Shown: piece by piece, positions 1 to 64,000 of the stretch | Numbering within the stretch: position 1 is the stretch's first letter | Layout: each line of letters starts with the position of its first letter | Source: Candidatus Gaiellasilicea maunaloa | Lineage (GTDB): Bacteria; Actinomycetota; Thermoleophilia; Gaiellales; Gaiellaceae | NCBI GenBank assembly: GCA_024330215.1 | Contig: JANDLU010000001.1 | Location: 1 to 64,000, forward strand | DNA: 64,000 nucleotides | Direction of reading: 5' to 3' | The notes under the pieces: model-generated | Databases searched by the model: none | The model's input: only the letters and a program-made list of their open reading frames with translations | What the model was told of the DNA's origin: nothing | Translations under genes and position numbers: made by a program

Positions 1-52
1 TCCGGGCTCCGGCCCCAAAGGGGCCTGCACCCGGCCGGTGCGCTCCGCGTCA

Positions 53-93
53 CAGTGGCGACGGTCGGGCCACCAGCCCGCCCGTCGCCACTG
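53..93. terminator. Hairpin pair downstream of sucA
   Basis: A 12-bp perfect inverted repeat (arms 53-64 and 82-93) encloses a smaller GGGC/GCCC stem. A second hairpin, GGCCCC-AAA-GGGGCC, lies at 11-25. They sit beyond the stop of the leftward E1 gene and have no clear T-run. They probably end transcription of sucA, or of a convergent gene outside the window. Bases 1-151 hold nothing else I recognise. Confidence 0.5.
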
Positions 94-151
94 CGCCGCG
101 TCCTGACGGCCCGGCCGAACGCCCCGCGTCACGCATTTCGGTGGATCCAGG

Positions 152-2992
152 CTAAGGAAGAGGGTCGTTTGCGCTAAATACTTGCCTTGCGATCCGATCC
201 TGCTCGAGCAGATGGGCGGTCGGATAGCCCTCGCTCGGACTCGCGCGCCAGGGCCGCCCGACGAAGCGCAACGGCACGCCCGCCGGCGCGGCGGCCTCGA
301 GCCGGTGGCGGATCGAGCGCCAGGCGCCCATATTTTGCGGCTCCTCCTGAGCCCAGACGAGCTCCTCCAAGCTCGGATACGAGGCCGTCAGCGCCGTGGC
401 CGCGTCGACTGGGAAGGGATAGAGCTGCTCGATTCGAGCGACCGCGACCGCTGCGGCGCCCTCGTGCTGCTCATGGCCGACGAGGTCGTAGTAGAGCTTG
501 CCGGAGCAGAGGACGAGCCGCCGAACCTCGGCGCGATCCGCGACCGAAGGATCGTCGAGCACCGGCCTGAAGCCCCCGTCGGCGAGCTCGGAGAGCGTCG
601 AGCCGGCCTGCTTCAGCCGCAGCAGGCCCTTCGGAGTCATCACGACGAGCGGGCGAGGCGTTGCGTCGAGCGCCTGCCGCCGGAGGAGGTGGAAGTACTG
701 GGCCGCAGTCGTGCAGTTGGCGACGCGGATGTTCTCCTGCGCAGCGAGCTGGAGGAAGCGCTCGAGCTTGGCGGAGGAGTGCTCGGGCCCGTTTCCCTCG
801 TAGCCGTGCGGGAGGAGCAGCGTCAGCCGTGAGCTCTGCTGCCATTTCGAGAGCCCCGCGACGAGGAACTGGTCGATCACGATCTGGGCGCCGTTGACGA
901 AGTCGCCGAACTGCGCCTCCCAGAGGACGAGCGAGTCGGGCGCGGCGACCGAGTAGCCGTACTCGAAGCCGAGGCAGGCGTACTCGGAGAGCGGCGAGTT
1001 GTAGAGCTCGAACGATGCCGTCGCGTCGGGCAGGGTCTGCAACGGTACGTGGAGCTCGCCGCTGCGCGGGTCGTGGAGAACCGCGTGCCGGTGCGCGAAA
1101 GTGCCGCGCTCGGTGTCCTGGCCCGAGAGGCGGATCGGGATCCCGTCCAGGAGCAGGCTCGCGAACGCGAGCGTCTCGGCGTGCCCCCAGTCGATTCCGC
1201 CGTCGGTGAGTGCAGGGCGCCTGCGCTCGAGCTGCCTCAGGAGCTTCGGGTGCACCTCGAAGTCGTGCGGAACCTCGAGCAGTTGCTCGTTCAGCGTCTC
1301 GAGGCGCTCGCCGGGGACGGCGGTGACGACGACCTCGCCCGTATCGGCCGGAATCGTGCCGTCCTTCGCCGCCGGCGGCTGGGCGATCGTCGCCTGCAGC
1401 TCCTCGTGCGCGGTGCGCAACTCTGCCTGCGTCTGCTCGAAGACTGCATCCGCGTCTTCCTGAGTGAGAACGCCGTCGCCGACGAGTCGCTCGGCGTACT
1501 GCTCCCGCGCGGTCGGATGATCTGCGATCTGCGCAACCATCAGCGGCTGGGTGTAGGCCGCCTCGTCCTGTTCCTGGTGGCCGAAGCGTCGGTAGCCGAC
1601 GAGGTCGACGACGAAATCGTGGCCGAACTCCTGCCGGTAGGCGAGCGCCAGCCGCACGGCCGAGACCGCGGCCTCGGGATCGTCGGCGTTGACGTGAACG
1701 ATCGGGATGTCGAAGCCCTTGGCGAGGTCGCTGGAATAGCGGGTCGAGCGGCCCTCCTGGGGGTCGGTGGTGAAGCCGACCTGGTTGTTCGAGATGATGT
1801 GAAGCGTTCCGCCTGTCGTGTAGCCGTCGAGATTCGAGAGATTGAGCGTCTCCGCCACGACTCCCTGGCCGGCGAAGGAGGCGTCTCCGTGGATCAGGAT
1901 CGGGAGCGCCACGGACGGATCGTGGATCCCGGCGCCGCCGGAGCGGTCGGTCTGCTCGGCGCGCGCCCATCCTTCGATCACGGGGTCGACGGCCTCGAGG
2001 TGACTCGGGTTCGGAGCGAGAGTGATCGTTACCTCGCCGGTCGCGGTCGCTCGCGTGCCGGTGGCCGGGAGGTGGTACTTGACGTCGCCGGTACCGCCCT
2101 CTTCGTCTACCACGACCGCGTCGATCGTCCGCTCGCCCTCGAACTCGCGCAGGATCGACCCGTAGGGGTGCCCCGTGGTGTGGGCGAGGACGTTGAGGCG
2201 GCCACGATGGGCCATCCCGATCACGACCTCGTACGCGCCCGTCGACGCCGCCAGCTCGATCGCCTCGTCGAGCATCGGCATCATCGAGTCGAGTCCTTCG
2301 AGCGAGAACTGCTTCTGGCCGAGGAAGCTCTTGCGCAGGTACTGCTCGAAGCCCTCGGCGCGGGTGAGATTGGCGAGCAGCCGCTTGCGCTCCTCCACTT
2401 CCAGCGTCTCGCGGTAGCGCCCCGACTCGATCGCCTGGCGCAACCAAACCCGCTCGGCGTGGTCGGAGAGATGCTCGATCTCGTAGGCGATCGTGCCGCA
2501 GTAGACGTCCTTCAACGCCGGCAAGGCCTCCAGTAGCGTCGGTCCCGGGACGTGGACGCGCAGGAGCGAGCTGGGAATCCGGGCCTGCAACTCGGGGGTG
2601 AGCGACGGGATCAGCCTCGCCTCGTCGAGTGCAGGGTCCCCCATCGGCTCGGAGCCGAGCGGGTCGAGCCTCGCGGCGAGATGGCCGTGCATTCGGTGGG
2701 CCTTGACGAGCGCCATCGCCGCCGCGACGCCGCCGAGCAAGGTCTCGTCGACCGTGGCCGCCGGCGCTTCCGCTGCGACGGCTGCTGGAGCGACCGGTTC
2801 AGCGTGCCCGTTGCCGTTCGCGGCCGCTTCCAGCAATCGTTGGAGCCCGGGCAGCGAGGCAACAAAGCTGCTCTCGCCGCTCTCGAAGAGCGTACGCCAT
2901 TCGGCCGGAACCGAGTCCGGGTCCTCGAGATAGTCCTCGAGCAGCAGACTCGCGTACCCGCTGTTCGGCCCATCGACGTCGCGCTCGCTCAC
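152..2992 (-). CDS. sucA: 2-oxoglutarate dehydrogenase E1 component
   Basis: Thiamine-diphosphate E1 subunit of the 2-oxoglutarate dehydrogenase complex of the TCA cycle; it decarboxylates 2-oxoglutarate and passes the succinyl group to E2. The short N-terminal segment (SGYASLLLEDYLEDPDSVP) is typical of the family. An Ala-rich linker follows, then the dehydrogenase domain with the ThDP/Mg motif GDASFAGQG...NNQVGFT, and a transketolase-like C-terminal half. The usual GHNEGDEP is GHQEQDEA here. Unlike many actinobacterial Kgd proteins it has no fused E2 catalytic domain. I chose GTG 2992 because the family's N-terminus begins there and a TACAAC box lies seven bases upstream; an in-frame TTG at 3058 would add 22 residues. 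Stands alone on its strand. Confidence 0.95.
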   Translation of the reverse strand: MSERDVDGPNSGYASLLLEDYLEDPDSVPAEWRTLFESGESSFVASLPGLQRLLEAAANGNGHAEPVAPAAVAAEAPAATVDETLLGGVAAAMALVKAHRMHGHLAARLDPLGSEPMGDPALDEARLIPSLTPELQARIPSSLLRVHVPGPTLLEALPALKDVYCGTIAYEIEHLSDHAERVWLRQAIESGRYRETLEVEERKRLLANLTRAEGFEQYLRKSFLGQKQFSLEGLDSMMPMLDEAIELAASTGAYEVVIGMAHRGRLNVLAHTTGHPYGSILREFEGERTIDAVVVDEEGGTGDVKYHLPATGTRATATGEVTITLAPNPSHLEAVDPVIEGWARAEQTDRSGGAGIHDPSVALPILIHGDASFAGQGVVAETLNLSNLDGYTTGGTLHIISNNQVGFTTDPQEGRSTRYSSDLAKGFDIPIVHVNADDPEAAVSAVRLALAYRQEFGHDFVVDLVGYRRFGHQEQDEAAYTQPLMVAQIADHPTAREQYAERLVGDGVLTQEDADAVFEQTQAELRTAHEELQATIAQPPAAKDGTIPADTGEVVVTAVPGERLETLNEQLLEVPHDFEVHPKLLRQLERRRPALTDGGIDWGHAETLAFASLLLDGIPIRLSGQDTERGTFAHRHAVLHDPRSGELHVPLQTLPDATASFELYNSPLSEYACLGFEYGYSVAAPDSLVLWEAQFGDFVNGAQIVIDQFLVAGLSKWQQSSRLTLLLPHGYEGNGPEHSSAKLERFLQLAAQENIRVANCTTAAQYFHLLRRQALDATPRPLVVMTPKGLLRLKQAGSTLSELADGGFRPVLDDPSVADRAEVRRLVLCSGKLYYDLVGHEQHEGAAAVAVARIEQLYPFPVDAATALTASYPSLEELVWAQEEPQNMGAWRSIRHRLEAAAPAGVPLRFVGRPWRASPSEGYPTAHLLEQDRIARQVFSANDPLP

Positions 2993-3085
2993 ACTAGAGG
3001 TTGTACCAGCAGGCAGCGCGCGAGCCGCCGCTTTCGCATTGTCGTGCTCGCTCTCCAAGGGACGAGCCGGGAGCGAAGCGACCCG

Positions 3086-3379
3086 CTAGGGTCTTCGCGC
3101 GCCAACGAAATAGAGCGAATTCTCGGTGAGCACCGCGATCGCCATTCCGAGGATCCAGCAGACGACGACGGCCGCGATCGCGAAGCCGGCGAGACGCGAG
3201 TATCGGGTCGTCATCCGCGCCGCGACGAGCGCGAGCACGACCGCGACCGGGATCAGCCGGACAGGTCGATAGGCGACCCCGAGCAGGCTCGTGAAGATCG
3301 CCGCGCTCGCCATCAGCCCGGCCACGGCCTCGCGCGCGTCCTCGCGACGGCCTCCGCGGTGCTCCGGAATCGCGCTCAC
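3086..3379 (-). CDS. Small membrane protein, hypothetical
   Basis: A 97-aa protein with two or three hydrophobic stretches (around residues 23-33, 40-52 and 61-81), so probably a small integral membrane protein. Its GTG start overlaps the TGA of the upstream gene (GTGA at 3376-3379), which indicates translational coupling. I do not recognise the family. The residue make-up of the frame is typical of a membrane protein, unlike the Arg/Pro-rich shadows around it. Confidence 0.6.
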   Translation of the reverse strand: MSAIPEHRGGRREDAREAVAGLMASAAIFTSLLGVAYRPVRLIPVAVVLALVAARMTTRYSRLAGFAIAAVVVCWILGMAIAVLTENSLYFVGARRP

Positions 3380-3612
3380 CGGACCGCCCGGGCCAGGCGC
3401 CGCGAGGCAACGCGCCGGCCGCCACGCGGAAGGGGCCTGTGCGGGCCGCGACGGCGGTGCCAGTCGCAGCCCGGATTCGGGTCGAGCACCGCGAGCCGTG
3501 CCGACCCCTCGAGTGGACGCGGCTCCGCTCTGATCGCCCACCAGACGACGGCGCAGAGATAGACGACGGGGATCTTCAGGATCACGAGCATGAAAACGAG
3601 CTCCCACAGCAC
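3376..3612 (-). CDS. Small membrane-anchored protein, hypothetical
   Basis: A protein of about 78 aa with one N-terminal hydrophobic helix (ELVFMLVILKIPVVYLCAVV), a WWAIRAEP junction and a very basic, Arg-rich tail. The predicted topology is a single anchor with a cationic cytoplasmic tail. The start is uncertain (GTG 3612 or ATG 3591). It is coupled to the downstream membrane gene by a GTGA overlap and divergent from the sigma factor gene. Function unknown. Confidence 0.55.
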   Translation of the reverse strand: MLWELVFMLVILKIPVVYLCAVVWWAIRAEPRPLEGSARLAVLDPNPGCDWHRRRGPHRPLPRGGRRVASRRLARAVR

Positions 3613-3692
3613 GGGCTGAGTGTAATCGATCCTTAAGGGCGCCCTCTCCTGTCGTTGGTTAGGCTCGCCGCGATCCGGGGCAGTAACCCTGC

Positions 3693-4733
3693 ATGAGTCG
3701 AGAGACACTTGCGCCCCTGCTCGACGCCGGGGAGGAAGCCGGCTGTCTGAACCTCTCCGAGTTCAGCACGGCGCTCCAGGAGCTCGAGCTGGACGAGGAC
3801 GAGATCGAGGCGCTCTACGTCGAGCTCGAGGAGCGGCAGATCGCTCTCTCCGACGACTGTGGGCGAGCTCGCAAGCAGGATGCCACCTACGTCAACGGCG
3901 ATCTCGCGATGGCGACGACGGATTCGCTGCAGCTCTTCCTGAACGAGGCGGGCCGCTACCCGCTGCTGACCGCGGCGGAGGAGGTCGAGCTAGCCAAGGG
4001 CGTCGAGCGAGGCGACCAGCAGGCGAAGGATCGGATGATCAACTCGAACCTGCGCCTCGTGGTCTCGATCGCGAAGCGCTACCAGGGGCATGGCCTTTCG
4101 CTGCTCGACCTGATCCAGGAGGGCGTGATCGGCCTGATCCGCGCCGTCGAGAAGTTCGACTGGCGCCGCGGCTTCAAGTTCTCCACATATGCGACCTGGT
4201 GGATCCGGCAGGCGGTGCAGCGCGGCGTGGCGAACAAGTCGCGCACGATCCGGATCCCGGTGCACATCGCCGAGCGGGAGACGCGCATCGGCCGTGCCGA
4301 GCGCGAGCTGAGCGCGAAGCTCGGCCGTCCGCCGACCGACGAGGAGATCTCGGTCGCCGCGAAGATCTCGCTCAAGCATCTCAAGGAGGTGCGCGAGGCC
4401 GCGCGCGCGGTGACGAGCCTCGACAAGCCCCTGGGCGACGACAACGATGCGTCGATCGGCGACCTCGTCGGAGGCGCCGAGAACGGCGTCGAAGCCGAGG
4501 TCGAGATCAGCCTCACCGAGAGCACGCTCCACCGCGCTCTCGACGAGCTCCCCGAGCGTCAGCGCGATGTGCTGCGTTTCCGCTACGGGCTCGCGGGCGA
4601 GGAGCCGAAGTCGCTGGAGGAGATCGGCCGGCGGCTTGGACTGACGCGGGAGCGGGTTCGCCAGATCGAGGGCCAGGCGCTCGAGCGGCTGGCCGTGTCG
4701 CGCGAGATCGAGGCGCTTCGCGACGCCGCCTGA
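3693..4733 (+). CDS. rpoD: RNA polymerase sigma factor, RpoD/SigA type
   Basis: Sigma-70 factor of 346 aa. A compact region 1.1-like segment (about residues 5-55) is followed by region 1.2 ([20 protein letters not shown]), region 2 with core-binding and -10-recognition sequence ([33 protein letters not shown]), region 3 and region 4 with the -35-reading helix ([18 protein letters not shown]). Having both region 1.1 and 1.2 points to a group 1 or group 2 factor. Length fits a primary sigma with a minimal nonconserved region. No Shine-Dalgarno sequence precedes the ATG. A TAGGCT box at 3660-3665 could be its promoter. The 3' end has been tandemly copied downstream. Confidence 0.93.
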
Positions 4734-4788
4734 GCGCGCATGGCGCGACGCCGCCTGAGCCCACATGGCGCGACGCCGCCCGAGGCGG
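4719..4788 (+). repeat. 25-bp tandem duplication of the rpoD 3' end
   Basis: The last codons and stop of rpoD (CGCGACGCCGCCTGAG...CATGG) are repeated directly: 4719-4743, 4744-4768 and a degenerate partial copy from 4769. Copies one and two differ at two or three bases near the end. Confidence 0.85.
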
Positions 4789-4789
4789 C
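4775..4789 (+). terminator. Short GC hairpin after rpoD
   Basis: GCCGCC-CGA-GGCGGC, a six-bp stem with a three-base loop, lies inside the third copy of the tandem repeat. It has no T-run. It may act as a weak terminator between rpoD and the glycosidase. Confidence 0.35.
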
Positions 4790-4897
4790 TTGCGGCTTCG
4801 CACTCCGCCGACCCTAACACCCTCCACATACGCGGTCGCTACCGTGGCCCGCGGTTCAGGACACGGTCCATCTGTTCCCGCTAAAGGAGTCTGCCCA

Positions 4898-6319
4898 GTG
4901 AAACGATCGATCCGGTTTCTGCTCGCCGCGTGCGCGGCAATGCTGCTCGTACCGGCCGTCGCCGCCGCCGCGCCGCGCATGTACGTCGGCTTCCACGACG
5001 ATCCGAATTTCCGCTACGAGGAACGCCGCGCCCTGATGCTCGATCAGGCGCGCGCCGCGAACACGACGATCGTCCGGACGCTCGTGACCTGGGCGAACGT
5101 CGCGCCGACGCGCCCGGCGAACGCGTCGAACCCCTTCGATCGCGCCTACCGCTTCAACGACCTCGACGAGCTCGTCCGCAACGCGCAGGCACGGGACATC
5201 GAGGTTCTGATCACGATCTGGGGAACGCCGAAGTGGGCGAACGGCAACAGGACGCCGAACTTCCTGCCGACGCGGATGACCGACCTGACGGCCTTCTCGC
5301 GCGCCGTCGCCTCCCGCTACTCCGGCCGCTTCGCCGGCTTCCCGTTCGTGCGCTTCTACTCGGTCTGGAACGAGTCGAACCTCCAGCTCTTCCTGGCGCC
5401 GCAGTTCGACGCAAACGGGAAGTCTGTCGGCCCGCGTAACTACGCGAGGCTCGCCGCCGCGGCGTATTCGGGGATCAAGGCCGGGAACCCGCTGGCCAAG
5501 GTCGCGGTCGGAAGCACGTCGTCGGCGGGTCGCGACAAGGTCTTGGCGGGGAAGTCGGCGACGCACTCGCCGGGCCGCTTCGCGCAGCTCGTCGCTGCGG
5601 CCAACCCGCGCCTCAAGTTCGACGCCTGGGCGCAGCATCCCTATCCGGTGCCGGTCAACCAGAAGCCGACTCAGCTCGTGCGCTACCCGAACGTGACCCT
5701 GAAGTCGTTCCCGCGCTTCGAGCGGGATCTCGACAAGTGGTTCAAGCGCAAGAACGTGCGGATCTGGATCACCGAGTACGGCCATCAGGTTCGCGAGGAC
5801 GGCGAGCCGCAGGGTGTCTCGCGCGCCACGCAGGCGGCCTACGCGGCGCAGGCGCTCGCGCTCGCCCGTCAGGATCCGCGGACCGACATGTTCATCTGGT
5901 TCGTCTTCCGCGACCACGCGACGAGCGAATGGCAGAGCGGTCTGCGCACCCGCTCGGGCGCTCCGAAGCCCTCGCTCGCGCGGTTCACGACCTTCGCGCG
6001 GACGGTCGACGCCCGTAACGCGATCTTCAACCTCCGGGGCGGCGTCGCCAACCCGACGGTGACGGTTGCCCTGCGCCAATACCTGGCCGGCTCGAAGCCC
6101 GGCGAGCGCGTGGGCTTCAACGTCAAGGTCTACGAGAAGGGCAAGCTGATCGCCGATGCGCAGCCGTCCTCCCCCCTCGGCCGCGACGCCACCGCCAAGG
6201 TGCGGCTGCTCGGGTTCCGGCCGGTCAAGGGGCGGACGTACACCGTCCGGGTCGACGCGAACATCTTCAGCGGCGGCGGCGTCGTGCTGAGGCGGAACCT
6301 CACCGTCGTCGGGGTCTAG
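4898..6319 (+). CDS. Secreted glycoside hydrolase, clan GH-A-like
   Basis: A 473-aa exported protein. The signal peptide (KRSIRFLLAACAAMLLVPAVAAAA) is followed by a TIM-barrel glycosidase of the cellulase-like superfamily. WNESN places the probable acid/base Glu at about residue 159, and WITEYG places the probable nucleophile at about 293. A C-terminal region of about 100 residues looks like a beta-sandwich. GTG 4898 is preceded by AAAGGAG eight bases upstream. I cannot infer the substrate; plant or microbial beta-glycans are plausible from the family only. Monocistronic. Confidence 0.8.
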   Translation: MKRSIRFLLAACAAMLLVPAVAAAAPRMYVGFHDDPNFRYEERRALMLDQARAANTTIVRTLVTWANVAPTRPANASNPFDRAYRFNDLDELVRNAQARDIEVLITIWGTPKWANGNRTPNFLPTRMTDLTAFSRAVASRYSGRFAGFPFVRFYSVWNESNLQLFLAPQFDANGKSVGPRNYARLAAAAYSGIKAGNPLAKVAVGSTSSAGRDKVLAGKSATHSPGRFAQLVAAANPRLKFDAWAQHPYPVPVNQKPTQLVRYPNVTLKSFPRFERDLDKWFKRKNVRIWITEYGHQVREDGEPQGVSRATQAAYAAQALALARQDPRTDMFIWFVFRDHATSEWQSGLRTRSGAPKPSLARFTTFARTVDARNAIFNLRGGVANPTVTVALRQYLAGSKPGERVGFNVKVYEKGKLIADAQPSSPLGRDATAKVRLLGFRPVKGRTYTVRVDANIFSGGGVVLRRNLTVVGV

Positions 6320-6383
6320 AGAGCCGACTTCTTGGGCGCTGCCGTCACGCGAGAGCTGGCGGCGCGCCCGGCCGGCATCTGCG

Positions 6384-6389
6384 TACGAT
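6384..6389 (+). promoter_or_regulatory. -10 box of a leaderless promoter (DUF72 gene)
   Basis: TACGAT, six bases, then GTG at 6396. This spacing puts the transcription start on the start codon. No -35 match is visible and no Shine-Dalgarno precedes the gene. Confidence 0.55.
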
Positions 6390-6395
6390 CGGTTG

Positions 6396-7376
6396 GTGGG
6401 CGCCACCGTCCGTGTCGGGGTGTGCTCCTGGGCGGACGAGACGCTGACGAAGATCTGGTACCCGCCGGGTGTCCGCTCGGCCGAGGACCGGCTTCACCAC
6501 TACACCGAGCGCTTCGGCGTCGTCGAGGCGAACTCGACCTACTACCGGCTGCCCGACGCGACCCTCGTTGCGAGCTGGGCGGAACGGACGCCGCCGGGGT
6601 TTACGATGCACGTGAAGGCCTTCGGGCTGATGACGCGCCATCCGGTGAAGCTCGAGGCGCTGCCCGAGGATCTGCGGGATGCGATGCCCGTCGACGAGCG
6701 TGGCCGCGTCGACCGGCCCTCACGCGAGCTCCGCGCCGAGGTCTTCCGCCGCTTCGCGGCCGCGCTCGAGCCGTTGCGGATGACCGGCAAGCTCGGCGGG
6801 ATCCTGCTCCAGTTCCCGTCGTACATCGTTCACAAGGCGGCCTCGCTCGAGTACATCGAGTGGGCACAAGCGCAGCTTCCCGGTGACGAGCTTCTGCTCG
6901 AGTTCCGCCACCGGAGCTGGCTCGACGAGGCGCACCGGGCCGAGACACTCGGCTTTCTCGACAGCCGCGGTCTCAGCTATGTGATCGTCGACGCGCCCAA
7001 GACGGAGGCGAAGAACCTCGTCCAGACCGTCGTCGCCCGCACGAGCGGGACGGCATACATCCGCTTCCACGGCCGGAACGCGGCGACGTGGAACAAGCGC
7101 TCGGGCAGCGCGGCCGAGCGCTTCGACTACCTCTATTCCGCGGAGGAGCTCGCCGAGTGGGTCGAACCGTTGCGTGAGCTGGCCACGGACGCCGACGACG
7201 TCTACGCGATGTTCAACAACAACGGCCGTTCGGCGATGCCGTCCTTCGGCGGGCTCGCGGGGCTCGATCCTCACGAGGTCGCCGGCGATCCGCAGAAGGG
7301 ACTCGTCGCACAGGCACCGGCGAACGCGATGATGCTGCGCCAGGCTCTGGCCGACGCGGGTGTCGCGGTGGCCTAG
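6396..7376 (+). CDS. DUF72 domain-containing protein
   Basis: A 326-aa member of the DUF72 family, a TIM-barrel-like fold of unknown biochemical role. Family features are the N-terminal VGVCSWADETL...WYPPG, EANSTYYRLP, ILLQFPSYI, LLEFRHRSW and YAMFNNN. GTG 6396 is preferred over TTG 6393 because the leaderless promoter points to it. Its 3' end overlaps the stop of the convergent oxidoreductase gene by four bases. Confidence 0.9.
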   Translation: MGATVRVGVCSWADETLTKIWYPPGVRSAEDRLHHYTERFGVVEANSTYYRLPDATLVASWAERTPPGFTMHVKAFGLMTRHPVKLEALPEDLRDAMPVDERGRVDRPSRELRAEVFRRFAAALEPLRMTGKLGGILLQFPSYIVHKAASLEYIEWAQAQLPGDELLLEFRHRSWLDEAHRAETLGFLDSRGLSYVIVDAPKTEAKNLVQTVVARTSGTAYIRFHGRNAATWNKRSGSAAERFDYLYSAEELAEWVEPLRELATDADDVYAMFNNNGRSAMPSFGGLAGLDPHEVAGDPQKGLVAQAPANAMMLRQALADAGVAVA

Positions 7377-8368
7377 AGCCTCACGAGCGCTTTGCCGCGG
7401 TTCTCGCCGTTGAGCAGGCCGATGAAGGCGCGTGGAGCGTGGTCGAGCCCATCGGTGACGTCCTCGCGATACTGCAGCCGGCCGTCGCGCAGCAGCCCGG
7501 CGAGTCGCGTCAGCCCCTCCTCGAACCTGTGGGAGTAGTCGGTGACGAGGAAGCCCTCGAGGCGGGCGCGGAAGACGATCAGGAAGCCGAGGTTGCGCGG
7601 GGCGAGCTCGGGCTCGGCGAGGTTGTACTGCGAGATCTGGCCGCAGATCGCCACGCGTGCCCCGATTGCGAGCCGTCGGAAGATCGTCTCGGAGAGCGCG
7701 CCGCCGACGTTGTCGAAGTAGATGTCGATCCCGGCCGGGCAGGCCTCCTTCAGCGCGGCGTTGACGTCGTCGGCCTTGTAGTCGATCCCGACGTCGTAGC
7801 CGTAGGGCCCGGTCAGGTCGGCCACCTTCTCCGGCCCGCCCGCGAGCCCGACCGTACGGCAGCCGGCGGCCTTCGCGAGCTGGCCGACGACCTGACCGAC
7901 CGCGCCGGCCGCCGCCGAGACGACGACCGTGTCGCCCGGCTTGGGCCGACAGACGTCGAAGAGCCCGAAGTAGGCCGTGAGACCGGTCATCCCGACGACG
8001 TGCAGCCACGCGGGCGCCGGCGCGAGCCGCGGATCGATCTTCCGCAACGCGCTGCCGCGGGCGACGGCGTGCTCCTGCCAGCCGAGCTGCCCGACGACGA
8101 GATCGCCGGGCACGTAGCGGCGGTCGCCGCTCTCGACCACCTCGCCCACGACCTGGCCGGGCATCACCTCGCCGATCCCGGTCGGCTTCGCGTACGAGCG
8201 CGCCTCGCTCATCCGGCCGCGCATGTACGGGTCGAGCGAGAGCCACTGCGCGCGGACGAGCACCTCATCCGGGCCGAGCTCCGGGAGCGGCGACTCGACG
8301 AGCGCGAAGTCCGACTCCTGCGGAACTCCGACGGGACGAGCGGCAAGGATGACCTGCCTGTTCGTCAC
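7373..8368 (-). CDS. NADP-dependent MDR-family oxidoreductase
   Basis: A 331-aa zinc-free medium-chain reductase of the NADP-dependent alkenal/prostaglandin reductase type, predicted to reduce activated C=C bonds of enones and enals. It has the N-terminal GroES-like fold (SLDPYMRGRM) and a Rossmann domain (AAAGAVGQVVGQLAKAAGC), with no zinc ligands of the alcohol-dehydrogenase kind. Its GTG start overlaps the TGA of the Lrp-type regulator (GTGA, 8365-8368), so the two are one operon and the regulator may control it. Confidence 0.9.
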   Translation of the reverse strand: MTNRQVILAARPVGVPQESDFALVESPLPELGPDEVLVRAQWLSLDPYMRGRMSEARSYAKPTGIGEVMPGQVVGEVVESGDRRYVPGDLVVGQLGWQEHAVARGSALRKIDPRLAPAPAWLHVVGMTGLTAYFGLFDVCRPKPGDTVVVSAAAGAVGQVVGQLAKAAGCRTVGLAGGPEKVADLTGPYGYDVGIDYKADDVNAALKEACPAGIDIYFDNVGGALSETIFRRLAIGARVAICGQISQYNLAEPELAPRNLGFLIVFRARLEGFLVTDYSHRFEEGLTRLAGLLRDGRLQYREDVTDGLDHAPRAFIGLLNGENRGKALVRL

Positions 8369-8850
8369 AAAGCCAACCTCTCACGCGTTGCGTTCTCGTC
8401 GAGCGGAAGTGCTCGCGGCGCGACGGGCGAGGAGTGGACGATCGATGTCGTCGTCTGGCCGTAGACGACGAAGCGGTCGAGGATCTCCTCCAGGTCGTCG
8501 ATCGAGCGCAGGTGCAGCTTGAGAAAGAAGCAGTCCTCGCCCGTGATCCGGTAGCACTCGACGACCTCGGGAGTATCGCGTGCGACCTCGGGGATCTTGT
8601 GGAGCTGGCGGCTTGCCGGCCGGACGCGGACGACCGCGGCGAGCGGGAAGCCGAGCGCTTTCGGCTCGACGACCGCACGGTAGCCGGTGATCACGCCGGC
8701 TCGCTCGAGGCGCTGGACGCGCTCCGCCACGGCGGGCGGCGAAAGACTGACCCGCCGGCCGAGCTCGGCCATGCTCAGCCGCGCGTCCTCCTGAAGCTCG
8801 CCGAGGATCCTGCGGTCGGTGGCGTCGATCCTTCCCGGTTCGCTGCTCAT
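8365..8850 (-). CDS. Lrp/AsnC family transcriptional regulator
   Basis: A 161-aa regulator. The winged helix lies at about residues 8-60 (DATDRRILGELQEDARLSMA, LSPPAVAERVQRLE) and the ligand-sensing RAM/AsnC domain at about 75-150. First gene of a two-gene operon with the MDR oxidoreductase. ATG 8850 follows AAGGAACGGAGG closely. The effector is unknown. The 144 bases up to the next gene at 8995 contain only the two divergent upstream regions. Confidence 0.9.
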   Translation of the reverse strand: MSSEPGRIDATDRRILGELQEDARLSMAELGRRVSLSPPAVAERVQRLERAGVITGYRAVVEPKALGFPLAAVVRVRPASRQLHKIPEVARDTPEVVECYRITGEDCFFLKLHLRSIDDLEEILDRFVVYGQTTTSIVHSSPVAPRALPLDENATRERLAL

Positions 8851-8994
8851 CGGCCTCCGTTCCTTCGATCTTCAAGCGGCTCGCGAACTCTGCCTTCGAT
8901 CGTCGCTCGACGTCCGCGCTCGTGAGGCTCGCCGCCGTAAGGAATCGCATCCTCGCAGGTTCTCCTCGGGACAACCGAAACGAAGGAGGACGAG

Positions 8995-9939
8995 ATGCTC
9001 AGAATCGCGACGTTCATGATCGGACTGCTCCTCACGACCGGAGCCGTCGCCGCAGCAGCACCGCCGACCCGTCCGATCGGGCTCGGCTCGGGCCTCGGCT
9101 GCGGCGCCCAGTGCATCAAGAAGGCGCTCGTGACGCCGTCCATGACCGGGGGCTCCCTCGCAGTCGAGACGGACACCGCCGCGCGAATCAAGATCTGGGT
9201 CAGCGACCAGGCGCCCGGCTCGATCGACGGAAAGCCGTGGGTTCCGTTCCCGGACGACTATCTCGAGACGTGGAACTACTACCTCTCGCACACGTTCAGC
9301 CTCGACAGCCTCACCGCCGGCACGCGCTACCACATCGTCGTCTCGGCGACCGATCACGAAGGCCGCACCGCCTACCGCGTCGGGACGTTCGAGACGCTCG
9401 ATCCGCCCCCACTGCCACCCGCAGTCCACCACGAAGAACGGACGGTGCGGATCACGCTCTGGAAGATCGAGATCCTGAACGACGCGGATCACGACTGCTG
9501 CGTCTGGGCGAACAAGGGCGAGATCCGCTTCGATCATTTCGTGAACGGCACGCGGAGACATCTCAACGGAGAGGCCAAGCGTGCGACGGGATCGAGCTTC
9601 CAGCCTCAGCACCCGTTGGCGCCGATCTTCGTCGGGAACGCGCCTCGACACCTCGCGCTCAGGATCGTAGGTCGAGAACGAGATCGAGGCGCGCCGACCG
9701 CCTTCGACTCGAGTGGCCCCGACTTCCTGGGCTGCGATTCCTACGACACTGGCACAGAGAGCTGGGACGTGAGTTGCGCGCACAAGGCCCTGGACCTCGA
9801 CAACCTCCGCGACGACGTGATCGGCGGCGACTACGGCGGGATGCCGTTCGGCCACGACGCCTACGTCGTCTTCGAGTCGCGGAGCGAGGATTACCTGGGT
9901 TTCCGGGTCTATGCCTACATCGACGTCTCATCCGGCTAG
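8995..9939 (+). CDS. Secreted FN3-like protein, unknown function
   Basis: A 314-aa protein with an N-terminal signal peptide (LRIATFMIGLLLTTGAVAAAA). A probable fibronectin-III-type domain spans about residues 50-135 (SLDSLTAGTRYHIVVSATD). A Cys-containing C-terminal half (DADHDCCVWANKGEIRF, FLGCDSYD) is of a kind I do not recognise. Its six to seven cysteines suggest extracytoplasmic disulfides. A strong Shine-Dalgarno (GAAGGAGG) precedes the ATG. Monocistronic, closed by the hairpin at 9988. Confidence 0.7.
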   Translation: MLRIATFMIGLLLTTGAVAAAAPPTRPIGLGSGLGCGAQCIKKALVTPSMTGGSLAVETDTAARIKIWVSDQAPGSIDGKPWVPFPDDYLETWNYYLSHTFSLDSLTAGTRYHIVVSATDHEGRTAYRVGTFETLDPPPLPPAVHHEERTVRITLWKIEILNDADHDCCVWANKGEIRFDHFVNGTRRHLNGEAKRATGSSFQPQHPLAPIFVGNAPRHLALRIVGRERDRGAPTAFDSSGPDFLGCDSYDTGTESWDVSCAHKALDLDNLRDDVIGGDYGGMPFGHDAYVVFESRSEDYLGFRVYAYIDVSSG

Positions 9940-9987
9940 AGACGGGCTGCTCCGGGTTGCAATCGAGCGAATCCACTGTCATTCCCC

Positions 9988-10028
9988 AAGCGGAATGGGC
10001 GATCTTCCTTCGATCGCCCATTCCGCTT
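9988..10028. terminator. 17-bp perfect hairpin terminator
   Basis: Arms 9988-10004 and 10012-10028 are perfectly complementary (AAGCGGAATGGGCGATC) around a seven-base loop TTCCTTC. The right arm ends CTTTC, giving a minimal pyrimidine tail. It separates the secreted FN3-like protein from the EamA exporter. Confidence 0.75.
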
Positions 10029-10038
10029 TCACGTCCCC

Positions 10039-10917
10039 GTGACGACAATTCAGGGCGTGCGCTCGCGACTCTTTCAAGCGATTGCGGGCGCTCCGCCGGC
10101 GAGTTTCTTCGTCGGTAGCGCGGTCTTCCATTACCTCGGCCCGGCCTTCGCGGTGCTGCTCTTCGCGCGTCTCGAGCCGACCGGGGTCGCCTGGCTTCGG
10201 ATCGCGAGCGCCGCCGCCGTCTTCGCCGTGTGGCGGCAGCCTTGGCGCGCGTTTGCGGCGCTCGATCGGGACGGGCGCCGCACCGTGCTCGCGATGGGCG
10301 CGGTGCTCGCCGTGATGAACGTCTGCTTCTACCTGGCGATCGACCGGCTTCCGCTCGGGACGGTCGCGGCGATCGAGTTCCTGCCCGTGATCGTCCTGGC
10401 CGCGCTCGGCGCCCGGACCGGCCGGAACGCCGCCGCGGTCGCGCTGGCCGTCGTCGGCGTCTACATGCTCACGAACGTCGCGCTCGTCGATGAGCGGCTC
10501 GGGCTCGTGCTCGCCTTCACGAACGCCTTTCTCTTCGCGGCGTACATCCTGCTCGGTCACCGGGTCGCCCAGCGGAGCGGCTTCGGCGGGATCGACGGGC
10601 TGGGCGCAGCGATGCTCGTCGCGGCCGTCGTCGCCCTGCCGCTCGGCGGCTGGAACGCCCTCCCCGCGCTCATCGACCCCGTCGCGCTCGGCGCCGGAAT
10701 CGGCGTCGGGATCGCGAGCTCCGTGATTCCGTACGTCTGCGACCAGCTCGCGATGGCGCGCCTGGCCCGAGAGACGTACGCCCTGCTCGTTGCGCTACTG
10801 CCGGCGACGGCGACGATCATCGGCGCGATCGTGTTGGCCCAGCTTCCGTCGTGGCTCGACGCCGCCGGGATCGCGCTCGTGATCGCCGGGGTCGCAGTGC
10901 ACCGCGAGCGGACTTGA
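10039..10917 (+). CDS. EamA/RhtA-like drug-metabolite exporter
   Basis: A 292-aa inner-membrane protein of the DMT superfamily, with about ten hydrophobic helices arranged as two EamA repeats. It resembles the RhtA branch that exports threonine/homoserine; substrate here is not deducible. Signature stretches are FHYLGPAFAVLLFA, NVCFYLAIDRLPLGTVAAIEFL and the second-repeat SSVIPYVCDQLAM. GTG start without a clear Shine-Dalgarno. Confidence 0.85.
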   Translation: MTTIQGVRSRLFQAIAGAPPASFFVGSAVFHYLGPAFAVLLFARLEPTGVAWLRIASAAAVFAVWRQPWRAFAALDRDGRRTVLAMGAVLAVMNVCFYLAIDRLPLGTVAAIEFLPVIVLAALGARTGRNAAAVALAVVGVYMLTNVALVDERLGLVLAFTNAFLFAAYILLGHRVAQRSGFGGIDGLGAAMLVAAVVALPLGGWNALPALIDPVALGAGIGVGIASSVIPYVCDQLAMARLARETYALLVALLPATATIIGAIVLAQLPSWLDAAGIALVIAGVAVHRERT

Positions 10918-10947
10918 CCTCGCGCTGCATGTGAGTTCACCGACGGT

Positions 10948-11360
10948 TTGCAACCGTCGAGTTATGCACAGGAAGGGCGTCTCGATGCGACGTTCGCCGC
11001 GCTCGCGGATCCGACCCGGCGGGCGATCCTCGCCCGGCTCGCATCGGGTCAGGCGTCCGTGCTGGAGCTGGCCGAGCCGTTCGCGATCAGCCAACCCGCG
11101 ATCTCCAAGAATCTGAAGGTGCTCGAGCGAGCCGGGCTGATCTCGCGCGGCCGCGACGCGCAGCGGCGGCCGTCCCGACTACGTCTGGCGCAACGAGGAG
11201 GGGACGGGAGATGGGGATGGACGGCGTCTTCCGCGAGCTAACGCTCACGGTCCTCTACGAGTCGCAGGAGGCGCGCGATGCCGTCCTCGAGTCGGGGATG
11301 GAGCAGGGCGTGGCGGCGAGCTACGAGCGCCCCGCGGGGCTGCTGGCCGAGACCGTCTGA
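10948..11360 (+). pseudogene. Composite relic of an ArsR regulator and SRPBCC gene pair
   Basis: The first about 65 codons (TTG 10948) give an intact ArsR winged helix (DATFAALADPTRRAILARLA, ISQPAISKNLKVLERAGLISRGRDAQ). Sequence then jumps to a piece of an AHSA1/SRPBCC protein: GGRPDYVWRNEEGT in one frame, then from 11211 MGMDGVFRE in the next frame, then a second gap, and the C-terminal end TLTVLYESQEARDAVLESGMEQGV to TGA 11360. ArsR-SRPBCC pairs are common neighbours in actinobacteria. This one has lost the middle of both genes and carries an apparent one-base insertion near 11205. Conceptual products of 97 aa and 49 aa could still be made. Confidence 0.75.
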
Positions 11361-11381
11361 CGCTCCGCGATACCGCTGAAA

Positions 11382-11414
11382 AGACCACGAGGCCCCGACA
11401 GGGCCTCGTGGTCT
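11382..11414. terminator. 14-bp hairpin terminator
   Basis: AGACCACGAGGCCC (11382-11395), loop CGACA, GGGCCTCGTGGTCT (11401-11414). It lies between the ArsR/SRPBCC relic and the leftward tRNA-Ala gene, so it may serve both strands. Confidence 0.75.
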
Positions 11415-11430
11415 GAATCGCCAGTCTTGA

Positions 11431-11503
11431 TGGAGCCAGCCGGGCTCGAACCGGCGACCTTCTGGCTGCCAGCCAGACGCTCTCCCAGCTGAGCTATGGC
11501 CCC
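11431..11503 (-). tRNA. tRNA-Ala (GGC)
   Basis: A complete 73-nt cloverleaf. The acceptor GGGGCCA pairs with TGGCTCC (one G-U), and the anticodon stem-loop is TCTGG-CTGGCAG-CCAGA with anticodon GGC. The T arm is GCCGG-TTCGAGC-CCGGC and the discriminator is A. The 3' CCA is not encoded. Confidence 0.97.
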
Positions 11504-11554
11504 TGGGACAGTCGGATTCTAGCGGTCTCGACGGATTCCGGCCCAAGCCGACCG

Positions 11555-14500
11555 GTGGCTACAGCGTCGTCCACGACTATCAGCATGATTGACAGCATGA
11601 CCGAAGGGCCGATCATGCTCCAGCTCCTCAGGAACCTAGGCGCAGAGCTGACCGCGAACTTCAGTTCGAGCATGGCGATCCCTGCTCAGGCGGAGGATCA
11701 GCTCAAGCTGTTCGTCCCGCGCCTGCTCGAAGAGGCAGGGAGCGCCCTCGGCTTCGCCATCAACACACGTACCGAGGCACTGACGAAGCTGGGCGTCCGG
11801 CCCGATATCGGCGTCTCTGATGCGATGCTCCTGATCGGCCATGTCGAGTTGAAGGCGCCCGGGAAAGGTGCGAGGCCGAATTCATTCACCGACGAGCACG
11901 ACCGCAAGCAGTTCGCGAAGTTCAAGGATCACCCGAACCTCGTCTACACGGACGGGAACGAGTGGGCGCTCTACCGTGAGGGAAGCCTCGTCGGAACGGT
12001 CGTGTCCGCACCAGGCGATGTCCGCGCCAACGGAGCGGCGAGCTACAGCGCGAAGGAAGCGATCCTGCTGGAGGAGCTGCTGCGCGACTTCTTCGGCTGG
12101 AACCCGATCGTGCCGAAGACGCCGCGCGACCTCGCCTCGTTGCTGGCGCCGCTGACCCGATTGTTGCGGGAGAACGTCAGCACGGCTCTTGCCGATTCGA
12201 CGTCCGCGCTTTCTGCGCTCGCGAACGAGTGGCGCGACGTGTTCTTCCCTGATGCGACCGACGCCCAGTTCGCCGACGCGTACGCGCAGACCGTCACGTA
12301 CGCATTGCTGCTCGCGAGGGTCGAAGGAGAGGCCGATTTGCCCGCGCACGCAGCCAACCGCCTCGATGCCCGCCACGGGCTCCTCGCCCAGGTGCTACGG
12401 GTCCTCGAGCAGAAGGCGGCACGCGACGAGGTCGAGTCCGCGGTGGGGCTGCTCGAGCGAGCGATCACGGCCGTCCAGCCCGAGATCCTCGTCAAGTCTG
12501 CGAAGAACAACGACATCTGGCTCTATTTCTACGAGGACTTCCTCGCAGCGTACGACCCGAAGCTGCGCAAGCAAACCGGCGTCTACTACACCCCGGCGGA
12601 GGTGGTTCGCGCCCAGGTCACGCTCGTCGCCGAGTTGCTCCGCGACCGGTTCGGGAAGGCACTGGGTTTCGCTTCCGACGACGTCACCGTGCTCGATCCC
12701 GGAGTCGGCACTGGCACCTACCTCCTCGCCGCGCTTCAGCACGGGCTCGATGCGGTTGTCGACGAGTACGGCCCCGGCCAGCGTGGCCCGCGAGCAACGG
12801 CTATGGCACGGAACTTCCACGGCTTCGAGCGGTTGATCGGCCCGTATGCGGTCGCCCACCTCCGCCTGGCACGCGAGATCATCGGAGGCGGCGGTCAGCT
12901 CCCCGCCGACGGCGTGCAGGTGTACCTGACCGACACGCTCGAGAGCCCCTACAAGGCGCCGCCCGGCTTCGCGCACGCTCCGCTCTTCGAGAAGAAGCTG
13001 GCGGCGGAGAACGCGCGCGCCCGAAAGGTAAAGGCCGAACTCCCGGTGCTCGTATGCATTGGCAACCCTCCGTATTTCCGCGAGACCGTCGAGCCTGACG
13101 ACGAGAGTGACGAGCGCCAGGGACGGTGGATCAAGCGAGGCGACGAAGACAAGCCCGGGAAGGGAATCTTGCAGACGTTCATCGCAGGCACACCGGGCGT
13201 CCACACCAAGAACCTCTACAACCTGTATGTCTACTTCTGGCGCTGGGCGCTCTGGAAGGTCTTCGAGAATCCGAAGTCAGCAGGCCGTGGCGTCGTCAGC
13301 TTCATCACCGCGTCCTCCTACCTGCGAGGGCCGGGCTTCTCCGGGATGCGCCAGCACCTGCGCGAGATCTTCGACGAGCTCTGGATCATCGATCTCGGCG
13401 GCGAGGGGCGCGCCGCCCGCAAAAGCGAGAACGTGTTCGCAATTCAGACCCCAGTGGCGATCGCGGTCGGGGTTCGCCATGGGCCTGGCGACACAGAGAC
13501 GCCTGCGACGGTGGGTTATGCGCGGATCGAGGGGTCGAGGTCGGCGAAGCTCGGGAAGCTGGCCGCAATCGGCGGCTTCGACTCGATCGCTTGGCAGGAC
13601 TGCTACTCCGGTTGGGACGAACCACTTCTTCCCGAGAGCGATGCCGACTTCTTCTCCTGGCCGGCGCTGACCGATCTCTTCCCGTGGCAGCACTCGGGCG
13701 TCCAGTTCAAACGGACCTGGCCGATCGCACCCGAGCGAGAGACGCCGTTGCGGCGCTGGCAGGCGCTGGCGACGGCTGCCGCGGACGCCCGGCCGGCGCT
13801 CTTCCGGGAGACACGGGACAGGAAGGTGCCGAAGGATCTAGACACTCCTGCACCCGTTCCGTACGCCTACCGCTTCTTCGACCGCCAGTTCTGCCTCGGC
13901 GACACACGAGCTGGAGATTTCATCCGCCCAGTGCTCTGGGCGAGCCAGAGCTCACGACAGCTGTTCATGACGAGTCTGCTGTCTGGTCTCTTGGGCGATG
14001 GGCCGGCGGCGGTCGTCACGCACCTCATCCCGGACATGGATCACTACCGCGGTTCGTTCGGCGCGAAGCACGTCGTGCCGCTCTGGCGGGACAGCGAAGC
14101 GCCTTCCCGCGGGACTATTGGAGACGATTGCGCCTTCCGCGGTGGAACCCACAGCCGAGGATCTGTTTACGTACTGCTATGCGGTGCTTGTTGCACCGAA
14201 CTACGTTGGGCAGTTCGCCGACGAGCTCGAGATTCCGGGCCCGCGGATTCCGCTCACCCGAGATCCCGAGCTCTTCCGCCGTGGTATCGAGCTCGGCCGG
14301 AAGTTGATCTGGCTGCACACGTTCGGGGAGCGCTTCGTTCCTGCGAGCGAGCGGGCTGGAAGGATCCCGCCAAGCACTGCGAAGGCGGTGAAGCCGGTGC
14401 CGCAGACCACAGGCGAATACCCGGAGCGGCACGAGTACGACGAGGAGACGCAGACGCTCCATGTCGGCGAGGGCACGTTCGCGCCCGTCTCTAAGGCGGT

Positions 14501-14786
14501 GCGCGAGTTCTCCGTCTCCGGACTGGACGTGGTCGGCTCCTGGCTCGACTACCGGATGAAAGTCGGCGCGGGAAGGCGCTCGTCGGAGCTCGACAAGATC
14601 CGCCCGACGACGTGGCCTGCGGAGTTCAGCGAGGAGCTGCTCCGCGTGATCTGGGTCATCGAGCGAACCGTGGCACTTGGGCCGAAACTCGACTCGTGGC
14701 TCGACGAGATCGTCGTAGGACCGCTCTTCCTGGCCTCGGAGCTGCCCGAGCCGACGGCCGCAGAGCGAAAACCGCCGAAAGCCTAG
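11555..14786 (+). pseudogene. Type ISP-like DNA adenine methyltransferase-nuclease, frameshifted
   Basis: A single-chain restriction-modification-like enzyme. The N-terminal PD-(D/E)XK-type nuclease motif is PDIGVSDA...HVELK (about residues 83-100). A helical region leads to YYTPAEVV, the SAM site DPGVGTGTYL (about 381-390) and the N6-adenine catalytic motif NPPY (about 504-507), followed by a long target-recognition-like region. There is no helicase domain. The frame breaks near 14100: GSFGAKHVVPLWRDSEA is in one frame and RLPAGLLETI...DLFTYCYAVLVAPNYV continues one base over, to the stop at 14786. One extra C would explain it. Start uncertain (11555 or ATG 11585/11597). Flanked by tRNA-Ala and a convergent 77-aa gene. 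Confidence 0.8.
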
Positions 14787-15016
14787 GCGGCGTCGAGAGC
14801 GAGCTGCGTCTCGGTCGCGGCAGAGCGGAAGTAGGCGTCGTCCAGGAGTCGGCGGTGCAGCGCGAGCAACTCTTGGTCGGTCGCGCTAAGCGCCGCGACG
14901 AGGTGTTCCGGCCCACCGGCCTCCGCGATCTCGCGAGCCGCGCCTTCCGCTCTCTCCCTCGCCTCGGAGAGGAGAAGCAGCGTTTGCTCGATCGACTCGT
15001 ACTGAGCTGAACTCAT
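14783..15016 (-). CDS. Small helical protein, hypothetical
   Basis: A 77-aa, almost entirely alpha-helical, charged protein (YESIEQTLLLLSEARERAE, SATDQELLALHRRLLDD) with no cysteine and no membrane segment. It converges on the ISP-like gene with a four-base overlap at 14783-14786. A TAGACT box at 15026-15031 would start RNA three bases before the ATG. Family unknown. The 100 bases to rsfS contain only a direct TCACGAA repeat (around 15065-15080). Confidence 0.55.
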   Translation of the reverse strand: MSSAQYESIEQTLLLLSEARERAEGAAREIAEAGGPEHLVAALSATDQELLALHRRLLDDAYFRSAATETQLALDAA

Positions 15017-15129
15017 CAGCACGTCAGTCTAGTCGCGCGACCGGACGGCTTCTCAACGACTCCGTCACGAAGCTGTCACGAAAGTGCGCCGGCCAGGCTA
15101 GGTGAGCGTCAGCTTCGCAGCGTCGTCGC

Positions 15130-15507
15130 TCAGCCTGCGGCCGCCTCGAGCTCGACCGCGGGAACATCGCCCCAGAGGTCCTCGAGGCGGTAGAACGCGC
15201 GCGTCTCGGGGGTGAAGACGTGGAGGACGACGTCGAGGTAGTCGGCGACGATCCACTCCGCCTCGCGAGCGCCGTCGGTCGCGCGCGGGGTCAGCTTCGC
15301 CTCGGCCTTGAGCTGGGCATGGACCTCGTCGTAGATCGACCTCGTCTGCCGCGCGTTCCGACCGGTCGCGAGCACGAAGAAATCCGTGTAGACGCACACG
15401 GGTCGCATGTCGAGGATGACGACGTCTTCGGCCAGCTTGCCCGCTGCGACAGCGGCGATCCGGCGTGCTTGATCGAGAGAGCTCAGACCGCTCAGTGTAG
15501 CCGTCAT
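15130..15507 (-). CDS. rsfS: Ribosomal silencing factor RsfS
   Basis: A 125-aa member of the RsfS/Iojap (DUF143) family. These proteins bind L14 on the 50S subunit and block subunit joining when nutrients are low. Diagnostic stretches are ARRIAAVAAGKLAEDVVILD, YTDFFVLATGRNARQTRSI and EAEWIVADYLDVVLHVFTPETRAFYRLEDLWGD, broken here for length. Last gene of the L21-L27-Obg-NadD-RsfS run; its ATG overlaps the nadD stop (ATGA). Confidence 0.96.
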   Translation of the reverse strand: MTATLSGLSSLDQARRIAAVAAGKLAEDVVILDMRPVCVYTDFFVLATGRNARQTRSIYDEVHAQLKAEAKLTPRATDGAREAEWIVADYLDVVLHVFTPETRAFYRLEDLWGDVPAVELEAAAG

Positions 15508-16058
15508 GTCCGGACGTAGAGGCCGTGCGCCGCGACATAGGCGGCGACTGCGGGGACGACGAGCCCGTCGAGAAGCTCTCCTTCCCGGGCGCGACGGCGA
15601 AGCTCCGAAGAGGAGATCGGGACCGGCTCCAGCTCGAAGCGCTCGATGCGCGGCGAGGCCCTCGGTGCCTTGTAGCCGGGTCGCGCGGCGACGCCGAGCC
15701 GGGCGAGCTCGAGCACCCGCTCGGGCTCCTTCCAGGTCGAGAACGCCGTGAGCTCGTCGGCGCCGATCAGGAAGATCGCGTCGTCGTAGCCGTACGCCTC
15801 GAGCGCATCGACCGTGTACCGGTGCTCCTCGAGCTCGACGATCGCGCCGAGCTCCGCGAAGGTCAGGCGGGCCAGCTCGAGCCGGTCCGCCGCCGGCGCC
15901 GCGGAGGGCTTGTGCGCCGCGTCCGCGACGACGGTCACGTGGAGCTCGTCAATCCCGAAATGCTCGACGGCAGCCCGGGCGAGTGCGAGATGACCGAGGT
16001 GCGGCGGGTCGAAGCGCCCGCCGAAGATCCCGATCCCTCTCGGCTGCCTTACTGCCAT
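15504..16058 (-). CDS. nadD: Nicotinate-nucleotide adenylyltransferase
   Basis: A 184-aa NaMN adenylyltransferase that makes deamido-NAD+ from nicotinate mononucleotide and ATP. The nucleotidyltransferase signature GIFGGRFDPPHLGHL (around residues 10-24) and the C-terminal ISSSELRRR motif are present. Start overlaps the end of obg by ten bases, and the stop overlaps the start of rsfS, so it is translationally coupled on both sides. Confidence 0.96.
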   Translation of the reverse strand: MAVRQPRGIGIFGGRFDPPHLGHLALARAAVEHFGIDELHVTVVADAAHKPSAAPAADRLELARLTFAELGAIVELEEHRYTVDALEAYGYDDAIFLIGADELTAFSTWKEPERVLELARLGVAARPGYKAPRASPRIERFELEPVPISSSELRRRAREGELLDGLVVPAVAAYVAAHGLYVRT

Positions 16059-17242
16059 TCGAGCGTCTCGTCGCCGAGCTCGATCTCCTGGCCCTTGCGA
16101 GCTCCGGCTGCCTTCAGCGCGGCCTCGAGCTCCTCGCTCTGCGGCGCCTCGCCGACTATCCGGAAGCCACGATCGGTACGGTAGATCCGGTACGCGCGGC
16201 GCGCGGGCGGCTGCGGGCGGTACTCCCGGAATTCTTCGAGCTCCGGTTCCTCGGCTATCTCCGGCACCGGAGGAACAGGAGGAATGAGCGTGAAGAGCCG
16301 TCGCTTGAGTTGCTCGATGCCTTCCCCCGTGAGCGCGGACACGTGGAAGATCCCGACTATTCGTGGGTCGTCGAGCCGAAAGCTCGGCGGCTCTAGGAGC
16401 AAATCGATCTTGTTGAGGACGATTGCCTGCGGCCGCTCGTCGAGCCCGGCGCCGTAGAGCGCGAGCTCGCGGTCGATCGTCCGGAAGCGCTCCTCGACGT
16501 CGTCCTCCGAGGCGTCGATTGCGTGCAGGAGCACGCGTGCGCGCTCGAGATGAGCGAGGAACTCGTGGCCGAGGCCGATCCCCTCGCTCGCGCCCTCGAC
16601 CAGTCCCGGGACGTCCGCGACGGTCAGCTGCGCGCCGTCCGGCGACTCGACGGTGCCGAGAACCGGAGCGAGCGTCGTGAACGGATACTCGGCCACCTTC
16701 GGCTTCGCGTTCGAGATCCGGCGCAGGAGCGAGGACTTGCCGGCGTTCGGGAGTCCCGCGAGCGCGGCGTCGGCGAGCAGCTTCAGGTGGAGCTCGACCT
16801 CGGCCTGCCCGGGCGGGTCGCCCACCTCGGCGAAGCGCGGTGTCTGGCGGGTCGGGGTGGCAAGACGAGCGTTACCGCGGCCGCCGTTACCGCCGCGCGC
16901 GAGCACGACGCGCGCTCCTGGCGTCTTGAGATCGGAGAGGTCGCCCTCGGGCGTCGTCGCCTGCGTGCCGACCGGGACCTCGAGCACGATCGTCTCTCCG
17001 TCGGCGCCGTGCTTGCGGGAGCCCCGGCCGGACTCGCCGCGGCCCGCCTTGAACCTCGTCTTCTGGCGAAAGGCCGAGAGGTCGCGGAGATCCGCGTTCG
17101 CAACGAGGATCACGTCGCCGCCGCGCCCGCCGTCGCCGCCGTCCGGCCCCCCGCGGGGCACGTGCTTCTCGCGCCGGAAGCTGAGCCCGCCGTCGCCGCC
17201 GCGACCCGCTAGCACCTCGATGCGGGCGCGATCGCGGAACAA
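16049..17242 (-). CDS. obgE: GTPase Obg/CgtA
   Basis: A 397-aa ribosome-associated GTPase acting in 50S maturation and stress control. The glycine-rich Obg fold occupies residues 1-155 (RGGDGGLSFRREKHVPRGGP). The G domain follows (GLPNAGKSSLL, DVPGLVEGASEG, NKIDLL), and a C-terminal OCT domain (about 330-397) ends in GDETLEWQ. TTG start, 27 bases after rpmA. Confidence 0.97.
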   Translation of the reverse strand: MFRDRARIEVLAGRGGDGGLSFRREKHVPRGGPDGGDGGRGGDVILVANADLRDLSAFRQKTRFKAGRGESGRGSRKHGADGETIVLEVPVGTQATTPEGDLSDLKTPGARVVLARGGNGGRGNARLATPTRQTPRFAEVGDPPGQAEVELHLKLLADAALAGLPNAGKSSLLRRISNAKPKVAEYPFTTLAPVLGTVESPDGAQLTVADVPGLVEGASEGIGLGHEFLAHLERARVLLHAIDASEDDVEERFRTIDRELALYGAGLDERPQAIVLNKIDLLLEPPSFRLDDPRIVGIFHVSALTGEGIEQLKRRLFTLIPPVPPVPEIAEEPELEEFREYRPQPPARRAYRIYRTDRGFRIVGEAPQSEELEAALKAAGARKGQEIELGDETLEWQ

Positions 17243-17269
17243 GCGCTCTTCTAACCGTTCTTTCCGACG

Positions 17270-17521
17270 TCAGTCGGAAAGAACGGCAATGAAGCGCTTC
17301 TCGCCGCTCGTGCGGAACTCGACCGTGCCGGGGCGCGTCGCGAAGATCGTGTGATCGCGACCGAGGCCGGTGCCCGGGCCTGAGCGGAAGCGGGTGCCGC
17401 GCTGGCGGACGATGATCCCACCGGCCTTGATCTCCTGGCCGCCGAAGACCTTGACGCCGAGGCGCTGGGCGTTCGAGTCGCGTCCGTTCCGGGAGGAGCC
17501 GAGACCCTTCTTGTGTGCCAT
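17270..17521 (-). CDS. rpmA: 50S ribosomal protein L27
   Basis: An 83-aa L27 near the peptidyl-transferase centre. The canonical N-terminus [16 protein letters not shown] shows no cleavable extension of the Firmicutes kind. Start and rplU stop share one base (TAATG), so the two are translated together. Confidence 0.98.
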
Positions 17522-18063
17522 TAGCTGTCATCCTCCTTGGAGGCGAGTGCGGATTCGAGCGCAGCGAGCGCACCCTTGCGGGCGGCGTTCGCCTGCTCGT
17601 ACTCGAGTGCTGCCTCGAGCATCGGCCGGTTCCAGCCGGTCGACTGCTCCTTGATCTCCGCCACGGTCAGCTCGTCGTAGGCGGCCGGCATCCCCTTGAC
17701 GCGCTCGGGCTCCGTGGGCGCATCGACCGTCGCCGCCGATTCGCTCCTCCTGGTCCTCGAGGCGCCGATCGACTCGATCTGGATCTGCGAGAGGCTGGCG
17801 CGGAAACCGGTGTGCTTCTTGTAGCCCTTCTTCGGGCGGTACTTGCCGATCCGGATCTTCTCGCCCTTCACGTCAGCGACGACGCGCGCCGTGACCGTGA
17901 CGCTCGGAGCGAGGTTCGGGCCTCCGTCGCCGCCGCCGGTCAGGAGCACGGTCGGCTCGAAGGTCTTGCCCTCGCCGTGCGGGAGTCGGTCGACGAGCAG
18001 ACGCTCGCCCTCGTGGACGCGGTACTGCTTGCCGCCGACGGAGATGATTGCGTAAGAGCTCAT
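17521..18063 (-). CDS. rplU: 50S ribosomal protein L21 with C-terminal extension
   Basis: Residues 1 to about 103 are L21 ([35 protein letters not shown]). About 77 residues follow: a charged linker, then a helical module ([20 protein letters not shown]...[19 protein letters not shown]). This tail resembles a small helical module seen appended to other actinobacterial proteins, and its role is unknown. First gene of the L21-L27-Obg-NadD-RsfS operon. Confidence 0.95.
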
Positions 18064-18102
18064 AGGCGTGCGAAACGCGGGCTGGCGCCCGCAAGCCGGA
18101 GG

Positions 18103-18108
18103 ATTGTA
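18103..18108 (-). promoter_or_regulatory. -10 box of the rplU operon
   Basis: TACAAT read on the minus strand, about 40 bases before the L21 start, in the gap after rne. This matches the sigma-70 -10 consensus closely. No good -35 is visible. A leader of about 33 bases would result. Confidence 0.5.
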
Positions 18109-18129
18109 GCGGACACGAGGTCTCTAGAC

Positions 18130-21048
18130 CTAGATCTCGTCGCCCCACTCGGACATCGGGACGTAGACATCGGTGGCGGGGACATCGGTGGCGGGGTCAT
18201 CGGTCGCAGGCTCGCTCGCCGGCCGGTCGGGTGCCGCCACCGCCGCGGCAGCGGGGGGCGCGACCTCGTCGCGCCGCTCCTGGGGAGCGTCGCCGTTCTC
18301 GCCGACGACGACAGGCTTCCTCCGATTGCGTCCGCCGCGCGAGCCGCGCCGGGTCTTCTTCTTCGCCGGCTGCTCGCGTCCGTCGTCGTCCAGCCCGGCC
18401 CCGGTATCCGCTTCGGCCTCGACCGCCTCGACCTCCACTGCCTCGTCGCCGGGCTCGTCGCCGACGAGCGCCAGGGGCGGCTTCGCCCGCGAGCGCGGCT
18501 TCGGCTTCGCTTCGTCCTCGTCCAGATCGAAGCGCGGGACATGGATTCGCGGGGTGCGCGGCTTCGGCCCCGTCGCCGCGAGCGCATCCGGCTCGTTCTC
18601 TGCGCTCGGGTCGACAGGCGTCTCGTCGGTCTCGAGTGCGACATCGGCGAGGCCATCCGCATCTGCGTCTGCGTCGGTAACCGACTTCCTCTTGCGGTTG
18701 CGCCCGCCGCGCGAGCCCCGACGCGTCTTCTTCTTCGCCGGCGCCTTCTCGTCCTCCGCGGTCTTCTGCCCTTCGGTCTCCTCGTCGGCCTCGGCATCGA
18801 CGTCCAGCTCGGCCGTCCCCGTCTCGACCTCGACCTCGTCGCCGAGCTCCTCGGCCTCGGTCTCCGCCGCGTCCTCCGTGGCCTTCCTGGCCCGGCCGGG
18901 TGCGCGGGTCGGCTTCTCGGCCTCACTCTCGAAGGTGATCGCATCCTGCGCGGCGGTCGCGCCGCCGGAGAGCAGCGTCGCGTAGGCCGACCCGTCGAGC
19001 ACACGCTCGATCCGGACCTTGGCCTTCTTGCCGACGAGCTTCGCGGCGCCGCCGACGATCACGTCGAGGCCGTCGAGCTTGCCCGCGGCCGCGTGCGCGT
19101 CGTGGAGGCCGAGCTCGACGAGCTTCAGCTCGACCTCGGAGCCCTCGGCCACAGGCGACGCCGGCTGGAGGTCGGTGAGCTTGCCCTCCTCGAGCACCGC
19201 CAGATGATCGGCATGCGCACCTTCCTTCGGTACCAGGAAGAAGCGCTTCTTCGAGGCGGCCTCGATCTCGGTGAGGCGGTCGGCGCCGGAGCCGATCAGC
19301 AGCGCCGCCGTGCGCGCGCTGACCTCGACGCGGAACGCCTGGGCTCGCGAGCCGGCGGCGAGCACACGCAGGCGTCGCTCGACCTCCATCGCGGCCGTGG
19401 CCTCCGAAACGACGATTCCGTCGCCGTCGCAGGTGGGGCATTTCTTGGTCAGGATCTCGCGTGGACCGTCGGTGACGTTCTGGCGCGTCATCTCGACGAG
19501 GCCGAGCGGCGAGATCTCGACGACGTAGGTCTTGGTGCGGTCGCGCTCGAGCTCGTTGCGCAACGCCTCCTCGACGTGAGCGCGGTTCTTCGGGTTCGCC
19601 ATGTCGATGAAGTCGATGACGATGATCCCGCCGATGTCGCGCAGGCGCAGCTGGCGAACAACCTCCTTCACGGCCTCGAGGTTGTTCTTCGTGATCGTGT
19701 CCTCGAGCCGGGCGCCGGAGCTCTTCGAGCGCGAGCCGACGAAGCGTCCGGTGTTGACGTCGATGACGGTGAAGGCCTCGGCGTAGTCGAAGACGAGGTA
19801 GCCACCCGAGGGCAGATCGACGCGACGCGAGAGCGTGGAGCGAATCTCAGCGTCGACGCCCGTGCCCTCGAAGAGAGGCGTCTTCTCCTTGTAGCGGTGC
19901 ACCCGGTCGAGCATGTGCGGCGAGGTCTTCTTCAGGTAGCCGACGATCCGCTTGAAGGTGCGCTCGTGGTCGATCTGGGCGCTCTCGAAGTCGCCCGCGA
20001 AGAGATCGCGAACGATCCGCAGCGGCAGCTCGGCCTCCTGGTAGACGAGCGCCGGCGCCTTGGCGGCCTTCGCGTTGGCCTGGATCGTCTTCCAGAGCCG
20101 CTGGAGGAAGACGAGGTCGCGCTCGATGTCCTCGGCGGAGGCGCCCTCGGCCGCGGTGCGGACGATGATCCCGCCCTCCTTGGCGTCGAGACTCTTGATG
20201 ATCTCCTTCAGGCGCGCACGCTCCGCGTCGTCGAGCCGGCGCGAGACGCCGAGACCCTCACCCTGCGGGACGAAGACGAGGAAGCGGCCGGGGAGCGAGA
20301 TCTCCGTCGTCAGCCGGGCGCCCTTCGTCTTCATCGGATCCTTGACGGCCTGGACGAGGATCTCCTGGCCGCGAGCGATCAAATCGGTGATCTTCTTGCC
20401 GTGGCGCTTGCCCTCGAGCTCGGGCACGACGATCTCGTCGACGTAGAGGAAGCCGTTCTTCTCGAGCCCGATCTCGACGAACGCCGCCTCCATTCCGGGC
20501 AGGACGTTGTCGACCGTGCCGAGGTAGATGTTGCCGGCGATCGAGCGCTTGTCCGGCCGTTCGAGATAGACCTCGGCGACACGGTCGTCCTCGAGGATCG
20601 CGACGCGCTGCTCGCCGACGTCGACCGAGATCAGCAGCTCGCGCTTCGCCTTCGGGAGCGGCGCCCGCTTCTGCGGGACACGTCGGCGATTGCCCTGTTG
20701 GTTGGCCCGGCGCTCTTGCCGCTGGCTGCGCTCGCCGGCTTGGCTCCGCTCTCCCGTCTGGCTCCGCTGGGCCTGGGGCTTGCGCTCGTGCCGCGCCTGC
20801 CCGACCTGCTCCGTCCGCTCGGGCGCTGTCTGCTCGCCGAGGGTCGCGGTGCCGGGCTTCCTACGTCCACGTCCACCGCGGTTGCCGCGACGGCGCTTCG
20901 GTGCGCCATCCGTTCCGATCTCGTCGCCGACTCCGAATGACTCCGGTGAATCGGGTGCTACCGCCTCAGGCGGGGCCTCCGGTGCAGGCGTCGCTTCGGC
21001 TACCTGCTGCTCGTCCTTCTTGCGCTTTCGTCGAAACCAGGGTGACAA
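18130..21048 (-). CDS. rne: Ribonuclease E/G
   Basis: A 972-aa RNase E/G endoribonuclease for mRNA decay and rRNA/tRNA processing. The catalytic core (about residues 130-560) carries the S1-like domain (GNIYLGTVDNVLPGMEAAFVEIG), DFAEAFTVIDVNTG-like DNase-I subdomain and the zinc-link motif CPTCDGDG. The N-terminal 130 residues are Arg/Gly-rich. The C-terminal 300 residues are low-complexity, acidic and Ala-rich, with two near-identical basic motifs KKKTRRGSRGGRNR that probably bind RNA. TTG start with AGGAG six bases upstream. Located immediately upstream of rplU. Confidence 0.96.
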   Translation of the reverse strand: MSPWFRRKRKKDEQQVAEATPAPEAPPEAVAPDSPESFGVGDEIGTDGAPKRRRGNRGGRGRRKPGTATLGEQTAPERTEQVGQARHERKPQAQRSQTGERSQAGERSQRQERRANQQGNRRRVPQKRAPLPKAKRELLISVDVGEQRVAILEDDRVAEVYLERPDKRSIAGNIYLGTVDNVLPGMEAAFVEIGLEKNGFLYVDEIVVPELEGKRHGKKITDLIARGQEILVQAVKDPMKTKGARLTTEISLPGRFLVFVPQGEGLGVSRRLDDAERARLKEIIKSLDAKEGGIIVRTAAEGASAEDIERDLVFLQRLWKTIQANAKAAKAPALVYQEAELPLRIVRDLFAGDFESAQIDHERTFKRIVGYLKKTSPHMLDRVHRYKEKTPLFEGTGVDAEIRSTLSRRVDLPSGGYLVFDYAEAFTVIDVNTGRFVGSRSKSSGARLEDTITKNNLEAVKEVVRQLRLRDIGGIIVIDFIDMANPKNRAHVEEALRNELERDRTKTYVVEISPLGLVEMTRQNVTDGPREILTKKCPTCDGDGIVVSEATAAMEVERRLRVLAAGSRAQAFRVEVSARTAALLIGSGADRLTEIEAASKKRFFLVPKEGAHADHLAVLEEGKLTDLQPASPVAEGSEVELKLVELGLHDAHAAAGKLDGLDVIVGGAAKLVGKKAKVRIERVLDGSAYATLLSGGATAAQDAITFESEAEKPTRAPGRARKATEDAAETEAEELGDEVEVETGTAELDVDAEADEETEGQKTAEDEKAPAKKKTRRGSRGGRNRKRKSVTDADADADGLADVALETDETPVDPSAENEPDALAATGPKPRTPRIHVPRFDLDEDEAKPKPRSRAKPPLALVGDEPGDEAVEVEAVEAEADTGAGLDDDGREQPAKKKTRRGSRGGRNRRKPVVVGENGDAPQERRDEVAPPAAAAVAAPDRPASEPATDDPATDVPATDVYVPMSEWGDEI

Positions 21049-21081
21049 ATGCTTCTCCTAGGATGGGCGCGCGCAAAGACA

Positions 21082-21099
21082 CGGCCGCGGATGCGGCCG
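21082..21099 (-). other. Hairpin in the rne leader
   Basis: CGGCCGC-four-base loop-GCGGCCG, a perfect 7-bp stem about 35 bases before the rne start codon. It could be an attenuator, a leftover terminator of the 74-aa gene upstream, or a target for RNase E autoregulation. The sequence alone does not decide. Confidence 0.35.
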
Positions 21100-21194
21100 G
21101 TCGCGCGCTGCGAGTGATGAAAAACGTAGGCATGGCCTTCGGACAGGCTAGCAGCCACGCCCGACGGCGAGCGGATCCCGATCTCGGCGGCGGC

Positions 21195-21419
21195 CTATGC
21201 GGCTGCGGGGCTCAGCCGAGCGCGCCGCGCCCGGACCGCGCGAAGGCGCTGGGAGAGTCGAGCGTAGGCCCAGGGCTCAACCTCGGCGTAACGCTTCTCG
21301 TTCTGACCTCTGGTCGCCTCGAGGTACTCGAACCAGGCGTCGGCTTCCTCGATCAGCAACAGCTCTTCCGCATGCTCCCCGGCTCCAGTGCGACTGCCTG
21401 CCGTGTGCTTGCCTGCCAT
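21195..21419 (-). CDS. Small charged protein, hypothetical
   Basis: A 74-aa protein with a helical core (EHAEELLLIEEADAWFEYLE) and a basic C-terminus. GAGGGAGG lies just before the ATG. Located between the kinase gene and rne, on the same strand as both. I do not recognise it. Confidence 0.5.
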   Translation of the reverse strand: MAGKHTAGSRTGAGEHAEELLLIEEADAWFEYLEATRGQNEKRYAEVEPWAYARLSQRLRAVRARRARLSPAAA

Positions 21420-21477
21420 GTGCCCTCCCTCTCGGTCGGTTGCGCCGACTCTAGGATCCGGACCGGACGGAGGAGCT

Positions 21478-22818
21478 TCACGCGGATGGAATCGAGAGCC
21501 AGACGTCGGCTCCGCCGCTCGCCCGGTTGGCAGCGTGCGCCGAACCGCCGTGGGCCACGGCGATCACCTCGGCGATCGCGAGCCCGAGTCCTGCACCGGA
21601 ACCGGAGCGCGCCTCGTCGGCCCGGCCGAAGCGCTCGAAGGCACGCGCCAGGAACTCGAAGGGGAAACCCGCCCCCTCGTCCTCGACGTGCAGCTCCACA
21701 CAGTCCCCACGCTCGAGCGCCGCGAGCCGGACGGGCCCACGACCGTGCCGGAAGGCGTTCTCGACGAGATTGCCGAGGGCCTGCTCGAGCCGCAGCCGGT
21801 CTGCCGAGATCGAGAGCGCCTCCGGCGCGCCGACCTCGACCGCCCGGCCCGCGTGCTCGGCGCGGCTGCGGAAGCGCCGCGCAACCGTGGCGAAGAGGTC
21901 GGCGACCGACATCGGTGCCCGCAGGATCTGGAGGTGACCCCCATCGGACCGGGCGAGTACGAGCAGGTCGTCGGCAAGCTGGGCGAGCCGGTCGGTCTCC
22001 TCGGCGGCGGACCGAAGTACCTCCTCGAGCTCCGCCTGCGAGCGCGGCCGGCTGGACGCGAGCTCCAGCTCCGCCCTCAGCAGGGCGAGGGGTGTGCGCA
22101 GCTCGTGGCTCGCCTCCGCGACGAAGCTGCGCTCGCGAGCGAGCGCGCCCTCGAGGCGGCCGAGCATCGCGTTCAGCGTCTCGCCGAGCCGCGAGACTTC
22201 GTCCTTCGTGGGCGGAAGCGAGAGCCGCCGCCCCGGCTGCGCGGCGGAGATCGCCGCCGCCTCGGAGCGCATCGACTCGACCGGGTGCAGCGCAGCCGTC
22301 GCGAGCGCGTAGCCGAGCAGGGCCGCGAGCACGAGCGCAACGGGCTCGATCAGCGCGAGCTCGCCGAGTAGGCCGGCCAGCGCTTCGTCGCGTTCCTCCA
22401 ACGAGGCGCCGACGACGAGGATGGTGCGCTGCACCGGCGTCGCGAGCACGCGGACCCTGCCTTCGAGACCTCGGACCGCGTCGAGTTCCAGGCGGATCGC
22501 TCCGGCGCGTGCGTGCGCAACCTCGGCAGGCGCGAGCACCGGCTCCAGACCGACGTTCGGCGTCGCAGCGGCAACCGGGGCTTGCTCTCCCATGACCTGA
22601 ACGAAGCTCTCGTCCTCGTCGGCATTCGACAGCCGAAGGTCACCTTGCTCCAGCCGCTGCTTCAGCTCCGCCGTGCGCGCTTCGAGCGCATCGTCGACGG
22701 TCTCGTCGAGCGTTGCCGCGAGCCGAAGAAAGAGGAAAACGCTCGTCGCCGCCAGGAGCAACGCCATCGCCAGCGTGAAGCCGAGCGTCAGCCGCAGACG
22801 GATCGGCAGGCGCCTCAT
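21478..22818 (-). CDS. Sensor histidine kinase, OmpR-system type
   Basis: A 446-aa membrane kinase. The first membrane helix is at about residues 10-32 and an extracytoplasmic sensor of about 120 residues follows. A second helix is at about 155-180 (LALIEPVALVLAALLGYALA), then a HAMP linker. HisKA has the phospho-accepting His in SHELRTPLALLRAE. The ATPase domain has N box VENAFRHG and G boxes VEDEGAGFPF and GAGLGLAIAEVIA. Its ATG overlaps the TGA of the response regulator (ATGA), so regulator and kinase are translated together. Signal unknown. Confidence 0.93.
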   Translation of the reverse strand: MRRLPIRLRLTLGFTLAMALLLAATSVFLFLRLAATLDETVDDALEARTAELKQRLEQGDLRLSNADEDESFVQVMGEQAPVAAATPNVGLEPVLAPAEVAHARAGAIRLELDAVRGLEGRVRVLATPVQRTILVVGASLEERDEALAGLLGELALIEPVALVLAALLGYALATAALHPVESMRSEAAAISAAQPGRRLSLPPTKDEVSRLGETLNAMLGRLEGALARERSFVAEASHELRTPLALLRAELELASSRPRSQAELEEVLRSAAEETDRLAQLADDLLVLARSDGGHLQILRAPMSVADLFATVARRFRSRAEHAGRAVEVGAPEALSISADRLRLEQALGNLVENAFRHGRGPVRLAALERGDCVELHVEDEGAGFPFEFLARAFERFGRADEARSGSGAGLGLAIAEVIAVAHGGSAHAANRASGGADVWLSIPSA

Positions 22819-23483
22819 CGACGCAGCCGGTAGCCGGCCCCGCGAACGGTCTCGAGCGAGGTCTCGCCGAAGGGCCGATCGATCTTCTCGCGCAGGTAGC
22901 GGACGTACACGTCGACGACGTTGGAGCGATTCTCGTAGCTGTAGTCCCACGCGTGCTCGAGGAGGTCGAAGCGCGAGAGCACCTGACCCGGCCGGCGCAT
23001 GAACGTCTCGAGCAGAGCAAACTCCTTGGTCGAGAGCGAGACCTCCGCGTCGCCGCGCCAGAGCTGCCGCGTGGACGGGTCGAGCCGAAGCGTGCCGACC
23101 TCGAGTACGGGCGGGCGCTCGACGGGGCCGCGGCGACCGAGCGCGCGTAGCCGCGCGTGCAGCTCCGCGAAGGAGAACGGCTTCGTCAGATAGTCGTCCG
23201 CGCCCGCATCGAGGCCCTCGACCCGATCCTCGACCGCGTCGCGCGCCGTCAGCATCAGGACGGGCGACCAGACCTCGCTGCGACGCAGCCGCCGGCACAC
23301 CTCGAAGCCGTCGATTCCAGGGAGCATCACGTCGAGGACGATTGCGTCGTAGTCGGTGGCTCCCGCCATCCAGAGCGCGTCGTCGCCGGTCGCTGCGACG
23401 TCGGCGACGTGGCCCTCCTCGACGAGCCCGCGCCGCAGGAGCGCGGCCAGCTTGACGTCGTCCTCCACGATCAGCGCCCGCAT
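22815..23483 (-). CDS. OmpR-family response regulator
   Basis: A 222-aa regulator. The receiver domain has the phospho-Asp in VLDVMLPGIDG and the conserved Lys in YLTKPF. The C-terminal winged helix includes SNVVDVYVRYLREKIDRPF. I use ATG 23483 (MRALIVEDD); an upstream in-frame ATG at 23528 would add 15 residues that do not look like the family. First of a regulator-kinase operon; a 12-bp tandem repeat lies just upstream. Confidence 0.93.
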   Translation of the reverse strand: MRALIVEDDVKLAALLRRGLVEEGHVADVAATGDDALWMAGATDYDAIVLDVMLPGIDGFEVCRRLRRSEVWSPVLMLTARDAVEDRVEGLDAGADDYLTKPFSFAELHARLRALGRRGPVERPPVLEVGTLRLDPSTRQLWRGDAEVSLSTKEFALLETFMRRPGQVLSRFDLLEHAWDYSYENRSNVVDVYVRYLREKIDRPFGETSLETVRGAGYRLRR

Positions 23484-23528
23484 CCGCCGATTCTCGCGCC
23501 TGGAGATGAGAGCGTGGTGAGAGAGCAC

Positions 23529-23611
23529 GTCTCAGACACCGTGTCAGGCACCGTCTCTGGCACCGTCTCTGGCACCGTCTCTGGCACCGTCTCTGGCACC
23601 GTGTCTGAGAC
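23529..23611. repeat. 12-bp tandem repeats bounded by an inverted repeat
   Basis: Four to five head-to-tail copies of GTCTCTGGCACC lie between two 11-bp complementary ends, GTCTCAGACAC (23529-23539) and GTGTCTGAGAC (23601-23611). The block falls between the PepSY gene and the response regulator, 46-128 bases before the regulator start. Confidence 0.85.
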
Positions 23612-23650
23612 ATGGAGCGAGGCACACGGAGCGCCCCGCCTCGAGCCTCC

Positions 23651-23992
23651 TTACCCGTCGCGGGCGCCCTCGTCCTCGTTGCCGTCGCCTTCGATCGCGA
23701 CGACGCTGAAGCTCTCGTCGAGGCGAACGTCGACGGTCGACCTGTTCGGCTTCGTCACCTCGACCTCGTAGACGGCGCCGTTCTCGGAATCGCGCTCGGT
23801 CTCGTTCACGGTGCCGCCGCCGGTCGCACGCAGCGCGGCTGCGCTGGCCCGCTGGAGCGTCGCCCCGGTCAGCTCGCGGTCGGCGCCATCGGAATCGTCG
23901 CCGCCCGTGGCGCCGGCGAGTGCCGCCCCGCCGAGTGCGAAAGCAGTTAGCGCCGCAACCCCGGCGGCGATCTTCGTCAGTCGTGAGCTCAT
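23651..23992 (-). CDS. Exported PepSY-like protein
   Basis: A 113-aa protein with a signal peptide (KIAAGVAALTAFALGGAALAG). A PepSY-like segment holds the typical YEVEVTKPN and VDVRLDESFSVVAIEGD strands. It probably acts outside the membrane. Proteins of this kind often sit beside two-component systems; here it precedes an OmpR-type regulator and kinase on the same strand. Confidence 0.75.
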   Translation of the reverse strand: MSSRLTKIAAGVAALTAFALGGAALAGATGGDDSDGADRELTGATLQRASAAALRATGGGTVNETERDSENGAVYEVEVTKPNRSTVDVRLDESFSVVAIEGDGNEDEGARDG

Positions 23993-24067
23993 CGTGAGTC
24001 CCTTCGTCGAAGTGCAGTGGAAGCGACGGTAGCCCTGCTCGATGAGACAGCCATGAGAGCCGCCGGC

Positions 24068-24574
24068 TCAGTCGAGGACTCCCGCAGGACGGGCCCTCGG
24101 GCAGGCGACGACGAGTTCGTCCGAGAAGCACCTGTCACCGGCGGGCGGCCCCCACGCAAGATCGCGGACGTCGAGTTGGTCGTGGCCAGGTCCGCCGTAC
24201 AATCCCTCCCAGTCCGTGAGTGCGCCGGTCCAGTAGACGTAACCACCGGGCCCACCCGAGAGGCGATCGTCGCCGTGGCCACCGTAGAGGCTGTCACTGC
24301 CTGCGCCTCCCGCGAGCGTGTCGTTGCCGCCGCCGCCGCAGACGATGTCGCGTCCGCCGGCGCCGTCGAGGCGGTCGCCGCCGCCGAGTCCGACGATCAC
24401 GTCGTCACCGGACGTGCCGACGATCTCGTTGGGGCCGGCCGTGCCAATGATCGTGGCGGTCTCACCGGCGCACGTCAGGGTCGGCAGCGGAGTGCCGCCG
24501 CGCGAGATCGCGGCTGCCGCGATCAGCCCGGCCGCGATGCTCGACAGGGCGAAAATGAGGGTCTTGGCTGACAT
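24068..24574 (-). CDS. Exported RTX calcium-binding repeat protein
   Basis: A 168-aa protein with an N-terminal signal/anchor (KTLIFALSSIAAGLIAAAAIS). Residues about 45-110 hold four to five RTX nonapeptide-type repeats (GGGDRLDGAGG, GGGNDTLAGGAG, GGHGDDRLSGG) that fold on Ca2+. A Cys-containing end (DRCFSDELVVACPR) follows. GGAGG precedes the ATG. There is no type I secretion operon nearby. Probably a small surface or secreted protein. Confidence 0.8.
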   Translation of the reverse strand: MSAKTLIFALSSIAAGLIAAAAISRGGTPLPTLTCAGETATIIGTAGPNEIVGTSGDDVIVGLGGGDRLDGAGGRDIVCGGGGNDTLAGGAGSDSLYGGHGDDRLSGGPGGYVYWTGALTDWEGLYGGPGHDQLDVRDLAWGPPAGDRCFSDELVVACPRARPAGVLD

Positions 24575-24591
24575 CGGTCGGCCTCCGTTTC

Positions 24592-24798
24592 TCAGAGCAG
24601 GATTCGCAGCGCGGTGTCCGCGGGACAGCCACGGCGCAGCAGGTTGGAAGCGAGGTGCAGGTCGACGTGCGGCTCGGCTGCGAGCCGCACCGCAGCGGTC
24701 TCCTCGAAGCCCGCGTGGACGAGTTGCTCGAGCCGCCAGCGCGCGATCCGCTCGGCCTCGGTCTCGGTCTCCGGGGGTTCGGTCTCGACGATGCTCAT
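24592..24798 (-). CDS. Small soluble protein, hypothetical
   Basis: A 68-aa protein. An acidic Glu/Thr-rich start precedes a helical part (RIARWRLEQLVHAGFEETAAVRLAAEP) and a C-terminal LLRRGCPADTALRILL. A clear Shine-Dalgarno AAAGGAG is eight bases before the ATG. It is 17 bases upstream of the RTX gene on the same strand, so they are probably one transcript. Family not recognised by name. Confidence 0.7.
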   Translation of the reverse strand: MSIVETEPPETETEAERIARWRLEQLVHAGFEETAAVRLAAEPHVDLHLASNLLRRGCPADTALRILL

Positions 24799-24886
24799 GG
24801 GTGGGCTCCTTTCGCGAGTGGTTTTCGCAAGAGGAACCCCCCAACCGCTCCGAACTTACGGAGCGATCAGAAATAGGCCGAAACGA

Positions 24887-25660
24887 TCAGGCCGCGGAGG
24901 CCGCGAAGTACCGCCGGGCTGCCTCGCCGACGGCGCGCGTCCCCGCGTAGGCGACTCCGCCCTTGAGCACCCAGCCCGCGATCGGCACGGCCCCGAGAAG
25001 CTGGCGCGCGGCCGCGCGCAGGCCGAAACCCGCCGCCACCGTCCCGAGCACCTCGGGCAGCCGCTGCTGGTCGATCTCGATCCCGTGTGCGGACGCAAGC
25101 CGCAGGACGAGCCGCACCTGGTTCAGCGTCAGCACCGGGAGGTCTGCGCCTGGAATGAAGATCGCGGCGCCGAGGATCCCGTTCTTGCGCGAGAACGACT
25201 CGATCAACGCGTCGCAGACGGGATCGCGGAGGATCGGCAGCCGGGCCGCGAGCGGCGTCGCGCTCTCGCCGAGTCGCGCGGCGAGGACGCGGGCGATCTC
25301 CTCGACGGGGAAGCCCGCCCCGGGTTGACACGCGACGACGTCGGTGGCGAGCACGTAGGGGACGTCGAAGCGCTCGGTCCCCGTCTGCACCGCGATCACC
25401 GGGACACCCGCTCGGTCAGCGGCGCGAAGCGCCTCGACGTCGTCCTCGGTCGGCCCGCCCGCGAGTACGCGCACGAGCGCGGCGGCGTGCTCGGGCGAGC
25501 CGTGCGAGCCGACAGCGCCGGTAGTGCCGCCGCGAGCCAGTTCCTGGACGAGCGTCTCGGCGAGCGCGCCGGTGACGAGCAGCGGGCGGTCGTCCTCGAG
25601 TGCCGTCCGAGTCTCCTTGACGAGTCCCCAGATCGCGAGCGGGTGGAGCTTCGCGGCCAC
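24887..25660 (-). CDS. DUF697-like membrane-associated protein
   Basis: A 257-aa protein. The N-terminal region has a possible nucleotide- or sugar-binding look (RPLLVTGALAETLVQELARGG). The C-terminal 110 residues resemble DUF697/YcjF (EIDQQRLPEVLGTVAAGFGLRA, VPIAGWVLKGGVAYAGTRAVG), which inserts amphipathic helices into the membrane. GTG 25660 overlaps the rodA stop (TAGTG). It is the last gene of the rod-shape operon, which suggests but does not prove an envelope role. Confidence 0.7.
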   Translation of the reverse strand: MAAKLHPLAIWGLVKETRTALEDDRPLLVTGALAETLVQELARGGTTGAVGSHGSPEHAAALVRVLAGGPTEDDVEALRAADRAGVPVIAVQTGTERFDVPYVLATDVVACQPGAGFPVEEIARVLAARLGESATPLAARLPILRDPVCDALIESFSRKNGILGAAIFIPGADLPVLTLNQVRLVLRLASAHGIEIDQQRLPEVLGTVAAGFGLRAAARQLLGAVPIAGWVLKGGVAYAGTRAVGEAARRYFAASAA

Positions 25661-26829
25661 TACGACCGCCGCCGGCCGAGGTTTCCGCGCGCATGGATCG
25701 AGAGGAGAACGCCGATTGCGGCGAGATTCGCGACCATCGAGGAGCCGCCGACGGTGACGAACGGGAGTGGGATTCCCGTGACCGGCGCGATCCCCATCGT
25801 CATTCCCACGTTGACGAAGATCTGGAAGAGGAAGGCGAGCACGATCCCCCCGGCGACGATCGCGCCGTAGGCGTCCCGTGCGACCGTGATGATCCGCAGC
25901 CCCCGCCACACGACGAGCAGGTAGAGCCCGAGGAGGAGCGCCGCGCCGAAGAAGCCGCGTTGCTCGGCGAAGGAGGCGAAGACGAAGTCGGTCGCGTGCT
26001 CCGGTAGGTAGTCGAGCCGCGTCTGCGTCGCGCCGGCGACGCCGCGGCCGTCGAGCCCGCCGGAGCCGACCGCGGTGATCGACTGCGTCACGTTGTAGGT
26101 CGTCCCGCCCGGATCGCGGTCGGGATTCGCGAAGCCGGTGAGCCGCTCCTTCTGGTACGGCTCCAGCACCTCGACGCCCGCGCTCGGCAGGAGCCAGACG
26201 ACGCTGAGGATTACGGCCACCGCCGCGGCCGCGAGCGCGAGCAGGTGCGTCCAGCGCGCTCCGGCGGCGAAGAGGCACGCGGCAAGGGCGGCCGAGTAGA
26301 CGAGCGAGGTGCCGAGGTCGGGCTGCTTGAAGACGAGCAGGATCGGGATCAGCGCGAGGCCGACCGCCTGGAGGACGACGCCGGCGTCCAGGCGCCGCGC
26401 CCGATCGGCGAGAAAGCCCGCGAGAGCGAGCACGAAGAGGAGCTTCCCGAACTCGGAGGGCTGGAACTGGAAGGGCCCGATGTCGATCCAGCGCTTCGAG
26501 CCCCGCGTCTCCTGGGCGAGCAGGAAGACCAGGACCATGAGGACGATCGTGCTCCCGAAGATCACGCGCTGGGCGCGGCGGTAGCGATCGGGGTCGACGG
26601 CGAGCGCGACGAGGAGCGCAACCGAGCCGAGACCGACGGCGATCGCCTGGCGAATCACGTAGTAGCGCTCGTCGTCCTCGACGTCGTAGCGGGTGATCCC
26701 GGCGACCGCCCAGAGGCCGTAGGCGACAAGCGCGCCCACGGCCGCGACGAGCAGCCAGTCGAGCCGGCGCGCATAGGCAAGGACGTCGACGCCTTGGCGA
26801 GGGGTGGAGCGGGTGGAAACGTCCAGCAT
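25660..26829 (-). CDS. rodA: Rod-shape SEDS glycosyltransferase RodA
   Basis: A 389-aa SEDS-family peptidoglycan polymerase with about ten membrane helices. It works with PBP2 to extend the lateral wall. Family hallmarks are GSKRWIDIGPFQFQPSEFGKL, KQPDLGTSLV, LPEHATDFVFA and GIPLPFVTVGGSSM. ATG 26829 starts the conserved part and lies 13 bases after the PBP2 stop. Confidence 0.96.
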   Translation of the reverse strand: MLDVSTRSTPRQGVDVLAYARRLDWLLVAAVGALVAYGLWAVAGITRYDVEDDERYYVIRQAIAVGLGSVALLVALAVDPDRYRRAQRVIFGSTIVLMVLVFLLAQETRGSKRWIDIGPFQFQPSEFGKLLFVLALAGFLADRARRLDAGVVLQAVGLALIPILLVFKQPDLGTSLVYSAALAACLFAAGARWTHLLALAAAAVAVILSVVWLLPSAGVEVLEPYQKERLTGFANPDRDPGGTTYNVTQSITAVGSGGLDGRGVAGATQTRLDYLPEHATDFVFASFAEQRGFFGAALLLGLYLLVVWRGLRIITVARDAYGAIVAGGIVLAFLFQIFVNVGMTMGIAPVTGIPLPFVTVGGSSMVANLAAIGVLLSIHARGNLGRRRS

Positions 26830-26842
26830 CAGCTCGTCTCCA

Positions 26843-28864
26843 TCAGTCGCTCGCCACCACGCCCTGGACGCCGGCCTCGACACCGAACCAGCGCTCGAAC
26901 ACCTGCAGCGCCGCGGGCGCGGCCGCGGTCCCGCCATGACCGCCGTTCTCGATCACGGCACAGACGACGATCGGGCCGCGGTCGCCGTAGGTGGAGACGT
27001 CGAACGGTCCCCAACCACACCACCACGACTGGTCTTCGAGGTGTCCGGGGCCGTAGCCGGGAAGATCGACCACCTTCTCCGAGGTGCCCGTCTTGCCGGC
27101 GACCGGGACGGGGAAGCTCCCGAAGACGCCCGACGAGGTTCCGAGAGCGTCGTGGGTTGCGGCATAGAGGCCGTCGCGGACGACGGACAGTCCGGCCGCG
27201 TCGACGTCGACGGGCTCGGGACGCGCCGGGGGAAACGTGCGCTTCGTGATCGGCGGCGAGCCGTCGTTGCCGGGCTGCTCCACCGCGGAGACGAGATACG
27301 GCGTCACGAGCTTGCCGCCGTTCGCGAGCAGGGCGTAGAACCGAGCCATCTGGAGCGGCGAGACGGTGACGTCCTTCTGGCCGATCGCGAGCTGGATCAG
27401 ATCGCCGGGGTTCCAGGCGCGGTCGATTCCCTCGTAGGTCTCCTTGCGCCAGGCGGGGGTCGGAACGAGCCCCGGCGTCTCGCCGCCGATGTCGAGTCCG
27501 GAGATCCGGCCGAAGCCGAACTTGCGCGCCCAGTCCTGCATCCGCGTCCAGTAGGCGCGCTCGATCTCGCCGCGCTCGTAGTAACGGTTGCCGACCTCGT
27601 AGAAGTAGGTGTCGCACGACTGCGCGAGCGCCGTCGGGAGCGTCATCGGCTGGTTCGTATACGGGTTCCAGTTCTTGAACGCGTGATTGTCCTCGCCGTA
27701 GTAGGCGACCGGCGTGCACTGGATCGACTGGTACGGGGAGAGGAGCCCGTCCGAGATCGCAGCGAGCGCAGTCACGGGCTTGAAGACCGAGCCGGGCGGA
27801 TACTGGCCGGCGAGCGCGCGGTTGATCCCGGGATAGTTGCGCTCCTTCGCGACCCGATCGTCGACGAGCGGCTCGAGCTTCTTCGGATCGGCCCGGCCGA
27901 CGTAGACCGACGGCTTGTAGGTCGGGTTCGAGGCGAGCGCGAGAATGGCGCCGTCGCGCGGATCGAGGGCGACGATGGCCCCGCCGTTCGCGTTGTACGA
28001 CTCGTTGTCGATGGCAGTCCGAATCCCGAAGGTGAGCGCCTGCTCGGCCGCCTGCTGGAGGCCGACGTCGATCGTCAGCCGGACGCTCGAGCCGTAGGTC
28101 GGGTACTCCTTCGTCTCGGGCGGACTCTGCGGCGTGCCGACCGAATTGACGCGCACCTGGGCCGCCCCGGGTGTCCCGCGCAGATACCGGTCGAATGCGC
28201 GCTCGACTCCGGACTTGCCGAGCTTGTCGCCGCCGCGGTAGCCGTCTCGCTTCCGCACGGCGAGCTCCTCGCGGGAGATCTCGCCCACGTAGCCGAGGAT
28301 CTGCGCGGCGAGCGCGCGGTATTCGTAGTCGCGGAGATAGGTGCCCACGATCTGGACACCCGGGAACTCCGCGACGCGCTCGGTCAGGTACATGACCTGG
28401 TCCTCGTGCACGGCTGTCTTGATCGTGATCGGCGTCAGCGGGTCGTCCTTCGAGTCCTCGAGCGCCCGGGTCAGCCGCGGCAGCGGCACCTTCAGCACTG
28501 TTGAGAGCCGCCTGAACATCGCGTAGCGCCCTTCGCTCGGGAGATCGCTCTTCCAGATCCGGACCGCGGTGCCCGGCACATTCGAGACGAGCACGGTGCC
28601 GTTGCGGTCGAGGATCGAGCCGCGCGGCGCCTCGATCCGCACGGTCCGCACCTGGTTCTCCTGCGCCGCGTTCAGGTACCTGTCGCCGGAGAGCACCTGG
28701 AGCGCCCAGAGTCGGAGGAAGAGGACGGCGAAGACGGCCAGCGCGACCGCGCCGAGCACGCCGACGCGGAGCGCGAGCTGCGGGGTGAAGCGATACGGCT
28801 CGGTCACGCGCGGGTCCGGGGGGAGGAACCGGCCGGAAGGAGAGCGCCTGGAGCTCCTAGCCAA
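26843..28864 (-). CDS. mrdA: Penicillin-binding protein 2 (transpeptidase)
   Basis: A 673-aa class B PBP. One N-terminal membrane anchor (residues about 28-50) is followed by a dimerisation domain and a transpeptidase domain. The active-site serine is in SVFK within YPPGSVFKPVTAL; an SCD triad (QSCDTYFYEVG) and KTGTS follow. It crosslinks peptidoglycan made by RodA. TTG start overlaps the mreD end by eight bases. Confidence 0.96.
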   Translation of the reverse strand: MARSSRRSPSGRFLPPDPRVTEPYRFTPQLALRVGVLGAVALAVFAVLFLRLWALQVLSGDRYLNAAQENQVRTVRIEAPRGSILDRNGTVLVSNVPGTAVRIWKSDLPSEGRYAMFRRLSTVLKVPLPRLTRALEDSKDDPLTPITIKTAVHEDQVMYLTERVAEFPGVQIVGTYLRDYEYRALAAQILGYVGEISREELAVRKRDGYRGGDKLGKSGVERAFDRYLRGTPGAAQVRVNSVGTPQSPPETKEYPTYGSSVRLTIDVGLQQAAEQALTFGIRTAIDNESYNANGGAIVALDPRDGAILALASNPTYKPSVYVGRADPKKLEPLVDDRVAKERNYPGINRALAGQYPPGSVFKPVTALAAISDGLLSPYQSIQCTPVAYYGEDNHAFKNWNPYTNQPMTLPTALAQSCDTYFYEVGNRYYERGEIERAYWTRMQDWARKFGFGRISGLDIGGETPGLVPTPAWRKETYEGIDRAWNPGDLIQLAIGQKDVTVSPLQMARFYALLANGGKLVTPYLVSAVEQPGNDGSPPITKRTFPPARPEPVDVDAAGLSVVRDGLYAATHDALGTSSGVFGSFPVPVAGKTGTSEKVVDLPGYGPGHLEDQSWWCGWGPFDVSTYGDRGPIVVCAVIENGGHGGTAAAPAALQVFERWFGVEAGVQGVVASD

Positions 28865-29378
28865 GGAGCCGTACCTCCGCCGGACGCTTCGCCCCGCGCT
28901 CGAGCAGCGAGCGGCAGAGCGCGAAGACCGGTCCTCCGAAGATCAGGTTCAGCCCGAGCCCGGCGACGAGCGCCTCGACGAGCGCGCGCCGCACCGAGAC
29001 CTCCTCCCCGAGGAGGAAGTGGAGGACGAAGCCGAACAGGGCGGCCAGGATGGTGACCACGATCACGGCGAGGATCGGCGCGTGCGCGCGTCCGCGGCCG
29101 GTCGTCTCGCCGTAGCGCCCGGCCCAGTAGCCGGCGAGCGCGAGCACGAGCGCCGTCACCCCGAGCGTGTCGAGCGTGATCACGTCGAGCAGCAGCCCGC
29201 CGGAGAATCCTGCGACCGCGCCGGTGATCGCGCCGCGCAGGAGCGCGATCCCGAGCAGCGCGAGGAGGAGGACGTCCGGGGTGCCGCCGAGCACGTCGAG
29301 CGAGGCGAAGATCGTCGCCTGGAGGAGCGCGGCGACGAAGACGATCCCACCGACGATCCCATGGTCGCCGAGATTCAC
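28857..29378 (-). CDS. mreD: Rod shape-determining protein MreD
   Basis: A 173-aa polytopic membrane protein with five to six helices. It has the characteristic GFSGGLLLDVITLDTLGVTALV stretch, a canonical position for the MreD Asp. GTG start overlaps the mreC TGA (GTGA, 29375-29378). It bridges MreC to the Rod complex. Confidence 0.93.
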   Translation of the reverse strand: MNLGDHGIVGGIVFVAALLQATIFASLDVLGGTPDVLLLALLGIALLRGAITGAVAGFSGGLLLDVITLDTLGVTALVLALAGYWAGRYGETTGRGRAHAPILAVIVVTILAALFGFVLHFLLGEEVSVRRALVEALVAGLGLNLIFGGPVFALCRSLLERGAKRPAEVRLLG

Positions 29379-30319
29379 GGGAGGACAGGCGTCGGCTTGC
29401 GGCTGACGAGCACGAGCACGGAGTCGAGCGAGGAGAAGTCGACGTCGGAGCGGATCTGCACCTGCTTGTAGAGGTCGGTATCGAGCTGGCCGACATACGT
29501 GACGCGTCCGATCGGGATCCCCTTCGGATAGAGCGAGGAGAGAGATCCCGAGCGCCACCCGGCGGTCACGATCTCATCGCCCGCCTTGACGACGCCGTCC
29601 TTGCGGACGCGGTTGAGGATCAGCGAGTCCCCCGCCTGGCCGTGCTCGACGATCCCGCCGGCGCCGCCGCGCAGCGCGACGGCGGAGACGGCGCTCTGCT
29701 CGTCGGTGAGCAGGCGCACGCGCGCCGCGTGGTCCGTCACCCGCGTGACCTGGCCGACGAGCCCCTCGCGCGTGACGACCGGCGCATACGTCCGGACGCC
29801 GTCGGCAGAGCCGACCGAGACGACGAGCTCCTGCTCGAACGCGCTCGTCGGACGCGCGATCACCTCCGCGGCTAACGGCTCGAAATCGGCCGGGAACGCG
29901 GGCGCGTTGCGGTACTCGAGCAGGCGACGGAGGTCGACGTTCTCCTGCAGCGCGGACTCGTTCTGGATCACCTGCTGCTGGAGGAGGGCGTTCTCGCGCC
30001 GCAAGCGCTCGGCCTCGTCGCGCGCCGAGAAGAGCCCGGCCATCCAGCCGTAGGCATCCTCGAAGGGGCGAGCGACACGGTTGATCGCGACCTCGATCGG
30101 CTGCAGAACGCTGGCGACGGTGGCCTGGACGGTGTGCAGCGGCCCATCCTGCGACTCGCGGAACGAGATCGTGATCAGGACCAGCGCGGCGAGCACCAGC
30201 CCGCCCAGCACGATCCGGCGCCGAAGCGCGCTGCTGGTGCGAGAGGTGAACGGACGCTGGACGGGACGCCGGACGGGAAAGCCCAGCACCGCCGATCTTG
30301 CGGTGCGGTTGCGTGGCAC
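29375..30319 (-). CDS. mreC: Rod shape-determining protein MreC
   Basis: A 314-aa single-pass protein. One membrane helix (RIVLGGLVLAALVLITI) leads to a coiled coil (about 95-130, ARDEAERLRRENALLQQQV) and the beta-barrel domain (ARPTSAFEQELVVSVGSADGV, VTAGWRSGSLSSLYPKGIPIGRV, given in pieces). Scaffold activating PBP2/RodA. GTG start, 50 bases downstream of mreB. Confidence 0.95.
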   Translation of the reverse strand: MPRNRTARSAVLGFPVRRPVQRPFTSRTSSALRRRIVLGGLVLAALVLITISFRESQDGPLHTVQATVASVLQPIEVAINRVARPFEDAYGWMAGLFSARDEAERLRRENALLQQQVIQNESALQENVDLRRLLEYRNAPAFPADFEPLAAEVIARPTSAFEQELVVSVGSADGVRTYAPVVTREGLVGQVTRVTDHAARVRLLTDEQSAVSAVALRGGAGGIVEHGQAGDSLILNRVRKDGVVKAGDEIVTAGWRSGSLSSLYPKGIPIGRVTYVGQLDTDLYKQVQIRSDVDFSSLDSVLVLVSRKPTPVLP

Positions 30320-30369
30320 GAGCGCCTTACTCTAGCGCCTTCGTCGGCACGTGCCCGTGCCGGAAGCGC

Positions 30370-31425
<1,056 letters not shown>

Positions 31426-31478
31426 GACTAGCCTGCGAGTGTAGCTGGGGGTTGGGCGAGGTCTGGAACACTGGCGCG

Positions 31479-32333
31479 ATGGACGTCTCGAAAGCGGTGC
31501 TGATCACGGGGTGCTCGTCCGGGATCGGGAGGGCGACGGCGGAGCGGCTGGCGCGTTCGGGCTGGACGGTCTACGCGACCGCGCGTAGCACCGATTCGAT
31601 TGCCGACCTGGGCCGGGCCGGCTGCCTTCTGCTCGAGCTCGACGTCACCGACGATGCCTCGATGCGGACCGCCGTCACGAGCGTCGAGCAGACGGAGGGC
31701 GCCGTCGGCGTCCTCGTCAACAACGCGGGCTACAGCCTGAACGGCGCGATCGAAAGCGTTCCGCTCGACGAGGTGCGCCGCCAGTTCGAGACGAACGTGT
31801 TCGGGCTCGCGCGCCTCTCCCAGCTCGTGCTCCCCGGGATGCGGAGCCAGAGCTTCGGTCGGATCGTCAATGTCAGCTCGATGGGAGGGCGGCTGACGTT
31901 CCCAGGCAGCGGCTACTACCACGCCTCGAAGCACGCGGTCGAGGCCATCAGCGACGCGCTCCGCTTCGAGGTGCAGGGCTTCGGCGTCGACGTCGTCGTG
32001 ATCGAGCCGGGGCTGATCCGGACCGGCTTCGCCGACGCCGCAGTGGGGACGATCGCGGATCGCTCGGAGGATCCGGAGGGCCCGTACGACGGGTTCAACC
32101 AGGCCGTCGCGGTCACGACGGCGGGCGCCTACCGGAACTCGATCGCGCGGACGCTCGGCGGTGGGCCCGAGACGGTCGCTCGCGCGATCGAGAAGGCGAT
32201 CTCGGCCGAGCGACCGCACACGCGCTACCGCGTCACCGGCTCCGCCCGCCTCTTCCTGACCCTGCGGCGGCTGCTCCCCGATCGCCTCTGGGACGCGATG
32301 GTGGCGCGGACGTTTCCTCAGCCCAGGCCATAG
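31479..32333 (+). CDS. Short-chain dehydrogenase/reductase
   Basis: A 284-aa classical SDR. The cofactor motif is TGCSSGIG, followed by NNAGYSLNG, Ser-146-region VNVSSMGG, and the catalytic YxxxK in [11 protein letters not shown]. The SALR-like arrangement resembles oxidoreductases acting on hydroxysteroid- or retinol-like substrates, but the substrate is open. ATG 31479 is six bases after AACACT, a degenerate -10. It runs convergent with maf and overlaps it by 16 bases. Confidence 0.9.
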
Positions 32334-32911
32334 AGACCGGGGAAGCGCTCGGCGAGGAGGCGGACGAGTAGCGCCGCGGGCAGGCCGACGACGTTCAGGT
32401 AGTCGCCCTCGATCCGCTCGACGAGCGCGGCGCCGCGGCCCTGGATCGCATAGGCGCCGGCTCGGCCTTCCCACTCGGCGTGGGCGAGGTTCGCGGCAAG
32501 GTCGCGCGGGGTGAGCTGCCTGAACGTGACGCGCGTCGAGTCGTGCTCGACGAGCTCCCAGCCGGGCGTGACCAGGCAGAGGCCGGAGACGACGACGTGC
32601 GTCTCGCCGGCGAGCGCCTCGAGCATCCGCTCCGCGTCGGTCGCGTCGGCCGGCTTGCCGAAGATCGTTCCGCCGAGCGAGACGGCGGTGTCGACGGCCA
32701 GCACGGGGCGGTCGCCTGCCTGCGCTGCGACCGAGCGGGCCTTGCCGAGCGCGTGCTCGCGGACGAGCTCGAAGACGTCGGCACCCGGCGCGTCGTGTTC
32801 CTCGTAATCCGGCGCGACGACCTCGAAGGGGATCCCGAGCTGGCCGAGGATCGCGCGGCGCTGCGGGCTCGTCGAGGCGAGGAGGAGCGGCGGCGCGGGG
32901 CTGCCGCTCAA
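32318..32911 (-). CDS. maf: Maf family nucleotide pyrophosphatase
   Basis: A 197-aa house-cleaning NTP pyrophosphatase. It starts LLLASTSPQRRAILGQLGI and carries DTAVSLGGTIFGKPAD and GAYAIQGRGAALVERIEGDYLNVVG, in pieces. It hydrolyses non-canonical or m5U/dTTP-type nucleotides. The TTG start overlaps the TGA of the methyltransferase-nuclease (TTGA), so it is coupled to that gene. Confidence 0.93.
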   Translation of the reverse strand: MSGSPAPPLLLASTSPQRRAILGQLGIPFEVVAPDYEEHDAPGADVFELVREHALGKARSVAAQAGDRPVLAVDTAVSLGGTIFGKPADATDAERMLEALAGETHVVVSGLCLVTPGWELVEHDSTRVTFRQLTPRDLAANLAHAEWEGRAGAYAIQGRGAALVERIEGDYLNVVGLPAALLVRLLAERFPGLYGLG

Positions 32912-35900
32912 AGGACTGCCAGATCGCGCTTGCGCAACTCGGCGAAGAAGACGCGCATCGCCTCCACCTCGGCCACGCGCAGCTGCCAAATTCGCGCCGC
33001 CGCGCGGTCGACAGCGCTCTGATCGGGCGCCCGGCCGTTCGCCACGGCCTCGTGTGCCCGCCGAGAGGCCTCTGCGAGAGCCTGGTGGCTCCGACTCCTC
33101 GGATCGAACTTGGGCACGTGGACATAGGTGACCGTATGGGTCGAGATCTGCGTCTCGATTGCGTAACAGGCCACGAAGAGTCGCACCGGAACCGAGTTGA
33201 GCGCGCCGCAGAGATAGTGCGCCTCGTCGTCGCTCTCGCACGCCACGAGGATGACCTTGTGGTTCGGCAGAGCCAGCGGCTCGTCGCCAGTGAGAACTGC
33301 GGCGGTGAAGTCACTTGCTTGGTCTTTCCACACGACCTTGTATTCAGTGAGTGTGTAGTCGCCGACGTCGAACATGGACCAGTAGGGTGGGGCGTCTCCA
33401 GAGGTCTTGTTGCTGTAGTACCGCCTGTAGAGGGCGCGGTTCCGCAGCAGAGTCTCGAACTGCTCGAGGTAACGCAGCGCCCCCGGATAGCGATCGCGCA
33501 TCGATTCCTCGTCGATCCCGCAGCGCTGCTTCGGATCCTGGACGAAGAGGATGTGGGCCGACGGCTTCGCGGACCAGCGGCTGACGTCGCTGCCGCGTAC
33601 GAGCGGATGCACGAGCTCCGCCTCGACGCGTCCGTGCGACTTCGCGATCCGGGTCCGCCCCTCCTCGTTCAGATTCGACACCGGCAGGCGACCGTCCTGA
33701 TCCGGCGGCCCCTCGACCGAGAGCCAGTAGACGCCATTGAGCCCGGCGTAGACGCCGGCATGAGCTGCGTACGCAGGCTTGCCGGTCTCAGCGAGCCTGC
33801 GGAGCGGCTCGACGAGCTCTGCAGGAGCGGACAGCCACGCCGAGGTCGGATCCGAGGCGCTCACCGGCGCGGCCACCAACGCACGAGTGCGCGTCGCCCC
33901 CTCCACCTCCTCGAGCGTCGCATCCTCCGAGATTCGCGCCGGCCGCAGCCGCTGCCAGAGCACGTAGTTGACGGGGTAGACCGTCTGCTCTCCCTTCCGC
34001 CAGGTGAAGAGCGCCGTCCGGTTGGTCGCACCGACGAACGGATGCAGATCGATCATGTCGTCGACCTGCTCGACACGGAGGTGAGCACCCAGCTCGCCGA
34101 TCCGGAGCCGACGGAACCCCTGCCCCGCGCCGGCCGTTTTGAAGACCGTCTGGGTCACGACGAAGCCGAGCCGGCCGCCGTCGCGCAGCAGCTTGTCGCT
34201 GACGACGTAGGAGAGGAGCATGGCGACGTCCTTCTTGCCGGCTCCCATCATCGCCGCCATCCCGCCGTGCACGAACAGGCCGTAGCGGCGCCACAGCGGC
34301 ATCGTCTTCTCCCGGTAGGCCCGAGGCAGGCTTTCCCAGTTCACCCAGGGCGGATTGCCGACGACCAGATCGAAGCGCTCTACGAACGCGGGCATGAACG
34401 CGTTTCGGAGAACGTAGGGCCAGAGGGTTCCGAGACCGCGTCGGTGGAGACCGAGGCACTGCTCGTAGAACCCCTCCAACACGTCCTGCTCCGACGCTGA
34501 CGCCTCGCAGATCTCGGCTGCCGCCCGGCCGAACTCGTCCGCCGACCAGCCGTTCTCGATCCCTCGCGAGGCGTGATCGCAGACGAACCGAAGCTCGCGC
34601 TCGGTGTCGACGCAGGCAGGTAGCGCGAACGTCCCGGCGGCTGTCGGGAGCTCGAGCTGACCCGCCGACATGAGCGTCTCGCCCTCGACCGGCCCAACGA
34701 TCGAATCTGCGAGGTAGACGGGAACGTCGAGTGGTTTGCCCGCGGCGCGCAGGAGCGATCCGAGTGCGAGCAGATAGTTCGTGCGCGACGCGACCACGGC
34801 GAGCGGGTCGATGTCGAAGCCGACGATCCTTGTCAACACGATCTCGAGGATCTCGGGCTCCGGGACGCGCTGACGACGAAGACTCTCCTTAAGGCGGTTG
34901 ATCGCGAGCACGAGGAACGTGCCGGTTCCACACGACGGATCCACGAGCCGCAACGCCGGCTGGCCCTCGTACCCGACCTCTTGGAGCAGGCGCTCGGCAA
35001 GCCAGTCCGGCGTGAAGTACTGCCCGAGGGCGTGCCGAACGGGCCGCGGTAGCAAGCCTTGATACAGATCCTTCAGGAGGTCCCTGGCGTCCTCGGGACT
35101 GACCTCGAGCGTCTTCGGGTCGTAGTCGGCTAGCCGGGCCAGCAGCTCACGAAGCCCTTCTCGCACCCGGCTCGACCAATCGCCGAGGTACCAGCCGAAG
35201 ACGTCCGGCTCGAGTGCGTTCGCGAGGTTCTTCGCCCGGAAGGGCTCGCCATTCTGGAGGTCTTCGAGATCTTCCCGAAGACTCTCGTCGTCGAGGTCCT
35301 TGAGCTCGTCGACCCGGATCTCGACGCCCTCGACGAAGAGGGAGAGCGCAAGCAGCGCGATCAGCTTCGTGACGATCGCGAAATAGGTTTGGAGGGCGAA
35401 CAACGCGCGGGCCGGATCGAGATCCTTCTCCGGCAGACCGAAGATCGTCGCCAACGGCTCCCGCGCGTCTCGCTTCAACTCATCGGCTGCTCCGACGACG
35501 CCCGTGGCCACGGCGAAGAAGGTCTCCCACTGCAGGTACAGCCGCGCCGTTAAGCCGCCCGGCTCATGCCCGATCGCCGTGTTGAGCTGATCCAGGAGAG
35601 CCCGCGCGAGACTCCGGGTCAACGGTCGGTCGGGCCCGAAATCGCCAAGCAGGTTCACGGCGGTGAGCGCCCGGCCCGACTGCGTCGCCAAGAGGCTCTC
35701 GAGCAGCTTGCCTGCCGAGAGCGCGTCGACCGGAACGGGCTCGTCGACGATCCAGCGGCCGATCCGGTACCGGGTAAAGATCATGAAAGCGCCATCGCAC
35801 GCAACCCCGACGAGCCTGTCTACTTCGCGGCGCTCCTCCGCGGCGAGATCCCGCAGGTAGCGCTCGAGCTGCTGAACCGCGTCCTTGTTGCCGGGGTGGC

Positions 35901-36153
35901 CGATATGGGCCGCCAGCTTTCCGGGCGGCTCCCACTCGACGACAAGACGGTTGAAGACAGCGTCGGCACGTCCGCCTGCGAGGCTCCGCTCGACGACGCT
36001 CGTGACTTCGATGCCGAGTGCCGCCGCGCTCTCCTCCAGAGCACGCTCGGCACTACGGCGAAAATTGGCTTCGCTGCCCGTGTGTTCGTGTGCCGCTGCG
36101 GTTAGCGCCGCAGCAAGAGCCGCGGGTTGGTCAGCCCCGCTGCCGGGCGTCAA
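32908..36153 (-). CDS. Single-chain DNA adenine methyltransferase with N-terminal nuclease-like region
   Basis: A 1081-aa protein. A nuclease-like segment (GRADAVFNRLVVEWEPPGKL, residues 61-80) fits a degenerate PD-(D/E)XK core with E in place of the Lys. A helical spacer leads to QYFTPDWLAERLL (about 379-391), the SAM motif VDPSCGTGTF (404-413) and catalytic NPPW (600-603). The last 400 residues are a recognition-like region. Layout matches type IIG/Eco57I-like restriction-modification enzymes. No helicase. TTG start overlaps the TGA of a 73-aa gene, and its own stop overlaps the maf start. Confidence 0.85.
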   Translation of the reverse strand: MTPGSGADQPAALAAALTAAAHEHTGSEANFRRSAERALEESAAALGIEVTSVVERSLAGGRADAVFNRLVVEWEPPGKLAAHIGHPGNKDAVQQLERYLRDLAAEERREVDRLVGVACDGAFMIFTRYRIGRWIVDEPVPVDALSAGKLLESLLATQSGRALTAVNLLGDFGPDRPLTRSLARALLDQLNTAIGHEPGGLTARLYLQWETFFAVATGVVGAADELKRDAREPLATIFGLPEKDLDPARALFALQTYFAIVTKLIALLALSLFVEGVEIRVDELKDLDDESLREDLEDLQNGEPFRAKNLANALEPDVFGWYLGDWSSRVREGLRELLARLADYDPKTLEVSPEDARDLLKDLYQGLLPRPVRHALGQYFTPDWLAERLLQEVGYEGQPALRLVDPSCGTGTFLVLAINRLKESLRRQRVPEPEILEIVLTRIVGFDIDPLAVVASRTNYLLALGSLLRAAGKPLDVPVYLADSIVGPVEGETLMSAGQLELPTAAGTFALPACVDTERELRFVCDHASRGIENGWSADEFGRAAAEICEASASEQDVLEGFYEQCLGLHRRGLGTLWPYVLRNAFMPAFVERFDLVVGNPPWVNWESLPRAYREKTMPLWRRYGLFVHGGMAAMMGAGKKDVAMLLSYVVSDKLLRDGGRLGFVVTQTVFKTAGAGQGFRRLRIGELGAHLRVEQVDDMIDLHPFVGATNRTALFTWRKGEQTVYPVNYVLWQRLRPARISEDATLEEVEGATRTRALVAAPVSASDPTSAWLSAPAELVEPLRRLAETGKPAYAAHAGVYAGLNGVYWLSVEGPPDQDGRLPVSNLNEEGRTRIAKSHGRVEAELVHPLVRGSDVSRWSAKPSAHILFVQDPKQRCGIDEESMRDRYPGALRYLEQFETLLRNRALYRRYYSNKTSGDAPPYWSMFDVGDYTLTEYKVVWKDQASDFTAAVLTGDEPLALPNHKVILVACESDDEAHYLCGALNSVPVRLFVACYAIETQISTHTVTYVHVPKFDPRSRSHQALAEASRRAHEAVANGRAPDQSAVDRAAARIWQLRVAEVEAMRVFFAELRKRDLAVL

Positions 36154-36371
36154 GCTGCTTCGTCGCGGCGTTCGACCTCGTCGCGATACCAGCGCTGGAT
36201 CAGGGCATTCCGAGCGGCTGTTTCCGATCCGTACGCGAGGATGAAGTCGAATCCCTGCTCCTCGTCGATCACGAACTCCTCAGCCAAACGTCGACCGAAC
36301 TCGCGTTTCTCGGCATACGGATCCCGCGTGAGGTCGATCTCCGGCGGCTGATCGAAGAGTCCCTGCTGCAT
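36150..36371 (-). CDS. 73-aa partner of the methyltransferase-nuclease, hypothetical
   Basis: A small acidic protein (QQGLFDQPPEIDLTRDP, then helical FGRRLAEEFVIDEEQGFDFIL). Its stop overlaps the downstream start (TTGA, 36150-36153), so the two proteins are made together. A TACTCT box seven bases before ATG 36371 suggests a leaderless transcript. Function unknown: a controller, a recognition subunit and an inhibitor are all possible. Confidence 0.65.
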   Translation of the reverse strand: MQQGLFDQPPEIDLTRDPYAEKREFGRRLAEEFVIDEEQGFDFILAYGSETAARNALIQRWYRDEVERRDEAA

Positions 36372-36430
36372 GGAGCCAAGAGTAGTGACCGTGACGGACG
36401 GACGAGGTAGCGCTCGGCATGACCTCGCGC

Positions 36431-37198
36431 TCATCGCTTCCGGGCCCTCCAGATCTCCTCGGCGGGCCACTTCCGACCCCAGTCGGCGGTGACGTAGTCG
36501 TAGGCCTCGTGCGTCTGCGCATCCTGCGGTGCCTGCAGCTCGTGTAGTGCCTCGACCTCGAAGCCGTGTTCGCGGAGCAGGCGGATCCATTCCCCGTGCG
36601 CGAGATGGAACTCGACGCCGCCGTCGGGCCACTCGAAGCGGTGCATCCCGAACTGGGGGTTGACGAGGCGCTCGACCGCCGGCACCTCGTCCTCGGAGCA
36701 GAGGATCACAAGCGTCGAGTTACGCAGGAAGACGAGGTGGCCGCCGGGTCGTAGCAGGCGCGCCGCCTCCGGGATCCAGCGGTACGGGTCGCACCAGATG
36801 CTCGCGCCGTACTCCGAGAGCGCCAGGTCGAAGCTCTGGTCGGGGAGCCCGGTCTCCTCGGCGTTCGCCTCGAGCAACGGGAACTCGAGCCGGAACTGCT
36901 CCTGCATCGCGCGGGCAGTCTCGAGCTGAGCCGGTGTGACGTCGACGCCGACCGGATGCGCGCCGCGCTTCGCCAGCCAGGCCGAGAAATAGGCGGTCCC
37001 GCAGCCGAGCTCGACCACCGCGAGACCTTCGAGGTCGATGCCCTCGAAGACGCGAAGCTGCGATTCCGGCAGCTGCCAGATCCCCCAGCCCATCTCCTCG
37101 CGCGCCCAGGCCGCCGGCGCGCTCCCCGCGGTGTAGTCCGCGTTCGTCTGCGTCCAGAGCTCGCGGTTGCGCGCTGCGTCGGCCTCAGACCAGGCCAT
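36431..37198 (-). CDS. Class I SAM-dependent methyltransferase
   Basis: A 255-aa methyltransferase. SAM motif I is [19 protein letters not shown] and motif II is [21 protein letters not shown]. The conserved N-terminus is [14 protein letters not shown]. Substrate unknown. ATG 37198 lies inside the end of ndk (14-base overlap), making it the last gene of the valS run. Confidence 0.9.
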
Positions 37199-37601
37199 CG
37201 GGGAAGAACAGACCGAGCTCTCGCTTCGCGCTCGCCTTCGAGTCCGAGCCATGGACGATGTTCTCCGACAGCTCGAGCGCGAGGTCGCCGCGGATCGTCC
37301 CCGGCAACGAGTCGAGCGGATTCGTCGCGCCCATCATCGTCCGCACGGTCGCGATCGCGGTCTCGCCGTGGACGGCGAGCGCCAGCACGCGGCCGGAGGT
37401 GATGAACGAGACGAGGTCGCCGAAGAACGGCTTACCCTTGTGCTCGGCGTAGTGCTGCTGGGCGAGCGTGCGCGAGATCTTCAGGAGCCGTGCTCCGCGC
37501 AGCTCGAAGCCGCGGCGCTCGAGCCGCGCGACGATCTCGCCGGCGAGCCCCCGCCGAACGCCGTCCGGCTTCACGAGCACGAGTGTGGTCTCGACCGCCA
37601 T
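37185..37601 (-). CDS. ndk: Nucleoside diphosphate kinase
   Basis: A 138-aa NDP kinase balancing NTP pools. The phospho-His is in NIVHGSDS (about residue 115), and the Kpn loop and nucleotide contacts are in KPDGVRRGL and RTMMGATNP. 12 bases after the zinc-ribbon gene. Confidence 0.97.
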
Positions 37602-37613
37602 ACGCGCGGCAGT

Positions 37614-38174
37614 CTACTCCGGTCCGGCTGCCCGTCTTCGGGGCGCCGTCCACGAGTCGGCGAGCGTGGCGTCGACCCCGGGCAGGCCGGTGCTCGCGAC
37701 CGGGGTCGCGCAGTACGGACAGATCTGCCAGAGCGCCTCGAGCGGACTCGCGCACTTGGCGCACGCCTGTTTCAGCTTCGTCGTGCAGACCGGGCACACG
37801 AGGAACGACGCCTCGACCTCCGCCCGACAGACGGGGCAATGGAGCTCTTCCCGGGAGAGCCGGTCCTCCATCGCTTGGATCTCGAGCTCCCGCTCACGCA
37901 CGTCCTCGAGGTACTCGGGCGGGCGCAGGAACATGTAGATGATCGCGCCGATGAAGGGCGCGGCCAGCGCCAGGAGGACCGCCATTCCGACGAGCAGGCC
38001 GTCGTCGACCCGCCTGCGCGCATCCTTGAAGACCCAGTACGCCGTCGCGAGCCAAAAGACGACGACGAAGAAGATCGTCATGTTGCGCAGGATCATCCAC
38101 GCGCCTGAATCGAAGAAGTCGTTGACTCCTCCGAAGAGATCGTCGTTCGTCGTTGTGGTCTGAGCGATGATCAC
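37614..38174 (-). CDS. Double zinc-ribbon membrane protein
   Basis: A 186-aa protein with two membrane helices (MTIFFVVVFWLATAYWVF, LLVGMAVLLALAAPFIGAII). Three Cys-pair ribbons follow: CPVC...CPVC, CAKC...CPYC (about residues 110-165). Probably a membrane-anchored zinc-ribbon of unknown role. Its start overlaps the 41-aa gene's stop (ATGA). Confidence 0.8.
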   Translation of the reverse strand: MIIAQTTTTNDDLFGGVNDFFDSGAWMILRNMTIFFVVVFWLATAYWVFKDARRRVDDGLLVGMAVLLALAAPFIGAIIYMFLRPPEYLEDVRERELEIQAMEDRLSREELHCPVCRAEVEASFLVCPVCTTKLKQACAKCASPLEALWQICPYCATPVASTGLPGVDATLADSWTAPRRRAAGPE

Positions 38175-38296
38175 AGCAGGAGCTTGCCCACGATATAGCC
38201 AACCGCGAACGCCGAGCCCACGATCAGCGCGAACACGGTGGTCGCGAAGGCCAGGACGGTCACACGCTCGCGGGCTTTCGCCAGCTCAGGCCCCAT
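38171..38296 (-). CDS. 41-aa single-pass membrane protein
   Basis: A short charged start (GPELAKARERVT) is followed by one long helix (VLAFATTVFALIVGSAFAVGY) and a basic end. It overlaps folC by eleven bases and the zinc-ribbon gene by four, so it is locked into the operon. Likely a real microprotein despite its size. Confidence 0.65.
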   Translation of the reverse strand: MGPELAKARERVTVLAFATTVFALIVGSAFAVGYIVGKLLL

Positions 38297-39347
38297 TCCT
38301 CTCCAGCTCGGACGCAGACAGATCGGCAAGGAGATAGAGCGAGCCGGTGACGAGCACGGGCCCGAGCTCGCGGGCGCGGGCGAGCGCAGCAGCAGGGTCG
38401 GGGATCGTCTCGACATGCGCGAAGTCTGCGGCGGCCCGACGCGCCAGCTCGGCCGCGGGAAGCGCGCGCGGATTCGTCGACTCCGTCGCGACGAGCCGAT
38501 GCGAAATCGTCGCCAGCTCGGTGAGCATCGAGTCGATGTCCTTGTCTCTCAGCACGGAGGCACAGAGAACGTAGTCGGCGGGCGCAAGCCTGCGGACGAG
38601 CCACGCGGCGCCCTCGGCGTTGTGGGCGCCGTCCCAGATCTCGTTCTCCGCGCGCTGCTCGAGCCGGCCGGGAAGGGCAACGACCACCTCGTGCTCGAGC
38701 AATTTGCCGACGAAGGCGCTCGCCGCCTCGCGCGCGCCGCCGACGACGACGTTCGGGCCGGCAAGCTCGGCAAACTCCTCGTCGGGGAGGACGGCGACCG
38801 TTCCCTCCTGGAGGACGGCGAGCTTCTCGGCCGCGATCCGCTCCCGTGTCTCGCCGAGGACGTCGGTGTGCTCGAGCCCGACGTTCGTGAGCAGGACGAC
38901 ACGGCTCCGCAACACGTTCGTCGCGTCGAGGCGCCCGCCGAGGCCTGCCTCGACCACGGCGACGTCGACACCACGCGCCGCGAACTCCGCGAATGCCGCC
39001 GCGCAGATCGTCTCGAACTGCGTTGCGCCCTGCCGCTCCGCCTCGGGTCGAACTCGCGCCACCGCGTCCTCGAAGTCGGCCTCGATGCCGTCGACCACGA
39101 TCCGTTCCGCCCAGGCGCGGACGTGTGGCGAGACGGTCGCCCCGACCGACAGCCCCTCCGCGAGGAGGAGCGCCTCGATCGTGCGCGTCGCGCTCGACTT
39201 CCCGTTCGTGCCGACGACGTGGATCGCCGGGTAGGCGAGCTGCGGTTCGCCGAGGTTCGCCAGCAGCATTCGCATCCGTCCCAGGCCGAACGCCTCCGGC
39301 CAGGGGCTGAGCGAGGCGATCCACGCAGCCATGTCGCCGCCGCTCAT
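38286..39347 (-). CDS. folC: Folylpolyglutamate/dihydrofolate synthase
   Basis: A 353-aa Mur-ligase-type enzyme that adds glutamate to (dihydro)folate. The P-loop is VVGTNGKSSATRTIEALL; VEAGLGGRLDATNV and WDGAHNAEGA are also diagnostic. Shorter than the typical 420 aa, with a compact N-terminus. Start overlaps the phosphoesterase stop (ATGA). Confidence 0.93.
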   Translation of the reverse strand: MSGGDMAAWIASLSPWPEAFGLGRMRMLLANLGEPQLAYPAIHVVGTNGKSSATRTIEALLLAEGLSVGATVSPHVRAWAERIVVDGIEADFEDAVARVRPEAERQGATQFETICAAAFAEFAARGVDVAVVEAGLGGRLDATNVLRSRVVLLTNVGLEHTDVLGETRERIAAEKLAVLQEGTVAVLPDEEFAELAGPNVVVGGAREAASAFVGKLLEHEVVVALPGRLEQRAENEIWDGAHNAEGAAWLVRRLAPADYVLCASVLRDKDIDSMLTELATISHRLVATESTNPRALPAAELARRAAADFAHVETIPDPAAALARARELGPVLVTGSLYLLADLSASELERNGA

Positions 39348-40107
39348 TCCGTGAAGGCCAGCCGTTCGGCGTCCTCGATCACCTCGGCCTGCGTGGGCGG
39401 CGAGGCGAGCAGCGCGACCATCCTCTCGGCGTCCGGATCGCCGCTCGTGCGGTGACGAGTGGCCGCCAGCTCGACATCGTACTCCGTGCGCCTGAACTCA
39501 ACGTCCGGCCCGAGCAAGGCCCAGTACGCGCCGGGCTCGGCTTCGTAGGGCATGCCGACACTGCCCGGGTTGAGGAGGCGGCGGCCGAGCACGACCCGCT
39601 TGTACTGCGTGTGCGTGTGCACGGTCACGATCACGTCCGCGTCGACGCCGCCGAGCGCAGCAGCCAGCCGCGTCTCGGCGTCGCCCGGGTGATGAGCTCG
39701 ATGTCGCTGCGTGGGGAGCCGTGACAGAAGCGCACGGTGCCGAGGCCCTCGACCTGCAGCGCCACCGACTCGGCGAACGCAGAGAGGCGATCCCGATCTC
39801 GGGCCTCGTGCGCGTCGACCATCCAAGCCGCGCGCGAAGCCGTCTCCACGTGCGGCTCCGCCGCGAGCTCGACGATGCGGCGGTCGGCGTTCCCGCGGAC
39901 GAAGAGCACAGGCCCCTCCCACTCGTCGAGCAACCGGATCGTATCGCGCGGCTGCGGGCCCCAGGTCAGGTCGCCGCAGTGGACGAGCACGTCCGATCGC
40001 TCCCGTGCGAGCTCATGGAGCACCGCCTCGAGCGCCGTCGCGTTGCCGTGGACGTCGGCCAGCACGGCCACCCACTCGGCGGCGGAGCTAGACGCGTTCG
40101 AGGGCAT
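39344..40107 (-). pseudogene. Metallophosphoesterase, frameshifted
   Basis: A YfcE/calcineurin-like phosphoesterase. Metal motifs in order: LADVHGNATALEAVL, HCGDLTWGP, RGNADRR and HGSPRSD in the first frame, then VHTHTQYKR and NPGSVGMP in the next. The switch occurs near 39675, where CCGAG seems to have lost one G (CCGGAG restores ITRATPETRLAAALGGVD). Start ATG 40107 overlaps valS by 20 bases. Restored length about 254 aa. Confidence 0.85.
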
Positions 40108-42505
40108 CGAGCTCGCGCCGGTAGCGGGCAAGCTTCTCTCGCTCGACCTCTACCACCTCAGGCTTCGCGTTCGCGACGAACCTCTCGTTCGCGAGCATCC
40201 GCTCGCCGCGCTCGACCTCGCTGCGCAGGCGAGTGAGCTCGGCGTCGGCGCTCCCGTTCGCCTTCGCCCGCTCTGGCTTGACGACTGCGTCGAAGATGCG
40301 CTGCTCCTCGACCTCCAGCCGAGGCAGGACTCCACTGCGGCGAAAGATCGCCGCCGCCTCTTTCACCGCATCGAGGACGGCTGCCCTCGTTTCGTCTCCT
40401 ACTTCGGGCCACGGGGCGACGATCAGCCTCGAGTCCCGGGCCGGGAGGTAAGACCAGATCTCCTCGGTCACGTGCGGCATCGCCGGATGGAGCAGCTTGA
40501 GCAACCGCTCGAGCGCCGCGAGCGCCGTCGCACGCGCATCCGCGTCCCCGTCGTAGAGCCGTTGCTTGACCGCCTCGGCATACCAGTCGCAGAAATCGTC
40601 GAAGGTGAGGCGGTAGAGATCCACGACGAGATGGGAGAAATCGAACGCTTCGAGGTGCTGCTCGTAGGCGCGTTGGGTGGACGAGAGCCGCGCCAGGATC
40701 CAGTGCTCTTCGAGCGTTGCCGGCCGCTCGTCCGGAACCGCGCCCTCGCTCGCCTGGAGAATCAGGCGCGACACGTTCCAGAGCTTGTTCGCCAGCTTGC
40801 GCCCCTCCTCGATCGCGCCTTCGGAGAAACTGACGTCCTGCGACGAGGCCATCTTCATCAGGCCGTAGCGAGTCGCGTCGGCGCCGTGCGCGTCGATCTG
40901 CGCGATCGGGTTCATGCCGGTCCCGAGGCTCTTCGACATCCGGCCACCCGACGGTGCGTGGACGAGCGAGTGGATCACCACGTCCTTGAACGGTACGTCG
41001 CCCATCACCTCGAGCCCCGCGAAGATCATCCGGTTCTCCCAGAGCCGAATGATGTCGCGGGCGGTCGTGTTCATGTCGCCCGGGTAGAACGCCCGCAGAT
41101 CCGGTGTGTCGTCGGGCCAGCCGAGCGTCGCGAACGGCCAGAGCGCGGACGAGAACCAGGTGTCGAGCACGTCCGTGGAGCGCGTCAGCTCGCGCGACCC
41201 GCACACGCCGCACGACTCGGGCTCGGGCTCGGGCTCGGTGACCGTGACGTGGCCGTCGGGGCACTCCCACAGCGGCAGCTGGTGCCCCCACCAGATCTGG
41301 CGCGAGATGTTCCAATCGGGGGCGTTCTCGAGCGAGTCGATCGCGAATCGATGCTGCGACTCGGGATGAAAGCGCACGCGACCCGAGCGGAGCGCCTCGA
41401 GCGCCGGCCGCTTCAGCTCGTCCATCGCGCACCACCACTGAAGCGAGATCAGCGGTTCGATGCGCGTTTTGCAGCGGTCGCAGAGAGCCACGGTGTGGCG
41501 ATGCGACTCACGCTTCTCGAGCTGATCGTGCTCCTTCAGCCATGCGAGCACCCGCTCCTCGGCCTCGGCCTGCGACAGGCCCGCGAGCTCGCCGGCCCAC
41601 TCGTTCATCCTCCCGTCCAGGCCGATCACGGTCAGCTCGGGCAGACCGTGATCGCGGCCGATCTCATAGTCGAGCGGGTCGTGACCCGGAGTGACCTTGA
41701 GCGAGCCGCTGCCGAAGCCTCGCTCGACGCGCTCGTCGGCGATCACAGGCACGCGCCGCCCGACGAATGGGACGACCACCTCCCTGCCGACGGCTTCGCG
41801 ATAGCGCTCGTCCTCGGGATGTACCGCCACGGCGACGTCGGCGAGGATCGTCGCCGGCCGTGCCGTCGCAATGGTGACGTGGCCATCACCGTCGGCGAAC
41901 GGATACCGCACGTAGGTCAATGCGTCGTCGACGTCCTCGTGGGCGACCTCGAGGTCGGAGAGGGAGGTGCGGTGGAACGTGCACCAGTTCACGATTCGGT
42001 TCGCGCGGTAGATCCAGCCCCTGCGCCAGAGGTGGACGAAGAAGTGCATCACCGCGCGCACGTAGTCGTCGTCCATCGTGAAACGCTCGCGGCGGTAGTC
42101 GAGCGACGCACCTATCCGACGGAACTGGATCATGATCTTGCCGCCGTACTCGTGCAGCCACTCCCAGACGCGCGCCTCGAACGCCTCGCGGCCGAGATCG
42201 TGGCGCGTCTTTCCTTCGCTGGCGAGGTGCTTCTCGACGGCGTTCTGCGTCGAGATCCCGGCATGGTCGTACCCCGGCTGGAAAAGCACGTTGAAGCCCT
42301 GCATCCGGCGCGTTCGCACGATCGTGTCCGCGAGCGAGAGCTGAAGCGCGTGCCCGAGGTGGAGATCGCCCGTCACGTTCGGCGGCGGGTGCGCGATCGC
42401 GAAGCTCTCTCGGGACGAATCGGGGTCGGCCTCGTAGAGGCCCTCCTCCTCCCACGTGCGCTGCCAGCGCTCCTCGACGCCCTGCGGCTTGTAGAGCGGC
42501 TCCAT
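40088..42505 (-). CDS. valS: Valine-tRNA ligase
   Basis: An 805-aa class I synthetase. The HIGH motif is HLGH in PPPNVTGDLHLGHAL and the KMSKS motif is RMSKS. The editing domain is at about 190-330 (ATARPATILADVAVAVHPED) and the C-terminal coiled arm closes the protein. Zinc-type CGVCGS and CDRC pairs are visible. First gene of a seven-gene run; ATG 42505 has a leaderless-type promoter. Related to the shorter archaeal-like ValRS in lacking a long N-terminal extension. Confidence 0.97.
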   Translation of the reverse strand: MEPLYKPQGVEERWQRTWEEEGLYEADPDSSRESFAIAHPPPNVTGDLHLGHALQLSLADTIVRTRRMQGFNVLFQPGYDHAGISTQNAVEKHLASEGKTRHDLGREAFEARVWEWLHEYGGKIMIQFRRIGASLDYRRERFTMDDDYVRAVMHFFVHLWRRGWIYRANRIVNWCTFHRTSLSDLEVAHEDVDDALTYVRYPFADGDGHVTIATARPATILADVAVAVHPEDERYREAVGREVVVPFVGRRVPVIADERVERGFGSGSLKVTPGHDPLDYEIGRDHGLPELTVIGLDGRMNEWAGELAGLSQAEAEERVLAWLKEHDQLEKRESHRHTVALCDRCKTRIEPLISLQWWCAMDELKRPALEALRSGRVRFHPESQHRFAIDSLENAPDWNISRQIWWGHQLPLWECPDGHVTVTEPEPEPESCGVCGSRELTRSTDVLDTWFSSALWPFATLGWPDDTPDLRAFYPGDMNTTARDIIRLWENRMIFAGLEVMGDVPFKDVVIHSLVHAPSGGRMSKSLGTGMNPIAQIDAHGADATRYGLMKMASSQDVSFSEGAIEEGRKLANKLWNVSRLILQASEGAVPDERPATLEEHWILARLSSTQRAYEQHLEAFDFSHLVVDLYRLTFDDFCDWYAEAVKQRLYDGDADARATALAALERLLKLLHPAMPHVTEEIWSYLPARDSRLIVAPWPEVGDETRAAVLDAVKEAAAIFRRSGVLPRLEVEEQRIFDAVVKPERAKANGSADAELTRLRSEVERGERMLANERFVANAKPEVVEVEREKLARYRRELDALERV

Positions 42506-42511
42506 CGGCCG

Positions 42512-42517
42512 ATCGTA
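42512..42517 (-). promoter_or_regulatory. -10 box of the valS operon (leaderless)
   Basis: TACGAT read on the minus strand, six bases, then ATG 42505. No Shine-Dalgarno precedes valS. No clear -35. Confidence 0.6.
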
Positions 42518-42558
42518 TCGGGGGTCAGGCAGCGACTATGGCTTCAGTGTAGGGCAGC

Positions 42559-42996
42559 TCAGCCGAGGATCAAGCAGGTGGTGGTTCCGTGCGCGATCAG
42601 CTTGCCGGCGGCGTCGACGATCCTGCCCTCGGCGGTCGCGACGCGCGAGCCCGCATGGATCACGGTGCCCTCGCAGCGGACGACACCGGTGTCGACCGTC
42701 ATCGGCCGGACGAAGTTCGCCTTCATCTCGAGCGTGGTGTAGCGGACGCCTGCCGCCAGCGTCGAGTGAACCGCACAGCCCATCGCCGAGTCGAGGAGCG
42801 TCATCGCAACGCCGCCGTGGACGGAGCCGATCGGGTTGTAGTGCTGCGGGCCGGGCTCGAACTCGAACACGGCGTGGCCCTGCTCGATCTCGGCGCCGTG
42901 GAAGCCCATCAGCTCCGCGATCGGCGGTGGGGGCAGCTCGCCGGCGAAGATCGCGCGAATCGTGTCGAGGCCCGAGCGCTCCAAGGCGACGGACAT
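42559..42996 (-). CDS. PaaI-type hotdog thioesterase (downstream copy)
   Basis: A 145-aa hotdog-fold acyl-CoA thioesterase. It has the PaaI motif GSVHGGVAMTLLDSAMG and the helix-strand YNPIGS before it. It is paralogous to the gene immediately upstream, and the two share one base (TAATG at 42994-42998). Substrate may be aromatic or medium-chain acyl-CoA, by family only. Confidence 0.9.
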   Translation of the reverse strand: MSVALERSGLDTIRAIFAGELPPPPIAELMGFHGAEIEQGHAVFEFEPGPQHYNPIGSVHGGVAMTLLDSAMGCAVHSTLAAGVRYTTLEMKANFVRPMTVDTGVVRCEGTVIHAGSRVATAEGRIVDAAGKLIAHGTTTCLILG

Positions 42997-43520
42997 TACG
43001 CGGCGAGCAGCTTCGCGCGGCGACCGGCGAGGATCATCGCGGTCGAGCTCGACGTCGCATAGAGCGTGCCCGCCACGTCGAGGAGCTTCGCCTCGGCCGT
43101 CGCGATGCGACTCCCCTGGTGGACAACGCGACCTTCGGCCCGAAGCGGCCCCGTGGCGAGGGTGACCGGCCGGACGAAGCTCGTCTTCAACTCGACCGTC
43201 GCATAGGCGACGCCGCTTTCGAGCTCGGAGTGGACGGCACAGCTCATGGCGGTGTCGAGGATCGTCGTCACGATCCCGCCATGGACGGTGCCGAGCGCGT
43301 TGTAGTGCTCCTCGCGCGGCTCATACGCGAAGACGACGAGACCCGGCGAGACGAAGGTCGGCTCGAACCCGAGGAGATCGGCGACGGGCGGCGGCGGCAA
43401 CTGGTGGCCGGCGATCCGGTGCAGGAGCTCGAGCCCGGTCAGCTCGTGCGCTGCCCGGTGGAGCGCTGCGGGGTCCTGCCAGGTGACGACGCGGTAGCGA
43501 TCCGGTGCGGCGCTTTCCAT
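42996..43520 (-). CDS. PaaI-type hotdog thioesterase (upstream copy)
   Basis: A 174-aa hotdog thioesterase with motif GTVHGGIVTTILDTAMS and an N-terminal extension of about 25 residues compared with its neighbour. ATG 43520 follows GAGAGGAG at good spacing. Divergent from the HxlR regulator, which probably represses this pair through the palindrome at 43552. The two copies arose by tandem duplication. Confidence 0.9.
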   Translation of the reverse strand: MESAAPDRYRVVTWQDPAALHRAAHELTGLELLHRIAGHQLPPPPVADLLGFEPTFVSPGLVVFAYEPREEHYNALGTVHGGIVTTILDTAMSCAVHSELESGVAYATVELKTSFVRPVTLATGPLRAEGRVVHQGSRIATAEAKLLDVAGTLYATSSSTAMILAGRRAKLLAA

Positions 43521-43551
43521 CGCGTGCTCCTCTCGGGTCGGTTGCATCCTG

Positions 43552-43576
43552 AAACCGACTCTACAAGAGTTGGTTT
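43552..43576. promoter_or_regulatory. Probable HxlR operator palindrome
   Basis: AAACCGACTC-TACAA-GAGTTGGTTT, ten-base arms with one mismatch. It lies between the divergent thioesterase and HxlR genes and covers the predicted -35 of hxlR. HxlR regulators usually bind such palindromes in the shared region. Confidence 0.6.
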
Positions 43577-43598
43577 TGTTTTGCAACTCGTCTATGCT
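43570..43598 (+). promoter_or_regulatory. hxlR promoter, leaderless
   Basis: TTGGTT (43570-43575), 17-base spacer, TATGCT (43593-43598), six bases, then ATG 43605. The best-formed -35/-10 pair in the window. The operator overlaps its -35, which suggests autorepression. Confidence 0.65.
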
Positions 43599-43604
43599 GC
43601 GCCA

Positions 43605-44069
43605 ATGGTCTGGAAGAGTTTCGGCCGTGAGAACTGCTCGCTCGAGGCGACCGCCTCGATCATCGGCGACCGCCAGACGCTGCTCGTCCTGCGCGAGTGC
43701 TTCCTCCGCGTTCGCCGCTTCGGCGAGCTCCAGCGGAATACAGGCCTCGCCCGGAACATCCTCGCCGACCGTCTCCAGGCGCTCGTCGGCAACGGGATCC
43801 TCGAACGCCGCGAATATCAGGATCGGCCGCAGCGCTTCGAGTACCGGCTCACCCAGAAGGGACTCGACCTCTATCCCATCCTGCTCGGCCTGATGGAGTG
43901 GGGCGCCAAGTACGAGACGGGCAAGGACGGGACACTCGTCGCTCTCCGCCACAGGTCCTGCGGCGCTGTCGGCCAGCCGCACCTCTCGTGCCCTGGCTGC
44001 GGCGAGCGGGTGACCGCGCGCGACATGGAGGCGCTTCCGGGTCTTGGTGCGGTGCTGAAAACAGCCTGA
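43605..44069 (+). CDS. HxlR-family transcriptional regulator
   Basis: A 154-aa winged-helix regulator. HxlR signature: SLEATASIIGDRQTLLVLREC, RFGELQRNTGLARNILADRL, RRFEYRLTQKG-type ending. A C-terminal Cys cluster (CGAVGQPHLSCPGCG) could bind zinc or sense redox state. Divergent from the thioesterase pair. Confidence 0.92.
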   Translation: MVWKSFGRENCSLEATASIIGDRQTLLVLRECFLRVRRFGELQRNTGLARNILADRLQALVGNGILERREYQDRPQRFEYRLTQKGLDLYPILLGLMEWGAKYETGKDGTLVALRHRSCGAVGQPHLSCPGCGERVTARDMEALPGLGAVLKTA

Positions 44070-44071
44070 CT

Positions 44072-44106
44072 CTTCGTCGCAGCCTTGTTGCAGGCTTGCG
44101 ACGAAG
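44072..44106 (+). terminator. Hairpin after hxlR
   Basis: CTTCGTCGCA...TGCGACGAAG arms (with an inner GCC/GGC pair) directly after the hxlR stop, followed by TTGTC. Likely terminator. Confidence 0.6.
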
Positions 44107-44124
44107 TTGTCAAAGCGAGCAGGG

Positions 44125-44144
44125 ATGGAGGTGTACACCTCCAT
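44125..44144. promoter_or_regulatory. 20-bp perfect palindrome upstream of the RHH gene
   Basis: ATGGAGGTGTACACCTCCAT is self-complementary over all 20 bases and ends eight bases before the ribbon-helix-helix start codon. A TTGTCA at 44107-44112 could be the -35. Typical of an autoregulatory operator. Confidence 0.65.
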
Positions 44145-44152
44145 CTACATCC

Positions 44153-44377
44153 ATGAGCAGACGAACCCAGTTCATCCTCACCGACCGCCAGCACGCATTC
44201 CTCGTCAGCGAGGCGGCCCGCACCGGACTCTCGATGGGCGAGCTCGTGCGCCGCTCGGTCGACGCGACCTACCGGCCGTACGAGCGGACGAAGGTCTCCG
44301 GGCTCGAGCTCAGCGTCGGCGTCTGGCGTCGCCCCGACGCAGCCGTGGCCGGCCGGCGACCTCCGGGCCGAATCTGA
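44153..44377 (+). CDS. Ribbon-helix-helix (CopG-like) protein
   Basis: A 74-aa protein. The N-terminal RHH fold is RRTQFILTDRQHAFLVSEAARTG in outline, then SMGELVRRSVDATYRPY. An unstructured tail with a VGVWRRP segment follows. Resembles antitoxin-type or plasmid-type regulators, but no toxin gene adjoins it: the next gene is clpX, convergent, one base away. Probably binds the palindrome upstream. Confidence 0.7.
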   Translation: MSRRTQFILTDRQHAFLVSEAARTGLSMGELVRRSVDATYRPYERTKVSGLELSVGVWRRPDAAVAGRRPPGRI

Positions 44378-44378
44378 G

Positions 44379-45656
44379 CTACGCGGACTCCTCCGCGAGC
44401 TCGGCGAGGTCGTCGACGATCCCGTCCGCGCTCGTCACGAGCGTGGGCTTCAGGCCCTTCGAGATCGTCTCCTTCGTGATCACGCACTTGGAGACGTCCT
44501 TGCGGCTGGGCAGCTCGAACATCACGTCGAGGAGGGCGTTCTCGATGATCGAGCGCAGTCCGCGGGCGCCGGTCTCGCGCGCGAGCGCCTTGTCGGCGAT
44601 CTCCCAGAGCGCGTCGTCGCGGAACTCGAGCTCGATCGAGTCGTAGCCGAAGAAGCGCTGGTACTGGCGCGTGAGCGCGTTCTTCGGCTCGATCAGGATC
44701 TGGACGAGGTCCTCGCGGCGCAGCTGGTGCACCGCCGAGATCACCGGCAGGCGGCCGATGAACTCGGGGATCAGGCCGAAGTTGAGCAGGTCCTCGGGCA
44801 TCACCTTCGTCAGCATCTCGGCGCTCTCCTCGGACTTCGACGAGCGCACCTCGGCGCCGAAGCCGACCGAGTTGTGCCCGACCCTGCGGCCGATGATCTT
44901 GTCGAGCCCGGCGAACGCGCCGCCGCAGATGAAGAGGATGTTCGTGGTGTCGATCGAGAGGAACTCCTGGTGCGGGTGCTTGCGCCCCCCCTGCGGCGGC
45001 ACCGATGCGACCGTTCCCTCGAGGATCTTCAGGAGCGCCTGCTGGACACCCTCGCCGGAGACGTCGCGCGTAATCGATGGGTTGTCGGCCTTGCGCGCGA
45101 TCTTGTCGACCTCGTCGATGTAGATGATCCCGGTCTCGGCCTTCTTGATGTCGAAGTCGGCGGCCTGGATCAGCTTCAGGAGGATGTTCTCGACGTCCTC
45201 GCCCACGTAGCCGGCCTCGGTCAGCGCGGTCGCGTCGGCGATCGCGAACGGAACGTTCAGGATCCGCGCGAGCGTCTGGGCGAGCAACGTCTTGCCGCAA
45301 CCGGTCGGGCCGAGCAGGAGGATGTTCGACTTCTGCAGCTCGACGTCGCCGTCCTCCTGGCCCATCCGGACGCGCTTGTAGTGGTTGTAGACCGCCACCG
45401 CCAGTGTCCGCTTCGCCTCCTCCTGCGACACGACGTAGTCGTTCAGCACGGAGTAGATGTCGCGTGGGCGCGGAAGGTTGTCGAGGTCGAGCTGGGTCGG
45501 GGTCGTCAACTCCTCGTCGATGATCTCGTTGCAGAGATCGATGCACTCGTCGCAGATGTAGACCCCGGGGCCCGCGATCAGCTTCTTGACCTGCCGCTGG
45601 CTCTTGCCGCAGAAGCTGCAGAGGAGCTGCTCGTTGCCGTCGGATGCTCGGGCCAT
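44379..45656 (-). CDS. clpX: ATP-dependent Clp protease ATPase ClpX
   Basis: A 425-aa AAA+ unfoldase that feeds substrates to ClpP. The N-terminal C4 zinc domain is CSFCGKSQ...[10 protein letters not shown]. Walker A is GPTGCGKT, Walker B is [11 protein letters not shown], and the IGF-type loop and sensor motifs are present. 48 bases after clpP. Confidence 0.98.
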
Positions 45657-45704
45657 GTCTCGTTGTACCTCGGATTCGGGGAAACGGCTAGTGGAGGATT
45701 TCGG

Positions 45705-46289
45705 CTAGCGGTGCTCGATCACGCGGTCGATGATCCCGTACTCGACGGCTTCCGCGGAGGTCATGTAGTAGTCGCGATCCATGTCCTTCGCGACACGCTC
45801 GAGCGGCTGTCCGGTGTGCTTGGACGTGATTGCTTCCATGAGCCGCTTCAGACTGATCACTTCCTTGGCCTGGATCTCGATGTCGGTCGGCTGACCGTGG
45901 AATCCGGCCGAGCCCTGGTGGATCAGGATCTTCGAGTTCGGGAGCGCGAACCGCTTCCCTTTCGCTCCGCCCATGAGGATGATCGAGCCCATCGACATCG
46001 CCATCCCGACACACGTCGTCTGCACGTCCGGCTTGATGAACTGCATCGTGTCGTAGATCGCGAGGCCGGCATAGACGACACCCCCGGGCGAGTTGATGTA
46101 GATCTGGACGTCCTTGTCCGGATCCTCCGACTCGAGGTGTAGGAGCTGGGCCACGATCAGGTTCGCGATAAAGTCGTCGACGGGCGTGCCGAGGAAGATG
46201 ATCCGCTCGTTCAGCAGGCGGGAGTAGATGTCGAACGCGCGCTCGCCGCGCGAGGTCTGCTCGATCACCATCGGGATGTTCGGGCTCAT
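45705..46289 (-). CDS. clpP: ATP-dependent Clp protease proteolytic subunit ClpP
   Basis: A 194-aa ClpP. Catalytic Ser lies in GMAMSMGS and His in [12 protein letters not shown]; Asp is in the following helix. Only one copy is in the window. Start overlaps the tig stop (ATGA). Confidence 0.98.
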
Positions 46290-47653
46290 GCAGGCTCCTT
46301 GGTTCCAGACGTGGGGCTACCGGGGGTCCACAACTTCGTTTCCGAATCGGGCTTCTCCTTGTCGGGCGTCCAGATCGCCTCTCGCGCCTCCGCGACCTCC
46401 ATCGCGATCGGCTTGACCTCGGCCGCGACACGATCGAGCGCCGTCCGGAGCCGGATATCCTCGCGCAGGTCCTCGTGCCGGCCGCTCTCCCAGAGCTCCT
46501 CGAGCACGGCCTCGACGTCCTCGCCCGCCTCCTCGGCCTGCTCGCGAACCAACGCGCGCACCTCCTCGTCGGAGACCGCGATCCCGAGCTTGTCGGCGAC
46601 CGCCTCGAGTGCGAGCTCGCGCGCAACCGAGAGCGCCGCCTCGGCGGTCATCGCCTCGACGAGCTGCTCCGGCGTGCGGCCGGTGATCTCGAGATACGTC
46701 TCGGCCGCGATTCCGCGGCGCTCGAGCGAGCGAATGAAGCCGTTCAGGAGCTCGCGGGCGCGGGCCTCGACGAGCGGCCCGGACGGATTCACCCGCGACG
46801 CGCGGATGAGCATGTCGACCGCATTCGCGCGGAAGGCGTTCTCGATCTCGTCGGCGAGTTGCTCGCCCAGGCGACTCTCGATGTCGGTGCGCAGCTCGGC
46901 GAGCGTGTCGAACTCGCTCGCGGACCGCGCCAGCTCGTCGTCGAGCTCGGGCAGCACCTTCGCCTTGATCTCCTTGACGTGGATCTCGACCGACGCGCTC
47001 GTCTCGTCGGCGAGCTCGTAGGTGACGGTCTTCTGCTCCCCCGCCGAGCTGCCGCGTAGCGCAGCCTCGACCTCGTCGACAAGGCGGCCGGCGCCGAGCT
47101 CGACGACCGTGTCGCGCTGCTCGTCGCCATTCGGCGAGATCAGGTCGACGACGAGCATGTCGCCGTTCTGGGCTGCGCGGTCGCCGGCGGGAACAAGCTC
47201 GGAGACGGTGTCGCGCAGCGCCTCGAGCTCCTGCTCGACGAGCTCCTGCGGCACCTCGGCCTCGGGACGGCCGACCTCGAGCGTCGTCCAGTCGACGACC
47301 TCGACCTTCGGTTGCACCGGCACGGTCGCCTGGAACCGCCAGTCCTGCGAGGCCTCGGTCGGCAGCTCGTAATCGAACCGCGGCTGCGCGATCGGGCGAA
47401 TGCGGACACGCGCCGCGGCGTTCCAGAACCAGCCCGAGATGTGGCTGTCGACCGCCTCGGCGTAGATCCGCTCCTTCCCCAGCCGCTGGAGCAGGATCGG
47501 CGTCGGCACCTTGCCCTGCCGGAAGCCCGGGATCTTGACCGACGCCGCGAGGTCGTTCGTGGCGTGCTCGACGGCGTGGTGCACATCGTGGGCCGGAACC
47601 TCGATCGTCAATCGGACCGTATCGTTCTCGAGCTCTTCGACCGTCGTCGCCAC
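46286..47653 (-). CDS. tig: Trigger factor
   Basis: A 455-aa ribosome-associated chaperone. The N-terminal ribosome-binding motif is GFRQGKVP, then the PPIase domain (about 150-240, [17 protein letters not shown]), then the long C-terminal helical arms. GTG 47653 is nine bases after the arsC stop; a TTG at 47665 would add four residues. Confidence 0.96.
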
Positions 47654-47661
47654 TCGTTCAT

Positions 47662-48066
47662 TCAAGCAGAGCAGCTTTGCCGTCCGTCGAGTCGGGCGGC
47701 GAGCTCGTCGACCCGGCAAGCGATCTCGTCGCGGATCTCGCGCACTCGTTCGAGCGGCTGGCCGATCGGGTCGGCGAGCGGCCAGTCGTGGTGCTCGCGA
47801 CCCGGCAGGCGCGGGCAGACGTCGCCACAGCCCATCGTTACGACCACGTCCGCCCAGGAGGCATCCGCCTCTGGCTCGAGCTGCCGCGGGCGACGGCCGG
47901 TGAGGTCGATGCCGAGCTCGCACATCACCTCGACGACCTGGGGATGAAGCACGGATTCGGCGTGACTCCCCGCCGAGCGCACCTCGTGCTCGTCGTTCCG
48001 CTCCAGGAACGCCTGCGCGATCTGAGAGCGGCCCGCGTTGCCGATGCAGAGGAAGAGGATGCGCAC
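47662..48066 (-). CDS. arsC: ArsC-type arsenate reductase/LMW phosphatase
   Basis: A 134-aa thioredoxin-dependent arsenate reductase relative. The P-loop is FLCIGNAGRSQIAQAF, where the usual CTGNSCRS reads CIGNAGRS. TMGCGDVCP and DWPLADPIGQ follow. Three Cys (Cys7, and the CGDVC pair) could run the disulfide relay. It heads a leaderless arsC-tig-clpP-clpX run, an unusual place for an arsenic gene. No ars regulator, pump or permease is nearby. Confidence 0.85.
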   Translation of the reverse strand: MRILFLCIGNAGRSQIAQAFLERNDEHEVRSAGSHAESVLHPQVVEVMCELGIDLTGRRPRQLEPEADASWADVVVTMGCGDVCPRLPGREHHDWPLADPIGQPLERVREIRDEIACRVDELAARLDGRQSCSA

Positions 48067-48071
48067 CGACG

Positions 48072-48078
48072 TAGGCTA
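48072..48078. promoter_or_regulatory. Shared -10 of a divergent leaderless promoter
   Basis: Forward TAGGCT (48072-48077) is followed by six bases and ATG 48084. Reverse TAGCCT (48078-48073) is followed by six bases and GTG 48066. The two -10 elements overlap by five bases and the entire intergenic gap is 17 bases. Confidence 0.75.
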
Positions 48079-48083
48079 GTCGG

Positions 48084-48661
48084 ATGCGACTGTACGTCCT
48101 CGTCCGCCATGGCCAGTCGGAGCTGAACGCCACGCACCGGATCAACGGCGACCCCGACGTTCCCGTGCGCCTGACGGCGCAGGGCGAGGAGGAGGCACGC
48201 GCGCTTGGGATGCAGATCGCGCACCTCGAGCTCGAGCTCTGCGTGCACACGCGCTTCGGGCGGACCCGGCAGACCGCCGAGCTGGCGCTCGAGGGTCGAG
48301 CCGTGCCCGTCCTCGTGGAGCCGCTCCTCGACGACATCGAGATCGGTGAGCTCGAGGGCCGGACGATCGATGACTATCGCGCCTGGAAGGACGAGCACGT
48401 CCGCTCCGATCCCTTCCCGGGCGGCGAGAGCCTCGACGACGCGGCTCTGCGCTACGCCGACGCGTTCGAACGCCTACTCGACCGTGACGAGCCGCGCGTG
48501 CTCATCGTCTGCCACGAGATCCCGGTGCGCTACGCGCTGAACGCCGCCGCGGGCTCGGATGACCTCGACGGCCCGGCCCACCAGATCGGCAACTGCATCC
48601 CGCACCTCTTCGACGAAGCCGGTCTGCGGCGAGCTGCGCAGGCCATTCGTCGCCTCGTCGG

Positions 48662-48665
<4 letters not shown>
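48084..48665 (+). CDS. Histidine phosphatase family protein
   Basis: A 193-aa phosphoglycerate mutase-like phosphatase with the catalytic RHG motif in VLVRHGQSELN, second His in VCHEIP and the Glu in DDIEIGELEG. Substrate not deducible. Leaderless start; its 3' end overlaps the aspS stop (48662-48665). Confidence 0.9.
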
Positions 48666-49948
<1,283 letters not shown>

Positions 49949-50208
49949 CGGTGGTCACCTCCTCGGACGATCGCCTGGAGGTGCGGACGGGAGGCGCTCC
50001 CGCGGTGCCACCGCACTTCGCCGCCTCACGGCGGCCTCGATTCGGGCCCGATGACGGGGGCGACCGACGGGGTCTACTGAGCCTGCAATCACAATGGATT
50101 GAGGGCGTTCTTCCCGCAGCTCCGGAGTGTTGTTCACGGGTGACCGAAGACCGCCTTCACAGCTCCCGGCGGCTCTCTCGGCTCCGGACGATCCCGCTAC
50201 TCGTCTCC
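49949..50208 (-). promoter_or_regulatory. T-box riboswitch, translational type, Asn specifier
   Basis: On the minus strand, stem I closes GGAG (50208-50205) with CTCC (50127-50124) and GGG (50195-50193) with CCC (50140-50138). The internal loop holds AGTA (50201-50198) on one side and GAACA on the other, giving specifier AAC (50134-50132). The antisequestrator has outer helix GTGCGG/CCGCAC, T-box bulge TGGCACC (50010-50004) and inner helix GCGGGAG/CTCCCGT. In the off state CACCTCC (49983-49977) pairs with the Shine-Dalgarno GGAGGTG (49962-49956). Control is therefore of translation start. This accounts for the gene-free stretch between aspS and tRNA-Leu. Confidence 0.88.
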
Positions 50209-50226
50209 GTCGACGCTTTGAGGTCG

Positions 50227-50232
50227 ATGATA
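50227..50232 (-). promoter_or_regulatory. -10 box of the T-box/aspS transcript
   Basis: TATCAT read on the minus strand, placing the RNA start near 50220, just ahead of stem I. No convincing -35. Confidence 0.5.
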
Positions 50233-50349
50233 GCGAAGGGGACAGTGCGCTAGCCGACCCGGAGAGCCGTGCTCTCAGGCGCGCGACGCGACCCCCGGGA
50301 GACGGGCTCCGCCGCCCGCGAGATCGCGCAGACCGGCGGCTAGGAGCAG

Positions 50350-50433
50350 TGCGGGCGAGAGGACTTGAACCTCCAAGGGCCGAAGCCCACCGGGACCTAA
50401 ACCCGGCGCGTCTGCCAGTTCCGCCACGCCCGC
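50350..50433 (-). tRNA. tRNA-Leu (TAG)
   Basis: 84 nt with the long variable arm. Acceptor GCGGGCG/CGCCCGC, anticodon arm CCGGG-TTTAGGT-CCCGG giving TAG, discriminator A. No encoded CCA. Confidence 0.97.
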
Positions 50434-50456
50434 GCGACTCAAGGATAGAGCGCACC

Positions 50457-50575
50457 GTAGAACCAGGGTCAAGACCCGACCGCGGTCAGAGGCGGCCTGG
50501 CTCGGCCGGGCTCGCCTGATGTATTCACACGGTTCGGCAGGATTGTGTGAATGCAAGACCTGACCCCGGTTCTGC
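50457..50575. repeat. MITE/REP-like inverted-repeat element
   Basis: Imperfect 20-base inverted ends: GTAGAACCAGGGTCAAGACC (50457-50476) and the complement of GCAGAACCGGGGTCAGGTCT (50556-50575). Inside is a smaller palindrome ATTCACAC/GTGTGAAT (50523-50530, 50545-50552). No open frame. Lies between two tRNA genes. Confidence 0.5.
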
Positions 50576-50678
50576 GCCCAGAACCAGCGGTTCAGGGCAG
50601 CTCAAGGCGGAGATCGTCCGCAGACCCCAAAACGGCGCAACCGGCATGTCCAAGCCGTTTTCGCCGACTCGAACGGAG

Positions 50679-50750
50679 TGGCCCCGGGTGGAGTCGAACC
50701 ACCGCGCGCAGATTCGAAGTCTGCCGCTCTATCCACTGAGCTACGGGGCC
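50679..50750 (-). tRNA. tRNA-Arg (TCG)
   Basis: 72 nt. Acceptor GGCCCCG/CGGGGCC, anticodon arm GCAGA-CTTCGAA-TCTGC, anticodon TCG, T arm GGTGG-TTCGACT-CCACC, discriminator A. No encoded CCA. Confidence 0.97.
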
Positions 50751-50798
50751 GGGCTGACGCTGAGTATGCCCGACGTCGGCCCGGCCCCAGCTCCCGGC

Positions 50799-51710
50799 TC
50801 AGTGCTTGGCCACCTGCACGATGTCGTAGCGCGTCGTCGGTGTCGGCGGCGTCCCGAACCGTGCGTTGACCGCGTAGAGGCGCGCGCCGAGATCGTCGAT
50901 CGTGGTCGGCACGTCGAAGTCCGCGTCGATCAGGTAGTCCGTGATCCGACCCGAGTCGAGCCCCCGCGAGAGCGCGATCCGCGCGATCTTGTTGTCGCGG
51001 TTCTGGACGACGAAGAGCGTCTTGCCGTCCAGCAGGATGCCGTCGCCGTTCCGGACGGTGTCGCCGCCGAGATCGATCTCGTGGGTCTCGCCGGCCATCG
51101 TGACAGTGAAGAGCTTGCCGGTGTTGCTCTGGACGATCACGAGCCGCTTGCCATCCGCGGTCGCGTCGATCCCGTTCACGTTGAAGCCCGCCGCGTAGGC
51201 GATATCGCCGCTGTACGGAACCGTCCGGACCGCCGTCGCCGCTCCGGGGCGTCCGCCCGGGCCGAGCGGAATGCGGTAGAGCACGGGATTGATGGAATCG
51301 GTGAACCACGCGTCCGTGCGCGTGACGACGACGTCGTTGATGAAGGTCGGGCTCGTCGTCAGCTGGTAGCTCGCGAGCTCCGCGCCGGTCGTTGCCGAGT
51401 AGACGAACGCCTTCCCGGTCGGCCCGCCGGCGACGAAGAGACGGCCGTGACTCGCCGCGACGCCGATCGCCGCCCTGCCCGCGCCGCCGGGCACGAGCAC
51501 GCTTCCGTGACCGGTGCGGAGATCGCCGCGGTAGATCGCGCCGGTCGGGATCGAGCCGACGTAGAATGTGGTGCCGGCGATCGCGATCCCCTCCGGCTGG
51601 AAGCCGTCCGGGAGCCGGATCGTCTCGGGAAAGCCCTTCTCGATCGCCGCGTGTGTGCCGGCAGCCGCAATCGCGGCGAGTGCCACGAGGAGCAGTAGGA
51701 CTCGTCTCAT
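50799..51710 (-). CDS. Secreted SMP-30/beta-propeller-like protein
   Basis: A 303-aa exported protein. The signal peptide is RVLLLLVALAAIAAAGTHA. Repeating blades of the SMP-30/gluconolactonase or NHL type follow (LPDGFQPEGIAIAGTTFYVGS, NVNGIDATADGKRLVIVQ in part, DGILLDGKTLFVVQNRDN). Function unknown; no obvious catalytic set. ATG 51710 with GGGAGG upstream. Confidence 0.8.
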   Translation of the reverse strand: MRRVLLLLVALAAIAAAGTHAAIEKGFPETIRLPDGFQPEGIAIAGTTFYVGSIPTGAIYRGDLRTGHGSVLVPGGAGRAAIGVAASHGRLFVAGGPTGKAFVYSATTGAELASYQLTTSPTFINDVVVTRTDAWFTDSINPVLYRIPLGPGGRPGAATAVRTVPYSGDIAYAAGFNVNGIDATADGKRLVIVQSNTGKLFTVTMAGETHEIDLGGDTVRNGDGILLDGKTLFVVQNRDNKIARIALSRGLDSGRITDYLIDADFDVPTTIDDLGARLYAVNARFGTPPTPTTRYDIVQVAKH

Positions 51711-51765
51711 GGAACCTCCCTTTCGCTGGTGACTCGATTTCGTCGGGCTACACTGTCCGAGCACG

Positions 51766-51838
51766 GTGGCGGTAGCTCAGTCGGTAGAGCTCCGGGTTGT
51801 GGTCCCGGTGGTCGCGGGTTCGAGTCCCGTCCGCCACC
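51766..51838 (+). tRNA. tRNA-His (GTG)
   Basis: Acceptor GTGGCGG/CCGCCAC with C73 opposite the G at 51765 (G-1), anticodon arm CCGGG-TTGTGGT-CCCGG, T arm GCGGG-TTCGAGT-CCCGT. The G-1:C73 pair marks tRNA-His. No encoded CCA. Confidence 0.97.
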
Positions 51839-51851
51839 TGCTCTTGTTGGC

Positions 51852-51890
51852 GCAAGTTCGGGATCTGCGGAAAGCAGATTCCGAACTTGC
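51852..51890 (+). terminator. Terminator hairpin after tRNA-His
   Basis: 17-base arms 51852-51868 and 51874-51890 (GCAAGTTCGG.../...CCGAACTTGC) with one mismatched position around the loop GGAAA. No T-run. Directly downstream of tRNA-His. Confidence 0.75.
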
Positions 51891-51920
51891 AACGACCGCT
51901 GAGGGGAAACCGACCGCTGG

Positions 51921-52478
51921 TCACGCACGCTCGGTGGACGCCTTCTGGCCGGCGTGCTTGCCCTCCTTGAACTCCTCGACGAGCTTGTTGCAGAAGGCCG
52001 GGAGATCGTCCGGCTTGCGGCTCGAGACGAGCCCTTCGTCGACGTGCACCTCCTCATCCACCCAGGTCGCGCCGGCGTTGCGGATGTCGGTCTGGAGGCT
52101 CGGCCAGGACGTGAGCGTGCGACCGCGTAGGACGCCTGCCTCGACGAGCGTCCACGGGCCGTGGCAGATCGCCGCGACCGGCTTTCCTTGCTCGAAGAAC
52201 GCGCGCGCGAAGGCGACGGCGTTCTCGTCGGTGCGAAGCTGATCCGGGTTGCCCACGCCGCCGGGTAGGACGAGCGCGTCGTAGTCGTCGGCCGAGGCCT
52301 CCTCGACCGTGCGCTCGACCTTGAAGGTGTCCGCCTTGTCGAAGTGGTGGAATCCCTGGATCTCGCCCTCGTGCAGGGAGACGAGCTCGGGTGTCCAACC
52401 CTCCGCCTCGACCGCCTTCCAGGGCTCGGTGAGCTCGACCTGCTCGAACATGTCCGTTGCGAGAAACGCGATCTTCAC
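51921..52478 (-). CDS. DJ-1/PfpI family protein
   Basis: A 185-aa class I glutamine-amidotransferase-like fold with the nucleophile elbow Cys in AICHGPW and the upstream Glu in FEQVELTEP. Members include proteases, deglycases and chaperones, so activity is uncertain. GTG 52478 follows AGGAGG. Confidence 0.9.
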   Translation of the reverse strand: MKIAFLATDMFEQVELTEPWKAVEAEGWTPELVSLHEGEIQGFHHFDKADTFKVERTVEEASADDYDALVLPGGVGNPDQLRTDENAVAFARAFFEQGKPVAAICHGPWTLVEAGVLRGRTLTSWPSLQTDIRNAGATWVDEEVHVDEGLVSSRKPDDLPAFCNKLVEEFKEGKHAGQKASTERA

Positions 52479-52497
52479 GGCTTTCCTCCTCGTGTCG

Positions 52498-52692
52498 TTA
52501 CCTCGTGCGCTTCCCCTGCTTCGGCGCGGCAAACGTCGGATCGCTCCATCGAGCGTTTCGGTACCGAGCGCCGGGGCCGCGGTACGCGAGCTCGGCCGCC
52601 GGGCGCTCGTCGCGAAGGCCGAGGACGACTGCCGCCGCGCCGGCCCGGTTACTCCACTCGTCGCGGGTCTGCCTCGCCGGGTCGGCCTCCAC
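52498..52692 (-). CDS. Small protein, hypothetical
   Basis: A 64-aa frame whose middle (WSNRAGAAAVVLGLRDERP, ELAYRGPGARYRNARWSDP) is rich in aromatic residues and balanced in composition, unlike shadow frames here. GTG 52692 lies inside the 3' end of the DUF1932 gene (44-base overlap). Weak start evidence. Family unknown. Confidence 0.35.
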   Translation of the reverse strand: MEADPARQTRDEWSNRAGAAAVVLGLRDERPAAELAYRGPGARYRNARWSDPTFAAPKQGKRTR

Positions 52693-53551
52693 CTCGTGCG
52701 CCGAGCGCGTCGAGGACGTCCTCGAGGCGCGCCTCCGACCCGATCGATTCCGGGGCCGACTTGGCGAGCTCGGTGCGGGCGAGCGCGACGTAGAGCGCCG
52801 CGAAGCCGTCGAAGAGCTCTCGCGGCAAGCCGGCCGCCGCCTGAGTCGTAGCGATCTCGCGCATCTCGCCCGCATAGCGCTCGGCCTTCGTCGCGGCTCG
52901 CCCGATCGAGCTAGCCGCCCGCTCGACGAGCTCGGGGTGCGACTCGCGCAGGTCGTCCAGCACGTGAGGGAGGACGCCGTTCGCGTGTGCCGCGAGCAGC
53001 GCATGCGCGAGCAGCCCGATCGTCCCCTTGTAGACCGACGCCGTCGACATCTTCACGGCCGAGGCGATGCCGACTTCCGTCCCGACGACGTGCGCATCGA
53101 TCCCGGGGGCGATCAGGGCGGCGAGCTCCCCGGCACGGGCACCGGAGAGGTAGATGCGGGTGGAACCGTCCGAATGAGGCGGTCCGCCGGAGATCGAGCC
53201 GTCAACGAGGTCGAGGCCGCTGCCCGCGAGCCGGGTGTCGATCGCGCGCGCGGTGGCCGGTGCGATCGCATTCAGATCGGCGACGAGTGGATCGGCGTCG
53301 GTGCGCCGGGCGGCCGTCGCGATGTCCGCCGCGACCGCTGCGCCGATCTCCGGCGGAACGATCGAGAGCACGATGTCCGAGACCCGCACCACCGCATCGA
53401 GGTCGGCGAGCAGCTCGAGGCCGTGCGCGAGCTCGCGCGTCCGGGCGCTGCGCCCGGCGAGCGTCGCGACCACACGTGCGCCTCCGGCCGCGTAAGCGCG
53501 CCCGACGGCGCTCCCCATCGCGCCCGGACTGACGATTCCGATCGTGAGCAC
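52649..53551 (-). CDS. NAD(P)-binding DUF1932 oxidoreductase
   Basis: A 300-aa 6-phosphogluconate/hydroxyisobutyrate-dehydrogenase-like protein. Rossmann start TIGIVSPGAMGSAVG, then DLNAIAPATARAI, VDGSISGGPP, and the C-terminal DUF1932 helix bundle (VKMSTASVYKGTIGLLAHALL). Substrate unknown. Faces the tRNA-Arg gene. Confidence 0.88.
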   Translation of the reverse strand: MLTIGIVSPGAMGSAVGRAYAAGGARVVATLAGRSARTRELAHGLELLADLDAVVRVSDIVLSIVPPEIGAAVAADIATAARRTDADPLVADLNAIAPATARAIDTRLAGSGLDLVDGSISGGPPHSDGSTRIYLSGARAGELAALIAPGIDAHVVGTEVGIASAVKMSTASVYKGTIGLLAHALLAAHANGVLPHVLDDLRESHPELVERAASSIGRAATKAERYAGEMREIATTQAAAGLPRELFDGFAALYVALARTELAKSAPESIGSEARLEDVLDALGARGGGRPGEADPRRVE

Positions 53552-53597
53552 TCCCGGACGATAGAGGCCGCAGGACCCGGCGATACGCTGTCGGCGA

Positions 53598-53670
53598 GCG
53601 CCCGTAGCTCAGCGGACAGAGCGACGGCCTTCTAAGCCGTGGGTCGGAGGTTCGAATCCTCCCGGGCGCA
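53598..53670 (+). tRNA. tRNA-Arg (TCT)
   Basis: 73 nt. Acceptor GCGCCCG/CGGGCGC, anticodon arm ACGGC-CTTCTAA-GCCGT, anticodon TCT, T arm GGAGG-TTCGAAT-CCTCC, discriminator A. No encoded CCA. Confidence 0.97.
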
Positions 53671-53741
53671 CTCGCGATCACTGGGCGGGCAGCTACCGGC
53701 CGCCGCAGCGGACGAGGAGTCTCTGGGTCGCCGGCCGGTGG

Positions 53742-54320
53742 CTAGGAGCGGGCGCCGAAGTCCGTGGTGATGATTGTCACGTCTCGGTTGCCGTACACGC
53801 CCGGCGCCTGCTCGACGATAACGACCGAGAGGCCGATCTCGCGCCAACGGGGAGTCAGGATGTTCTGCCGATGGCCCGGGCTCTTCAGCCAGCGCTGGAG
53901 CGCCTCCGAGGCGTTGATCGTCGGCGAGGCCCAGAGGATGTTCTCGCCCACCGACCAGCTGCCGTAGCCCTTCGAGTCGTAGAAGCGCTCAACTCGCTTC
54001 TCGAAACCGCTGCCATCGCGGGACGCGTGCGCGAAGAAGCCATGCCGGGCCATCGCGCGCGAGTGGAGATCGGCGGCGGCGTCGAGAGAGGTCGCAGGCC
54101 GGAGCGGGACTAGGCCATGCTCGCGCCTGATCGCGTTCAGCTCGACGAGCACCTGACCCTCGAGCGCGTTTGCGGAGTCGATCGTCCGGGCCGACCTGCC
54201 CGTGGCTTCCGCACCGGTCACGTCGATTGCGAGCGCGAAGATGCCCGCCAGTACCGCAAGACCTCCGAGGAATCCCCTCTCCACACCCGGCGGATCGGCG
54301 CCGCGGCGGTCGGAGACCAT
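53742..54320 (-). CDS. CAP/SCP-domain secreted protein
   Basis: A 192-aa protein with an N-terminal membrane segment (GFLGGLAVLAGIFALAIDV) and a CAP domain: LNAIRREHGLVPLRP, HGFFAHASRDGSGF, VGENILWASP, WLKSPGHRQNIL and a final FG. Extracellular; role unknown. A second CAP gene is at 57051. Confidence 0.88.
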   Translation of the reverse strand: MVSDRRGADPPGVERGFLGGLAVLAGIFALAIDVTGAEATGRSARTIDSANALEGQVLVELNAIRREHGLVPLRPATSLDAAADLHSRAMARHGFFAHASRDGSGFEKRVERFYDSKGYGSWSVGENILWASPTINASEALQRWLKSPGHRQNILTPRWREIGLSVVIVEQAPGVYGNRDVTIITTDFGARS

Positions 54321-54343
54321 CCTCCGAACGAGCTATTCGTCGA

Positions 54344-55423
54344 TCAAGGCTCGGCAGGCGCCACTCCCGGTCGCTCGACGAGCCGTTCTCGCCGATGCCG
54401 CAGGTGGTCGACGAGAAGCACCTGGATCGTGCCGGCCACAGGGATCGCGGCGAGGGCTCCGACCACGCCCGCGAGCTCGGCTCCGATCAGGACCGCGACC
54501 AGGACGGCGAGCGGCGAGAGCTGGACCGTACGCCCGTAGACGACCGGCTGGAGCACGTGATTCTCGAGCTGCTGATAGATGACGAAGAAGACGAGAATCA
54601 CGATCCCCGCGGTGGTCGAGTCGAGGAAGGCAACGGTCGTGACGAGGATTGCGGCGATCGTGGCGCCGGCGAGCGGGATCAGGTCGAGGATCGCGACGAG
54701 CAGGCCGAGCGCGATCGCAAAGGGGACGCCGACGAGGAGCAGGACCAGTGTCGAGACGACCCCGGCGATCAGGCTGATCGTGAGATTGCCGGTGACGTAG
54801 CCGCCGATCGTCCGGTAGATGTCGTGGCCGACGGCGCGCCAGCGCGGCTGTGACCCCTCCGGCAGCAGCGTGTAGAAGCGCTCGACCCAGGCCGGCCCCT
54901 CGAGCAGCATGAACAGGGTGAGGAACGCGATCGTCACGACCGCGATCACCGCGCTGATCACGCTCTTCGTGATCGCAAGCGCCGTCCCCGAGATCCCGAG
55001 CGCGCCGCCCGCGCCGCCCGCCTCCACGGCTTCGCGCACCCTGGCGGTGATCTGATACTCGCGCTCGAGGAAGCCGAGCCGGCCGTGTCCGCTCGTCAGG
55101 TCCTCGACATAGGTGGGCAACGTGTCGAGGAAGTTGTTCACCTGCTCGATCAGGATCGGGACGAAGGTGGCGCCGAGGGCGGCGATCGCCGCGAGGGCGC
55201 CGAAGTAGGCGATCAGGACCGCGAGCCCGCGCCGCGCGACGCCGTGCGCCTGGAGCCACTCGACCGCGGGGTTGAGCGCGACGGCGAGGAAGACGGCGAC
55301 GAGGATCCAGATCAGGACGTCGCGGGCGACCTGGATGACCTGGATCAGAACGACCGCGGCGAGGATGATCCCGAGGACGGCGACGATCGCACGCGGTCGG
55401 AAGCGGACGAGGCGCTCCTCCAT
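54344..55423 (-). CDS. AI-2E family transporter
   Basis: A 359-aa polytopic membrane protein of the AI-2E family, with about eight helices. It has the typical LNPAVEWLQ, FIPILIEQVNNF-like and LIPLAGATIAAI-type stretches, and the C-terminal YQQLENHVLQPVVYGRTVQLSPL motif. Members export small molecules or ions; substrate unknown. ATG 55423 has TATCGT seven bases upstream; GTG 55441 would add six residues. Confidence 0.92.
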   Translation of the reverse strand: MEERLVRFRPRAIVAVLGIILAAVVLIQVIQVARDVLIWILVAVFLAVALNPAVEWLQAHGVARRGLAVLIAYFGALAAIAALGATFVPILIEQVNNFLDTLPTYVEDLTSGHGRLGFLEREYQITARVREAVEAGGAGGALGISGTALAITKSVISAVIAVVTIAFLTLFMLLEGPAWVERFYTLLPEGSQPRWRAVGHDIYRTIGGYVTGNLTISLIAGVVSTLVLLLVGVPFAIALGLLVAILDLIPLAGATIAAILVTTVAFLDSTTAGIVILVFFVIYQQLENHVLQPVVYGRTVQLSPLAVLVAVLIGAELAGVVGALAAIPVAGTIQVLLVDHLRHRRERLVERPGVAPAEP

Positions 55424-55487
55424 CCGGGCGACGATACGCACCCCGTCGGATGTTTCGAGCCTCTCGGCGGGAGGGCATCTCCTGGCC

Positions 55488-55778
55488 GTGAGCCTCCGCG
55501 GGAATCCGATCTCCGAAACCGCGATGCTTCCCGACGGCCGCTCGATCCGGATCGACGTCGGGGTGGCGCGCGATCCCTACGTGGCCGAGCGCACCGACAC
55601 GGTGAGCGTCGAGCTGCACGAGGGAGACGTCGTCCTCGCCTCGCTGAACACGGTGCTCGAGCCGGAGCAGGACTCGGAAGCACGTGCGCTCGCACGCGAG
55701 ATCAAGGCCGAGCTCGAGTCGGGAGAGATCGAGCCGACGGCAGGCGAGATCGAGCGGCTCGCCGACCAGCCGCGCTAG
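55488..55778 (+). CDS. Small hypothetical protein
   Basis: A 96-aa protein of beta-rich start (RSIRIDVGVARDPYVAERTDT) and an acidic helical end (EARALAREIKAELESGEIEPT). No membrane segment. GTG 55488 has only a distant GGGAGG; ATG 55524 is an alternative. Family unknown. Confidence 0.55.
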   Translation: MSLRGNPISETAMLPDGRSIRIDVGVARDPYVAERTDTVSVELHEGDVVLASLNTVLEPEQDSEARALAREIKAELESGEIEPTAGEIERLADQPR

Positions 55779-55853
55779 CGACGGAGTGTGCGGGCCTCCT
55801 CGCGCTCCCGAGTCTTTACTGGTACGAACAAGTGTACGAGAGGGACGGACGGA

Positions 55854-55925
55854 AGCGGGCGGCGGGGATCGAACCCGCGGCACCGAGGTTGGAAACCTCG
55901 TGCTCTACCACTGAGCTACGCCCGC
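55854..55925 (-). tRNA. tRNA-Gly (TCC)
   Basis: 72 nt. Acceptor GCGGGCG/CGCCCGC, anticodon arm CGAGG-TTTCCAA-CCTCG, anticodon TCC, T arm GCGGG-TTCGATC-CCCGC, discriminator T. No encoded CCA. Confidence 0.97.
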
Positions 55926-55933
55926 GCGTGACA

Positions 55934-55939
55934 TAGCGT
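55934..55939 (+). promoter_or_regulatory. -10 box of ctaG (leaderless)
   Basis: TAGCGT, six bases, GTG 55946. It begins only eight bases beyond the 5' end of the divergent tRNA-Gly gene. Confidence 0.6.
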
Positions 55940-55945
55940 AGCCAG

Positions 55946-56659
55946 GTGGATCCCTACGCGTGGTCGTGGAATCCCGAGGCGCTCCTCGTCATCCCGGTCC
56001 TCTCGGTCGCGTATGTGCTGGCCGCTCGCGCGTTTCCGGCTCCACGCTGGCGAGTCGTCTGCTTCGCAGCAGCGATGATCCTGCTCCTGGCAGTCACCGT
56101 CACTCCGGTCGAGACGATCGGGCTGAACTACCTGCTCACGCTCCACCTCGTCCAGAACGTCGTCCTCGCCGAGTGGGCGCCTGCGCTCGCCGTTCTCGGG
56201 ATCCCGCCCGCGCTCGCGGCAGTGCTGCCCCGCGTGCCCGCGGTGCCGGCGCTCCTGCTCTGGCTCGTCAACTACGCCGTCTGGCACCTCCCGTGGCTCT
56301 ACGACACGGCGCTGCGGAACCCGCACACGCTGCTCCACCTCGAGCACGCGCTCTACTTCGCGACCGGCGTCCTGCTCTGGTGGCCGGTCGTTCACGGTGC
56401 CCGCCCGCCGGGGTTCAAGGCGGGCTATCTCTTCGCCGCCTTCGCCGCCGCGAGTCCGATCGGCCTCTTGCTGGCGCTGATCCCCGACGCGATCTACGAC
56501 TTCTACGTCGACGCGCCGGACCGGCTCTGGGGCCTTTCCGCGCTCGCAGACCAGCAGATCGCGGGCGTAACGATGGCGCTCGAGCAGGCCACGGTCTTCT
56601 TCGCGGCCTTCGCGCTCTACGTCGCACGGTTCTTCCGCGAGCAGGACGCACTCGGCTAG
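55946..56659 (+). CDS. ctaG: Cytochrome c oxidase assembly protein, CtaG type
   Basis: A 237-aa membrane protein with six to seven helices, of the caa3/CtaG family that assists oxidase copper-centre assembly. Conserved histidines: LTLHLVQNVVLAEWAP, NYAVWHLPWLYD and HLEHALYF. Leaderless start. Confidence 0.9.
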   Translation: MDPYAWSWNPEALLVIPVLSVAYVLAARAFPAPRWRVVCFAAAMILLLAVTVTPVETIGLNYLLTLHLVQNVVLAEWAPALAVLGIPPALAAVLPRVPAVPALLLWLVNYAVWHLPWLYDTALRNPHTLLHLEHALYFATGVLLWWPVVHGARPPGFKAGYLFAAFAAASPIGLLLALIPDAIYDFYVDAPDRLWGLSALADQQIAGVTMALEQATVFFAAFALYVARFFREQDALG

Positions 56660-56727
56660 CCGCGCCTCTCCAGGGCGGCTACTTTCGGGGCGTCGTCCAG
56701 CACGAGGGGCCGGAGCTCGAACGACAT
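56656..56727 (-). pseudogene. N-terminal remnant of a GNAT acetyltransferase
   Basis: A 23-codon frame whose product, SFELRPLVLDDAPKVAALERR, matches the usual opening of GNAT acetyltransferases, then stops within the ctaG stop region. TACGCA and six bases precede the ATG, so its promoter may survive. The rest of the gene is absent. Confidence 0.4.
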
Positions 56728-56833
56728 CGAGGCTGCGTAGAGTCTCCGCGCTGCCGATGTCCTCGTCATCGCCGCTCCGAAGTCGTCGGCAAAGCGCTCG
56801 TCCACAAGCAGCGTTGTGTCGCCGAAACGGAAA

Positions 56834-56907
56834 TCGGGACGGCCGGATTCGAACCGGCGGCCCCTCGCTCCCAAAGCGAGTGCGCTACCAGGCTGCGCCA
56901 CGTCCCG
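56834..56907 (-). tRNA. tRNA-Pro (TGG)
   Basis: 74 nt. Acceptor CGGGACG/CGTCCCG, anticodon arm CTCGC-TTTGGGA-GCGAG, anticodon TGG, T arm GCCGG-TTCGAAT-CCGGC, discriminator A. No encoded CCA. Confidence 0.97.
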
Positions 56908-57038
56908 TGCGAGCGAGTGTAGTCGGAGACGCCGCTCGTGGCGCCGGCCGCCGGTTCGACCACCATGGGTGCGTGCTCGCACAGACGTCGAACCGAGCAG
57001 GGTCGCCCGTTCAGGGCCGAGACAGTCGCAGATAGTGC

Positions 57039-57044
57039 TAGGTT
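57039..57044 (+). promoter_or_regulatory. -10 box of a CAP-domain gene (leaderless)
   Basis: TAGGTT, six bases (CGGGCC), GTG 57051. No Shine-Dalgarno before the gene. Confidence 0.55.
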
Positions 57045-57050
57045 CGGGCC

Positions 57051-57521
57051 GTGAAGAAGCAGATTCGTCGTGCTTCTAGCGCAGTCTTGTTCGCGCTCCT
57101 GCTCGGAAGCACCGCCCAGGCGGCGACGCTGAACACCACCGAGCTGGGACTCCTCGAGGTGGTCAATGACGTCCGTGTGGCAAACGGGGTACCGCCGCTC
57201 GAGGTCGACCACACGCTCGTGCGAGCGGCTCGCGCCCACACGGGCAGGATGCTCCGAGCCGACGTGCTCAGCCACGGCTCGTTCGGCCCGCGCCTCGGCT
57301 CTTTCGGGGCGCGCGGGCCGCGCTTCGGCGAGAATCTCGCCTGGGGCACCGGCTGGAGCGGCTCCGCCCGCGCGCTCGTGCGAGCCTGGCTCGCGAGCCC
57401 CGGCCATCGCGCCAATCTGCTCCGCCGTGGCTTCCGGCGGATCGGGATCGGGGCACGGATCGGTACCTTCGCCGGCTACCGCGGCGCGACAGTCGTCACC
57501 GCGGACTTCGCGGGACGCTAG
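57051..57521 (+). CDS. CAP/SCP-domain secreted protein
   Basis: A 156-aa exported CAP protein. Signal peptide KKQIRRASSAVLFALLLGS, then VNDVRVANGVPPLEVDH, SHGSFGPRLG, GENLAWGTGW and WLASPGHRANLL. Related to, but distinct from, the CAP protein at 53742. Ends five bases from the convergent receiver gene. Confidence 0.9.
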   Translation: MKKQIRRASSAVLFALLLGSTAQAATLNTTELGLLEVVNDVRVANGVPPLEVDHTLVRAARAHTGRMLRADVLSHGSFGPRLGSFGARGPRFGENLAWGTGWSGSARALVRAWLASPGHRANLLRRGFRRIGIGARIGTFAGYRGATVVTADFAGR

Positions 57522-57525
57522 CCGC

Positions 57526-57975
57526 CTACGCTTCGGCCATCAGCGCGCGCAACTCGATCAGCTTCTCGCGGCGGAGCTCGTCGAGGTCGTCGTGCTCGAG
57601 CCGCGCGAGCAGGCTCCGGACGAGCGGCGCCAGCTCGACGGGATTGAACGGCTTCGTGATGTAGTCGACGCCGCCGATGTCGAGACCGCGAGCCCGATCG
57701 CGGAACTCCGCCCTGGCTGTGAGGAAGATGATCGGGATCGACGACGTCTCACCGCTCTCGAGCAGCGCCTCCGCTACGCCCCAGCCATCGAGGCCCGGCA
57801 TCATCACGTCGAGGAGGACGACGTCCGGCAGCTCCTCGCGGGCCGTCGCGAGGCCGCTCGGCCCGTCACTCGCCTCGAGCACCTCCATGCCCTCGGCCTC
57901 GAGATTGACACGGCAGAGCAGCCGGATCGGCGCCTCGTCGTCGATCACGAGCACCGTCGTCTGTTCAGAGCTCAT
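57526..57975 (-). CDS. Single-domain response regulator
   Basis: A 149-aa receiver with the phospho-Asp in VLLDVMMPGLDG, Thr in FLTARAEF and Lys in YITKPF. No DNA-binding output domain; about 25 extra C-terminal helical residues. It lies 73 bases downstream of the 1301-aa kinase on the same strand, so it is probably its partner. Confidence 0.93.
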   Translation of the reverse strand: MSSEQTTVLVIDDEAPIRLLCRVNLEAEGMEVLEASDGPSGLATAREELPDVVLLDVMMPGLDGWGVAEALLESGETSSIPIIFLTARAEFRDRARGLDIGGVDYITKPFNPVELAPLVRSLLARLEHDDLDELRREKLIELRALMAEA

Positions 57976-58048
57976 TTCAGGATGACGCTTCGCTCATGGC
58001 GAGATGAGCTTCCTGCGATCCGTCATGGTCGGCCTATCTCCGCCCCGC

Positions 58049-61000
58049 TCAGTTTTCACGCGCAGCGGCCGGAAGCTCGACGACGAACGCGGCCCCTCTG
58101 CCCTCGGGAGAGTCGACCCAGATGCGTCCGCCCATCGCCGAGACGAGCCCTTCGGCGAGGAAGAGCCCGAGGCCCGTCGCGCCCGCCCCGACCGTCTGGG
58201 AGGCCGCCTCGCCCCGATAGAACTTCCGGAAGATCCGCTCCTGCTCGCCGCGCGGGATCCCCTCGCCCTCGTCCTCGACGCGAAGCTCGACCGAGCCGTC
58301 CGTCCGACGCGCCGCGATCGTGACGGTGCCGCCGGCCGGCGAATAGCGGACGGCGTTGTCGATCAGGTGCGCGAGCACCTGGCCCACCTTCTCCGCGTCG
58401 GCCTTCGCCGCGAGCGGCTCGCTCTCGAACGAGGTCACGAAGGTGTGACCGTTCTGGCCGAGGGTCGACTCGGCCGAGCTCACGACACGCTCGACGATCC
58501 GCGTCACGTCGGTCGTCGTTAGCTCGACGCTCATCTTCCCGGTATCGAGCTGCGCAACCGAGAGGAGCCGGTCGACGATCGCTGTCAGGCGCTCCGACTC
58601 GGAGGCGATGTAGCGCAGGAACGTCTCCCGCTCGGCCTCCCCGAAGAGGACGTCCTGGCGCAGGAGCGTCTCCGCGAAGCCGTAGATCGAGGTCAGCGGC
58701 GTCCGCAGCTCGTGGGAGACGGTCGAGACGAAGTCGGACTTCATCTGCTCGACCGCGCGATCGGCCGAGATGTCTCGGAAGGCGAAGATGCGGCCGGCAA
58801 CGGCGCCCGCCGGGTCGGTCATCACCGCCTCGCTGAGGGAGAGCCAGGCCTCCTCGCCGCCGCGGCGGACAGCGACGAGTCTGCTACCGCCGCGTGGGTT
58901 GCCACCGCTCGGGCCGCCCTCGGCCTCGAGCGGACGACCGAGCGCCTGGCCCGGGGTCTGTCCCAGCGCTGCAGCCGTTGGCACGCCCGTGATCTGCTCA
59001 GCGGCGGGATTCCAGAGAACGACCTTGCCCTGTCGGTCCACGGCGACGATCCCGTCGGCGACGTTCGCGAGGATCGCCTCGCTCCGCTGTTGCTCGTGCC
59101 TCACACCCTGGTAGAGCTCGGCGTTCGTTCGGGCCGAGGCCGCGCTACCGGCGAGCAGCGCGAGCGTCTCGCTCTCCTCGTCGCGCCATTCGCGCGGCCG
59201 CCGGTCGTACACGGCGAGGATCCCCTCAACGGCCCCGGCCGGCCCGATCATCGGCACGCCGAGATAGGCAGCGTGCCCGGCGGCCAGCATCGGATCGGAC
59301 TCGATCGTCCGTGGGTCGTCCGCGACGTTCGCAATCGCCCTCGGCGAGCGCGACTGGACGATGTCGCCGACGAGCCACGCGGTCGAAGCCGAGCGCTGCT
59401 CGAGCAGCTCGGCGCTGCCGTCGCCGCAGGCCGCGCGCACCACGAGCTCGTCGCCCTCGAGGACGCGCGCCGACGCACCGGACGCCTCGAGGATCTCGGC
59501 TGCACGACGCGTCACCCGCTCGAGCACGCTGTCCGGGTCGAGCTCGCTCGCGAGCTCCCGGCTCGAGCTCGCGAGTCGTTGCGCGAGCGAGCGGGAGCGG
59601 CGCTCGAGCTCGTACAGCTCGCTGCGCTCGAGCGCGCCGCGGGCGGCACCGGCGATGTGGCGTGCGAGCTCGAGCTGCTCGTCGGTGAAGGTGCGCTCCT
59701 CGCGGAAGAAGACGAGAACGAGCCCACTTTCCTCGGCGCCCGGCTGCGCAAGCGGGACCGCGAGCAGCGAGCGAGATCCTGCCGCCTCGGCCGCCGCGGG
59801 AAGTCCCGGCCCGAACCGGGTGTCTTCGCGGAGCAGACGCGAGGCGAGCACCTTGCCGGAGCCGGAAGCGGCCTGCAGCTCGTGCTCGCTCGACGAGTGG
59901 AGGAACGCCGCGAGCGCCTGCGGCAGCTCGTAGGCGCCCGAGAGCACGAGCTCGCCGCCCACCGCGCGCAGCACCCCCACGAAATCCCCGCCGAGCGACT
60001 CCGCCGCCGCCTGCGCAACGGCGTCGAGTGTCGCAGCGGTCGAGAGCGGCTCGCCGAGCACCGCCGCGATCCGGTAGAAGCCGCGCTCGATCTGGGCCTG
60101 GCGAGCGCTCTCCTCGTAGGCTTCGGCGTTCCGGAGCGCGATCGAGGCGAGGTTCGCAAAAGCCTCGATCAGACGCAGATCGGATTCGTCGAAGCGGCCG
60201 TGCTCGACCGAGCAGACGCCGAGCACGCCTCTGATGTCGCCGAACGAGAAGATCGGCGCCTCCATCACCTCGGCGAAAACGGCGTAGTTGGCCGTCGGCT
60301 TCGGCTGCTCGGTGCGGGCGAAGTCGCGCTGGAGCACGGCCTCTCCGGTCGCGATCGCTCTGCCGACGGTGCCCTCGACGGGGATCCGCCGGCCAATCTC
60401 GGTTTCCGGCAGGCCGAGCACCGCCCGACAGACGAGCTCGCCGCCCCCCGTCGCAAGCGTCCAGCAATCGGCGGCGTCGGCGGCCACGAGCTCGAGCAAC
60501 TCCTCGACGAGACGGCTGATCACCGAGTCGAACTTGAGGTCGCTCGTCAGCGCCTCGCTCGCCTTCAGGAGCGCGCCTTGCTCGGCGATCCGGCGCTCGC
60601 TGTCGCGCAGGAGCCGGCTCGCCTGGATCGCGCCGGCCGCTTCGCGGGCGACCGCCTCGGCAAGCAGGACGTCGCCGCGCGACCAGCGACCCGGCTCGCC
60701 GCGGTGGATCCCGAGTACCCCGATCGCCCGTCCGGAGGCCACGATCGGCGTGGCGAGTGCGGCCCGCGTCCCCTGGCGGGTCAGCTCCTCGATGTCCCCG
60801 AGCTCCGGATCCCGGAGCCGAACGTCCTCCAGGACGTCGGCGATCTCGATCGTCTCCAGCTCGCGGAAGGCCAGGTCGACCACCGGCAGGCGGGTCGCGT
60901 CGCCGATCGGCTCGTAGCCGGGCGTGGACCACTCTGCGAGTACCGCCACCGCCTCGCCGGGCTCGCCGAGCCGGATGAAGCAGCGGGAGATGTCCAGCGC

Positions 61001-61954
61001 TCGGCCGATTCCCTCGACCGCCACCCCGAGCAGCTCGTCGAGCTCCTGCCGGGAGCGGACCTCGAGCGTGATCCTCGAGACGACCCGCTCGCGCTCCAGG
61101 GCCTCGGCGAGCTCGCGCGCGGAGCGGACGCGGGCCAGCGCACGCCCAGCCTCGAAGGCGAACGACTGCATCAGAGCCAGCTCCTCCTCGCCGAACAGAC
61201 GACGGCGACGAACGCCGGCGAACACGACCCCGATCACAACCTCGGCGGAGACCACCGGGACGAAAGCGCAACTCGTCACCCGCGCGAGCTCGTTCAGCCG
61301 TCGATTGACGATCGGCGACGAGGCGACGTCGAAGACGGCGAACGGGCGGCCCTCCCGTACCGCCGTCCCGACTCCGGACACCTCGCCGTCGAGGTCGATC
61401 ACCTGCTCGGCGAGCGGGTCGATGTCGCTTCCGCCCTCGCGGGCGCGAAGGATCCGCGCTCGAGCGCCGTCGTCCTCGATCACCACGAGATTCGCAATGT
61501 CGAGCTCGAACAGGCCCCCCAGCTCCTCGACGAGCAGCCGGCCGATCTCCGACTCGTCGGGAGCGTCGAGGAGCGCGCGGGAGAGACGTTCCATCGCCTC
61601 GAGCTCCCGGTCGCGCAACGTGCGCTCCTCTGCGGCCGTCCCGGAGCCGAGCAGGCCGCGGTCGGCTCCGTTCGCAAGGAAAGCGACGACCGGGACCGCT
61701 GCGAGCAGGATCGCCGGGAGAGAGATCCACACGTGACCGCCGAGCGGCTCGCCGTTGACGACCACGAGGACGCCGAGCAGCCCCAGCGCGATCCCGAAAC
61801 ATGGAAAGACGAGCGTGTACGCCAGGCCGAGCTCGCTCAGCCGTCCGCGCTGCCGGAACGCGGACGCGAGGACGGTGCCGACCGCGAGGTACAGCGCCGC
61901 GAGGAGGAGCAGCGGGACTGCGTTGAACAGGACCGCCTGGGTGTGAGCATCCAC
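58049..61954 (-). CDS. Multi-GAF hybrid-input sensor histidine kinase
   Basis: A 1301-aa kinase. Three membrane helices (about residues 8-95) are followed by a short coiled coil, then a chain of about five GAF-like domains (roughly 130-960). A PAS domain (about 975-1080, ILANVADGIVAVDRQGKVVLW) precedes HisKA with His in VSHELRTPLTSIYG. The ATPase has IDNAVRYSPAGG, VEDEGEGIPRGE and GLGLFLAEGLV. The GAFs probably bind small ligands or sense redox/light, unknown here. GTG start. Paired with the receiver at 57526. Confidence 0.93.
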   Translation of the reverse strand: MDAHTQAVLFNAVPLLLLAALYLAVGTVLASAFRQRGRLSELGLAYTLVFPCFGIALGLLGVLVVVNGEPLGGHVWISLPAILLAAVPVVAFLANGADRGLLGSGTAAEERTLRDRELEAMERLSRALLDAPDESEIGRLLVEELGGLFELDIANLVVIEDDGARARILRAREGGSDIDPLAEQVIDLDGEVSGVGTAVREGRPFAVFDVASSPIVNRRLNELARVTSCAFVPVVSAEVVIGVVFAGVRRRRLFGEEELALMQSFAFEAGRALARVRSARELAEALERERVVSRITLEVRSRQELDELLGVAVEGIGRALDISRCFIRLGEPGEAVAVLAEWSTPGYEPIGDATRLPVVDLAFRELETIEIADVLEDVRLRDPELGDIEELTRQGTRAALATPIVASGRAIGVLGIHRGEPGRWSRGDVLLAEAVAREAAGAIQASRLLRDSERRIAEQGALLKASEALTSDLKFDSVISRLVEELLELVAADAADCWTLATGGGELVCRAVLGLPETEIGRRIPVEGTVGRAIATGEAVLQRDFARTEQPKPTANYAVFAEVMEAPIFSFGDIRGVLGVCSVEHGRFDESDLRLIEAFANLASIALRNAEAYEESARQAQIERGFYRIAAVLGEPLSTAATLDAVAQAAAESLGGDFVGVLRAVGGELVLSGAYELPQALAAFLHSSSEHELQAASGSGKVLASRLLREDTRFGPGLPAAAEAAGSRSLLAVPLAQPGAEESGLVLVFFREERTFTDEQLELARHIAGAARGALERSELYELERRSRSLAQRLASSSRELASELDPDSVLERVTRRAAEILEASGASARVLEGDELVVRAACGDGSAELLEQRSASTAWLVGDIVQSRSPRAIANVADDPRTIESDPMLAAGHAAYLGVPMIGPAGAVEGILAVYDRRPREWRDEESETLALLAGSAASARTNAELYQGVRHEQQRSEAILANVADGIVAVDRQGKVVLWNPAAEQITGVPTAAALGQTPGQALGRPLEAEGGPSGGNPRGGSRLVAVRRGGEEAWLSLSEAVMTDPAGAVAGRIFAFRDISADRAVEQMKSDFVSTVSHELRTPLTSIYGFAETLLRQDVLFGEAERETFLRYIASESERLTAIVDRLLSVAQLDTGKMSVELTTTDVTRIVERVVSSAESTLGQNGHTFVTSFESEPLAAKADAEKVGQVLAHLIDNAVRYSPAGGTVTIAARRTDGSVELRVEDEGEGIPRGEQERIFRKFYRGEAASQTVGAGATGLGLFLAEGLVSAMGGRIWVDSPEGRGAAFVVELPAAAREN

Positions 61955-62225
61955 TGGCCTGGCGCCGATGATAGAGCGAGACCTGCGGCTTGGAAAGATA
62001 GGCCGTCCGGCCTATTGAGCGTGCGGTGCGAGGGGAATAGCGTCCGGCATTGGGCGATGCGAGCCGCGGCTGGGCGAACCTCGTTGTCGAGGCCGCGGAC
62101 GCACTGGAGCGGCCTCTGCCGTGTCGACCCCCCGAGCGGCGGGGGTCGCTCCATTCACCTCGTAGCCGGGGCGTTGCGGCGCCCACGGCTGCGTGGGCGA
62201 GTGTGGCCCACGTCCGGCGCGCGGC

Positions 62226-62231
62226 TACGAT
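62226..62231 (+). promoter_or_regulatory. -10 box of ispH (leaderless)
   Basis: TACGAT, six bases, ATG 62238. The rest of the 61955-62237 gap has a TATCAT box (61968-61973, minus strand) for the kinase and a small palindrome ATAGGCC-GTCC-GGCCTAT (61998-62015). Confidence 0.6.
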
Positions 62232-62237
62232 GTTCGG

Positions 62238-63194
62238 ATGGTCGAGCGCGTGCTCCTCGCTTCGCCTCGCGGCTACTGCGCTGGGGTCGAGCGGGCGGTC
62301 GAGACCGTCGAGCTGGCGCTGGAGCACTACGGGCCGCCCGTCTACGTGCGCAAGCAGATCGTCCACAACATCCACGTCGTCCGCGACCTCGAGGCACGCG
62401 GCGCGATCTTCGTCGACTCGGAGACGGAGGCGCCTGAGGGCGCGACGATCGTCTTCTCAGCGCATGGGGTGGCACCGGCCGTGAACCGGACGTCACAGGG
62501 GCTCGCCCACAACGTGATCGATGCGACCTGCCCACTCGTGACGAAGGTGCACGTGCAGGCGCGCCGCTACGCCGCCGACGGGTACACCGTCCTCCTGATC
62601 GGGCACGAGGGTCACGAGGAGGTCGTCGGGACGATGGGAGAGGCGCCCGAGGCGACGGTCCTCGTCCAGGACGTCGCCGAGGCCGAGGCCCTCGACCTGC
62701 CGTCCGACACGCGGCTCGCGTACATCACGCAGACGACGCTCTCGGTGGACGAGACGTCCGAGATCATCGGCGTCCTCCGCCGCCGCTTCCCGACGATCCA
62801 CGCGCCGAAGAAGGAGGACATCTGCTACGCGACCTCCAACCGGCAGTGGGCCGTCAAGGAGCTGCTCGAGGAGGTCGACCTGCTGCTCGTGATCGGCTCC
62901 CGCAACTCGTCCAACTCGAACCGGCTCGTCGACGTCGCTCGCGCGGGCGGCGTCGCCTCGTACCTGATCGACGACGCAGGCGAGATCGAGGCGGCGTGGA
63001 CGGAGGGCGTGAGTACGGTCGGCGTCACCTCGGGAGCGTCGGCACCGGAGCATCTCGTCGACGGGGTCTGCGACTGGTTCCGCGCCCGGGGGGTCGAGCG
63101 GATCGAGCCGTTCCGGATGGTGAACGAGGACGTCACCTTCCGGCTCCCGGTGGAGCTGCGCCGCGAGCTCGCGCTCGCAGAAGCGCAGCGTTAG
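62238..63194 (+). CDS. ispH: 4-hydroxy-3-methylbut-2-enyl diphosphate reductase
   Basis: A 318-aa Fe4S4 enzyme for the last MEP-pathway step, yielding IPP and DMAPP. The three cluster cysteines are in SPRGYCAGVERA, DATCPLVTK and DICYATSNRQ. Substrate-binding histidines are in SAHGVAP and GHEGHEE, and the SRNSSNSNRL motif is present. Confidence 0.97.
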   Translation: MVERVLLASPRGYCAGVERAVETVELALEHYGPPVYVRKQIVHNIHVVRDLEARGAIFVDSETEAPEGATIVFSAHGVAPAVNRTSQGLAHNVIDATCPLVTKVHVQARRYAADGYTVLLIGHEGHEEVVGTMGEAPEATVLVQDVAEAEALDLPSDTRLAYITQTTLSVDETSEIIGVLRRRFPTIHAPKKEDICYATSNRQWAVKELLEEVDLLLVIGSRNSSNSNRLVDVARAGGVASYLIDDAGEIEAAWTEGVSTVGVTSGASAPEHLVDGVCDWFRARGVERIEPFRMVNEDVTFRLPVELRRELALAEAQR

Positions 63195-63203
63195 GGGCCT
63201 GTC

Positions 63204-63503
63204 CTAGACGCGAAGCTTCTCGAAGAAGCTCGAGAGCCGGTCCCGCACGCCGAGGAAGAACCCGAGGCGGCGCGCCTCGGCCTCGTCGATCGAGACGGCC
63301 GCCTCGGCCCGGCCGGTTTCGTCCCAGACGCTGAAGCGGACATGACCCTCGTTGACGTAACGCGAGACGCGGAGCGCACGGCCCGAGTCCTCGCCCGTGC
63401 CGGCGAAGAACTCGACGAGCTTCGCCCGCAGCGGCGCGGCGCACCACGGGCAGAACCGATGGCTGTCGCCGACCGCCCCTTCGCACTCCCGACACCGGTG
63501 CAT
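63204..63503 (-). CDS. Zinc-ribbon protein
   Basis: A 99-aa protein with one N-terminal zinc ribbon (CRECEG...CPWCAAP), then a beta-rich segment (VRFSVWDETGRAEAAVSID) and a C-terminal amphipathic end. Function unknown. Convergent with ispH, nine bases apart. Confidence 0.75.
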   Translation of the reverse strand: MHRCRECEGAVGDSHRFCPWCAAPLRAKLVEFFAGTGEDSGRALRVSRYVNEGHVRFSVWDETGRAEAAVSIDEAEARRLGFFLGVRDRLSSFFEKLRV

Positions 63504-63552
63504 CCAGCCTCCTCTCCTCGGAGGCTACTTCCCGGTTTCGGCTCGCGCAATC

Positions 63553-64000
63553 CTAGGCGCCGCCGCGGTCGGACCACGCCTCGCGCAGAAGGCCGACCGC
63601 AGTCGCGACCTGCGAGAAGACGACGAGCAGCCCGGGCCGGAATCCGTCTCGAAAGCCTCCGCGCACGAGCAGGAGGTAGAACGACGCCGGCTGGCGATGC
63701 TCGCGCTCGCCGCGCGGCCGGGAGCGGTGGAAGCGATAGGCGCCGCGGCCGTAGCGCACCTGTTGACGCCAGAACCCGCGGAGATCCAGTGCCGGAAGGT
63801 GTCGGACGACCGCCACCGGCTCGAACACGAGCTCGTGCCCGGCCGACGCGGCGCGAGCGCACCAGTCCCGATCCTCGCCGCCGGCGCCGTAGGCCTCGTC
63901 GAACCGAAGCTCGAGGGCGAGCTCCCGCCGACAGGCGAGATTGTTGGTCGCGAAGAAGCCCCGCCCCGGGTGGCGGGCCCGCGTGAACTCCTCGAGGTGG
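63553..64000 (-). CDS. Family 2 glycosyltransferase, 5' part outside window
   Basis: The last 148 codons of a GT2-type glycosyltransferase, running off the right edge. Visible are the FATNNLACRRE and GGEDRDWCARAASAG motifs (typical ED acceptor site of GT-A enzymes) and a C-terminal FWRQQVRYGRGAYRFHR tail. Acceptor unknown. Confidence 0.8.
   Translation of the reverse strand, partial: HLEEFTRARHPGRGFFATNNLACRRELALELRFDEAYGAGGEDRDWCARAASAGHELVFEPVAVVRHLPALDLRGFWRQQVRYGRGAYRFHRSRPRGEREHRQPASFYLLLVRGGFRDGFRPGLLVVFSQVATAVGLLREAWSDRGGA

Follow-up and report, generated by a model that had tools for sequence, protein, structure and literature searches.

A likely bidirectional promoter with a single seven-base core between two predicted leaderless genes of Candidatus Gaiellasilicea maunaloa

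Introduction

How can an intergenic region of 17 nt serve two divergent genes? This question is raised by a locus in Candidatus Gaiellasilicea maunaloa, where an arsC-like gene and a histidine phosphatase gene point away from each other. All positions given below are those of the window, i.e., the whole stretch of 64,000 nt that was analysed, taken from contig JANDLU010000001.1. An earlier note on this DNA had read two overlapping -10 elements in the gap, each placed for a leaderless mRNA, and had proposed that they form a switch between the phosphatase and an arsC-tig-clpP-clpX unit.

This reading brings together symmetric promoters and leaderless mRNAs, both of them already known. Bidirectional promoters, as presented in the work of Warman, Grainger and co-workers, have start sites on opposite strands 7–25 bp apart, with 18 bp as the commonest spacing; a T at -18 on both strands is usual, not required (PMC10268837; PMC12825309). 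At the 18-bp optimum, the -7T of each direction is paired with the -11A of the other, and a start at an A gives the opposite strand its -18T (PMC10268837). Leaderless genes with TANNNT at about -12 are likewise established (PMC3160421; PMC3898074).

Geometry of the Gap

The histidine phosphatase (branch 1) is encoded on the forward strand at 48084..48665 (193 aa; His_Phos_1, PF00300). The arsC-like gene, a member of the low molecular weight phosphatase family, lies on the reverse strand at 47662..48066 (134 aa; LMWPc, PF01451). For both genes, the Pfam matches bear out the earlier naming at the family level. The whole intergenic region between the start codons, 48067..48083, is CGACGTAGGCTAGTCGG, which reads directly as CGACG-TAGGCTA-GTCGG. 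On the forward strand, TAGGCT at 48072..48077 is the predicted -10 of the phosphatase, in line with the genome-wide TANNNT peak described below, and is followed by 6 nt and the ATG at 48084. On the reverse strand, TAGCCT at 48073..48078 is the predicted -10 of arsC, followed by 6 nt and a GTG with its first base at 48066; this assignment rests additionally on the seventh-base covariation discussed below. Reading of 48066-48084 confirms that the two elements, TAGGCT-N6-ATG and TAGCCT-N6-GTG, overlap and have five bases in common (48073-48077). Only the phosphatase reading uses the T at 48072, and only the arsC reading uses the A at 48078, the seventh base of the core.

TANNNT is located exactly at -12 on both sides, and the start codons, measured from first base to first base, are 18 bp apart. 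In both frames, a TAG that is part of the -10 itself stands at the fourth codon before the start, and no ATG, GTG or TTG follows it before the start is reached. Neither the arsC nor the phosphatase start can therefore be further upstream. For most arsC homologs, the alignment begins within residues 1-3. Counted from the predicted starts at 48084 and 48066, the A at 48073 and the T at 48077 make the -7T and -11A of the two directions reciprocally paired. The arsC direction also has the favourable T at -18, supplied by the ATG of the phosphatase, whereas the phosphatase direction has a C at this position because arsC begins with G. No -35 is recognisable on either side, the best matches to TTGACA being 2/6 and 3/6. 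By eye, the 17-nt gap has no AGGAGG-like run on either strand, with a lone AGG inside the forward -10, and Rfam gave no match at the gathering score in 47000-49500. As for the partly symmetric flanks described before, CGAC and GTCG do form an inverted repeat, although a weak one, which is one base out of register with the TAGGCTA centre.

The gap shares with the bidirectional promoters of PMC10268837 and PMC12825309 the overlapping -10 on both strands, the reciprocal -7T/-11A and starts 18 bp apart, which are predicted ones here. In contrast to those promoters, each transcript is predicted to begin with its own start codon, the intergenic region consists entirely of the core together with the start codons, TANNNT occurs without a recognisable -35, and it is the ATG of the phosphatase that gives arsC its -18T. 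With the leaderless genes of PMC3160421 and PMC3898074 it has TANNNT 6–7 nt before ATG or GTG in common, whereas here two such genes share one element. The earlier note took two leaderless products from one box as the unusual part; leaderlessness on both sides has a precedent in the divergent pair prpD/Rv1129c of M. tuberculosis, both members of which are mapped as leaderless according to a figure legend that does not state a shared -10 (PMC3898074); at the present locus both are predicted to be so. The divergent promoters of the EcoRV restriction-modification system likewise overlap in their core and cannot be bound at once, but they are regulated by a C protein, and a leaderless transcript is reported to be absent there (PMC5333194). 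Among the top-ranked open-access papers listed for leaderless together with bidirectional or divergent promoters, none describes two leaderless genes sharing one -10, by which absence is not proven, and a word search of PMC3848588, PMC12340547 and PMC5741613 gave no such pair either.

Leaderless-Type Starts and Spacing in the Genome

To place the gap in its genomic context, stretches from 55 contigs were sampled, together 1.52 Mb of the 3.85-Mb assembly (1384 genes, 69% G+C). Genes were called by a simple codon-usage script of our own, and the same table was used to score frames in relatives. The sample includes stretches that were chosen by the pattern (C113, C114, C157, C123, C146, C156 and the window), so the divergent-pair and seventh-base counts below are somewhat inflated and the genome-wide site counts are unaffected. 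At 1372 usable starts, TANNNT was counted 88 times at -12 and 59 times at -13, with shoulders of 21, 18 and 12 at -14 to -16 and a mean of about 4 per position in the background from -45 to -17. This peak indicates that leaderless-type starts are common in the genome. At such genes in the 1.52-Mb sample no -35 preference is visible, the signal being hardly above that of random positions.

The seven-base core TANNNTA is rare, with 67 sites in the sample. Ten of these have outward start codons on both sides at spacers 5-7, and the 600 other spacing cells hold 32 in total. Genome-wide, CAY-N5-TANNNTA-N5-RTG occurs four times and its reversed-pattern control once. The symmetric sites number 4 at 5/5, 4 at 5/6 (two orientations) and 3 at 6/6, so that spacers 5-6 together account for 11 sites in the genome, compared to 0.54 expected from off-register spacings. 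Among the 232 divergent pairs of the sample, a leaderless-type signal is present on both sides in 22, and in five of these 22 the starts are 18-21 bp apart. The base following the hexamer also varies with the neighbour: it is an A at 8/12 leaderless-type starts with a divergent gap of 15-22 and at 9/156 of the others, both members of each pair being counted. Two other pairs with a shared core in this genome consist of a TrkA-domain protein and a DUF3467 protein (L036, contig C157), and of a 350-aa protein without Pfam match and a methyltransferase (L035, contig C114).

The Locus in Relatives

Homologs of the phosphatase at E <= 1e-50 are present in 43 of 103 genomes of the family, the own genome included, and 30 of the 42 foreign loci were examined. 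In 19 of these 30 orthologs, TANNNT is found 6-8 nt before the start. The remaining 11 lack TANNNT at a distance of 5-9 nt from the start; three of them have TAGNCT 10-11 nt before it, followed by C or G. The seventh base in the 19 TANNNT-bearing orthologs is C in 12 and G in 7, and never A. The conservation of the gap is therefore a divided matter: the -10 of the phosphatase is kept, but relatives that lack arsC at this place do not retain the seventh base of TAGGCTA.

An A at 48078 occurs only in the genome of the window, where arsC stands between the phosphatase and a gene that we take, from its neighbours, to be tig (trigger factor; 46286..47653 on the reverse strand, GTG start at 47653). 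Tig is the divergent neighbour of the phosphatase in 18/30 relatives examined, and arsC is beside the phosphatase in none of the 30 foreign orthologs, within flanks of about 1.5 kb (shorter at contig ends). In view of this distribution, arsC appears to have been inserted between tig and the phosphatase in this lineage only, accompanied by the A at 48078. That the base changed after arsC had been inserted is the order of events that we infer. Elsewhere, 36 genomes have a match to arsC, and 29 of these loci were sampled, with starts extrapolated from the alignment; TANNNT is present at -12/-13 in 1/29 and anywhere in the 36 nt upstream in 3/29.

A Natural Test at gltX

Of the three bases that are fixed in a reverse element, a forward TANNNT already has two, and only the seventh base must be A for the core to be readable in both directions. 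The prediction that an A stands here only where a divergent gene begins nearby held at the focal gene and also at gltX, a set that was found by protein and not by pattern. Of the 61 genomes in the order set (that of the window and 60 relatives), 59 gave gltX; 54 loci were fetched (L197-L250) and the start was located in 51. TANNNT precedes gltX by 6-9 nt in 50 of the 51. With the divergent frame judged by coding score, blind to the seventh base, this base is A in 20/20 loci that have a divergent start 18-21 bp away (examples are L197, L211 and L244; one of the 20 is from another family of the order) and in 2/30 of the others. The gltX gene of the own genome has TACGATG, without a close divergent partner and without the A.

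The association gives a Fisher p of 5e-12, for loci that are related to each other. On a tree of 29 gltX loci, a minimum of 8 changes is required for the partner, and likewise for the seventh base. The supported branches offer only three independent contrasts, of which a mean of 2.8 agree with the expectation and none contradicts it, which is too few for significance by a sign test. For the tree, L203 was set to having a close partner by hand (its gap fits 18 bp, the best-scoring reverse start being 53 bp away); in the counts above it is among the other 30.

Inspection of the sequences of the 20 closely divergent loci shows that only T1, A2, T6 and A7 persist. The inner triplet is GGC, GCA, ACC, CAG, CGA, CGC, CCC, CCA or GTA, and the flanks vary as well. 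The partners in all of the 20 loci but L244 and L250 were compared with nfo (AP_endonuc_2); 15 of them match it, and those in L210, L214 and L216 are not nfo.

Recurrence Across the Order

In the 61 genomes, the symmetric pattern occurs at 108 places at N5/N5, some of which are orthologous copies, at 62 at N6/N6 and at 27 at N8/N8, the last of which is not a leaderless spacing. Another 91 places have N5/N6, both orientations counted. With both spacers one base shorter (N4/N4) there is no place in the 61 genomes, and the local count in the own genome gave none either. The reversed pattern totals 31 at N5, 22 at N6 and 61 at N4; it is a poor null, as ATNNNAT occurs roughly eight times as often as TANNNTA, and spacing controls are preferred. 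All these totals were summed from hand-transcribed columns. In the phylum survey the pattern is present in 120/197 genomes, but outside the order the matches of the reversed control, by eye, often equal the true ones. The claim of enrichment is for this reason limited to the order.

At 33 of the 5/5 loci the flanks were examined for a coding frame (at least 60 codons with a score above 15), which is present on both sides in 18 and on one side only in 15. Nine of the 33 belong to one gene family of genus g39 (L057-L059, L061-L063, L065, L066, L068), with a conserved symmetric TATCGTA before one gene and no visible coding frame on the other side. These loci had been considered as the best-conserved divergent pair and were dropped, as the frame is on one side only; they inflate the raw 108. 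On the far side of TATCGTA there is perhaps an unannotated short transcript.

A second histidine phosphatase, divergent to a gene named by eye as short-chain-dehydrogenase-like, is found at L087-L095, L099 and L102. TANNNTA is present in the gap (18-24 nt) of 10/11 of these tightly divergent loci, the core of L099 being AAGCCTA. This family can serve as an illustration only, as the 20 loci fetched are a subset and 9 of them were chosen by pattern match; of the 11 not so chosen, two are tight, and one of these two has the core.

Proposed Explanation

The gap between arsC and the phosphatase is likely a bidirectional promoter of the known kind, in a compact variant that is leaderless on both sides. 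That one overlapping -10 serves two leaderless-type genes is supported by the recurrence of the arrangement at other gene pairs of related bacteria, where it appears to have been preserved in evolution, by its spacing and by the covariation of the seventh base. The phosphatase -10, read on its reverse face, likely drives arsC. RNA polymerase would open the same -10 region in either orientation, with 48073-48077 used in both and the -11A of one direction paired to the -7T of the other. Transcription would begin at the A of the ATG at 48084 for the phosphatase or at the G of the GTG at 48066 for arsC, so that both mRNAs would be leaderless, with their start sites 18 bp apart. The half read by the phosphatase would be ancestral, as most relatives examined have a leaderless-type -10 before the phosphatase, often facing tig. 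In the lineage of the window, arsC would have come between tig and the phosphatase, and an A would have replaced the C or G after the hexamer, thereby completing the reverse -10. At basal strength, two weak, largely independent outputs are to be expected, not an on/off switch. Taken as a whole, i.e., a single TANNNTA core, two leaderless mRNAs, an inserted arsC and weak, independent outputs, this explanation is considered quite probable.

For the order at large, a more general reading is favoured somewhat over its negation: TANNNTA with two start codons would be a complete intergenic region that has evolved recurrently, the A being gained or lost as a partner arrives or disappears. With starts 18 bp apart, the A of one ATG doubles as the -18T of the opposite promoter, so that start codon and promoter would be fused. 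If this is true, inserted genes such as arsC would have a ready route to capture a promoter by one base change, and two genes may need little DNA, namely one symmetric -10 and two start codons.

Other explanations have to account for the same observations. Possibly only the phosphatase promoter is real and arsC is transcribed from elsewhere, e.g., from inside the phosphatase gene with a normal leader, the A at 48078 being there by chance. It is the forward half alone that is conserved in relatives, roughly 6% of the other leaderless-type promoters (the 9/156 above) have an A at this place anyway, and there is no -35 on either side, all of which would fit; the covariation in the gltX set and in the own genome, the exact 18-bp register and the in-frame TAG 12 nt before the arsC start, which leaves no earlier start codon, argue against it, and it is judged unlikely. 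TAGGCTA is also a perfect palindrome except for its centre, which brings to mind an operator bound by a protein instead of two -10s. Half-sites conserved beyond T1A2-T6A7 were not seen among the 20 gltX loci, where the inner triplet and flanks change, and the distance to the start codons is most often 5-6 and never 4, so that an operator is very improbable. Even less credit is given to a chance match. Taken singly, neither a gap of 17 nt nor two short motifs would stand out, and at 15/33 of the symmetric sites examined the coding frame is confined to one side, but the 11 genome-wide sites against 0.54 expected and the lack of any site at the one-shorter spacing in 61 genomes are difficult to reconcile with coincidence.

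The proposal that the gap is a switch, in which a polymerase on one face shuts off the other so that arsC and the phosphatase alternate, concerns the working of such a promoter. In the E. coli promoters described in PMC12825309, polymerases cannot bind both orientations at once, as would hold for the overlapping -10s here, and one side, when activated, can repress the other. However, all five promoters tested there show little competition at basal activity, being too weak for it, and at the focal gap no strong -35 is evident. The unit arsC-tig-clpP-clpX that had been placed on one side of the switch finds no support either, as tig has a conserved element of its own and in 30/30 relatives examined the phosphatase has no arsC in the flanks covered; tig-clpP-clpX need not depend on the shared gap. 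A mutually exclusive switch is accordingly rated as rather doubtful, slightly more so than a promoter for the phosphatase only. Read-through from arsC into tig may occur in addition to what tig receives from its own element.

This element of tig is TTGAAT at 47660..47665 on the reverse strand, 6 nt before the GTG at 47653, and it contains the stop codon of arsC (TGA, 47662-47664). Across the tig loci compared, T-N-N-A-A-T (TTGAAT, TCTAAT or TGTAAT) is found 6-7 nt before the start in 19/19 loci, the window included. The element type TCTGCTTGAATG / TTTGGTCTAATGG is conserved before tig at 47660-47665 and in L004-L006, L008, L018 and L262-L274. As it is without the -11A of a standard -10, its designation as a promoter is provisional, and the element may belong to another sigma factor or to a regulator.

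Follow-up and report, generated by a model that had tools for sequence, protein, structure and literature searches.

The minus strand of the window, i.e., the complete 64,000-nucleotide stretch of Candidatus Gaiellasilicea maunaloa DNA analyzed here (contig JANDLU010000001.1), carries a T-box leader directly upstream of a gene for an archaeal-type aspartyl-tRNA synthetase (AspRS2). In an Infernal search of 451 bases with the Rfam model RF00230, positions 50222-49980 matched all 219 model positions with 87.5 bits (E = 8.6e-20), and the leader was the sole T-box match in a search of the whole 3.85-Mb genome (E = 1.8e-19). The score falls short of the curated RF00230 cut-off (93 bits), so that a default Rfam scan misses the leader and returns tRNAs only. 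The locus is organized as follows:

50227-50232, minus strand: -10-like box TATCAT, a few nucleotides before the matched leader start (sequence; TANNNT boxes at a fixed distance in short relatives)
49980-50222, minus strand: full-length T-box leader, RF00230 (covariance model match)
50119-50219, minus strand: stem I with K-turn base (GUCGACGGAG / CUCCGGAGC), AGUA S-turn and apical AGAGA/UGUGA double T-loop motif
50202-50197, minus strand: AGTA side of the S-turn, GAGTAG (sequence)
50135-50124, minus strand: specifier loop GAACAACACTCC (sequence)
50129-50131, minus strand: specifier codon AAC (Asn), followed by A50128 (covariance model columns and alignment to GAC of the same-family leader L160)
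50047-50081, minus strand: end of stem II with S-turn (CTCAGTAGACCC) and stem IIA/B element (sequence and model alignment)
50016-50038, minus strand: stem III, purines on both sides (model alignment; helix covariation in short relatives)
49981-50016, minus strand: antisequestrator with helices A1 (GTGCGG/CCGCAC) and A2 (CGGGAG/CTCCCG) (model alignment and folding)
50010-50004, minus strand: T-box bulge TGGCACC between helices A1 and A2 (sequence)
49977-49983, minus strand: anti-Shine-Dalgarno sequence CACCTCC, which shares positions with the 3' strand of helix A1 (sequence and folding)
49956-49962, minus strand: Shine-Dalgarno sequence GGAGGTG, hidden by pairing in the fold without tRNA (probability 0.81-1.0)
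48662-49948, minus strand: archaeal-type non-discriminating AspRS (AspRS2, predicted), 428 amino acids, ATG at 49948 (family model, structural relatives and motifs)

The leader is a genuine, complete T-box with a score far above chance. All elements that an earlier sequence-only reading of this DNA had named, among them the AGTA motif of stem I, the TGGCACC bulge and its flanking helices, were located on the minus strand, along with the double T-loop motif, the stem II S-turn and the stem IIA/B element, which were absent from its list. The Asn specifier proposed by the same reading was recovered by the covariance model itself, which sets the specifier columns on AAC in stem I with a purine (A) next to it. 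The bulge reads UGGC and fits G73 of the host's own tRNA-Asn.

The AspRS2 enzyme and its genomic setting

The window enzyme scores 511.5 bits with the family model NF003483, aspartate--tRNA(Asn) ligase (cut-off 353), and 344.8 with the older model TIGR00458, slightly under the cut-off of 368.4. Its best solved relative is the archaeal-type AspRS of Thermus (1n9w/3kfu), the deposited names of which include non-discriminating. As in the Thermus enzyme, His and Pro are present at positions 24 and 74 (GWIHARR, QAPGG), while Trp and Lys take their place in 1b8a/3nel, an archaeal chain of the discriminating type. We take His and Pro at these sites to be marks of relaxed enzymes. Family and residues support the earlier suggestion of a non-discriminating AspRS, and the enzyme is predicted to aspartylate tRNA-Asn. 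Its catalytic motifs are intact, and the reading frame is open across 428 codons.

On the AspRS2 tree the window enzyme occupies a long branch (0.46). A compensated frameshift was noted at codons about 82-101 (window about 49640-49710, minus strand), where the alternative frame reads family-like (AELTVLAAPAGTPPIELRRPQ) and the phase of third-position GC shifts. The stretch is either a real change or an assembly error and, taken together with the long branch, could reflect relaxed selection or a local sequence error. The source genome is a draft (97% complete, 4.97% contamination). The window enzyme groups with those of same-family genomes, and this speaks against the contig being foreign.

The gene had been regarded as a lone aspS, and this view has to be abandoned: A full bacterial-type AspRS (690.6 bits) is encoded elsewhere in the genome on contig C184. 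AspRS2 is a second AspRS, which is predicted from sequence to be inducible. The expected absence of asnS was borne out insofar as no AsnRS over cut-off was found in the 97% complete genome, and gatB, the sole gatCAB gene looked for, is present. The tRNA-Asn (GTT) carries G73 and a U1-A72 pair, the latter being a requirement for the GatCAB route (PMC4206432). Lack of AsnRS, presence of gatB and the U1-A72 pair are the features of an indirect Asn-tRNA pathway. AsnRS is also missing in same-family genomes without AspRS2 (G003, G009, G039, G085, G101), and the bacterial-type AspRS is therefore presumably relaxed, too.

AspRS2 is a rare accessory gene, present in 11 of 103 genomes of the family, over cut-off in 4 of 199 genomes of the class and, by protein search, in 3 of 397 genomes of the phylum; it is absent from the single other genome of the same genus (69% complete). 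Among 30 carriers examined, 13 have an AsnRS over cut-off, none of them actinobacterial. AspRS2 nearly always resides beside a bacterial AspRS (27 of the 30 carriers) and its distribution is patchy and transferred-looking, which would suit an isozyme that is induced for resistance or under stress. In that case the T-box would turn on a distant AspRS upon inhibition of the housekeeping AspRS, and the identity of the reporting tRNA would be immaterial. We put this explanation forward tentatively, a role of AspRS2 in Asn supply being possible as well. It concerns the purpose of the enzyme and not the switch, and is thus compatible with control of AspRS2 by a T-box.

Specifiers of homologous leaders

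AspRS2 loci were gathered across genomes and from the family of the source organism. T-boxes lie directly upstream of the gene in Actinomycetota, Chloroflexota, Thermomicrobiota and some Bacillota, and the Thermaceae, Trueperaceae and candidate-phylum loci examined yielded no convincing one. The specifier was readable in 50 homologous leaders. It is GAC (Asp) in 46 and AAC (Asn) in four, i.e., in the window, in L090 and L098 from Chloroflexota and in L149 from Flavonifractor. The last three rule out the window as the only AAC case, and on the AspRS2 tree the AAC specifiers need at least four separate changes. All leaders read in the same family have GAC except that of the window. The specifier loop of L160 (GAACGACACTCC) is just one base apart from that of the window, at the first specifier base, and the window enzyme clusters with those of L022 and L154 (99/90), both of which have GAC leaders. 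The switch of the window very probably descends from one that read tRNA-Asp. At the sequence level the Asn specifier is real and, judged from these comparisons, it is a derived state that has arisen more than once in the wider family. The AAC of the window comes from one assembly, occurs once in its family and is a minority state. Alignment with L160 upholds the Asn codon claimed for the window, but Asn is not the rule for this gene.

A coupling between enzyme and specifier (His to Gln in L022, with GAC) was rejected, since His and Pro are retained in nearly all AspRS2 enzymes that have a GAC T-box. Two clostridial loci, L139 and L145, have two tandem T-box motifs before AspRS2, about 320 and 136 bases apart. 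Other T-boxes in the class sample (L002-L021, class family f6) precede ileS where the downstream gene is readable; a position ahead of an aminotransferase was dismissed because ileS is downstream on the correct strand.

It is conceivable that the leader is a usual AspRS2 T-box, still responsive to tRNA-Asp or nonfunctional, and that its AAC arose by chance substitution, or is an error in the sequence, the accessory gene being in decay. GAC in the related leaders L022, L154 and L160 would agree with this, as would the frameshift and long branch of AspRS2 and its patchy occurrence. We nevertheless judge it unlikely: The remaining T-box elements and the catalytic motifs are all intact in a gene with an open frame of 428 codons, the AAC triplet and the following purine are exact, and independent AAC in L090, L098 and L149 marks a recurrent, viable state. 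Returning to a functional Asn specifier, if one relaxed enzyme charges both tRNAs, an Asp and an Asn specifier would report much the same shortage. The shared charging enzyme may explain why the one-base change from GAC to AAC was tolerated or even useful.

Compact leaders with a minihairpin

Sixteen relatives have a minihairpin instead of the long stem I, with GAC in the apical loop; L095 and L155 are identical copies. Such compact T-boxes were noted upstream of AspRS2 in L022, L154, L024, L078, L095, L153, L156, L157, L081, L082, L086, L087, L091, L094 and L102. L022 and L024 are consequently not T-box-less, as both carry short forms that Rfam misses. At L025, from another family of the class, no T-box was seen. 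Stem II is kept in L022 and L154, which have the loop CAGACA. The other 14 of the 16 short forms are devoid of the stem II S-turn domain and have the common loop UGACG, which is invariant in the 11 short forms aligned and was not found in any tabulated long form. A stem IIA/B-like element is kept in short forms from Thermoleophilia such as L024 and L095 and is apparently lost as well in L081 from Flexivirga, L082 from Terrabacter, L086 and L091. One same-family leader (L151, 1160-1470) is intermediate, with a long stem I and GAC and without stem II.

The helices of the short forms, including the minihairpin, covary, with nine pairs changed on both sides, 97.9% of the cells paired and none of 500 shuffles reaching as high a value in a structure-fitted alignment; a MAFFT alignment of six sequences gives a similar picture. 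The 15 short forms checked all have a TANNNT box whose end lies 22-25 nt ahead of the loop. A -10-like box at such a fixed distance fits a transcript that begins at the hairpin, without space for a longer stem I. Folded in isolation, the minihairpin is not more stable than shuffled sequences, and its support comes from conservation, covariation and promoter position. None of nine short forms tested gave an Rfam T-box match at E 0.1 or 1. Because the model misses them, such switches are probably undercounted. A phylum-wide search with a short-form model (397 genomes) found only the window and the long-form leader L162, but its first filter scored only nine of thousands of candidates per genome, so that the result carries little weight.

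Short and long forms alternate on the AspRS2 tree, with at least five changes. The anticodon loop of tRNA-Asp reads UGUCA (U33-A37), and UGACG could pair with it over five bases. The evidence is about evenly poised for the proposal that the compact AspRS2 T-boxes of Actinomycetota arose repeatedly from long ones and bind tRNA-Asp via this five-pair loop-loop contact together with the T-box bulge. A short stem I has been reported to bind tRNA barely without stem II (PMC7583486), so compact leaders, if functional, would need another contact. Should the proposal be true, few natural tRNA sensors would be smaller, and the reported dependence of a short stem I on stem II would be contradicted.

Folds, proposed mechanism and known systems

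The sequence CACCTCC (49983-49977) is exactly complementary to GGAGGTG (49962-49956), which lies directly before the start codon. Sequence and fold energies show this anti-Shine-Dalgarno element in competition with the antisequestrator helix, as in translational (class II) T-boxes. For the 3' region without tRNA, the sequestrator fold was calculated at -35.3 kcal/mol and the antisequestrator at -27.5 kcal/mol; forcing the latter costs 7.8 kcal/mol and lowers the pairing of the ribosome site. As the sequestrator is more stable without tRNA, default OFF with relief by tRNA is the expected logic, and the hiding of the ribosome site suggested by the sequence-only reading gains support. Minimum free energy folding of the whole leader revealed no excess stability (z 0.5), a measure that is uninformative for a GC-rich multi-state RNA. 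Control of transcription by a terminator and antiterminator is highly improbable: Terminator-like hairpins with U runs do occur in some Chloroflexota homologs (L077), but no U run follows the sequestrator in the window, CACCUCC matches the ribosome site exactly and immediately ahead of the start codon, and the anti-Shine-Dalgarno arrangement is found again in the actinomycetotal leaders L081, L083 and L102.

We consider it likely that, in this actinobacterial genome with an indirect Asn-tRNA route, a translational T-box governs AspRS2, a second AspRS of the archaeal, non-discriminating type. The sequence elements, the alternative folds, the family of the enzyme, the accompanying genes and the sequence of tRNA-Asn are results of the analysis; that tRNA binds, in which direction regulation runs and that the enzyme acts on tRNA-Asn are inferred. 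The GUU anticodon of uncharged tRNA-Asn would pair with the AAC specifier, and the GCCA end of the same tRNA with the UGGC bulge. Once bound, the tRNA would steady the GUGCGG/CCGCAC antisequestrator and the GGAGGUG ribosome site would be freed. With tRNA-Asn aminoacylated by either Asp or Asn, CACCUCC and GGAGGUG would be paired and translation would be off. Since a T-box senses the free 3' end, Asp-tRNA-Asn would block in the same way as Asn-tRNA-Asn, and the switch would report failure of aspartylation, not of amidation.

Sequestration of the Shine-Dalgarno sequence is common to the window and the translational ileS T-boxes of Actinobacteria (Sherwood 2015, as far as summarized in PMC7583486), which also resemble the AspRS2 short forms in having a short stem I with the specifier in the apical loop. 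In contrast to the ileS T-boxes, the leader in the window combines a complete long stem I, including an elbow-binding motif, with an Asn codon and an AspRS2 gene, while its short relatives read GAC and mostly lack the stem II S-turn domain. The T-box on the tRNA-dependent Asn operon of Clostridium acetobutylicum is transcriptional, controls an operon that includes gatCAB and has a dual-codon specifier loop, whereas the window T-box is predicted to be translational, is associated with a single gene and belongs to a family with mostly GAC. An Asn specifier and genes for the indirect Asn-tRNA route are common to both (Saad 2012, 2013, as far as covered in PMC4206432). The claim that the window extends the known range of T-boxes, judged against the open-access literature, holds in a modest sense for a translational T-box on AspRS2 outside Bacillota; Asn T-boxes on genes for tRNA-dependent Asn formation were already known from C. 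acetobutylicum, as far as that source covers them. Thermus and Deinococcus likewise have an archaeal-type, non-discriminating second AspRS beside the bacterial one (1n9w, 3kfu), and it is the upstream T-box that sets the window apart from the Thermaceae and Trueperaceae loci examined. In the window and its relatives, nature has repeatedly switched a T-box by one base from one tRNA to another, the two probably being charged by the same enzyme. The leaders also form a natural gradation from the full T-box to a version of roughly 110 nt, which provides a direct test of the parts of a tRNA sensor that are dispensable.
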